Positions 1-41,116 of a stretch of DNA of 41,116 bases are shown here, piece by piece. This DNA comes from Hyphomonadaceae bacterium (GTDB taxonomy: Bacteria > Pseudomonadota > Alphaproteobacteria > Caulobacterales > Aquidulcibacteraceae): the NCBI GenBank assembly GCA_021731005.1, contig JAKFYF010000024.1:1-41116 (forward strand), in the 5' to 3' direction. A program made the position numbers and the translations under genes. The first letter of the stretch is position 1; each line of letters starts with the position of its first letter. The notes below the pieces were generated by a model. That model worked only from the letters and a program-made list of their open reading frames with translations, searched no databases and had not been told where the DNA came from.

Positions 1-280
1 CCTCACCCTGCCCTCTCCCCCGCAAGGGGGGAGAGGATGCGCTGCGCCACAAACCCGCCGCCGCGCGCGCCAGCGCTTGCGCGCTCTCGAACTTGCCTCC
101 GCCTTCGCCGTCGGTTCCTACAAATTCGGTATCGCAGAATTGGCAGACCGCGCGCGCGCGATCTTCCTCGCGTCCGCTCCACAGATTGCACCCGGCAAAG
201 CGCACGAACACGGCGGGCCTGCCCGCACGCGCGCCCTCCCCCTGCAGCGTGTAGAACATCTCCTTGACCGAATACGTCAT
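1..280 (-). CDS. queE: 7-carboxy-7-deazaguanine synthase QueE (radical SAM), N-terminal part, runs off the left edge
   Basis: Reverse-strand reading from ATG at 280: [64 protein letters not shown]..., typical QueE N-terminus with the CxxxxxxxxCxxC-type region. 4-bp ATGA overlap with the queC stop. Not in the ORF list as a separate entry because it is incomplete. Confidence 0.85.
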
Positions 281-963
281 GACGCGAACGCGGCCCATCC
301 CTTGGCGCGCAGCACGCACGCCGGGCAAATCCCGCAGCCATAGCCCCAGACGTGGCGATGCTCGCGGTCGCCCTCATAGCAGGTGTGGCTGTGTTCGACG
401 ATAAGTTCGACCAGCGCGGCCCCGCCCAGCTCCAGCGCCAGCGTCCACGTCTGCGCTTTCGTCTTGTACATCAGAGGCGTCTCGATGCGCAGCGCCCGGC
501 CCAGCCCGAGCGACAGCGCCCGCTCCATTGCGTCCAAGGTCTCGCGCCGGCAATCGGGATAGCCGGAATAGTCGGTCTCGCACATGCCGCCGATAAGCGC
601 CTCGGCGCCGCGCCGGTAGGCGTGGGCGGCGGCGATGGACAAAAACACCAGATTGCGGCCGGGAACAAAGGTGCTCGGCAAGCCGCCTTCGGCCATGACA
701 ATTGCGGCTTCGGTTGTCAGCGCGCTTTCGGCCAGCGCCCCATAGCCGGAGATATCCACGACCCGGTCCTCGCCGAGAGCCCCGCCGAGCCCGAGGGCGG
801 CTATTCGCCCCCGCAGCAGGGGGCGCTGGTCCAGCTCTACGCGATGCCTCTGTCCATAGGAAAAACCTATGGTATCAACCTGTCTATATCGAGAAAGCGC
901 CCAGGCCAGGCAGGTCGCCGAGTCTTGCCCGGCGGAGAACAGAACGAGAGCCGATGCGGGCAT
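277..963 (-). CDS. queC: 7-cyano-7-deazaguanine synthase QueC
   Basis: [19 protein letters not shown]-loop-like motif, [19 protein letters not shown], and C-terminal CxxCxxC-type cysteines (CGICPAC). Confidence 0.9.
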
Positions 964-1108
964 GGTCGCCTTGATACTCCGGGTGGCGGCAGCGGGAAAA
1001 GGGCTGCACCAGCCTGGATTTATGTCCCTGCCGTCACGTTAGTGTGGCCGCGTCGCCTCAGGCGCAAGCTAGGTGACGCTCGCGTCAAGTAAATGGCGGC
1101 GACTACAG

Positions 1109-1140
1109 TTGACACGGCGCGGCTCTAAGCCTGCTATAGC
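1109..1140 (+). promoter_or_regulatory. Possible sigma70-type promoter for the TonB-dependent receptor gene
   Basis: TTGACA (1109-1114) followed after 18 nt by GCTATAGC (1133-1140), about 105 bp upstream of the ATG. By eye only. Confidence 0.35.
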
Positions 1141-1245
1141 GGCCAATGGCAGGGGTGCGGGGGGAAGACCGCAAGCCCGAGCAGGCCATGGCAAAGCGCG
1201 CGAGGCTCAGCTCAGCCGGCTGCCTCGGCAAACGGGAGGAAGGCG

Positions 1246-4107
1246 ATGAGCACCAATAAGAATTTGGGCAAGAAGAACGTGGGCTGGATGCTGCTGACCG
1301 GCGCCTCGCTCGCGGCCATGGGAGCGCTCTCGCCGGCCATGGCGCAGGACGATGCGGTGGAAGACGAGATTGTCGTCACGGCCACGGGCCGGAGCGCGGC
1401 GCTGCAAGATGTGCCAGTCGCGGTGACGGCGATCGGCAACGAGGCGCTCGAACAAGCCGGCGTCAACTCGCTCATCGACCTTCGTCAGGTGACACCGAAC
1501 TTACGCATCGGCTCGGGCCAGTCCCAGTCATCGGGGACATCGGCGTCCATTCGCGGCCTTGGCACCGGCTCCGACAACCCTGGCTTTGAAGCCGCCGTCG
1601 GCATCTTCATCGACGGTGTATACCGCGCCCGCGCGGGCACCGCGATCAACGACATGGCTGACGTGGAGCGGATCGAAATCCTGCGCGGACCGCAGGGCAC
1701 GCTCTACGGCAAGAACACCACGGCAGGCGCCATTAGCGTCGTAACCAGAGGCCCAGACTTCGAGCCCAGCATGTGGATCGAAGCCACCGGCGGCGAATTC
1801 GACCTGCTCGGCACGCGCGTCGGCGCCAACATCCCGCTTTCGGATACTTTCGCATTGCGCCTGGACGGCACGATGCGCGGCCGCGATGGTTACATCGACA
1901 TCGCCAACCAGCCTGGCGAGGCAGTCAACACCACCGACCGCTGGACCGGCCGCGCGCAGGCGCAATGGGACATCAGCAGCGACGCCTCGCTGCGCGTGAT
2001 CGTCGATGGGGCGGAAACCGGCGAGAATTGCTGCGGCGCGGTTACGCTCGCGGACACAACCAACATTCTGGTGGCGAACTCAAGCTTCCCCTTCAGCGTC
2101 GCGATGAACCTCACCCAGCCAGGGTCAATCCTGACCCCCAGCGTCTTCCCAGTCCCGATAGCGCCCAACGCCGAAGCCCGGCGCATGAGCGTGACGCCGG
2201 GACGCTCGTACGACGAGCAGACCGAGGATTTTGGCGTCTCCGGGCAACTCGATTGGAACATCGGCGATATTAATCTCACCTCGATCACCGCCTATCGCGA
2301 CTGGGATTCCAATCGCGACCAGGACATCGATTTCTCGGCAATGGATCGCGCTTATCGCGACGATCTGAAAATTGGCGTGGAGTCGTTCACCCAGGAAATC
2401 CGCCTGCAGGGTGAATTCGGCCGCGTGAACTGGCTGGTCGGCGCCTTCTACGGCGACGAAACCATCGAGCAGACCGACAACATCCGCTACGGAGCGCAGG
2501 CTGACGATTACATCAATAACTTGCTCGGCCTGATCGATTTTTCTGGCGCCGGCGCACCAGACCTCAACGGGTTCGGGCCAGGTTTGCCCGCCCCAAATCC
2601 AAATAACGGCACCGGACAAGGAGTATTCGGCTGCAATCCGCTCGCCGGCCAATGCGCCATCCCGTTTGTTCTAGGATCCTTGAGAACTGTGTTTGGCGCC
2701 GGCGCTGATCTGGCTGTCCCGGGGACGACTACAACTCTCAGCAATCTCGCCCTCGGCGGCTTTGCCGGCGCCTTGTCTGCAGCCAACCTCACCAACGCCG
2801 GCCAACAAGGCGACCAATGGGGCGTCGATACAACGACGATGGCGATTTTCACCCACAACGAAATTAGCCTCACCGACAATCTCGTCCTCACCATCGGCGC
2901 GCGCTACACGCAGGAAGAGAAAAAAATGAGCGCGGATCTGAACGCGACTCAGCCGGCCTGTGACGCGATCCGCGCTAACCGCGACGTCGCCTACGGTGCG
3001 CTTGTGCTGGAGCAGATCGTGCGCGCCGCAGTGCCGGCGGGCACCCCGGGGCAACCGGGTTTGCTGCGGACCTTGGCGACCGGCTTCCCGTCGGCGCTGA
3101 CGCTGACCTGCAACCCTGCGGTCAACAACGTGCAGGCGTTGCAGAATGGCGGTGTCTATGGCGGCGACTTCACCGATGACGCGATCAGCGGTACGGTTTC
3201 GATGGCCTATCATCTCACCGACGATCTGATGGTCTATGGCGGCTACTCGCGCGGGTTCAAGTCCGGCGGCTTCAACATCGACCAATCCGGCATGGCGGTG
3301 CGGCCTTGGACTGTACCTGAAGGCGTGGCGCTATCGCCCTACGCGCAGAGCGTGGTTACCTTCCTGCGGTCTCTGGGCCTCGAAGCCCCGACGACCTTCG
3401 GGGCGCAAGACCTCGACTTCGATCCCGAGACAGTCGACGCCTATGAGCTGGGCATGAAATCGACGTTCGGGCCCATCACGCTCAATCTGGCGGGCTATTA
3501 CCAGCAGCTGCACGACTATCAGCTCAACGCCTTCAACGGCTTCAATTTCATCACGCGCAACGTGCCGGAAGTGATCAGCCAGGGCGTTGAAATCGAAATG
3601 GCGGCGCGGCCCATGGATGCGCTCATGCTTACGTTGGGCGCCGTCTACAGCGATGTCTATTATGACAGCACGGTGGCGTTCGCCGGCAACCAGGGCAATC
3701 CGGACGACGTTGTGAGGTCAGGCGATCCGCTTGCGCAATCGCCGGAATGGACCTTTACCGGTTCGGCGCTCTACGAAATCCCGCTCGGGGATGCGTTGAA
3801 GGTCACCCTCTACGGCAATGGCCGTTATGTCAGCGAATACCGGTTGCAGACGCTGGGACGCAACCCGTTGACCGATCAAGAAGCGTTCACGATATTTGAC
3901 GGCCGCATCGGCTTCGGCGCCGCCGATGATCGTTGGGCGGTCGAGCTGTGGGGTCGCAACTTGACCGACGAGTACTATTCGATCGGCGCGTTTGCGGTGC
4001 CGGAACAAACTATCTTCAATGAGGCAACCCAGTTGCGCCAGGGCGTGTTCGCGGCCTACCCGAACGAGCCGCGCACCGTGGGCGTGACGCTCCGCGCGCG
4101 CTACTGA
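1246..4107 (+). CDS. TonB-dependent receptor
   Basis: Signal peptide, TonB-box-like DEIVVTATGR, plug motifs (VPVAVTAIG, VERIEILRGPQGTLYGKNTTAGAISVVTR), C-terminal beta-barrel ending GVTLRARY; RBS gggagga. Confidence 0.93.
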   Translation: MSTNKNLGKKNVGWMLLTGASLAAMGALSPAMAQDDAVEDEIVVTATGRSAALQDVPVAVTAIGNEALEQAGVNSLIDLRQVTPNLRIGSGQSQSSGTSASIRGLGTGSDNPGFEAAVGIFIDGVYRARAGTAINDMADVERIEILRGPQGTLYGKNTTAGAISVVTRGPDFEPSMWIEATGGEFDLLGTRVGANIPLSDTFALRLDGTMRGRDGYIDIANQPGEAVNTTDRWTGRAQAQWDISSDASLRVIVDGAETGENCCGAVTLADTTNILVANSSFPFSVAMNLTQPGSILTPSVFPVPIAPNAEARRMSVTPGRSYDEQTEDFGVSGQLDWNIGDINLTSITAYRDWDSNRDQDIDFSAMDRAYRDDLKIGVESFTQEIRLQGEFGRVNWLVGAFYGDETIEQTDNIRYGAQADDYINNLLGLIDFSGAGAPDLNGFGPGLPAPNPNNGTGQGVFGCNPLAGQCAIPFVLGSLRTVFGAGADLAVPGTTTTLSNLALGGFAGALSAANLTNAGQQGDQWGVDTTTMAIFTHNEISLTDNLVLTIGARYTQEEKKMSADLNATQPACDAIRANRDVAYGALVLEQIVRAAVPAGTPGQPGLLRTLATGFPSALTLTCNPAVNNVQALQNGGVYGGDFTDDAISGTVSMAYHLTDDLMVYGGYSRGFKSGGFNIDQSGMAVRPWTVPEGVALSPYAQSVVTFLRSLGLEAPTTFGAQDLDFDPETVDAYELGMKSTFGPITLNLAGYYQQLHDYQLNAFNGFNFITRNVPEVISQGVEIEMAARPMDALMLTLGAVYSDVYYDSTVAFAGNQGNPDDVVRSGDPLAQSPEWTFTGSALYEIPLGDALKVTLYGNGRYVSEYRLQTLGRNPLTDQEAFTIFDGRIGFGAADDRWAVELWGRNLTDEYYSIGAFAVPEQTIFNEATQLRQGVFAAYPNEPRTVGVTLRARY

Positions 4108-4222
4108 GCGCTCGCGCCACACCGCGTTTCTCAACGGCCGGGGCTCTCGCTCCGGCCGTTTTCTTTGCGGCGGCTGTGCAAACCGCCTAAGCTCACGCCA
4201 AGCTCACGCTGGGAATCGCTCC

Positions 4223-4591
4223 ATGGCCGACCTTGCCGCGCTCGACATTCTCATCGTTGACGACGACGCGCCGATGCGCGCCATCGTCGAACGTGCGTTG
4301 CGGGCGGCGGGGGCCACGCGCATCCGCACCGCCGAGAGCGCCCCGGTCGCGCTCGCGCGGCTCGCCGACCAAGCCGCCGACCTCATCGTCACCGACCACC
4401 AGATGCCGGAAATGGCCGGGCTCGAATTCGTGGCCGCCATCCGCGCCGACGCGCGCTTGAAGCACGCGCGTGTGCTGATGATCTCGGGCTACGCCGACAT
4501 CGCCAACAGCGCCCCGGGCGTCGACGCCGTGCTGATCAAGCCGGTCGAGACAAGCGCCCTGTTGGGCGCGGTGGAGAAGGCGCTGGGGTAG
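4223..4591 (+). CDS. Single-domain response regulator (CheY-like receiver)
   Basis: LIVDDDAPMR, IVTDHQMPEM, MISGYAD, and LIKPVE give the acidic pocket, phospho-Asp and Lys; 122 aa with no output domain. Confidence 0.88.
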   Translation: MADLAALDILIVDDDAPMRAIVERALRAAGATRIRTAESAPVALARLADQAADLIVTDHQMPEMAGLEFVAAIRADARLKHARVLMISGYADIANSAPGVDAVLIKPVETSALLGAVEKALG

Positions 4592-4604
4592 CGCCGCCGC
4601 CGTT

Positions 4605-4652
4605 CCTCCCCCGCAAGCGGGGGAGGTGGCGAGCGAAGCGAGCCGGAGGGGG
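4605..4652 (+). repeat. Short GC-rich dyad repeat (CTCCCCCGC..GCGGGGGAG family)
   Basis: tcctcccccgcaagcgggggaggtggcgagcgaagcgagccggaggggg; related sequences at 1-40, 10969-10995, 13808-13833 and 41022-41063. Confidence 0.7.
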
Positions 4653-4678
4653 TAAGTGCGCGGCGCCGCCCCCTCAGC

Positions 4679-4740
4679 CCAGCCACTCATGCGGACGCGC
4701 CAGTTGTGCTGTTCGACCGTTCAGCCGCATGAGTGGCTGG
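4679..4740. repeat. Perfect 16-bp inverted repeat with 30-nt spacer between convergent genes
   Basis: CCAGCCACTCATGCGG (4679-4694) and CCGCATGAGTGGCTGG (4725-4740) are exact reverse complements. Confidence 0.85.
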
Positions 4741-4770
4741 ACAGCTCCCCCGCTCGCGGGGGAGCAAAGA

Positions 4771-5655
4771 TCACGCCTTCCCGCGCAGCATTTCGATGAT
4801 GCCGGAGAAATCGCGCGCGGCGCCGCCGCGTTGCACGAATTCATCGAACAAGGCTTCCGCGGCGCCGCCGAGCGGGGTGGGTGCGCCAGCCATTTCCGCC
4901 GCGTCCTGCGCCAACTTCAAATCCTTCAGCATCATCGCGGCGGCAAACCCGCCTTCGTAGCCGCGGTTCGAAGGCGCCGCGGGCACCGGTCCCGGCCACG
5001 GGCAGTACGAGGTCAGCGACCAGCATTGCCCGGAGGCATTGGAGGCAATGTCGAAGAATTTCCGCGCGTCGAGCCCAAGGCGCTCGGCCAGCACGAACGC
5101 TTCGCACACGCCAATCATGGAAATGCCGAGCAACATGTTGTTGCAGATCTTTGCCGCCTGCCCCGCGCCGCTCGCGCCCGCATGAATGACGGCTTTCGCC
5201 ATCGGCTTCAGCGCTTGCTCAAACTCGGCGAAATCCTGCTCGCGGCAACCGACCATGAAAGTGAGCGTGCCCCCGCTCGCCGCCGCCGTGCCGCCGGAAA
5301 CCGGTGCGTCAGCGGCGCGGAAACCCTGCATCGAAGCGTCGCGCGCGACCGTGCGGGCGCTGTCGACGTCGATGGTTGAGCAATCGACCAGCAGCGCATC
5401 CTTGCGCGCATTGGGCAGGATCGCCTCCATGTAGACGCTCGACACGTGGCTCCCCGCCGGCAGCATGGTGACGACTATATCGGCATCCTTCACCGCCTCG
5501 GAGGCCGAGGACGCGCCTGTCATGCCCTGCTCGGCCGCGCGCGCTAGCGCCTCCTTGGAAAGATCGAACGCCACCACCTCGCGCCCGGCCTTGACCTGAT
5601 TGGCGGCCATGCCTGAGCCCATATTGCCTAGGCCGATAAATGCGACGCGGGTCAT
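4771..5655 (-). CDS. mmsB: 3-hydroxyisobutyrate dehydrogenase
   Basis: MTRVAFIGLGNMGSGMAANQVKAG, DAPVSGGTAAASGGTLTFMVG, GQAAKICNNMLLGISMIGVCEAF motifs. Confidence 0.9.
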   Translation of the reverse strand: MTRVAFIGLGNMGSGMAANQVKAGREVVAFDLSKEALARAAEQGMTGASSASEAVKDADIVVTMLPAGSHVSSVYMEAILPNARKDALLVDCSTIDVDSARTVARDASMQGFRAADAPVSGGTAAASGGTLTFMVGCREQDFAEFEQALKPMAKAVIHAGASGAGQAAKICNNMLLGISMIGVCEAFVLAERLGLDARKFFDIASNASGQCWSLTSYCPWPGPVPAAPSNRGYEGGFAAAMMLKDLKLAQDAAEMAGAPTPLGGAAEALFDEFVQRGGAARDFSGIIEMLRGKA

Positions 5656-5959
5656 GGGGGCGCTCCGGGCTTGGGCGGTAAAGATGTTTCCGTCATCATG
5701 GCCGCTCTCTTAACACAAACCGCGTCCGGCGCGCGACCTCGCAGCGCCAGCGCCCTCGCCGGCCGACACTGACGTTTCAAGGCCGGAGCGCGCGGCGGCG
5801 CCGCGCGGAGGAGGACGCATGCGGCGATCGCTCTGCGCGTTTGCGGCGCTGGCCTTTGGCGCGGCGCACCCCGGCGCTCGCCTGCGGACACTCAAAACTG
5901 ATGGCGGGCGTCGACACCATTGGGCGCCGAGCCTAGAAAAACCGTGTGGGAGGAGATGC

Positions 5960-6592
5960 ATGCGGGGTTTGGTTTGCGCGCTTGCGCTTTGTGCGGCGCC
6001 ACTAACATCGGCGCGCGCCGGGGAGGCAAGTGCGCCCCCTGCGTCGGTCGCGCAAGCGCTCATCGCCGCCGCTGGCGCGGAAGGCGTGTTCGCCATTGTC
6101 GAAGGGCGCCCAGCCAGCGCGCGCCATCTCGGCAGCGGATTGCTGTGCCGCTTCCAAGCCGACGGCCAGGGCGGGCGCATCGTTATCTTTCCGGGCCTGC
6201 CGCGTGGCGACGACGTCGCCTGCGAATTCGCCGATGCAAGCGTGAACATTCGGCTGCACGCAACCAGGCTGCCAACGCGCGCGACCCTCAGCGAGGTCGC
6301 CGCCGCGGCGGAAGGAGCCTTGCGCCGGGCGGCGCCGCAAGCAAGCCTTCGCGGAGCGCCAAGCGAAGCGCCAGCGACCGCGGCGATTCCCGCTTGGCGG
6401 CGCATCGAACTGGCCATCCCTGGCGAAGACGGCGACGGCGATTATCTCAGCCTCTATGTCGCCCAGCGCGGCGCCTGGACGTTCAAGATGCGCACCCGCG
6501 CGCCCGCCCCGGACGATGCGGCGCGGGCGCGCGTGCAGGAGCGCGCCGACCTGATGTGGCGCGGCGCGCTCGCCGATATCGTCGCGCGTTGA
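5960..6592 (+). CDS. Hypothetical secreted protein
   Basis: Internal start MRGLVCALALCAAPLTSARA (signal peptide) with RBS gggaggag just upstream is preferred over the ORF start at 5819. Confidence 0.6.
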   Translation: MRGLVCALALCAAPLTSARAGEASAPPASVAQALIAAAGAEGVFAIVEGRPASARHLGSGLLCRFQADGQGGRIVIFPGLPRGDDVACEFADASVNIRLHATRLPTRATLSEVAAAAEGALRRAAPQASLRGAPSEAPATAAIPAWRRIELAIPGEDGDGDYLSLYVAQRGAWTFKMRTRAPAPDDAARARVQERADLMWRGALADIVAR

Positions 6593-6666
6593 GCAAACGA
6601 AAACGCCACGACAGCCCCCTGTCGCGGCGTTGAAGTCGAGGGGAGTTCGCCTCTTCTTGGGTTCGC

Positions 6667-7170
6667 TTACATTGCCGCCAGGCGCACCATGCGGCGCAAT
6701 TCATCCGGCTCGCTAGCGCGGCGCTTCTTGGCCTGGCTCGGCTGGTAGGAAAGACGCGCGTGATCTTGGCAATACGGACCACACGAGGACGAGCGCCCGC
6801 AAAATGCAAAGGCCGAGTCGGTGGGATCACCGATGGGATATTTGCACATGCTTTCGTTGAGGGTAAGTACGGTGGCGGTCTTGCCATCGGCGAACCGAAC
6901 CGGTTCAAGATCGGGAATGACCACATGCGGCACGCTTGAAGGCAGGCGCATCCGCGGCGCCGTCGGCCCAACGATCCGCGGCCGCGCCGTCCGCACCGGC
7001 CGTTTGGCCGGCCGCGAGGGCGTCGCACGCCCGGCCAAACCAAGCCGGTGCACCTTGCCGATCACGGCGTTCCGTGTAACCCCGCCTAATTGTTTGGCGA
7101 TCTGGCTGGCCGAGAGACCCTCGGTCCATAACTTACGCAATAGCGCAACGCGCTCTTCGCTCCAACCCAT
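6667..7170 (-). CDS. gcrA: GcrA cell-cycle regulator
   Basis: MGWSEERVALLRKLWTEGLSASQIAKQLGGVTRNAVIGKVHRLGL at the N-terminus; CKYPIGDPTDSAFAFCGR...GPYCQDHARLSYQP at the C-terminus. Confidence 0.93.
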   Translation of the reverse strand: MGWSEERVALLRKLWTEGLSASQIAKQLGGVTRNAVIGKVHRLGLAGRATPSRPAKRPVRTARPRIVGPTAPRMRLPSSVPHVVIPDLEPVRFADGKTATVLTLNESMCKYPIGDPTDSAFAFCGRSSSCGPYCQDHARLSYQPSQAKKRRASEPDELRRMVRLAAM

Positions 7171-7422
7171 AGCACAAGCCCCCTTGGCCCAGGCCCGCCT
7201 CTCAGCGGGAATGACCCACCATTCGCTCAAATAGGGAAGATGTCAACCAATAGCGGGGGGTAAGGCTGGCGCCCCCTACCCCTTGGGGTTATTCACCGGA
7301 CTGGCTGGTTTGATCCACAGTTTATTCTAGGTTCTGTCCAGAGACGTTTTTCGTAAAACTGTCGCACTAACCGCTCCTTAGCGCGATACTCCGAGGAACC
7401 GACTCGGGTATGCTAAGAATAT

Positions 7423-8253
7423 ATGAAAGGCCATGTTCACGAAATGGACACCCGTGTCTCCTCGGCAACACTCGCCAGCCGTCACTATGGCGCCATCAAT
7501 TGGCTTGGGCTGCAGACGCTGATTCAGCGCGAAGTGCAGCGCTTTCTCAAGGTCGGCGCCCAGACCGTGCTTGCGCCGCTGATCCAGACGCTGCTGTTCA
7601 TGATGGTGTTCACCTTGGTGCGGGGGGGCGATTGGCCAGGGTCGACCCGGGCCTATGCCGATGGGTTGGCCGCGGGCCTGGTGATGATGTCGATCCTTTC
7701 GAATGCGTTCCAGAATTCTTCGTCCTCGCTGGTCATCGCCAAGGTGCAGGGCAACGCGGTCGACTTCCTGATGCCGCCGCTTTCGGCGCTCGAGCTCACC
7801 ATCGCCTTCATCGTCGGCGCCGCCGCGCGCGGCATGTTGGTGGGGCTTGCGAGCCTGATCGCGGTATCATGGCTCGCCAATGTCCTGCCCGCGCATCCGC
7901 TGGCGGCGCTGTATTATGCGCTGGTCGCCTCGGTGATCTTTGGCGCCATCGGTTTGCTTGGGGGAGTGTGGGCCGACAAGTTCGACCATCTCGCGGCGGT
8001 GACGAATTTCGTGATCGTGCCGCTCACGTTTCTTTCCGGCACCTTCTATTCAACCGCGATCCTGCCCGAGCCGGTGCGCACCATTTCGCACTACAATCCA
8101 GTGTTCTCGCTGATCGACGGCTTCCGCTACGGCTTCATCGGCCATGCCGACGCGCCGCTGCTGACGGGCGCGGCGATCACCGGCGGCTTGGCGCTTGCGC
8201 TTTCCTGGTGCTGCTGGGCGATGCTGAAGAGCGGGTATCGGTTGCGGTCGTGA
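7423..8253 (+). CDS. ABC-2 type transporter permease
   Basis: Six-TM-like hydrophobic profile, LIQREVQRFLKV N-terminus, LSGTFYSTAILPEPVRTISHYNPVFSLIDGFRYGFIG typical of ABC-2 permeases. The start could be 7444 (MDTRV). Confidence 0.88.
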   Translation: MKGHVHEMDTRVSSATLASRHYGAINWLGLQTLIQREVQRFLKVGAQTVLAPLIQTLLFMMVFTLVRGGDWPGSTRAYADGLAAGLVMMSILSNAFQNSSSSLVIAKVQGNAVDFLMPPLSALELTIAFIVGAAARGMLVGLASLIAVSWLANVLPAHPLAALYYALVASVIFGAIGLLGGVWADKFDHLAAVTNFVIVPLTFLSGTFYSTAILPEPVRTISHYNPVFSLIDGFRYGFIGHADAPLLTGAAITGGLALALSWCCWAMLKSGYRLRS

Positions 8254-8290
8254 TGGCTCTGGTTAGCGCTGCTCGTCGTCATTGAGCTAG

Positions 8291-8632
8291 TCACACCCGC
8301 ACCACGAAACGCTTGCGCATCGGCGCAAGCACGCGCCAGACGCCGGTGAAACCGGGCTCGATGACGAAGCTGTCGCCGGCCTTGAAGCGGTGCGGCGCGC
8401 CCCCGTCGGGAACCAGTTCGCACGCGCCTTCTAGCAGGTGGCAGAACTCCCATTCGTCGTACTTCACGCGCCATGCGCCAACATCGGCCGCCCACTCGCC
8501 GGCATAGGTTCCGTCGCGCTCATAATCGAGCCGCGTCTCGGTCATCGGCGCGCCCTCGATCAGGCGATCGGCGGCGATAGGTTCGCGCGTGCTCGCTCCG
8601 CCGACGATTGGGTGGAGCTTGCTCATATGCAT
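8291..8632 (-). CDS. Cupin-domain protein (small cupin, DUF861-like)
   Basis: ERDGTYAGEWAADVGAWRVKYDEWEFCHLLEGACELVPDGGAPHRFKAGDSFVIEPGFTGVWRVLAPMRKRFVV; start chosen at MHMSKLHP, downstream of a repeat element. Confidence 0.8.
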   Translation of the reverse strand: MHMSKLHPIVGGASTREPIAADRLIEGAPMTETRLDYERDGTYAGEWAADVGAWRVKYDEWEFCHLLEGACELVPDGGAPHRFKAGDSFVIEPGFTGVWRVLAPMRKRFVVRV

Positions 8633-8638
8633 GGCCTC

Positions 8639-8733
8639 ATGGACCGCCGGCGTCCTCGCCGGCAGCGGTGTTTGAGCTTGCACGCACGGGCGGTTATGGG
8701 AACGCCTTGCCGCCGAGGACGCCGGCGGTCCAT
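8639..8733. repeat. 95-bp element with 25-bp near-perfect terminal inverted repeats (copy 1)
   Basis: ATGGACCGCCGGCGTCCTCGCCGGC ... GCCGCCGAGGACGCCGGCGGTCCAT; second copy at 10818-10915. Confidence 0.85.
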
Positions 8734-8735
8734 AA

Positions 8736-9338
8736 TTACACTCCGCCCTCGTCCGCCTTCTTGCTTTCGAACCCCGCCCATTTTCCAAACATCTCTTCGG
8801 CGCGGCGTAGATTCTTATCCAGCGACGCCATGGTGCGGGCGAAGTCTCCTGCGTCGTCACCGCGCCAGGCCGCGCGCGCTTGCCCGATGATGACGCCAAG
8901 GCCCTGCGCGCGCGCTTGCCCGGTCATGCCGTCGGCTTCCAGCCCGGCCAGCGCCAGCACCCAGCGCGCGCAGCGCACGTGGCGTTGGTGTTGGGAGGCC
9001 AGCAGCGTCGGATCGCGGTCGAGCCCCTGCTCCATCCCCAGCACAGCGGGCCGGTGCGGCTCCATCGCCTCGAAGCGGCGCATGATCAGTTCGAACAGCC
9101 GGTCGCGCACCGATTGCTTCGGATCGAGTTTGGCGACGCCTTCGGCGATGGCGCGGTCGAACGCTTCCTCGGCGCAATCGACGGCTTCCCACAAAGTTGC
9201 GCCGTAGAGTTCAGCGAGCGGCCGGCCAGCGGCGGCGGCGATCTTGGCCAGTGTGACTTCCTTCCACGCCCCCTCGGCGGCGAGCGCGAGCGCGGCGCGG
9301 GCAAGATCGCGGCGAAGGGCGGGATCGGCGATGGTCAT
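8736..9338 (-). CDS. TetR/AcrR-family-like transcriptional regulator
   Basis: N-terminal HTH: RRDLARAALALAAEGAWKEVTLAKIAAAAGRPLAELYGAT; helical C-terminal half. Confidence 0.75.
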   Translation of the reverse strand: MTIADPALRRDLARAALALAAEGAWKEVTLAKIAAAAGRPLAELYGATLWEAVDCAEEAFDRAIAEGVAKLDPKQSVRDRLFELIMRRFEAMEPHRPAVLGMEQGLDRDPTLLASQHQRHVRCARWVLALAGLEADGMTGQARAQGLGVIIGQARAAWRGDDAGDFARTMASLDKNLRRAEEMFGKWAGFESKKADEGGV

Positions 9339-9397
9339 GGTCGAACATCAAACGCAAAAGCGGCGCAAGGACAAGGCTTGCACCGGTGTCCTCAAAC

Positions 9398-9449
9398 TGG
9401 AGCGCGCGGCCTCCGGCCGCGCAGACGTCGCCGGAGGCGACGCGCTCCA
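9398..9449. repeat. Three-way-junction dyad repeat (outer stem plus two inner hairpins)
   Basis: TGGAGCGC [GCGGCC tcc GGCCGC] gcaga [CGTCGCC gga GGCGACG] ..GCGCTCCA; truncated relative at 41079-41116. Confidence 0.75.
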
Positions 9450-9470
9450 ACCCGCGCCCGGCGCTCCGTA

Positions 9471-10754
9471 TCAGCGCGCCCCACTCCCCTCCAACACATC
9501 CTCCCAAGTCCGCAGCCCGCTCCGCTGCGCGTTGACCAGCACCGCCATGTTCCCCGGCGCGTGCTTGTTATCGAGCATCTTCTCGTGCGCGTCGGGGATT
9601 TTGTCCCAGGGGAACACTTCCGACATAGCCGGATCGATGCGGCGGTCGATGACGAGTTGGTTGGCTTGGGATGCGTGGTACAGGTGCGCGAAGTGTGAGC
9701 CCTGCACGCGCTTCTGACGCATCCAGAGGAAGCGTGCGTCCATGGTGAGATTGTAGCCGGTGGTGCCGGCGCAGATCACCACCATGCCGCCGCGCTTGCA
9801 CACCAGAACCGAGACCGGGAACGTCGCCTCGCCGGGATGCTCGAATACGATATCGACATCCTTGCCGCCGGTGATTTCCCAGATCGCTTTGCCGAATTTG
9901 CGGCTCTCTTTCATGTAATCGGCGAACTCTGGCCCATTCACTTTCGGCAACTGGCCCCAGCACTTGAAATCGTTGCGGTTGAGCACGGCCTTAGCGCCCA
10001 TGCTCAGCACGAAATCCTTCTTGTCCTCGCTCGAGACCACGCCGATCGCATGCGCACCGCTCACCGCGCAGAGTTGTACAGCAAATACCCCAAGCCCGCC
10101 GCTCGCCCCCCACACCAACACGTTCTGCCCCGGCCGCAGCACGTTCGGCCGCCAGCCGAACAGCATGCGGTACGCCGTGGCTAAAGTCAGCGTGTAGCAG
10201 GCGCTTTCTTCCCAGGTGAGGTGCTTGGGGCGCGGCATCATCTGACGCGCTTGGACTTTGCAGAATTGCGCGAAGCTGCCGTCGGTGGTCTCGTAGCCCC
10301 AGATTTTCTGGCTCGGCGAGAACATCGGGTCGCCGCCGTTGCACTCTTCGTCGTCGCCGTCGTCCTGATTGCAATGGATCACCACCTCGTCGCCCGGCTT
10401 CCAGCGTTTCACCTTGGCGCCGACCGCCCAGACGATCCCGGAAGCATCCGAACCCGCCACATGGGTTGGTTGCTTGTGCACATCGAGCGGGGAGAGCGGT
10501 TCGCCCAGGGCGGCCCAGACGCCGTTGTAATTGACCCCCGCGGCCATCACCAGAACCAGCGCCTCGTCCTCGCCGACTTGCGGCGTGGGCAGCTGCTCTA
10601 GCTGCATCGCTTTCAAGGGCCGGCCATGCCGCTCCTTGCGGATCGCCCACGCCCACATCGTCTCAGGCACATGAAATTGCGGAGGAATTTCGCCAATCGC
10701 GTAGATAGATTTGACCGCTTTCAGGTTCGCTTGCGCCATGGGCCGCCTCGTCAT
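9471..10754 (-). CDS. ccrA: Crotonyl-CoA carboxylase/reductase (ethylmalonyl-CoA pathway)
   Basis: MAAGVNYNGVWAALGEP, HCNQDDGDDEECNGGDPMFSPSQKIWGYETTDGSFAQFCKVQ, GQNVLVWGASGGLGVFAVQL, FEHPGEATFPVSVLVCKRGGMVVICAGTTGYN. The start could also be 10739 (MAQAN). Confidence 0.93.
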   Translation of the reverse strand: MTRRPMAQANLKAVKSIYAIGEIPPQFHVPETMWAWAIRKERHGRPLKAMQLEQLPTPQVGEDEALVLVMAAGVNYNGVWAALGEPLSPLDVHKQPTHVAGSDASGIVWAVGAKVKRWKPGDEVVIHCNQDDGDDEECNGGDPMFSPSQKIWGYETTDGSFAQFCKVQARQMMPRPKHLTWEESACYTLTLATAYRMLFGWRPNVLRPGQNVLVWGASGGLGVFAVQLCAVSGAHAIGVVSSEDKKDFVLSMGAKAVLNRNDFKCWGQLPKVNGPEFADYMKESRKFGKAIWEITGGKDVDIVFEHPGEATFPVSVLVCKRGGMVVICAGTTGYNLTMDARFLWMRQKRVQGSHFAHLYHASQANQLVIDRRIDPAMSEVFPWDKIPDAHEKMLDNKHAPGNMAVLVNAQRSGLRTWEDVLEGSGAR

Positions 10755-10817
10755 GCTGCACTGCACAATGAGCCGGTTTTCACCCAAGCGTCAATGGGGC
10801 CGGCGAGGGACTGGAAT

Positions 10818-10915
10818 ATGGACCGCCGGCGTCCTCGCCGGCTCTTTTCTGTCTCCCTGCCCGCAGAGCGCGGTGTTGGAAAAAAAAGCTGCCGGCGAGG
10901 ACGCCGGCGGTCCAT
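10818..10915. repeat. 98-bp element with terminal inverted repeats (copy 2)
   Basis: ATGGACCGCCGGCGTCCTCGCCGGC ... GCCGGCGAGGACGCCGGCGGTCCAT, 25-bp perfect terminal inverted repeats. Confidence 0.88.
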
Positions 10916-10968
10916 GAACAAGGGGCGCGGGCGCCACTTGCCCTCTCCGCTCTGCTATGCTCAGCACC

Positions 10969-10995
10969 TCCCCCGCAGGCTTGCGCGGGAGGAAA
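10969..10995. repeat. Short GC-rich dyad repeat of the CCTCCCCCGC family
   Basis: cctcccccgcaggcttgcgcgggagg, compare 1-40 and 4605-4652. Confidence 0.55.
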
Positions 10996-11017
10996 GGCGA
11001 GCGTTCATAGCAACCCC

Positions 11018-11932
11018 ATGAGCAAGCCCGCCCTTCTCGTTCACCCCCCGCTCGGGCTGTTCGAGCTTCAGCTTGGCGCCTACGAGGTCGCGCATTGGCC
11101 GCTTGAGGGTACGTGCGCGCTCGCCGACATCCGCGCCGCAATCACGGTCGGGGGCATCGGCTTATCGAACGCGATGATCGACGCGCTGCCGAACCTGAGC
11201 TGCATTATCTGTTTCGGGGTCGGCGTCGACGGCATCGATCTGGACTATGCCAGCAAGCGCAACATCGCCGTCACCCACGGCCGCGACATCAATCACGAGG
11301 ACGTGGCCGATTGCGCTTTGGGCTTGCTCATCGCCACGGTGCGCGGGTTCGGCGCCGGCGAGCGCGCGCTGCGCGAAGACAGGTGGACGCCGCCGCTCGC
11401 CATACCCCCGCAACGGCGTCTGCGCGGCATGAAGCTGGGGATTGTCGGCATGGGCGCGATCGGCCAGGCGATCGCAGCGCGCGCGCATGCCTTCGGCATG
11501 GAGATCAGATGGACCGGACCGCGCGCCAAGCCCAATGTCGCGTTCGCGTATGAGCCCGATCTCCTGAAGCTGGCAGACTGGGCCACAGTGCTCGCGATCG
11601 CCGCGCGCGGCGATCAGGCCGGCCTCATCAACGCTGCGGTGATCAACGCAGTGGGCCCGCAAGGCTTCATCGTCAACATCGCGCGCGGCAGCTTGATCGA
11701 CGAAGACGCGCTGATCGCCGCGCTCAAATCCGGGAACCTCGCGGGCGCCGGCCTCGACGTATTCGCGCAGGAGCCGACGCCGGCCGCGCGCTGGGCCGAT
11801 GCGCCCAATTGCACGCTCACCCCGCACCTCGGCGGGGCCACGCGCGAGGCGCTCTACGCCGGCTCGCAGAACGTGCTCGAAAACCTGCGCCGCTTCTACG
11901 CCGGCGAAGCCCTGCTTACGCCGCTGCAATGA
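11018..11932 (+). CDS. D-isomer-specific 2-hydroxyacid dehydrogenase (hydroxypyruvate/glyoxylate reductase-like)
   Basis: LGIVGMGAIGQAIAARAHAFGMEIRW Rossmann motif, NIARGSLIDEDALIAALKSGNLAGAGLDVFAQEP, TPHLGGAT. Confidence 0.9.
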   Translation: MSKPALLVHPPLGLFELQLGAYEVAHWPLEGTCALADIRAAITVGGIGLSNAMIDALPNLSCIICFGVGVDGIDLDYASKRNIAVTHGRDINHEDVADCALGLLIATVRGFGAGERALREDRWTPPLAIPPQRRLRGMKLGIVGMGAIGQAIAARAHAFGMEIRWTGPRAKPNVAFAYEPDLLKLADWATVLAIAARGDQAGLINAAVINAVGPQGFIVNIARGSLIDEDALIAALKSGNLAGAGLDVFAQEPTPAARWADAPNCTLTPHLGGATREALYAGSQNVLENLRRFYAGEALLTPLQ

Positions 11933-11944
11933 GCGAGGCGCAAC

Positions 11945-12298
11945 ATGGAAATCGTCACCGCGTTCAATCTTTGCATCAACAGCCAAGACTTGCGGGGATT
12001 GGCTGCGCTCATGAGCGAGGACCATGTCTTCATCGATTCCGGCGGCGCCGTTATTTCCGGCAAGCAAGCTTGCCTGGCGGCATGGGCGGCGTTCTTCACT
12101 GCTTTCCCCGATTATCGCAACCTGTTCGAGACCATCAGCGTCAAGAGCGGCCATGCGGTCGTCATCGGCCGCTCCGAGTGCTCCGACGCGCGCCTTGCCG
12201 CGCCTGCACTGTGGAGCGCCAAGATCGCGGGTCAACATATCGCTGAGTGGCGGGTGTTCGCCGATACCTCGGACAATCGCATGCAACTGGGTATTTGA
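11945..12298 (+). CDS. SnoaL/NTF2-like family protein
   Basis: FNLCINSQDLRGLAALMSEDHVFIDSGGAVISGKQACLAAWAAFFTAFPDYRN pattern of SnoaL-like proteins. Confidence 0.75.
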   Translation: MEIVTAFNLCINSQDLRGLAALMSEDHVFIDSGGAVISGKQACLAAWAAFFTAFPDYRNLFETISVKSGHAVVIGRSECSDARLAAPALWSAKIAGQHIAEWRVFADTSDNRMQLGI

Positions 12299-12392
12299 GG
12301 CGGTCAGCTGCGCCTAAACAATCGGATAAGGCGGTTTGCAAGCGCCGCGCCCCTCCCTACATGGCGTACACCGAAACTTGGAAGGACACCCC

Positions 12393-13001
12393 ATGAAGCT
12401 CTATTACGCCCCCGGCGCCTGCTCGCTGGCCCCCAACATCGCGCTGCGCGAAACCGGCGCGGACTTCACGCTGGAGAAAGTCGACCTGCGCGCGAAGAAG
12501 ACCGAAAGCGGCGCCGATTTTTCCGCCATCAATCCGAAAGGCTATGTGCCGGCGCTCCAATTGGACGACGGCGAAGTGCTCACCGAAGGCGTGGTCATGC
12601 AGCAATACATCGCCGATCGGAAGCCCGAGGCCAAGCTTGCGCCCGCGCGCGGCACCAGGGAGCGCCTCAGGTTGGAAGAGCTGCTCGTGTTCCTCTCCAC
12701 CGAAGTGCACAAGAATTTTTCCCCGTTGTTCGGACCGACCACGCCTGATGAATACAAGACCATCGCCAAGGACAAGATCGCCCAGCGTTTCGACTTTCTC
12801 GAGAAGCAATTGAGCGACGGCCGCCAATTCCTCACCGGCGATCAATTCACCATCGCCGACGGCTATTTCTTTACACTCTCGAACTGGGCCAAGCCCGTCG
12901 GCATCGACCTCAAGCGCTGGCCGAACATCGCTGCGTTCGCCGCGCGCGTGGCGCAGCGCCCCGCGGTGCAGGCGGCGCTGAAATCGGAAGGGCTGGCGTA
13001 A
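12393..13001 (+). CDS. gstA: Glutathione S-transferase
   Basis: MKLYYAPGACSLAPNIALRETGADFTLEKVDLR...NPKGYVPALQLDDGEVLTEGVVMQQYIAD; FLTGDQFTIADGYFFTLSNW. Confidence 0.92.
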   Translation: MKLYYAPGACSLAPNIALRETGADFTLEKVDLRAKKTESGADFSAINPKGYVPALQLDDGEVLTEGVVMQQYIADRKPEAKLAPARGTRERLRLEELLVFLSTEVHKNFSPLFGPTTPDEYKTIAKDKIAQRFDFLEKQLSDGRQFLTGDQFTIADGYFFTLSNWAKPVGIDLKRWPNIAAFAARVAQRPAVQAALKSEGLA

Positions 13002-13078
13002 GCGAGAACGGGGCGGCGGCGAACACCCGCCGCCCCTGCGGCTTGACCGCGGCGTCGGCTTGGCGCTGTCATGCGCGC

Positions 13079-13825
13079 ATGAAGCTTCTCTGCCTCGCGC
13101 TGCTCGCCGCATTCCTCACCCTGGCTGCGCCCGCGCGCGCTCAGGACGACGAACAGCCCGAGTGTATGGCGCCGATTGCTATCAGCAGCGAACTCGTGGC
13201 CGAAGCGGCGCGCTTCGGTTGGCGCGGCGGCGAGGAGCGCGGTGCGGCGCCGGCGTTTTTGATCGGCGAACTTTATTATTTGCGTGACAACCAGGAGCTC
13301 GCCGGGGGGGTGTATGGCAGCGTCGCGTTCGTTCGCGGCGCGGGCGGCGTCTGGCGCGCGTTCCTGCCGATGCCCGGTGAAGCGCTGGTGGGCGCCTATG
13401 TCGCGGCTGGCGCTGGCGTATTGGTGCTGGCGACGCAAGTGCAAACCGAAGGTCCCGGGCAATCGTGGACCTTCGTGCGCCTCAGCGATGCGACGGCCGC
13501 TGGCGAATGCGGCGAGATCGCGTTTCCCGCGGCGCTCAATCAACCGGCCTGGGCCAATGAGACGCTCGAGATGCACGATTTCGATATCGGCGCTGATGGG
13601 CGCGGCGAGATCGTCGGCATCGCCCGCGTCGAGCGCGGCGGCGCCGCGCAATCCTGGGTGTTCCGCTATCGCACCCGCGATTCCGGCGCGACCTGGGCGG
13701 CGCCGAGCCGGCTTGCCGGAGCGCGCGAAGCGCGCGGGGGCCTGTTCGAGAAGGCCGACGGCCAAGCGCCGCCCGCGCTGGTCGCCGAACTCGAGCGTTT
13801 CGCGGGCCCCCTCCCCCCGCATTAG
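13079..13825 (+). CDS. Hypothetical secreted protein
   Basis: MKLLCLALLAAFLTLAAPARAQ signal peptide; the rest is a beta-rich sequence with no family recognised. The 3' end runs into a CCCCTCCCCCC dyad. Confidence 0.65.
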   Translation: MKLLCLALLAAFLTLAAPARAQDDEQPECMAPIAISSELVAEAARFGWRGGEERGAAPAFLIGELYYLRDNQELAGGVYGSVAFVRGAGGVWRAFLPMPGEALVGAYVAAGAGVLVLATQVQTEGPGQSWTFVRLSDATAAGECGEIAFPAALNQPAWANETLEMHDFDIGADGRGEIVGIARVERGGAAQSWVFRYRTRDSGATWAAPSRLAGAREARGGLFEKADGQAPPALVAELERFAGPLPPH

Positions 13826-13846
13826 GAGAGGGGGATCGCGCGTGTC

Positions 13847-15346
13847 TCAGCCCTTCTTCTCTTTCTGCTGCAGCGCGAACTCCTCCTCCGGCGAGAGGAT
13901 GAGCTTGGTGCGCCCGAACAACGCGAAATAGAACACGCCCGAGGCGATCCATACCGCCACCCACATCACGCTCCGCTGATAGATCGGGTCGGTGAGCTGG
14001 TAATAGATCGTCACCAGCGCGATGAGTATGGTCAAGACCGCGCCGGGAACGCCGAACGGACTCTTGTAGGGCCGCTCGATATGCTTGTGGTTGGTGCGCA
14101 GCAGGATGAACGACACGCCCTGCAGCACGTAGGAGCACATCGCCCCGAACACCGCCATGTTGAGCAACGTGCCCCCGATCGCGGCGCCGCCGCCTTCTTG
14201 GCCGAGGCCGTAGAACAGCAGCAGCATGATCGCCAGCGCCAGCACCGAACCCGCGATCATCGCCACGTGCGGGGTCTTGTGCGTATCGTGGGTGACCGAA
14301 AGCGCAGTCGGGAAATAGCCCGCCCGCGACAGCGAATAGATCTGGCGGCCCTTGGCGTAGATGATGGTGTGGAAGCTTGCGATCAACCCCACGACCGCCG
14401 CCAACGCCAGCGCCTTGGCGATCGGCAATCCGAACATGGTGGCGTCGCCATAGATAGCGCGGAAGCCGTCAAGGATCGGTTCGCCCGACGTACCCAGCGC
14501 ATGCGAACCCACACCGGCGATCGATGGATTGATCACGAGCAGGATCGCCGCCGATACGATCAGGGTCAGCATGCCGAGCATGATGCCGGCGGGCATGTCC
14601 TTCTTGGGATCGGTCGATTCCTCCGCCGCCAGCGGCAATTGCTCGATCGCCAGGAACAGCCACACCGCGAACGGCAGCGCGGCGAGCACGCCGGTCCAGC
14701 CCATCGGCAGCAGCGGCCCGTTGCCGCCTTCAATGGCGTTGCCGTCGGCGCCGACATTGAGCGCCCAGGTGTTGAAGTCGATGTGCGGGATGGCGGCGAT
14801 GTAGAAGAACACCAGCACCGCCAGCGCCAGCAATGTAACGATCAGCGTCACGCCAAACGAGAGCGCAACGCCAAAGATGTTTAGCGCCACGAACACGACA
14901 TAGCCGAGCACCCACCAGATTGGCTGAAACTCGGGGCCCGTCTCGAATATGCCGCCGAGATAAGAGCCCATGAAGAAGACGACGACCGCCGGCGTCAGCA
15001 CGTATTCGACATTCTCGCACAGGCCGGTGACGAACCCGCCCCACGGACCCATCGTGGTGCGCGCGAACGAGTAAGCAGCGCCGGTGTGCGGCAGCGCCGG
15101 GCTCATTTCCGCGATCGAGAAGGTGAGCCCCAGATACATCACCGCGATGATCGCCGATGCGATCGCAAGTCCGCCCCAGCCGCCCACGGCAAAGCCCAAA
15201 TTCCAACCCGAGAACTGGCCCGAAATGACCGCGCCAACGCCGAGCGCCCACAGCGACCATACACCGGCATGGCGTTTCAGCTGCCTTTGCTCGAAATAGC
15301 CTTTGTCCTTCGAGGCGTACTTAACGCCCGTGTCTTGTTGCGCCAT
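13847..15346 (-). CDS. APC-superfamily amino-acid/ethanolamine permease
   Basis: 12-TM-like hydrophobic profile, GVGAVISGQFSGWNLGFAVGG, LPHTGAAYSFARTTMGPWGGFVTGLCENVEYVLTPAV, AAEESTDPKKDMPAGI. Confidence 0.88.
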   Translation of the reverse strand: MAQQDTGVKYASKDKGYFEQRQLKRHAGVWSLWALGVGAVISGQFSGWNLGFAVGGWGGLAIASAIIAVMYLGLTFSIAEMSPALPHTGAAYSFARTTMGPWGGFVTGLCENVEYVLTPAVVVFFMGSYLGGIFETGPEFQPIWWVLGYVVFVALNIFGVALSFGVTLIVTLLALAVLVFFYIAAIPHIDFNTWALNVGADGNAIEGGNGPLLPMGWTGVLAALPFAVWLFLAIEQLPLAAEESTDPKKDMPAGIMLGMLTLIVSAAILLVINPSIAGVGSHALGTSGEPILDGFRAIYGDATMFGLPIAKALALAAVVGLIASFHTIIYAKGRQIYSLSRAGYFPTALSVTHDTHKTPHVAMIAGSVLALAIMLLLFYGLGQEGGGAAIGGTLLNMAVFGAMCSYVLQGVSFILLRTNHKHIERPYKSPFGVPGAVLTILIALVTIYYQLTDPIYQRSVMWVAVWIASGVFYFALFGRTKLILSPEEEFALQQKEKKG

Positions 15347-15349
15347 TTG

Positions 15350-16132
15350 TTAGTTCCTCCCTCCGATTTTCGCCAGGTTTGCCTGGCTTTCCGCGCTCGC
15401 CAGCACCGCTAGCGCCGCTTTGATCGCATCCGCCAAGAGACGCGCCCAGCGCGTTTGGCCGATTTCGTCTCGTATCAGATCGTTGCGCACTTCGATCATG
15501 ACCGTCGCGCGCCCGCCCGCGTGGCGGTCCATGGTGTAGTACACGCCTTGCGATGGCGCGTAAGGCTGGTTGCGCCCGATATTGAGGTTGGCCTCGCGCG
15601 CAAGCCTTGCGATCATCACTTCGGCTAGGCGCGCATCTTCGGCGTAGAGAATGCCGGCGTGCCAGGGCCGCTCACGCCCGAACAGCACCGGTGTTAAGCT
15701 GTGCACGGCGACCAAGGCCTCGACATGCGGGCTGGCCGCCAGCTGCGCCTCGATCGCCTCGTGGAAAGGCGCATGGAACGCGGCGATGCGCGCGGCGCGG
15801 TCGGCGGCGCTGAGGCCCGCATTGCCGGGGACTGGCGCGCCCTCCGCTTGTTCAGGAATGAGATCGGGAGCGCCGATGTCGCGATTGGGATCGACCAGCA
15901 GCCGCGAGGCGGGCGCGGCGACGAGCGCCGCGTCCAGGATCGTCGCCAGGCGCCGGGCCAGCGCGTGCGCGCCGATGTCCCAGGCTATGTGGTCGGCCAG
16001 TTGGGCTTGGCTCAGCCCCAGGCCGGAGAATTGCGGCGGCATGAAATTGGAGGCGTGCTCGCACGTCAGCAGCACCGGCGCGCGCCCATGCGCGTTGTCG
16101 ATCGCGGCCTCCAAGCGCCCGATGCCAGCCAT
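15350..16132 (-). CDS. N-formylglutamate amidohydrolase family protein
   Basis: VLLTCEHASNFMPPQ, HIAWDIGAHALARRLA, VDPNRDIGAPDLIPE, AFHAPFHEAIEAQ, MIEVRNDLI. Confidence 0.88.
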   Translation of the reverse strand: MAGIGRLEAAIDNAHGRAPVLLTCEHASNFMPPQFSGLGLSQAQLADHIAWDIGAHALARRLATILDAALVAAPASRLLVDPNRDIGAPDLIPEQAEGAPVPGNAGLSAADRAARIAAFHAPFHEAIEAQLAASPHVEALVAVHSLTPVLFGRERPWHAGILYAEDARLAEVMIARLAREANLNIGRNQPYAPSQGVYYTMDRHAGGRATVMIEVRNDLIRDEIGQTRWARLLADAIKAALAVLASAESQANLAKIGGRN

Positions 16133-16303
16133 CCGACTCCCTCGTCTGTGATATCAGGTCCGGATTGCACCCTCTTGTCAACTTCGCTGGGGGCCGCCCG
16201 CGTCGGCGCCGGCGTCACCCATCAAGCCGCCCCCGGACCGCCAGCTTCCAGCGGCTCGCGCGCGCCCACCCTCTTCCTTGCGGAGAGGGTCGCGGCGGCG
16301 CCC

Positions 16304-16722
16304 TCAGCCGCCGCCCAGCCACAGCGCCCAGGGCGCGCCGACGCATAGCGCCATGCCGCCCTCGATTGCGGCGGAGAGGCGGTTGAATTGCGTGTCGGCG
16401 CCGCGATCGCGCCAGATCGAAGCAACCCGTCCCAACGCGGCGCCCGCCCAGGCGGCGGCCACCGCGAACACCGCCCCGGTTGCAGCGACGCCGGGGATCA
16501 GCGCGCCGCCGTACAAATACACAAACACCAGCAGCAGCGCCGCCACGTGCAGACCCAGAAACACCCCGCCATAGGTGGCGCGGAATTCGGCGAAGCCCCC
16601 GCCCTGCTCATCCTGTTTGAGGCGCACCAGTTTCGCAGCCCAGTGCGGATCGAACAATCCGCGCGCGCCGAGATAGGCGCCGAAGCAAAGCCCCGCCACG
16701 CACAAGGCCCAGGCAACCCACA

Positions 16723-16723
<1 letters not shown>
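16304..16723 (-). CDS. Small integral membrane protein (about 4 TM)
   Basis: MWVAWALCVAGLCFGAYLGARGLFDPHWAAKLVRL...; ATGA overlap with the stop of the acyl-CoA dehydrogenase gene. Confidence 0.75.
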
Positions 16724-18009
<1,286 letters not shown>

Positions 18010-18079
18010 GGCGCTCTCCAGCTTTGCGCGGGCTCGGACTTCACGCTAAGGCTCCCGGCGGCTTGGAGCAACGCGGCGC

Positions 18080-18658
18080 ATGGAGCTTTCCTCCACGACA
18101 TCGCAGAACGCCTGGGTGCGGCTTGAACCTTTCGAGCAACGCCACCGCCCGGGGCTGATGGCGGCTGGGGCCGACGCTTCGATCTGGCGGCACAATCCCT
18201 TTGGCGTCGCCAAACTCGGCTATGGCGCCTGGTTCGACTGGATCAGGACCGAGCAAAGCGAGGGCCGCTGGCTGCCGTTCGCGGTGATGGCGCCGACTGG
18301 GGAAATCGTCGGACAGTCCTGCTACATCAACCCCAGGCCAGCGCTGTCTTGCGTGGAAATCGGCGGCACTTGGTATGCGCCGCGGGCGCAAAGCACGGCC
18401 ATAAACCCCGCGGCTAAGCTCTTGCTGCTCGATGGCGCCTTCGCCGCCGGCGCCGAACGCGTGGAACTGAAGACCGATGCCCTGAACGCGCAGTCGCGCG
18501 CGGCGATGCTGAAACTCGGCTGCAGCTTCGAGGGAATCATGCGCAAACAGGCGCGGCGCGCCGACGGCTCCTGGCGCGACAACGCGTGGTACTCGATGAT
18601 TGCCGAAGATTGGCCGGACATACGCGAGCGGATTGTGGCGCGGCTGACGACGACATGA
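18080..18658 (+). CDS. GNAT-family (RimJ/RimL-like) N-acetyltransferase
   Basis: VRLEPFEQRHRPGLMAA, WLPFAVMAPTGEIVGQSCYI, VELKTDALNAQSRAAMLKLGCSFEGIMRKQARRADGSWRD. Confidence 0.88.
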   Translation: MELSSTTSQNAWVRLEPFEQRHRPGLMAAGADASIWRHNPFGVAKLGYGAWFDWIRTEQSEGRWLPFAVMAPTGEIVGQSCYINPRPALSCVEIGGTWYAPRAQSTAINPAAKLLLLDGAFAAGAERVELKTDALNAQSRAAMLKLGCSFEGIMRKQARRADGSWRDNAWYSMIAEDWPDIRERIVARLTTT

Positions 18659-18834
18659 GGCTCCCGCGATTCGAATTATGCCAGAATCGCAGCACACAGG
18701 CGGTCCAAGAATTCGTCGCAAGTCGGCGACAAATGCTCGGTCGCCGACGAAATGGGATCAATTGCCTGTAGACCTGTCTAGCCGGCCCCACTTTCCAGCG
18801 TGACAATCCCGCCCCACCCTGCTATGCGCCCCTT

Positions 18835-18889
18835 GCGCCGATTTGAAGCTCAGCTTGCGGGGCGCGTGATAAATCCCGCTAAAGAGAGG
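18835..18889 (+). ncRNA. SAM-II (SAM-alpha) riboswitch
   Basis: [56 protein letters not shown]1 GCGCC/GGCGC, conserved GUGAUAAAU..GCUAAA core, loop GCGG can pair with CCGC (pseudoknot). Located upstream of metX. Confidence 0.88.
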
Positions 18890-18973
18890 ATGGCGCCGCC
18901 AAGCAGCGGCGCCCGGTCTCCCCGCAAGCGCCCTGTCGCCGCACTGGAGACATTGCCGTGGCCGCCGCTCTGA
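18890..18973 (+). CDS. Putative 27-aa upstream ORF between riboswitch and metX
   Basis: ATG immediately after the riboswitch gagagg; MAPPSSGARSPRKRPVAALETLPWPPL*; the stop lies 13-15 nt inside metX. Not proven to be translated. Confidence 0.35.
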   Translation: MAPPSSGARSPRKRPVAALETLPWPPL

Positions 18974-19941
18974 GCAAACCAAACTCCCCAGTTCAAGGCA
19001 CTGCGGGCTTCGTCGACCACACCCTCCGCGCGCCCGCGCCCTTCCGGCTTGATTCCGGCGATAGCCTCGCCGCGCCCACCGTCCGCGTGCGTCTGCATGG
19101 GCCCGCCTCGGCGCCGAAAGTGCTGGCGCTCGGGGGCATCTCGGCGACGCGGCGGCTCGGCGGCGCCGATGGCTGGTGGGGCGATATTGTCGGCCCCGGC
19201 GCGGCCATCGACACCAATCGCTTCTGCGCGCTGGGCATCGATTTTGCACCGGACGAAGATGAGCTGCTGCGGATTTCCCCCACCGATCAGGCCCGCCTCA
19301 TCGAGATCACACTCGACGAACTGGGCATCGGCCAAGTGCACGCGATGGTTGGCGCCTCCTATGGCGGCATGGTCGGGCTTGCCTTGGGCCAGATTGCGCC
19401 GCGCCGTCTCAAGCGCTTGTGCGTTATTTCCGCGGCGCACCAGGCCTCGCCTTTGGGTGCGGCCTGGCGCGGGGTGCAGCGCCGGATCGTCGAGTTCGCG
19501 CAGGCGCACGGCGAGACGAGCGCCGGGCTGTCGCTGGCGCGGCAATTGGCGATGATCACCTATCGCAGCGCCGATGAGTTTGAGGCGCGCTTCGACCGCA
19601 AGCTGGGCCCCGACAATTCAAGCGATCTCGACCGCTATCTCGCGTCGCGCGGCGAAGCCTTCTGCGCCGCCATGCCGCCCAAACGCTGGCTTTCGCTCAG
19701 CGGCGCCATCGACCGCGCTGCGATCGATCCAAGCGCGGTGCACGTCCCCACCACCTTGATCGCCTGCACCTCCGATCAACTCGCGCCGCTTTCGCAGATG
19801 GAAGAACTCTCCCGGCGCCTGCCCAAGCTCGCTGCTTTCCACGTGCTGACTTCGCTCTACGGCCACGACGCCTTCTTGAAGGAGTCGGCGCAGATTTCGC
19901 GCGCGCTCAGGCGTTTTCTCGATGAGGCTAGCAATGGCTGA
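18958..19941 (+). CDS. metX: Homoserine O-acyltransferase, MetX-type (alpha/beta hydrolase)
   Basis: GTG start, RBS ggag; VLALGGISATR, MVGASYGGMVGLALGQIAP nucleophile elbow, SLYGHDAFLKE. SAM-II upstream and metB downstream. Confidence 0.88.
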   Translation: MAAALSKPNSPVQGTAGFVDHTLRAPAPFRLDSGDSLAAPTVRVRLHGPASAPKVLALGGISATRRLGGADGWWGDIVGPGAAIDTNRFCALGIDFAPDEDELLRISPTDQARLIEITLDELGIGQVHAMVGASYGGMVGLALGQIAPRRLKRLCVISAAHQASPLGAAWRGVQRRIVEFAQAHGETSAGLSLARQLAMITYRSADEFEARFDRKLGPDNSSDLDRYLASRGEAFCAAMPPKRWLSLSGAIDRAAIDPSAVHVPTTLIACTSDQLAPLSQMEELSRRLPKLAAFHVLTSLYGHDAFLKESAQISRALRRFLDEASNG

Positions 19942-21082
19942 GTTTGAAAACGACGAAACCATCCTGGCCCACGCCGGCATCGACGACGATTCCACGCATG
20001 GCGCGGTGATGCCGCCGATCCAGCTCTCCGCCAATTTCAGCTTCGACGGCTTCGGCGGCAAGCGCGCGTTCGACTACACGCGCTCGGGCAATCCCACCCG
20101 CAGCCAGCTCGCGGCGGCGCTTACGGCATTAGAGCGCGGCGCCGGCGCTGTCGTCGCCAGTTCAGGCATGGCCGCAATCGATCTGGTGCTCAACCTGCTG
20201 CCGGCGGGCGGCTTGGTGATCGCGCCCCACGATTGCTACGGGGGAACCTGGCGGCTTTTGAAGGCGCACGAAAAGAAGGGCGCACTGCAGGTATTGCTGG
20301 TGGATCAAAGCGATCGCGACGCGCTCGACGCCGCGTTTGCGCAGGCGCCGGCGTTGGTGTGGATCGAGACGCCCAGCAATCCGCTGATGCGCATTGTCGA
20401 CATCGCCGCGATCGCCGCCCGCGGCAAGGCGGCGGGCGCCAAGGTCGCTGTTGACAACACCTTCCTGTCTCCGGCGCTGCAAAAGCCGCTGCTGCTCGGC
20501 GCGGACTTCGCGGTTCATTCCACCACCAAGTATCTCAACGGCCATTCCGACGTGGTCGGCGGCGCGGTGATCGCCGCGCGCGAGGAAGACGCGCGGGAAC
20601 TGGCCTGGTGGGCCAATTGCCGGGGCGTGACCGGCGCCCCGTTCGATTCCTGGCTTACCCTGCGCGGCATGCGCACGCTGCTGGTGCGCATCGAGCGTCA
20701 ACAGCAGAACGCCGCCGCGATCGCCGAATTTCTCGCCGGCCAAAGCGGCGTGGCGAAGGTGCATTATCCGGGCCTGGCTTCGCACCCGGGCCACGCCATC
20801 GCCAAGCGCCAGCAGAAGGGATTTGGCGCCATGTTGAGTTTCGAACTGGCCGAGGGCGGCGCCGATGTCGCCGGCTTCCTCAGGCGCCTCCACTGCTTCA
20901 CGCTCGCGGAATCGCTCGGCGGGATTGAGAGCCTGATCGCCCACCCCGCCAGCATGACCCACGCCGCCATGAGCGCCGATGCGCTCGCCGCCGCCGGCAT
21001 CGGCGAATGCCTGCTGCGGCTCTCGGTCGGGCTCGACCATGTCGACGACCTGATCGCCGACCTTGCCGGCGCGCTGGGCTGA
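19934..21082 (+). CDS. metB: Cystathionine gamma-synthase / O-succinylhomoserine-dependent PLP enzyme
   Basis: YTRSGNPTRSQLAAALTALERGAGAVVASSGMAAI, DNTFLSPALQKPLLLGADFAVHSTTKYLNGHSDVVGGAV (PLP Lys), ESLGGIESLIAHPASMTH. Confidence 0.92.
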   Translation: MAEFENDETILAHAGIDDDSTHGAVMPPIQLSANFSFDGFGGKRAFDYTRSGNPTRSQLAAALTALERGAGAVVASSGMAAIDLVLNLLPAGGLVIAPHDCYGGTWRLLKAHEKKGALQVLLVDQSDRDALDAAFAQAPALVWIETPSNPLMRIVDIAAIAARGKAAGAKVAVDNTFLSPALQKPLLLGADFAVHSTTKYLNGHSDVVGGAVIAAREEDARELAWWANCRGVTGAPFDSWLTLRGMRTLLVRIERQQQNAAAIAEFLAGQSGVAKVHYPGLASHPGHAIAKRQQKGFGAMLSFELAEGGADVAGFLRRLHCFTLAESLGGIESLIAHPASMTHAAMSADALAAAGIGECLLRLSVGLDHVDDLIADLAGALG

Positions 21083-21117
21083 GCGGCCCACCAACCAATC
21101 TCCATATCTAGAAGCTC

Positions 21118-21159
21118 GTCATTCCGGGGCGCCCGCGTGGCGAACCCGAAATGACGGAG
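21118..21159. repeat. Minimal (about 40 bp) member of the CGTCATTCCGG dyad family
   Basis: cgtcattccggggcgcccgcgtggcgaacccgaaatgacgg, imperfect palindrome downstream of metB. Confidence 0.65.
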
Positions 21160-21247
21160 TGAATGGATCGGTTGACCAGAGTTTCAGGCTGTTGGCGTGA
21201 GACCCCTTGCGTATTCATGTATTCACATGCTAACACGCTAAACCACA

Positions 21248-21544
21248 ATGGCTCGCACCTCAGCCCACACCCTTCCGCTCGCGGAAGCCCTGCTCTCGCT
21301 CAAAACCAGGGCGGAAGCCGAGGCTTTCCTGGCCGATCTTTGTACACCCGCCGAAGTGCGCGCACTCGCCGAACGCTGGCTGATCGCCCAGCTGCTCGAC
21401 CGGGGCAAGCTCTCCTACCGCGAGATCGCCGAGGCCGCCGGCGCCAGCACCACCACGGTGACGCGGGTCGCGCGCTTCCTGCGCGAAATGCCTTATAACG
21501 GCTACCGCCGCGTGCTCGATCGCTTGAAGGGGCCGCGCGAATGA
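21248..21544 (+). CDS. TrpR-like YerC/YecD family protein, candidate his-operon regulator
   Basis: LCTPAEVRALAERWLIAQLLDRGKLSYREIAEAAGASTTTVTRVARFLREMPYNGYRRVLDRL; ATGA overlap with hisG. Confidence 0.88.
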   Translation: MARTSAHTLPLAEALLSLKTRAEAEAFLADLCTPAEVRALAERWLIAQLLDRGKLSYREIAEAAGASTTTVTRVARFLREMPYNGYRRVLDRLKGPRE

Positions 21545-22422
21545 GTTCCCTCCCGCGCACGCGCCTCGTCATCGCCATCCAGAAAAGCGGGCGCCTCGCC
21601 GACAAGAGCCTGGAACTCGTATCCAGCGCGGGCTTGCGCGTCGTGAAGGGCGCCAACGAATTATTGTACCGGGTCGAGAATTATCCCATTGACCTCTTGC
21701 GCGTGCGCGACGACGACATCCCCACTTTCGTCGCCGATGGGGTCGCCGATCTCGGCATTGTCGGGCGCAACGTGCTGGAGGAGGCCGCGCACGATCCGCC
21801 GCCGGAAGTGATCATGCCGCTTGGATTCGGCCGCTGCGAACTCAAGATTGCCGCACCCGAGGGCGCGCCGTTCGATGGGCCTGCTTCGCTCGCTGGCATG
21901 CGCATCGCCACCACCTACCCCAATCTGCTCAGCGCCTATCTCGCCCGCAACGGTGTCAGCGCCGAGATCGTCACCATGAAGGGCGCGGTCGAAGTGGCGC
22001 CGAGGCTCAAGCTGGCGAACGCGATCTGCGATCTGGTTTCCACCGGCGCCACCCTGGAAGCCAACGGCCTGGCGGCCGTCGCCACGATCCTGCGCAGTGA
22101 AGCGTTGTTGATCCGCGCGCCCCACCCCATTGGCGGAGAATTTGCGCCTTTGGCCGACAGCATCGTGCAGCGCTTTCGCGGCGTCACCGCCAGCCAAGGC
22201 GCGAAATATGTGATGATGAACGCACCGCGCGCGGCGCTCGCGCGCATCACCGACATCCTTCCCGGCGCCGATGCGCCGACGGTAACGCCGCTCGCCGGCG
22301 TGGAGGATCGCGTGGCCGTACACGCTGTGTGTCAGGAAAGCGTGTTTTGGGAAACCTTGGAGCGGCTCAAGGCGGCAGGCGCCTCGGCGATCCTGGTTCT
22401 GCCCATCGAAAAGATGATGTGA
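21541..22422 (+). CDS. hisG: ATP phosphoribosyltransferase, long form
   Basis: RLVIAIQKSGRLADKSLELVSSAGL, DLGIVGRNVLEE, C-terminal regulatory ACT-like region (about 293 aa). Confidence 0.94.
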   Translation: MSSLPRTRLVIAIQKSGRLADKSLELVSSAGLRVVKGANELLYRVENYPIDLLRVRDDDIPTFVADGVADLGIVGRNVLEEAAHDPPPEVIMPLGFGRCELKIAAPEGAPFDGPASLAGMRIATTYPNLLSAYLARNGVSAEIVTMKGAVEVAPRLKLANAICDLVSTGATLEANGLAAVATILRSEALLIRAPHPIGGEFAPLADSIVQRFRGVTASQGAKYVMMNAPRAALARITDILPGADAPTVTPLAGVEDRVAVHAVCQESVFWETLERLKAAGASAILVLPIEKMM

Positions 22423-22429
22423 GGACAAC

Positions 22430-23719
22430 GTGCGTGTCGTCGAATGGGCCGGCCTGAACCAAGATGAACGGCGCGCGACTTTGGCCCGCCCCGCCGTGCG
22501 CATCGGCGCGCGGCTGCGCGCCACGGTCGCCGCCATTTTCTCCGACGTGGAGCGCGATGGCTTCGCGGCGGTGGAACGATGGGCATGCGAAATCGACAAT
22601 CGCGCGCCGCGATTTGTCAAGCTTGACGAGCGTATGGTCGCCGGCGCGCGCGCCACGCTCGCCAGCGAGGACCTGACCGCGCTCGCGATCGCCGCCTACA
22701 ATGTCCGCCGCTACCATGCGGCGACCAAACCCGGCGACGCTAGCATCGAGGTCCGCCCTGGCGTCAGCTGCCGGCAGATGTGGTGGCCGATCGAGCGCTG
22801 CGGCCTCTACATTCCCGGCGGCTCGGCACCGCTGTTTTCGACGCTGCTGATGCTGGCGATTCCGGCGCGGGCAGCGGGCGTGCCCAACATCGTGGTGAGC
22901 ACGCCACCCAATCGCGACGGCGAGGCCGAGCCCGCTATCATCGCCGCCGCAGCGCTGTGCGGCTTGGACGGTTTGTGGCTGATCGGCGGCGCCCAAGCGA
23001 TTGCGGCGATGACGTTCGGCGCCGGCCCAGCCAAAGCCGAGAAGCTTTTCGGGCCGGGCAATGCCTATGTCGCCGAGGCCAAGCGCTACGCCGCTTCCAT
23101 GCCCGGCGGGCCGCAGATCGACACCCCCGCCGGGCCCAGCGAACTCATGGTGATCGCCGATGAAAGCGCGCGGGCCGATTTCGTCGCCGCCGATCTGTTG
23201 AGCCAGGCCGAGCACGATGCCGACGCGCAAGTGCTGCTGGTTTCCACCTCGGCGGCGCTCGCCAAGCGCGTTCAGGAAGAACTCGCGCACCAGCTTCCCA
23301 CTTTGCCGCGCGCGGACATCGCCGCTCGTCCGCTGGCGAACGCCCGCTGCATTGTCGTGGAAAGCGCCGCCGCGGCCATCGAAGTCGCCAATGCCTATGC
23401 GCCCGAGCATTTGTCGCTGCAGATCGCCGGCGCCGAGGCTTTGGCTGAAGGCGTGCGCAATGCAGGGGCGGTGTTTGTCGGCCCGTGGAGCGCGGAAACG
23501 TTCGGCGATTATGTTTGCGGCCCCAGTCACGTGCTGCCAACCGACGGCGCCGCGCGCGCCTGGAGCGGGATCAATGTCGCATCCTTCATGAAGTGCGTGA
23601 ACGTGCAGACGCTCACGGAACCCGGCGCGCGCGATCTTTCGCGCGCCGCCGCCCGGCTCGCGCGTCTGGAGGGCCTGGAGGCGCATGCTCGCGCGGCCGA
23701 TTTGCGGGGCGCGCGCTGA
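22430..23719 (+). CDS. hisD: Histidinol dehydrogenase
   Basis: CGLYIPGGSAPLFSTLLMLAIPARAAGVPNIVV, AEKLFGPGNAYVAEAKR, DTPAGPSELMVIAD, LSQAEHDADAQ. GTG start. Confidence 0.95.
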   Translation: MRVVEWAGLNQDERRATLARPAVRIGARLRATVAAIFSDVERDGFAAVERWACEIDNRAPRFVKLDERMVAGARATLASEDLTALAIAAYNVRRYHAATKPGDASIEVRPGVSCRQMWWPIERCGLYIPGGSAPLFSTLLMLAIPARAAGVPNIVVSTPPNRDGEAEPAIIAAAALCGLDGLWLIGGAQAIAAMTFGAGPAKAEKLFGPGNAYVAEAKRYAASMPGGPQIDTPAGPSELMVIADESARADFVAADLLSQAEHDADAQVLLVSTSAALAKRVQEELAHQLPTLPRADIAARPLANARCIVVESAAAAIEVANAYAPEHLSLQIAGAEALAEGVRNAGAVFVGPWSAETFGDYVCGPSHVLPTDGAARAWSGINVASFMKCVNVQTLTEPGARDLSRAAARLARLEGLEAHARAADLRGAR

Positions 23720-25065
23720 TGCGGCGGGCGCCCTATGCCGCGCTTGTCGCCGGGGGCGAGAACCTGGCCGAACCGCCCGCGCCGCCACGCGCGCTGCGCC
23801 AGCGCATGGCGGAGATTTATGGCGTCGATGCGGCTTGTGTCCTCCCGGTTCGCGACGTTGCGCATGGGCTGGAGCTCACGAAGCGCCTGGCGGAAGTGAC
23901 CTATGTTGTTTCCCCAGACGACGAGACCGTGCTCAGCGCCGACGCCGCGCGTGCGCTGGCCGCGGACAAGGCCCTGCTCGTGATCGATGAAAGCCTGATC
24001 GAATTCGCCGACGCGCCTTCGCTCGCGGGCTTCGCCGTCGCGAGCGGCAATATCGTGGTGCTGCGCTCGCTCTCCTACGCCTATGGGCTCGCTGGCGCGC
24101 CGTGCGGGGCAATGATCGCGGCGCCCGCGCTGATCGCTCCGCTTGAGGCGCTGTGCGAGCCCGCGCCGTTGGCGACGCCGGTGATGATGCTCGCGCTTGC
24201 CGCGCTCGATGCCTCGCGCCTGCCCTTGACCGCCGAGCGCATCGCCATTGTAAAGCGCGAACGCGCGCGTCTAGCGGCAGCGCCTGCCGCCGCCGGACTC
24301 GAAGCGCGCGCGGGGGCCGGGCCGCACGTGTTTGTGCGCGTCGCGGATGCCGCGGTGATGCGCACGGCGATCGCCGCCTTCGATCTCGACGCCAAAGAGC
24401 GCGAGCCCGGCCGCTTCCGCTTCGCGGTCGGCGCACCTGAATACAATGAGCGCATCCTGGCGGCCCTGGGGCTTAGTTCCCCCGCGCGCGCGCCGCGCCG
24501 GGCCGAGATCGTGCGCGATACCAAGGAAACGCGCATCGCCGTCGCGGTGGACCTCGATCGTGCCGGAGAAGCACGCATCGACACCGGCATCGGCTTCTAC
24601 GATCACATGCTGTCGCAAGTAGCGCTGCATGGCGGTTTTGCACTGAGTTTGACCTGTGGCGGCGATCTCCACATCGACGCCCACCACACGATAGAGGATT
24701 GCGCCATCGCGCTGGGCCAGGCGCTCGACAAGGCATTGGGCGCGCGTCGCGGCATCGGCCGTTTCGGCTTTCTGCTGCCGATGGACGAAACCGAAGCGCA
24801 GGTCTCCATCGATCTCGGCGGGCGACCTTACGTAGTGTTCAAAGGAGAATTTATCGCGCCGCTCATCGGCGCCTATCCGACGCAAATGACAAGCCATGTG
24901 TTTCGTTCGCTGGCCGAGAGCATGCGCGCGGCGATCCATGTCAGCGTCGAGGGCGACAACGATCACCACAAGACCGAGGCGTGCTTCAAGGCGTTCGGGC
25001 GCGCCTTGCGCGCAGCGCTTCGCGTCGAGGGCGAGGCGCTGCCATCGACCAAGGGCGTGCTGTGA
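23719..25065 (+). CDS. hisB: Degenerate HisC-like domain fused to imidazoleglycerol-phosphate dehydratase (HisB)
   Basis: C-terminal part (from about RRAEIVRDTKETRIAVAVDLD) has TGIGFYDHMLSQVALHGGF, HIDAHHTIEDCAIALGQAL, EGDNDHHKTEACFKAFGRALR. The N-terminal about 250 aa aligns by eye to HisC (VTYVVSPDDETVLSADAAR; LLVIDESLIEFAD; LRSLSYAYGLAGAPCGAMIAAP; RFRFAVGAPEYNERILAAL). Confidence 0.88.
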   Translation: MRRAPYAALVAGGENLAEPPAPPRALRQRMAEIYGVDAACVLPVRDVAHGLELTKRLAEVTYVVSPDDETVLSADAARALAADKALLVIDESLIEFADAPSLAGFAVASGNIVVLRSLSYAYGLAGAPCGAMIAAPALIAPLEALCEPAPLATPVMMLALAALDASRLPLTAERIAIVKRERARLAAAPAAAGLEARAGAGPHVFVRVADAAVMRTAIAAFDLDAKEREPGRFRFAVGAPEYNERILAALGLSSPARAPRRAEIVRDTKETRIAVAVDLDRAGEARIDTGIGFYDHMLSQVALHGGFALSLTCGGDLHIDAHHTIEDCAIALGQALDKALGARRGIGRFGFLLPMDETEAQVSIDLGGRPYVVFKGEFIAPLIGAYPTQMTSHVFRSLAESMRAAIHVSVEGDNDHHKTEACFKAFGRALRAALRVEGEALPSTKGVL

Positions 25066-25658
25066 GCGTCGCGGTGGTCAAGATCGGCGTCGGCAACACC
25101 GCTTCGGTGATGTTTGCGCTGGAGCGCCTCGGCGCGCGCGCGGTTCTGACCGACGAGCCTGCGCGCTTGGCCGATGCCGAGCGCGCGATCCTTCCCGGCG
25201 TCGGCGCGGCGCGCTACGCCATGGAGCGCCTGCAAGCTTCCGGCATGAGCGCGGCCTTGCGCGCGTTCAAAGGTCCACTGCTCGGCATCTGCCTGGGGCA
25301 GCAATTGCTGTACGAGCACAGCGAGGAAGGCGACGCGCTGGGCTTGGGTTTGCTTGCTGGGTCGGTGTCGAAGCTCCCAGCCGACACGCAAACACCCTCT
25401 CCGCACATGGGCTGGAGCCAGCTGCTCGATGTGCGCGAACATCCCATCACCGCCGGACTGCCACGGGAAGCGTACGCCTATTTTGTCCACTCATTCGCGT
25501 GCCCGCTGGGGGAGCCCACAATCGCCACGGCGAGCCATGGCCGCACTTTCTCCGCCATGGTCTCGCGCGGCAATGCGTACGGCTGCCAGTTTCACCCCGA
25601 GCGCTCGGGCGCAGTCGGCCGGCGCATCCTTGAGAATTTCCTGGCGCTGCCATGCTGA
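25062..25658 (+). CDS. hisH: Imidazole glycerol phosphate synthase, glutaminase subunit
   Basis: VVKIGVGNTASV, LLGICLGQQLLYEHSEEG, YFVHSFACP, GCQFHPERSG; GTG start overlapping the hisB stop. Confidence 0.93.
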   Translation: MSVAVVKIGVGNTASVMFALERLGARAVLTDEPARLADAERAILPGVGAARYAMERLQASGMSAALRAFKGPLLGICLGQQLLYEHSEEGDALGLGLLAGSVSKLPADTQTPSPHMGWSQLLDVREHPITAGLPREAYAYFVHSFACPLGEPTIATASHGRTFSAMVSRGNAYGCQFHPERSGAVGRRILENFLALPC

Positions 25659-26371
25659 TCATGCCCGCCATCGATTTGATCGAAGGGCGCTGCGTGCGAC
25701 TGCTGCGTGGCGATTTCGACCAAGTGACCCGCTATGGCGACCCGGTCGGGCAGATCGCGGCTTTTGCCCGAGCAGGCGCGGAATGGGTGCACATCGTCGA
25801 CCTGGATGGCGCGCGCGCGGGCGCGCCGAGGCAGGCCGAACTCATCAGCGGTTTGACAAAAACCTCCGGCCTCATGATCCAGTGCGGCGGCGGCGTGCGC
25901 ATCGGCGCCGACATCGAAAGTCTGCTCACGGCCGGCGCGGCGCGCGTGGTGGTGGGGTCGGCGGCGGCGCGCGACCCGGACTTGGCGGGCGAGTGGCTGC
26001 GCGAGTTTGGCGCCGAGCGCATCTGTTGCGCGCTTGACGTACGCGCCGGCGCGAACGGCTATGAGGTCGCCGCCGAAGCATGGCGCCAAGGCGCGGGCGC
26101 GGAGCTATCGGAGCTGCTCGACTGCCTCGGCGACGAACTCGCGCATGTTCTGGTCACCGACATCTCCCGCGACGGCGCCATGAGCGGGCCGAACCTCGGC
26201 CTGGTGGCGCGGCTGGCGCGCGAACGGCCAAAGCTCAAGCTGCAAGCCTCGGGCGGCGTCTCCTCGCTCGCAGATCTAGCCGCGCTACGTGAGGCGGGCG
26301 CGGCCGCCGCGATCGTCGGGCGCGCGCTCTACGAACGCGCCTTCAGCTTGGAGGACGCACTTGCCTGCTAA
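25652..26371 (+). CDS. hisA: 1-(5-phosphoribosyl)-5-[(5-phosphoribosylamino)methylideneamino]imidazole-4-carboxamide isomerase
   Basis: MLIMPAIDLIEGRCVRLLRGDFDQVTRYGDP; IQCGGGVR; VTDISRDGAMSGPNLGL; ASGGVSSLADL. Confidence 0.94.
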   Translation: MLIMPAIDLIEGRCVRLLRGDFDQVTRYGDPVGQIAAFARAGAEWVHIVDLDGARAGAPRQAELISGLTKTSGLMIQCGGGVRIGADIESLLTAGAARVVVGSAAARDPDLAGEWLREFGAERICCALDVRAGANGYEVAAEAWRQGAGAELSELLDCLGDELAHVLVTDISRDGAMSGPNLGLVARLARERPKLKLQASGGVSSLADLAALREAGAAAAIVGRALYERAFSLEDALAC

Positions 26372-27128
26372 GCGCATCATCGCTTGCCTCGACATAAAAG
26401 GCGGCCGCGTCGTCAAGGGCGTGCGCTTCGAGGGCCACGCCGACATGGGCGATCCCGCCGAGCTTGCGCTCTATTATCGCGACGAAGGCGCCGATGAGAT
26501 CGTCATTTACGACATCGCCGCCTCCGCCGAGCGGCGCACGATCGATTATGCCTGGCTCAAACAGATCGCGCGCGGGCTCGACATTCCGCTCTGCGTCGCC
26601 GGCGGGATTCGCACGGTGGAGCAGGCTATCCAGTGCCTGGAAAACGGCGCCGACAAGATCTCGATCAATTCGCCGGCGCTGGAGCGTCCGGACTTTATCG
26701 GGGAATTGGCGGCGATCGCCGGTTCGCAATGCGTGGTCGTCGGAGTCGACAGCCGCGCCGACGGCGGCGAATGGTGCGTCCATCAATACACCGGCGACGC
26801 GCGCACCAGCAGGCGCACGCAACGGCGTACGCTCGACTGGATCGTGGAGGCGCAAGCGCGCGGCGCTGGCGAGATCGTGTTGAATTGCATGGACAGCGAC
26901 GGCACACGCCAGGGCTACGACATCGCGCAATTGCAGGCAGCGCGCCAACGGCTCACTATTCCACTGGTCGCCTCAGGCGGCGCCGGCGATGCCGGTGGTT
27001 TTCTCGCCGTGTTCCGGGAAACCGACGTCTCCGGCGCATTGGCCGCCGGCGCGCTGCATTCGCGCGCGCTGCGCATCCCCGACCTGAAGCGATCGCTGCG
27101 CGAAGCCGGCATAGAGGTGCGGCCATGA
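26361..27128 (+). CDS. hisF: Imidazole glycerol phosphate synthase, cyclase subunit
   Basis: LPAKRIIACLDIKGGRVVKGVRFEGHADMGDPAELALYY; AGGIRTVEQA; LNCMDSDGTRQGYD; VASGGAGD. TTG start at 26361 with upstream ttggagga; overlaps hisA by 11 nt. Confidence 0.9.
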   Translation: MPAKRIIACLDIKGGRVVKGVRFEGHADMGDPAELALYYRDEGADEIVIYDIAASAERRTIDYAWLKQIARGLDIPLCVAGGIRTVEQAIQCLENGADKISINSPALERPDFIGELAAIAGSQCVVVGVDSRADGGEWCVHQYTGDARTSRRTQRRTLDWIVEAQARGAGEIVLNCMDSDGTRQGYDIAQLQAARQRLTIPLVASGGAGDAGGFLAVFRETDVSGALAAGALHSRALRIPDLKRSLREAGIEVRP

Positions 27129-27727
27129 TTCAGCTTGATTTTGACAAAGGCGACGGCCTGGTTCCCGTCATCGTGCAGGACGAAGCGACGCTGCAGGTGC
27201 TCGTGCTCGCCTACATGAACCCGGCCACGCTCGCTGAAACCATCGAGAGCGGCGAAGCCACATTCTTCTCGCGCTCGCGCGGGCAGCGCTGGCGCAAGGG
27301 CGAAAGCAGCGGCAATCGCCTCCAGGTGGTCTCGCTCACGCCCGATTGCGACAACGACGCATTGCTCATGCGCGTGCGCCCGCAAGGCCCCGCCTGCCAC
27401 CGCGGGACGAGTTCGTGCTTCGGCGAGGCCGACGCTCCTGGCCTCGGTCGATTGGCGCGCCTGGAGCAATCCATCGCTCAGCGCGCCGACGCGGATCAGA
27501 CGCAAAGCTACACCGCACGGCTGTTGTCGAAGGGCGCCAAGCGTGTCGCGCAGAAAGTCGGCGAGGAAGCCGTGGAGACCGCGCTCGCGGGCGCCTGCGG
27601 CAGCGAATCCGAGCTCTGCGAAGAAGCCGCCGATCTCGTCTATCACCTGCTTGTGCTGCTGCGCGCGCGGGGCCTTTCGTTTGACGCCGTGCTCGATGTG
27701 CTGGCGAAGCGGGCGGGCGAGAAGTGA
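27125..27727 (+). CDS. hisIE: Bifunctional phosphoribosyl-AMP cyclohydrolase / phosphoribosyl-ATP diphosphatase
   Basis: HisI: VLAYMNPATLAETIESGEATFFSRSRGQRWRKGESSGN, DCDNDALLMRVRPQGPACHRG; HisE: SYTARLLSKGAKRVAQKVGEEAVETALA. Confidence 0.94.
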   Translation: MIQLDFDKGDGLVPVIVQDEATLQVLVLAYMNPATLAETIESGEATFFSRSRGQRWRKGESSGNRLQVVSLTPDCDNDALLMRVRPQGPACHRGTSSCFGEADAPGLGRLARLEQSIAQRADADQTQSYTARLLSKGAKRVAQKVGEEAVETALAGACGSESELCEEAADLVYHLLVLLRARGLSFDAVLDVLAKRAGEK

Positions 27728-28812
27728 GCGGGCCCCGCCCCCGCGCCGGCATTCTCGACATCGCCCCTTACGTCGCCGGCCAGGCGAGTGGGCCGGGCGT
27801 TGCCAGCGTGTTCAAGCTTTCAGCCAACGAAAACGCGCTCGGCGCGAGCCCCGCTGCGCTGGCCGCCTACCGCGACGCCGCGGTGGAACTGCACCTCTAC
27901 CCTGACCCCAATGCAACCGAGTTGCGCAACGCGCTCGCGCGCAAGCACGGGCTCGATCCCGCCCGCATCCTGTTCGGAACCGGCTCGGACGAAATTTTCT
28001 CGATGGCGGCCATCGCTTATCTGGCGCCCGGGGACAACATGATCCAGCCCGCGCACGGCTTCGCCGCATGGGCGATCGCCGCGCGCGCCGTCGGCGGCGA
28101 GGTACGCAACGCGCCCGAGCGCGACGGCGTCGCGGATGCCGATGCGATGCTTGCGCGTGTCAATGCGCGCACCCGCATCGTGTTCCTCGCAAACCCTGCA
28201 AACCCCACCGGTACCTGGCTGCCCTTCTCGGAAGTCGAGCGCCTGCATGCTGGCCTGCCGGAGCATGTGCTGCTTGTGCTCGACGAAGCCTATGTCGAAT
28301 TCGCCCGCGCCGTGCTCGACGGCCGCCACGCCATCAAGCTGGCGGAGCGCGCGAGCAATGTGCTGGTCACGCGGACGTTTTCCAAATTGTACGGCCTGGC
28401 GGCGCTACGCGTCGGCTGGGCCTATGGCGCGCCCGCGATCATCGACGCCCTCAACCGCTTCCGGCTGCCATTCAACACGCCCCGCCCGGCGCAAGCGGCG
28501 GCGCGCGCGGCGCTGGGGGATTATGCGTTCGCCGAGGCTTCGGTGCGTAGCGCCGAAGAGGGCCGAGCGCGCCTGGCCGACACCCTCTCGGCTCACGGAT
28601 TCGCGCCGCTGCCTAGCGCGACCAATTTCGTGACCGCGCGCGTGCCCCATGGGTGCGCCGCCGCCGCGATCGAGGCGGCCCTCGCGCAACGGGGCGTGCT
28701 GGTGCGCGGGCTGACAAACTACGGGCTGCCCGAGTTTTTGCGCGTCAGCGTCGGCCCCGCCGCAGCCATGACTGCGCTTGCCAGCGTCCTGGAAGAGAGC
28801 GTCCGACCCTGA
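27724..28812 (+). CDS. hisC: Histidinol-phosphate aminotransferase (intact)
   Basis: FKLSANENALGASPAALAAY, GTGSDEIFSM, FLANPANPTGTW, LDEAYVEFA, TRTFSKLYGLAALRVGWAYG (PLP lysine present). GTG start. Confidence 0.94.
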   Translation: MSGPRPRAGILDIAPYVAGQASGPGVASVFKLSANENALGASPAALAAYRDAAVELHLYPDPNATELRNALARKHGLDPARILFGTGSDEIFSMAAIAYLAPGDNMIQPAHGFAAWAIAARAVGGEVRNAPERDGVADADAMLARVNARTRIVFLANPANPTGTWLPFSEVERLHAGLPEHVLLVLDEAYVEFARAVLDGRHAIKLAERASNVLVTRTFSKLYGLAALRVGWAYGAPAIIDALNRFRLPFNTPRPAQAAARAALGDYAFAEASVRSAEEGRARLADTLSAHGFAPLPSATNFVTARVPHGCAAAAIEAALAQRGVLVRGLTNYGLPEFLRVSVGPAAAMTALASVLEESVRP

Positions 28813-28933
28813 GGTGAGGACTTTATGCACGTTTATTGCTATTCTAACTTACTATTGGATTTTTTCTCCTTTATTGGTGTTCGTGGTTGCGATTCAGGCA
28901 AAATTCTTCTATTGAGAGTGACAGGAGACTGAA

Positions 28934-29092
28934 TTGTCCGCACCCGCGCACCGGCATCACAACCGCTCCACCGCCGCTTCGGCGGTGGCGATTCCGGCGT
29001 GTGAACGGCAATTCCTGCTCCTGCTTGGCGTCGCACTTGGCCTCGTAGCGCTTATCGGGCGCTTCGGAGCGGCGTGGCTGCAGGCAACCTGA
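28934..29092 (+). CDS. Putative 52-aa Leu/Val/Ile-rich leader peptide ORF upstream of ilvD
   Basis: TTG start 7 nt after AGGAG; ends ...ERQFLLLLGVALGLVALIGRFGAAWLQAT*; followed 23 nt later by a terminator-like hairpin before ilvD. Confidence 0.4.
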   Translation: MSAPAHRHHNRSTAASAVAIPACERQFLLLLGVALGLVALIGRFGAAWLQAT

Positions 29093-29114
29093 ACCCCCAA
29101 CAGGACCGCAAGCG

Positions 29115-29147
29115 CCCCGCTCCCGAGAGGAAGCGGGGTTCTTGTTG
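29115..29147 (+). terminator. Terminator-like hairpin upstream of ilvD (candidate attenuator)
   Basis: CCCCGCT (29115-29121) / AGCGGGG (29132-29138) followed by TTCTTGTTG; flanked by an outer GGACCGC/GCGGTCC dyad. Confidence 0.55.
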
Positions 29148-29169
29148 CGCGGTCCAAACCTGGAGCTGA

Positions 29170-30849
29170 ATGAGCGAGCCCTCCTCCCCAGCCAACCGGC
29201 GCAGCAGCGTCGTGACGCGCGGCGCCAACCGGGCGGCGGCGCGCTCCTATCTGCGCGCCGCCGGAATGGGCGACGGGGATTTCGAGCGGCCGATGATCGC
29301 GGTGGTCAACACCTGGTCCTCGGTGACCCCGTGCAACATGCACCTCGGCGACCTCGCCGAACATGTGCGCCGCGGCGTGCGCGAGGCGGGCGGCTTTCCC
29401 GTCGACTTCAACACCATCGTCGTCACCGACGGCATTTCGATGGGCACGCCAGGCATGAAGGCGTCGCTGATCTCGCGCGAGATCATTGCCGATTCCATCG
29501 AGCTGGCGGTGCAGGGCCATCAGCTCGACGGCGTCATCTGTATTGTCGGCTGCGACAAGACCATCCCCGCCGCGGCGATGGCGCTGGCGCGCATGGATCT
29601 GCCGGGGCTGGCGCTCTACGGCGGCACCATCATGGCGGGCGTTCATGCCGGCAAGGAAATCTCTATCCAGGAAGTGTTCGAAGCGATTGGCGCGCACGGC
29701 GCGGGCGCGCTCGATGATGCGGGCCTGAAGGCGGTTGAACGAGCCGCCTGCCCCGGCGCCGGCGCCTGCGGCGGCCAATTCACCGCCAACACCATGGCTA
29801 TGGCGCTGACAATGATGGGCCTCTCGCCGATGGGCGCCAATGACGTGCCGGCGGTGCATCGCGACAAACCGGGGGAAGCCGAACGCTGCGGGCGCTTGGC
29901 GGTGGAACTCACCAAACAACAGCGCACCGCGCGCCAATTCATCACCCGCGCCTCGCTGATGAACGCGGCGGTCGCGGTCTCCGCCAGCGGAGGCTCGACC
30001 AACGCCGTGCTGCACCTGCCCGCCATCGCCGCCGAGGCGGGCGTCGATTTCAGCATCGAGGATTGCCACGCCGCCTGCGCCGCGGCCCCGGTGATCTGCG
30101 ATCTGAAACCGGGCGGGCGCTTCTTGGCGCACCACTTGTTCAACGCCGGCGGCACGCGCCTGTTGGCCAAGCGCATGGCCGATTCCGGCAAGATTGTCGA
30201 TGCGCCGACGGTTTCTGGCAAGAAGCTGTTCGAGGAGGCCGCCGAGGCCGTCGAAGCTCCGGGTCAGGAGGTGATCACCGATTTCACTCGCCCGGTGATG
30301 GCGCGCGGATCCTATGCGGTGCTTTACGGCAATGTCGCGCCCGAGGGTTCGGTGATCAAGCTGGCCGGCCACGAGATCGAGAGCTTCGAGGGCCCCGCGC
30401 GCGTGTTCGACAGCGAGGATGCTGCTTTCGCGGCGGTGCAGAGCGGCGCCATCAACGAGGGCGACGTTATCGTCATCCGCTACGAGGGCCCCAAGGGCGG
30501 GCCTGGCATGCGCGAAATGCTGCAAGTCACCGCCGCGCTGAAAGGGCGCGGCGTCAAGGACGTGGCGCTGATCACCGACGGGCGCTTTTCCGGCGCTTCG
30601 TATGGCTTTGTGGTCGGCCACGTCGCGCCGGAAGCTTCGGTTGGAGGGCCGATCGCGCTGATCGCCGAAGGCGATGCGATCCGCATCGACGTCAAGGCCC
30701 GCGTCATCGAAGTGCGCGCCGACCTTTCCGGGCGCCGCTTCGCGCCGCCCAGCAAGCCCGCCCCGGTGGGCGCGTTCGCCAAATACGCCGCGCTTGTATC
30801 TTCCGCGTCCAAAGGCGCGGTCACCATCCCCAACCACGAGGCAAAGTAA
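29170..30849 (+). CDS. ilvD: Dihydroxy-acid dehydratase
   Basis: [87 protein letters not shown]. Confidence 0.96.
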
Positions 30850-30850
30850 T

Positions 30851-31867
30851 ATGCCGGCACAAGTCTACACCACCGACGATGTCTCCACCGAAGCGCTGCG
30901 CGGCAAGCGCATCGCCATTATCGGCTATGGCAGCCAGGGCAGAGCGCACGCGCAGAATTTGCGCGATGACGGCTTCGATGTGGTCGCCGGCGTGCGCAAG
31001 GAGGGGCGCGGCTGGAAGCACGCCAGCGAGGACAAGATCGCCGTCGCCGAACCCGCCGCCGCGGTGAAGGGCGCAGATCTGATCGCCATCCTGGCGCCGG
31101 ACATGACCCATGACGGCATCTGGAAGGACATCGTCGAACCCAACGCCCAGAAGGGCGCGACGCTCTTGTTCGCGCACGGATTCTCCATTCATTACGGCCG
31201 GGTGCAGCCGCGCGCCGACATGGATGTTGTACTCGTGGCGCCCAAGGGGCCGGGCGATCTGGTGCGGCGCGAATATGCGCGCGGGCGCGGCGTGCCGGCC
31301 CTGTTCGCGGTGCAGCAGAACGCCACCGGCAAAGCGCGCGAGCGCGCGATGGCTTATGCGAAGGGCATAGGCGGCGCCTCGGGCGGGCTGATCGAAACCA
31401 CGTTCGCCGAGGAAACCGAAACCGACCTGTTCGGCGAACAGGCCGTGCTTTGCGGCGGGGCCAAGGAATTGGTGATGGCCGGCTACGAAACGCTGATCAA
31501 TGCCGGCTACCAGCCGGAAGTCGCCTATTTCGAATGCATGCACGAACTGAAGCTGATCGTGGACCTGTTCTACGAGGGCGGCATCTCGAAGATGAACGAT
31601 TTCATCTCCGAGACCGCCAAATACGGCGCCGTCGTTTCCGGTCCGCGCGTGATCACCGAGGAAACCCGCGCGCGCATGCGCGATGTGCTGAAGGACATCC
31701 AGTCGGGCTCGTTCGCGCGCGAGTGGATTCTGGAGAACCAGGCCGGCAAGCCGCGCTACAATGCGCTGCTCAATGCCGACCGCCAGCACGGCATCGAAAA
31801 AACCGGCGCCGAACTGCGCGCGCGCATGGCCTGGCTGAAGCCGGGCGGCAATAGCAAGCCGGATTAG
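30851..31867 (+). CDS. ilvC: Ketol-acid reductoisomerase (class I)
   Basis: [84 protein letters not shown]. Confidence 0.96.
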
Positions 31868-31914
31868 GGGCGGGATCTTCTATGTGTGCAACAAACAATG
31901 CTCCCTTCTGGCTC

Positions 31915-32016
31915 CGTCATTCCGGGATCGCGAAGCGATACCCGGAACCCAGGGGCCAACGCGGTGTTCTACGATCCCCTGGGTTCCGGATCGCGCTCCG
32001 CGCGTCCGGAATGACG
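31915..32016. repeat. About 102-bp imperfect dyad repeat (CGTCATTCCGG ... CCGGAATGACG), copy 1, between ilvC and ilvB
   Basis: cgtcattccggg..cccggaacccaggggcc....ggatcccctgggttccgg..ccggaatgacg; opposite orientation to copies 2 and 3. Confidence 0.9.
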
Positions 32017-32057
32017 TGTTTAGAATCAGCACCACTTCAGGAAGAGCGGACAGTAAG

Positions 32058-33863
32058 ATGAGCGTCGCTCCCGCTCCCGCCGAAGCTCCGAGCCTTGCGT
32101 CCCCAGCGCAGCGCACCGGCGCGGAGCTGCTGCTCGACGCGTTGGAGGAACAGGGCGTCGAAGTGATTTTCGGCTATCCGGGCGGCGCCGTGTTGCCGAT
32201 CTACGACGCCTTGTTCTCGCGCGACAGCATCCGCCACATCCTGGTGCGCCACGAGCAAGGCGCCGCGCACGCCGCCGAAGGCTATGCGCGCTCCACCGGC
32301 AAGGTCGGCGTGCTGTTGGTGACGTCGGGGCCAGGCGCAACCAATGCGGTGACTGGGCTCACCGACGCATTGCTCGATTCGGTGCCGATTGTGTGCATCA
32401 CCGGGCAAGTGCCGCGCAAACTGATCGGCACCGACGCCTTCCAGGAATGCGACACGGTCGGCATCACCCGCTCGTGCACCAAGCATAATTACCTGGTGAC
32501 CGCCGCCGAGCGTATTCCCGGCATCGTGCACGAGGCCTTCCACATCGCGCGCAACGGCCGGCCGGGACCGATCGTGATCGACATCCCCAAGGACGTACAA
32601 TTCGAGCGCGCCGAGTACGTGCCGCGCGCACAAGCGAAAGTGCGCGATTGCGTGCCGGCGACGCGCATTTCGATCACGCAAATCGAACAGGCGGTCGAGC
32701 TGATGCGCCAGGCGCGCAAGCCGGTGCTGTACACGGGCGGCGGCATCGTCAATTCCGGGCCGCAAGCGAGCGCCGCGTTACGCACCTTGGCGCGCGAGAC
32801 AGGTTTTCCGGTGACTTCGACCTTAATGGGCCTGGGCGCCTTTCCCGCCTCCGATCCGCAATGGCTCGGCATGCTGGGCATGCATGGCAGCTTCGAAGCC
32901 AACAACGCCATGCACGATTGCGATCTGATGGTGTGCATCGGCGCGCGCTTTGACGATCGCGTCACCGGCCGGCTCGATGCGTTCTCGCCGAACTCGCGCA
33001 AGATACACATCGATATCGACCCCTCCTCAATCAACAAGAACGTGCCGGTGGATCTTGCCATCGTGGCCGACGCGGGCGCCGCGCTGGAGGCGCTCGTCGC
33101 GCAATGGCGCGCGCGTGCGCAAGCCGCGCCCTGCGACCGGGCGCGCATCGAGCTCTGGCGCAGACAGATCGAAACCTGGCGCGCGCGCAAGTCGTTCAGC
33201 TACGCGCCGTGCGACAGACGCATTAAGCCGCAATACGCAGTGGAGCGCCTCTACGCGCTCACCCGCGGCAAGGATGTCTACATCACCACTGAAGTCGGCC
33301 AACACCAGATGTGGGCCGCGCAGCACTTCCATTTCGAGGAACCCAATCGCTGGATGACGTCCGGCGGGCTCGGCACCATGGGCTACGGCTTGCCGGCGGC
33401 GATCGGCGTGCAGACTGCGTTTCCCGATGCGCTGGTGATCGACATCGCCGGCGACGCCTCGGTGCAGATGACGATGCAGGAAATGTCGACCGCCGTGCAG
33501 CACGATCTGCCGATCAAGGTGTTCATCCTCAACAACGCCTATCTCGGCATGGTGCGGCAATGGCAGGAGCTGCTGCATGGCGGGCGCTATTCACACTCAT
33601 ATTCCGCAAGCCTGCCCGATTTTGTGAAACTCGCCGAGGCGTACGGCTGCGTCGGCTTGCGCGCGGAAAAACCAGAAGAGCTCGACGCCAAGATCGAGGA
33701 GATGCTCGCCGTCAACCGGCCGGTGATTTTCGATTGCGTGGTGACGCAGGAAGAGAACGTGTTCCCGATGATCCCCTCCGGCGCCGCGCACAACGAAATG
33801 CTGTTCGGCGACGCCGAAGCGCGCCGCCATGAAGTGAGCGCCAAGGGAAAGGTGCTGGTCTGA
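32058..33863 (+). CDS. ilvB: Acetolactate synthase, large (catalytic) subunit
   Basis: VIFGYPGGAVLPIYDALF, HEQGAAHAAEGYARSTGKVGVLLVTSGPGATNAVTGL, GDASVQMTMQEMSTAVQHDLPIKVFILNNAYLGMVRQWQELL. Start at 32058 rather than the ORF start 31884, which reads through a repeat. Confidence 0.95.
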   Translation: MSVAPAPAEAPSLASPAQRTGAELLLDALEEQGVEVIFGYPGGAVLPIYDALFSRDSIRHILVRHEQGAAHAAEGYARSTGKVGVLLVTSGPGATNAVTGLTDALLDSVPIVCITGQVPRKLIGTDAFQECDTVGITRSCTKHNYLVTAAERIPGIVHEAFHIARNGRPGPIVIDIPKDVQFERAEYVPRAQAKVRDCVPATRISITQIEQAVELMRQARKPVLYTGGGIVNSGPQASAALRTLARETGFPVTSTLMGLGAFPASDPQWLGMLGMHGSFEANNAMHDCDLMVCIGARFDDRVTGRLDAFSPNSRKIHIDIDPSSINKNVPVDLAIVADAGAALEALVAQWRARAQAAPCDRARIELWRRQIETWRARKSFSYAPCDRRIKPQYAVERLYALTRGKDVYITTEVGQHQMWAAQHFHFEEPNRWMTSGGLGTMGYGLPAAIGVQTAFPDALVIDIAGDASVQMTMQEMSTAVQHDLPIKVFILNNAYLGMVRQWQELLHGGRYSHSYSASLPDFVKLAEAYGCVGLRAEKPEELDAKIEEMLAVNRPVIFDCVVTQEENVFPMIPSGAAHNEMLFGDAEARRHEVSAKGKVLV

Positions 33864-34405
33864 TGGCCGACGACGCTCCCTTGGCGCCCGTAATCGCCGA
33901 CGAAGGGCCCGCACGCGAGGCTATTGTCGCGGCCATCGTCGACAACGAGCCCGGAGTGCTGGCGCGCATCGTCGGCCTGGTTTCCGCGCGCGGCTACAAT
34001 ATCGAGAGCCTCACGGTGGCGGAAACCGATGTCGAGCGCCACACTTCGCGCATCACTCTGGTGACACGGGGCACCGAGGCCAAGATCGAACAGATCAAGG
34101 CCCAGCTCGCGCGCCTAGTCCCAGTGCGCCGCGTCATCGATGTTTCGCTGGAACAAGACGCGCTTGAGCGCGAATTGGCGCTGATCAAGGTGGTCAATTC
34201 CGGCGAGCAGCGCGTGGAATCCATGCGGCTGGCGGAAATTTTCCGCGCCCGCGCGCTCGACACCACCCACACTTCGTTCGTGTTCGAGATCACCGGCGCG
34301 CGCGCAAAGATCAACGCGTTCATCGAGCTGATGCGGCCTTTGGGGTTGAAGGAAGTATCGCGCACCGGCGTGCTCTCGATCCGGCGCGGAACGGGAACCG
34401 ATTAA
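33863..34405 (+). CDS. ilvN: Acetolactate synthase, small (ACT regulatory) subunit
   Basis: VDNEPGVLARIVGLVSARGYNIESLTVAETDVERHTSRITLV; VIDVSLEQDALERELALIKV. Confidence 0.94.
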   Translation: MADDAPLAPVIADEGPAREAIVAAIVDNEPGVLARIVGLVSARGYNIESLTVAETDVERHTSRITLVTRGTEAKIEQIKAQLARLVPVRRVIDVSLEQDALERELALIKVVNSGEQRVESMRLAEIFRARALDTTHTSFVFEITGARAKINAFIELMRPLGLKEVSRTGVLSIRRGTGTD

Positions 34406-34422
34406 TGCCGAGTCACCCGCCC

Positions 34423-34726
34423 CACCCATTCCGGGATTGCGCGAAGCGCAAGTCCGGGACTCATACCCACAAACGTCTGATCGCCAAACCCAAGAAGTGC
34501 CGACCCATGACACAGGTAAGTTTAGCTCCGTCATTCCGGACGCGCGGAGCGCGATCCGGAACCCAGGGGCAACAGACACGGCGCTCGCCCCTGAGTTCCG
34601 GGTTCCGCCTCCGGCGACCCCGGAATGACGGAGCTTGTGTTTTCAAAGGTGGGTCTATCTCCAGGGCTGTTGGTATGAGTTCCCGGGTCCCGGGCTCGCC
34701 GCTGCGCGGCGCCCCGGGAATGGGTG
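34423..34726. repeat. Inverted pair of CACCCATTCC..ACTCATACC elements flanking a nested CGTCATTCC repeat
   Basis: Left CACCCATTCCGGG..GTCCGGGACTCATACC (34423-34468); right GGTATGAGTTCCCGGGTCCCGGG..CCCGGGAATGGGTG (34672-34726). Confidence 0.75.
34524..34635. repeat. CGTCATTCCGG dyad repeat, copy 2, between ilvN and leuA (with 16-bp perfect terminal inverted repeat)
   Basis: AGCTCCGTCATTCCGG ... CCGGAATGACGGAGCT; internal ggaacccaggggcaac...cccctgagttcc. Confidence 0.9.
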
Positions 34727-34748
34727 ATAATATTGCTCGAGGACAGCC

Positions 34749-36302
34749 ATGAGCGCGCCGCGCACTGCGAGCAAGGTCGTCGTCTTCGACACCACCATGC
34801 GCGACGGCGAGCAATCCCCGGGCGCGGCGATGACGCTTGAGAACAAGGTCGAGCTTGGCCGCGCGCTCGACCAGATGGGTGTCGACGTCATCGAGGCCGG
34901 TTTCCCCAACGCTTCAAACGGCGATTTCGAGGCCGTGCGCGCAGTGGGCGCGGTGCTGGAAAACGCGGTGCTGTGCGGGCTTTCGCGCGCGCAACCCAAG
35001 GACATCGAGCGCTGCGCCGAGGCGATCAAGGCCGCCAAACGCGGGCGCATCCATACTTTTATTTCCACCTCGCCCATCCACATGAAGCACAAGCTCAATA
35101 TGGAGAGCCACCAGGTGCTCGATGCGGTGACGGCGAGTGTAACGCTGGCCCGCAAGTTCACAGCCGATGTCGAATGGAGCGCCGAGGACGCCACCCGCAC
35201 CGAGCGCGATTTCCTCAGGCGCTGCGTCGAAGCCGCGATCCGCGCCGGCGCCACAACCATCAACATCCCCGACACCGTCGGTTATTCTTATCCAGACGAA
35301 TATCGCGCCATTTTCGAGGACCTGATCGGCAACGTCCCGGGCGCCGACGGCGTGACTTTCTCTTCGCATTGCCACAACGATCTCGGGCTCGCGGTCGCCA
35401 ACTCGCTCGCCGCCGTGCAAGGCGGAGCGCGCCAGATCGAGTGCGCGCTCAATGGCCTCGGCGAGCGCGCCGGAAACGCAGCACTTGAGGAAATCGTCAT
35501 GGCGCTGAAGGTGCGCGGCGAGAGCCTGCCCTATCAGACCGATATCGACCCCTCGCACCTCATGCGCGTCAGCCAAATAGTCGCCCGCATCACTGGCTTT
35601 CCTGTGCAGTACAACAAGGCCATTGTCGGCAAGAACGCCTTCAGCCACGAAAGCGGCATCCATCAGGACGGCATGCTCAAGCATGCGCAGACCTACGAGA
35701 TCATGCGGCCAGAGGATGTCGGCCAGGGCGCCACCAGCCTGGTGATGGGCAAGCTCTCGGGCCGCCACGCCTTCAAGAACAAGCTCGAGGAACTGGGCTA
35801 TGCGCTCTCCGACAACGCGCTCGCCGATGCCTTTCACCGTTTCAAGGATTTGTGCGACCGCAAGCGCAACGTGTTCGACGAGGACATCATCGCGCTGGTG
35901 GACGATCAGATCGCCCACGCCGACCAGGCCATCCAGGTCATCCGCCTGCGCGTGGTGGCGGGCACCGAGGGGCCGCAATCGGCCGAGATCGACCTCACCG
36001 TCGATGGCGAGCCGGTATGGCGAACCGCGCGCGGCAACGGCCCGGTCGACGCCATTTTCAACGCCATTAAGGCCGCCGCTCCGCACGAGGCGCAGCTCGA
36101 ATTGTATCAAGTGCAGGCGGTGACCGAGGGCACCGACGCGCAAGCCAATGTCAGCGTGCGGCTCTCGGCCAATGGCCGCTCGGTCTCCGGCCGCGCCGCC
36201 GATGCCGACACGTTGGTCGCAAGCGCGCGCGCCTATGTGGCCGCGCTCAACCGGCTCAAGGCGGTGCAAGCCCGCGGGAGGGGCGCCGATGCCGCCGCCT
36301 GA
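34749..36302 (+). CDS. leuA: 2-isopropylmalate synthase
   Basis: [102 protein letters not shown]. Confidence 0.96.
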
Positions 36303-37704
36303 GCGCACCCTGTTCGATAAAGTGTGGGACGCCCACGTCGTGACGCCGGAAACGGCGGAGACGCCGGCCGTGCTTTATGTCGATCTGCACCTTGTGCACG
36401 AAGTGACCAGCCCGCAGGCGTTCAGCGAACTCGATGCGCGCGGCCTCAAGGTGCGCCGGCCCGGACGCACCTACGCCACGCTCGATCATTCCACGCCGAC
36501 GCTGCCGCCGGACGCAAACGGCAAGCGCCCCTACGTCACAACCCAAGCGGAAGCACAAGTGACGATGCTGGAGCGCAATTGCGCCAAGCACGGCATCGCG
36601 CTCGCCGGCTGGGACAGCGCCGACCGCGGCATCGTTCATGTCATGGCGCCGGAACTGGGCTTGACCCACCCGGGCGCGGTGGTGGTCTGCGGCGACAGCC
36701 ACACCGCCACCCACGGCGCGTTCGGCGCGCTCGCCTTCGGCATCGGCACCTCGGAGGTAGCTCACGTACTGGCGAGCCAATGCCTGTTGCAGCGCAAACC
36801 GAAGGCGATGCGGGTCACCATCGAGGGCCGCTTGCGCGAAGGGGTCGCGGCCAAGGACATGGCGCTCGCGGTAATCGCAACGCTTGGGTTTGGCGGAGGA
36901 ACCGGGTGCGTGATCGAGTATGCGGGCGAAGCGGTGCGCGCGCTTTCCATGGAAGAGCGCATGACGCTGTGCAACATGACTATCGAAGCCGGCGCGCGCG
37001 CGGGCATGGTGGCGCCGGACGCGACGACGATTGAATATCTGCGCGGCCGCCGCCACGCGCCCAAGCACTTCGCCGCCGCCGCCGAACATTGGCTCGCGCT
37101 CGCCAGCGACAAAGGCGCGCGCTTCGACAAGGAAATCTCGCTGGACGCTACCGCCATCGCGCCGATGGCGACTTGGGGCACCACGCCGGACGCTTCAGCG
37201 CCCGTGGGTGCGCCGATCCCCGCGCCGCGCAACGAGAGTGAAGCCAGGGCGCTTGCCTATATGGGATTCAAGGCGGGCGAGCCGGCCAACGCCCAGCCCG
37301 TCGATGTCGTGTTCATCGGCTCTTGCACCAATGGGCGCATTTCCGATCTGCGCGCCGCCGCCAACGTGTTGCGCGGGCGGCGCGTGAAAGCGGGCCTGCG
37401 CATGCTGGTGGCGCCTGGTTCGGAGGCCGTGCGCCGCGAGGCCGAGGCCGAAGGCTTGCACCGCGTGTTCCTCGACGCCGGCGCTGAATGGCGCTTGCCG
37501 GGCTGCTCGATGTGCATCGCCATGAACGGCGACACGGTCGCGCCGGGCGCGCTCGCGATCTCGACCTCGAACCGCAATTTCGAGGGCCGCCAAGGCAAGG
37601 GCGCGCGCACCATCCTGGCCAGCCCCGCGACCGCCGCCGCGTCGGCCATAACCGGCGTGCTCACCGACCCGCGCGCCCTACTCGCGGAGACGCCCCATGC
37701 GTGA
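36289..37704 (+). CDS. leuC: 3-isopropylmalate dehydratase, large subunit
   Basis: [73 protein letters not shown]. Start 36289 overlaps leuA. Confidence 0.96.
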
Positions 37705-38290
37705 ACCGTTCCGCATCCTGAAATCGCGCACAGTCGTGCTGCCGCAGTCGAGCATCGACACCGACCAGATCATCCCCGCGCGCTTTCTGACCACCACCTC
37801 GCGCGAAGGGCTCGGCAAGCATGCGTTTCACGATTGGCGCTATGACGTGACCGGCGCGCCGAGGCCGGATTTCGCTCTCAATACGATCGATCCAGCCGAA
37901 CATCGCGTGCTGGTCGCCGGCGACAATTTCGCCTGCGGCTCCTCGCGCGAACACGCGCCGTGGGCGCTCGCCGATTTCGGCTTTCGCGCGGTGATTTCCA
38001 CCAGCATCGCCGATATTTTCACCTCGAACGCGCTGAAGAACGGCCTGCTGCCGATAGAGGTCGATCCCGGGACGCACGCCGCGCTGCTGGAGCGGCCCGG
38101 CTACGAGGTCATCATCGATCTTGAGAATCTGGAATTGCGTTTCGCCAACCTTGAGCCGGTGCGTTTTCGCGTCGAACCGTTCGCGCGGCGATGTTTGCTT
38201 GAGGGGCTCGATCATCTGGGTTGGCTTATGGACCAGGAGGCCGCCATCGCCGCGCACGAGCGGGCGCATGGTTTGAAGGGGGAGCCGTGA
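37697..38290 (+). CDS. leuD: 3-isopropylmalate dehydratase, small subunit
   Basis: [66 protein letters not shown]. Confidence 0.95.
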
Positions 38291-39378
38291 AGAGCTATAG
38301 AATTGCCTTGCTGCCAGGGGACGGCGTTGGCCCCGAAGTCATCGCCGCCGCGCGCGAAGTGCTCGAAAGCGTGGCCGATGTTCACGATCACAATTTCGGT
38401 TTCCAGACCCACGCCATCGGCGGCGCCGGCATCGACGCAAGCGGCGAGCCGCTGCCCGAAGCGACCCTGCAAGCCTGCCGCGCCGCCGACGCGGTGCTGC
38501 TCGGCGCGGTGGGCGGCCCCAAATGGGACAAGTCGCCCAAGCGCCCCGAGAAAGGATTGCTCGATCTGCGCAAGGCGCTCGGGCTCTACGCCAACGTACG
38601 CCCGGTCTACGTGCACGCCAGCTTGGCCGACCGCACGCCGCTCAAGGAAGAAGTGGTGTCGGGCGTCGACCTCGTCGTGTTCCGCGAATTGCTTGGCGGC
38701 TCGTATTATGGCGAGAAGAGGCGCGAGGGCGACACCGCCAGCGACCTCTGCATCTACACAAGAGCCGAGATAGAGCGCGTGTCGAAGCTCGCGTTCGAGA
38801 CCGCCCGCCGCCGCCGCGGCAAGGTCACTTCGGTCGACAAGGCCAACGTGATGGAAACCAGCCGGCTCTGGCGCGAAACCGTGTCGCGTCTGCACCGCGA
38901 ACACTTTCCCGATGTCGAACTCGAGCACCAACTGGTCGATTCCATGACCATGCACCTGATCCGCCATCCGCGCGTCTACGATGTGATCCTCACCGAGAAC
39001 ATGTTCGGCGATATTCTTTCCGACGAAGCCTCGGTGCTGGCGGGCTCGCTCGGCCTTTCGCCTTCCGCTTCGATCGGCGACGGGCGCCCCGGCCTGTTCG
39101 AACCGGTGCATGGCTCCGCGCCCGATCTCGCCGGCAAGGACCTCGCCAACCCGGTGGGCGCGATCCTGTCAGCGGCAATGCTGTTGCGCTTCGGGCTCGG
39201 TCTCGAAACCGAAGCTGACGCCATCGAGAACGCAGTCGCCGGCGCCATCGATCAAGGCCGGCTCACGCGCGACCTTGGCGGCGATCTCGGCTGCCGTGAA
39301 ATGGGCGATGTCATCGCCGGCGGCATCGCCGCGCCACGCGGTTTCGCCGCGCATCGTTTGCAGATGCAGTGGGGTTAG
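38287..39378 (+). CDS. leuB: 3-isopropylmalate dehydrogenase
   Basis: IALLPGDGVGPEVIAAAREVL, LLGAVGGPKWD, FRELLGGSYYGEKR, MTENMFGDILSDEASVLAGSLGLSPSASI-type motifs; GTG start. Confidence 0.95.
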   Translation: MKSYRIALLPGDGVGPEVIAAAREVLESVADVHDHNFGFQTHAIGGAGIDASGEPLPEATLQACRAADAVLLGAVGGPKWDKSPKRPEKGLLDLRKALGLYANVRPVYVHASLADRTPLKEEVVSGVDLVVFRELLGGSYYGEKRREGDTASDLCIYTRAEIERVSKLAFETARRRRGKVTSVDKANVMETSRLWRETVSRLHREHFPDVELEHQLVDSMTMHLIRHPRVYDVILTENMFGDILSDEASVLAGSLGLSPSASIGDGRPGLFEPVHGSAPDLAGKDLANPVGAILSAAMLLRFGLGLETEADAIENAVAGAIDQGRLTRDLGGDLGCREMGDVIAGGIAAPRGFAAHRLQMQWG

Positions 39379-39415
39379 GCGCGATGGCCTCAATCACCCG
39401 ATCCTCCCCATACTC

Positions 39416-39515
39416 CGTCATTCCGGACGCGCGGAGCGCGATCCGGAACCCAGGGGCAACTGACGCGATGTTGGCCCCTGGGTTCCGGGTTCGGCTTCGC
39501 CGCCCCGGAATGACG
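39416..39515. repeat. CGTCATTCCGG dyad repeat, copy 3, between leuB and gltD
   Basis: cgtcattccggacgcgcggagcgcgatccggaacccaggggcaac...ttggcccctgggttccggg...ccccggaatgacg; the left 45 nt are identical to copy 2. Confidence 0.92.
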
Positions 39516-39583
39516 GCGCTAATTTCCATGAATCACGGGGCAGCACTTCGCACATATTGCATAGAAAGCGAGTGCTGCCCGCC

Positions 39584-40999
39584 ATGACTGAACGCATGAC
39601 CAAGTTCGTCGGCCTTGCCGCAGCGCAGCCACAGACGCGCGCGCCGGGCAAACGCCGCGGCGATTTCGATGAAATCCAGTTGCGCTTCGTCGCCGACCGC
39701 GCCGCCGCACAAGCCAGCCGCTGCGCCCAATGCGGCGTGCCGTTTTGCCAGAACGCCTGCCCGCTGCACAACAACATCCCCGATTGGCTGCGCCTGACCG
39801 CCGAGGGCCGGACCGAGGAGGCCTACCAACTCGCCGCCGCCACCAATTCCATGCCCGAGATTTGCGGGCGCATCTGTCCGCAGGATCGTTTGTGCGAGGG
39901 CGATTGCGTGATTGAGCAATCGGGGCACGGCGCGGTGACCATCGGCGCGGTCGAGAAATATCTGACCGAGACCGCTTGGGATAATGGCTGGGTTGGCGCG
40001 CTCCGCGTTGGCCCTCCGCGCCGCGAGAGCGTCGGCATCATCGGCGCCGGCCCTGCGGGATTGGCTGCCGCGGAGAGCTTGCGCCTGCGCGGCTACACCG
40101 TGACCATCTACGATCGCTATGATCGCGCCGGCGGGCTGCTGATGTACGGCATCCCTCACTTCAAGCTGGAAAAGGACATCGTCGCGCGCCGGGTGCAGCG
40201 TCTAGCCGAAGGCGGGGTCACCTTCGAGCTCAACTGCCATGTCGGCGCGGATGTCGCGTTCGCTGACGTCCGTGCGCGCCACGATGCGCTGCTGCTGGCG
40301 AGCGGCGTGTACAAGGCGCGCCCGCTGCGGGTTCCCAATGCCGGCTCGGCGCTCGCCGCGCTCGACTTTCTCACCGCCGCCAATCGCGCAGCTCTGGGCG
40401 AGGCCATTGGCGGGCCGGCGGCGAAGGATAAGAACGTGGTCGTCATCGGCGGTGGCGATACGGCAATGGATTGCGTGCGCACCGCCGTGCGTCAGGGCGC
40501 GGCCAGCGTCACCTGCCTCTACCGCCGCGACCGTGAAAACATGCCCGGTTCGCAACGTGAAGTGAAACATGCTGAGGAGGAAGGCGTCCGCTTCGATTGG
40601 CTGGCCGCGCCCAAGGCGATCCATGGCGGCGCTGCGCCCAACGTGAAGGCCGTGCGGATGCGCCTGGGCGCGCGCGATGCGTCAGGCCGCGCCGCGCCTG
40701 AGGAGGCCGAAGGCAGCGATTATGCGCTTGCCGCCGATCTGGTGATCGCCGCGCTCGGCTTCGATCCCGAGGATTTGCCGGCGCTGTGGAACACGCCAAG
40801 CCTGGAGACGACGAACTGGGGAACGCTCGCGGTGGACAAGAGCTTCGCCACCAGCCTGCCCGGCGTATTCGCCGCCGGCGACATCGTGCGCGGCGCCTCG
40901 CTGGTGGTGTGGGCGATCCGCGAAGGCCGCGACGCCGCCGATGGGATCCATGCTTATCTAGAGGAGCGCGCGGCGGTCGCGCGCGTGGCCGCGGAATGA
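39584..40999 (+). CDS. gltD: Glutamate synthase small subunit (NADPH) / GltD-type flavoprotein
   Basis: RCAQCGVPFCQNACPLHNNIPDWLRL, CGRICPQDRLCEGDCVIEQSGHGAVTIGAVEKYL, VGIIGAGPAGLAAAESLRLRGYTVTIYDRYDRAGGLLMYGIPHFKLEKDIV, VVIGGGDTAMDC. Confidence 0.94.
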   Translation: MTERMTKFVGLAAAQPQTRAPGKRRGDFDEIQLRFVADRAAAQASRCAQCGVPFCQNACPLHNNIPDWLRLTAEGRTEEAYQLAAATNSMPEICGRICPQDRLCEGDCVIEQSGHGAVTIGAVEKYLTETAWDNGWVGALRVGPPRRESVGIIGAGPAGLAAAESLRLRGYTVTIYDRYDRAGGLLMYGIPHFKLEKDIVARRVQRLAEGGVTFELNCHVGADVAFADVRARHDALLLASGVYKARPLRVPNAGSALAALDFLTAANRAALGEAIGGPAAKDKNVVVIGGGDTAMDCVRTAVRQGAASVTCLYRRDRENMPGSQREVKHAEEEGVRFDWLAAPKAIHGGAAPNVKAVRMRLGARDASGRAAPEEAEGSDYALAADLVIAALGFDPEDLPALWNTPSLETTNWGTLAVDKSFATSLPGVFAAGDIVRGASLVVWAIREGRDAADGIHAYLEERAAVARVAAE

Positions 41000-41021
41000 G
41001 CCCGGTGCAAGCTAGCGCGCA

Positions 41022-41116
41022 CCCCCTCCCCGCGAGGGGAGGGGGCAGGGGATGGGGTGAGACTCCGTCCCATCCAGGTTGGAGCGCGGGGCTCCCGCCC
41101 CGCATGTCGACATCGC
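41022..41116. repeat. Adjacent copies of two repeat families (CCCTCCCC dyad and truncated TTGGAGCGC element) at the right edge
   Basis: caccccctccccgcgaggggagggggcaggggatggggtgagac followed by ttggagcgcggggctcccgccccgcatgtcgacatcgc. Confidence 0.7.

Follow-up and report, generated by a model that had tools for sequence, protein, structure and literature searches.

A shortened, apparently inactive HisC domain at the N terminus of HisB in an alphaproteobacterial histidine operon

The histidine operon of enterobacteria follows the order hisGDC[NB]HAF[IE], which the locus described here shares, while in eukaryotes the fungal HIS4 protein is composed of HisI-HisE-HisD and HIS7 of HisH-HisF, neither of them with a dead HisC domain (PMC1963479). 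HisC is absent from the fused his genes listed in PMC1963479 and PMC10138114, and because of this absence fusions of HisC-HisB, dead HisC-HisB, and HisD-HisB look undescribed. Direct HisD-HisB fusions are likewise missing from these reviews. Our searches of the open literature gave no description of a HisC-HisB fusion, though such proteins may be annotated in protein databases, and neither hisB nor hisC is mentioned in the main text of an extensive survey of fusions among metabolic genes.

We analyzed a contig of 41,116 nucleotides from a Hyphomonadaceae bacterium (assembly GCA_021731005.1, contig JAKFYF010000024.1; the whole stretch is called the window below). The initial annotation had placed one uninterrupted reading frame directly at the hisD stop, and its coordinates proved exact: the frame at 23719–25065 comprises 448 codons without internal stop and opens with an ATG that shares bases with the stop codon of hisD (TGATG), HisD ending at 23719. 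The relevant features, all on the plus strand, are the following:

22430..23719, +, hisD, histidinol dehydrogenase (open reading frame list; TIGR00069, 445.6 bits, above cut-off)
23719..25065, +, fused gene for an apparently dead HisC domain plus HisB, 448 aa (open reading frame list, profile matches, AlphaFold model)
23719..24486, +, degenerate, shortened HisC domain, residues 1–256 (TIGR01141, E 2e-23; 1fg3, E 1e-16; HisC fold by Foldseek)
23920..23922, +, Asp68 codon at the Asn157 position (alignment)
23986..23988, +, Asp90 codon, counterpart of Asp184, retained in every dead domain examined (alignment)
23995..23997, +, Leu93 codon at the Tyr187 position (alignment)
24076..24078, +, Tyr120 codon at the position of the PLP Schiff-base lysine, K214 (alignment)
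24100..24102, +, Pro128 codon at the Arg222 position (alignment)
24493..25065, +, complete HisB (imidazoleglycerol-phosphate dehydratase) domain, residues 259–448 (NF002111, 245.9 bits)
27724..28812, +, stand-alone hisC, intact (TIGR01141, 298 bits)

The C-terminal part of the protein is a complete HisB dehydratase domain, as had been claimed. It scores above the cut-off of 231 bits of the NCBIfam HisB model NF002111, residues 289–430 match the IGPD family PF00475 with E 7e-58, and the metal-binding histidine motifs HHTIED and GDNDHHKTEA are both there. It is also the only HisB of the genome (one PF00475 match). A HisN-type domain was rejected for the N-terminal part: it has no HAD match in Pfam, in agreement with the annotated difference from the enterobacterial HisN-HisB fusion, and the HisNB model NF003937 covers only the HisB part (164–355) with 282 bits against a cut-off of 443. 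An enterobacterial-type HisN-HisB fusion was seen in another genome of the taxonomic order to which the window belongs (L202:3537-4598, genome G322).

Homology and structure prediction agree that the N-terminal part is, as annotated, a degenerate HisC. Taken alone, it reaches 82.8 bits with the hisC model TIGR01141, and the whole protein 80.7 bits, both below the curated cut-off for active HisC (276.55); against Aminotran_1_2 it scores 35.7 bits (E 7e-9; gathering score 19.7), and among solved structures its sequence is closest to that of E. coli HisC (1fg3). An AlphaFold2 model built from an alignment of 30 fused proteins (mean pLDDT 88, pTM 0.84) shows a shortened PLP-fold domain followed by HisB, with ordered secondary structure throughout the HisC part, and a Foldseek search of the PDB with it matched both IGPD and HisC structures (HisC with E about 1e-14). 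Compared with 26 intact HisC-HisB fusions, the N-terminal arm of about 45 aa including LDANEN is gone, the large domain is short of about 65 aa, and the block with PTFxxY is missing. The initial annotation had thus been right about a deletion, but its estimate of 50–60 aa missing from the large domain was too low and did not count the arm.

Transamination by fold-type I PLP enzymes requires the Schiff-base lysine. In our alignment with the same 26 intact fusions (E. coli HisC numbering), this position is lysine in 26/26 of them and Tyr120 in the window protein, NPNNPTG is reduced to (P)DDETV, and GADE/GSDE reads DVAH, so that the motif losses described in the annotation are correct. The counterpart of Arg335 is retained as Arg234. 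With HisC homology and fold but without the catalytic residue, the N-terminal part is a HisC-derived pseudoenzyme domain, and because Lys214, Asn157, Tyr187, and Arg222 are lost together with the arm and part of the large domain, we predict it to be catalytically dead. The aminotransferase step would then fall to the stand-alone hisC at 27724–28812, which the annotation had already recognized as an intact gene of the same operon and which lies above the HisC cut-off. In three species of the window's genus, a second HisC-like aminotransferase with about 31% identity to the window hisC is found immediately 3′ of hisC (L190:1225-1968, L191:10161-10904, and L194:1292-1954).

Where does this domain come from? 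A duplication of the operon's own hisC was rejected, as the two align with only 36% identity over 70 aa. Over its length, the domain can instead be aligned with the HisC part of fusions in relatives, and the window protein and the intact fusions are homologous from end to end (38–59% identity). It descends from a bifunctional HisC-HisB enzyme of Alphaproteobacteria, which many relatives still encode in intact form. Motif-complete, full-length fusions are encoded by, among others, Sphingomonas sediminicola, S. rhizophila, Sphingomicrobium, Hellea balneolensis, Robiginitomaculum, Aquisalinus, and SAR116, and the intact fusions retain NPNNPTG and RTLSKAYGLAG. The fused HisC is the sole HisC above cut-off in 8 of the 12 intact-fusion genomes examined (G254, G214, G028, G039, G364, G246, G295, and G176), while a separate HisC stands beside it in the other four (G184, G027, G035, and G337). 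Sampled genomes with a dead, eroded, or lost domain each have one separate HisC above cut-off, counting G235 with 275.6 instead of 276.55 bits, and a protein search recovered a separate HisC in 30/30 Brevundimonas genomes tested. The state of the fused domain therefore follows the redundancy of its activity.

Among relatives, the fused HisC can be ordered into five stages of decay. The first is the intact fusion (L177, L182-L184, L196-L198, and L203 besides the relatives named above). In the second, the fused HisC is of full length but carries K to S, Y187 to F, and R222 to P (G239, locus L181), accompanied by an operon hisC. The third is the shortened dead domain of the window, present in 9/28 genomes of its genus (the window included, counting genomes at least 70% complete) and in at least 109 of 126 Brevundimonas genomes, a recurrence that chance would not produce. 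N-terminal remnants of about 190–210 aa in another family form the fourth (L165-L169 and L173-L176); compared by hhalign, their profile corresponds to the C-terminal half of the dead domain (E 3.6e-6, probability 87.5, 128 columns) and aligns to the whole fused set with E 5.6e-6, and L172 resembles the remnants of about 190 aa but stands outside this profile. In the fifth stage the domain is absent: sister species in the window's genus have HisD joined directly to HisB in 10 open frames of 632–636 aa plus three more interrupted by contig ends or gaps, and the same arrangement occurs separately in genus g25, from another family of the order (L170 and L171, with further candidate frames of 633 aa or more there). 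These HisD-HisB loci encode about 632–641 aa (in the window's genus L014, L015, L017-L019, L021, L023, L025, L112, and L113). A sequencing or assembly artefact was rejected as the source of the window's architecture, since it recurs in many independent genomes of several families, including single-contig genomes and the isolate Brevundimonas terrae DSM 17329.

As a separate observation, neither HisD nor HisB was found in eight near-complete Brevundimonas genomes (G050, G092, G105, G113, G114, G125, G148, and G156) and four of the window's genus (G007, G021, G024, and G044), which probably are histidine auxotrophs. G050 still has a stand-alone HisC, suggesting that this enzyme also serves another pathway, perhaps that of aromatic amino acids.

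We placed these forms on a concatenated tree of HisG, HisD, HisB, HisH, HisA, HisF, and HisIE from which the HisC columns were excluded; this was a quick tree (LG+G4 without site mixture) with odd composition in some rows. All alphaproteobacterial forms are separated from the gammaproteobacterial HisNB outgroup; intact fusions are basal and dead ones nested. A single death of the fused HisC, i.e., all dead forms as one clade, was rejected (AU p 6e-92), and well-supported branches force at least three changes, so that catalytic death occurred no fewer than three times. Likewise, HisD-HisB as one clade was rejected (AU p 2e-145), and the direct fusion arose at least twice. We read the changes as losses because regaining the lysine and about 100 deleted residues is implausible. 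Whole-operon transfer between lineages may have taken place and would alter who lost what, though not the origin of dead from intact forms. Motif-complete HisC-HisB fusions also exist in Bacteroidota (MAGs of Cyclobacteriaceae, Ekhidna, and Cytophagaceae; L061, L062, L064, L071, and L076) on a branch apart from the alphaproteobacterial ones, possibly as an independent fusion.

The annotation had further proposed that the preserved frame reflects a maintained domain, and evolutionary rates bear this out. We used Brevundimonas for this analysis because relatives in the window's own genus are too divergent, and pooled Nei-Gojobori estimates over nine independent close pairs because all-pairs values are inflated by saturation in these GC-rich genes. 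For the dead domain, dN is 0.049 and dS 0.240 (ratio 0.205), compared with ratios of 0.116 for active HisC, 0.104 for part of HisD, and 0.059 for HisB in the same pairs. Translated in either of the other two frames, this DNA has ratios of 1.85 and 3.25, and differences by codon position number 152/94/477. The low in-frame ratio, the frame controls, and the codon-position pattern show that the dead domain is translated and constrained, and it is retained under purifying selection in Brevundimonas at a ratio less than twice that of active HisC. No stop lies within any listed fused match in Brevundimonas, while in one MAG (G075) the gene is fragmented. These data also bear on the idea that the N-terminal part is untranslated or an artefact and that HisB starts near GTG 24511. 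An in-frame GTG does exist there (codon 265), close to the position of about 24510 given in the annotation, but it has no Shine-Dalgarno-like sequence, and no signal supports the suggestion that it yields a short HisB. Given that most relatives tested also have a start ATG within the end of hisD, overlapping its stop, that the coding pattern is confined to this one frame, and that fused homologues exist in several families including an isolate genome, we regard this idea as hardly credible.

What the domain does is a matter of weighing several readings. We think it rather likely that it is the decayed half of a bifunctional enzyme that now serves as a transaminase-inactive structural N-terminal module of HisB, with the step to a structural role being inferred. 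Comparison among relatives shows the history: the his operon of an alphaproteobacterial ancestor was of gamma type and encoded a bifunctional HisC-HisB, whose HisC half became redundant in the presence of a stand-alone hisC. This half first lost its lysine and PLP-binding residues and later its N-terminal arm and some of the large domain, and in some lineages it was reduced to about 190 aa or removed to leave a direct HisD-HisB fusion. Elsewhere, the remaining HisC-like body would fold and be maintained by purifying selection as the N-terminal module of the HisB polypeptide. HisB enzymes assemble as 24-mers, and because such an assembly carries many copies of any N-terminal appendage, the latter must be soluble and well packed; the module may help the HisB oligomer to fold, stay soluble, or pack. 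As an existing component of this assembly, the shrunken HisC body would have remained under selection on its fold and packing even when it no longer catalyzed a reaction. In general terms, the structural module raised as a possibility in the annotation is supported by the rates, by the confident and ordered structure model, by the absence of stops in relatives, and by derived residues: P43, H49, E147, D164, R167, G201-P202, and R245 are among those conserved in Brevundimonas and the window's group that differ from the majority residue of active fusions, so that this constraint is not inherited from catalysis. Against it, the sister species with direct HisD-HisB indicate that the domain is dispensable there, and the Brevundimonas dN/dS of about 0.2 could reflect just the need not to spoil HisB folding.

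A less probable but serious alternative is that the domain is a fossil without positive role that can be removed only by rare in-frame deletions, with selection merely preventing misfolding or aggregation of HisB. Graded erosion across relatives and at least two complete losses would reflect its slow removal, and constraint is relaxed relative to active HisC. However, the domain's retention across most Brevundimonas genomes, the nearly invariant RSLSLAYGLAG of their dead domains, and the conservation in both lineages of derived residues that active HisC lacks speak against a mere relic.

It is improbable that the domain is a regulatory pseudoenzyme whose old PLP/substrate pocket takes up PLP or a phosphorylated intermediate of the pathway and thereby modulates HisB. 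Brevundimonas retains the counterparts of Asp184, Ser213, Arg222, and Arg335 in 45/45 proteins while the lysine is Leu in 43/45, but preferential retention of this pocket is not borne out, since its residues are kept no more often than others invariant in intact HisC, and the counterparts of Arg222 and Tyr55 are lost in the window's genus. With the same low expectation, a neofunctionalized pseudoenzyme holding PLP or a phosphate compound of the pathway in its retained Asp/Ser/Arg pocket, clearest in Brevundimonas, could control the activity or assembly of HisB, and this would amount to post-translational control of histidine synthesis in some Caulobacterales.

More doubtful still is a docking role, in which the domain would hold the active stand-alone HisC and couple the dehydratase and aminotransferase steps, akin to the scaffold for channelling suggested in the annotation. 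The product of HisB is the substrate of HisC, and HisC enzymes are dimers, which makes such a partnership conceivable. Yet the fused HisC has lost its N-terminal arm as well as some of the large domain, the active HisC comes from another HisC lineage, hisC lies outside the operon in Brevundimonas, and sister species of the window's genus live without the domain, which together speak against it.

Beyond its possible structural role, the domain offers a natural experiment on the fate of a fused enzyme once one activity becomes redundant. Related bacteria display the active bifunctional form, the dead full-length form, the shortened dead form, a small remnant, and clean removal with HisD-HisB, and this system makes it testable whether pseudoenzyme domains persist through function or through difficulty of removal.

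Among known systems, the intact fusions of Sphingomonas, Hellea, Robiginitomaculum, and Aquisalinus have the same domain order at the same place between hisD and hisH, but they keep the lysine, NPNNPTG, and the arm and score above the HisC cut-off, all of which the window domain has lost. Stand-alone HisC (E. coli 1fg3, TIGR01141) shares homologous sequence and fold with it, whereas the window domain lacks the catalytic lysine, most PLP-site residues, and about 110 aa. Fungal HIS4 and eukaryotic HIS7 are likewise multidomain enzymes of the histidine pathway that originated by gene fusion. Enterobacterial HisNB resembles the window protein in that the N-terminal partner of HisB stems from the same pathway; this partner is an active HAD phosphatase (HisN) in HisNB and an apparently dead aminotransferase in the window.
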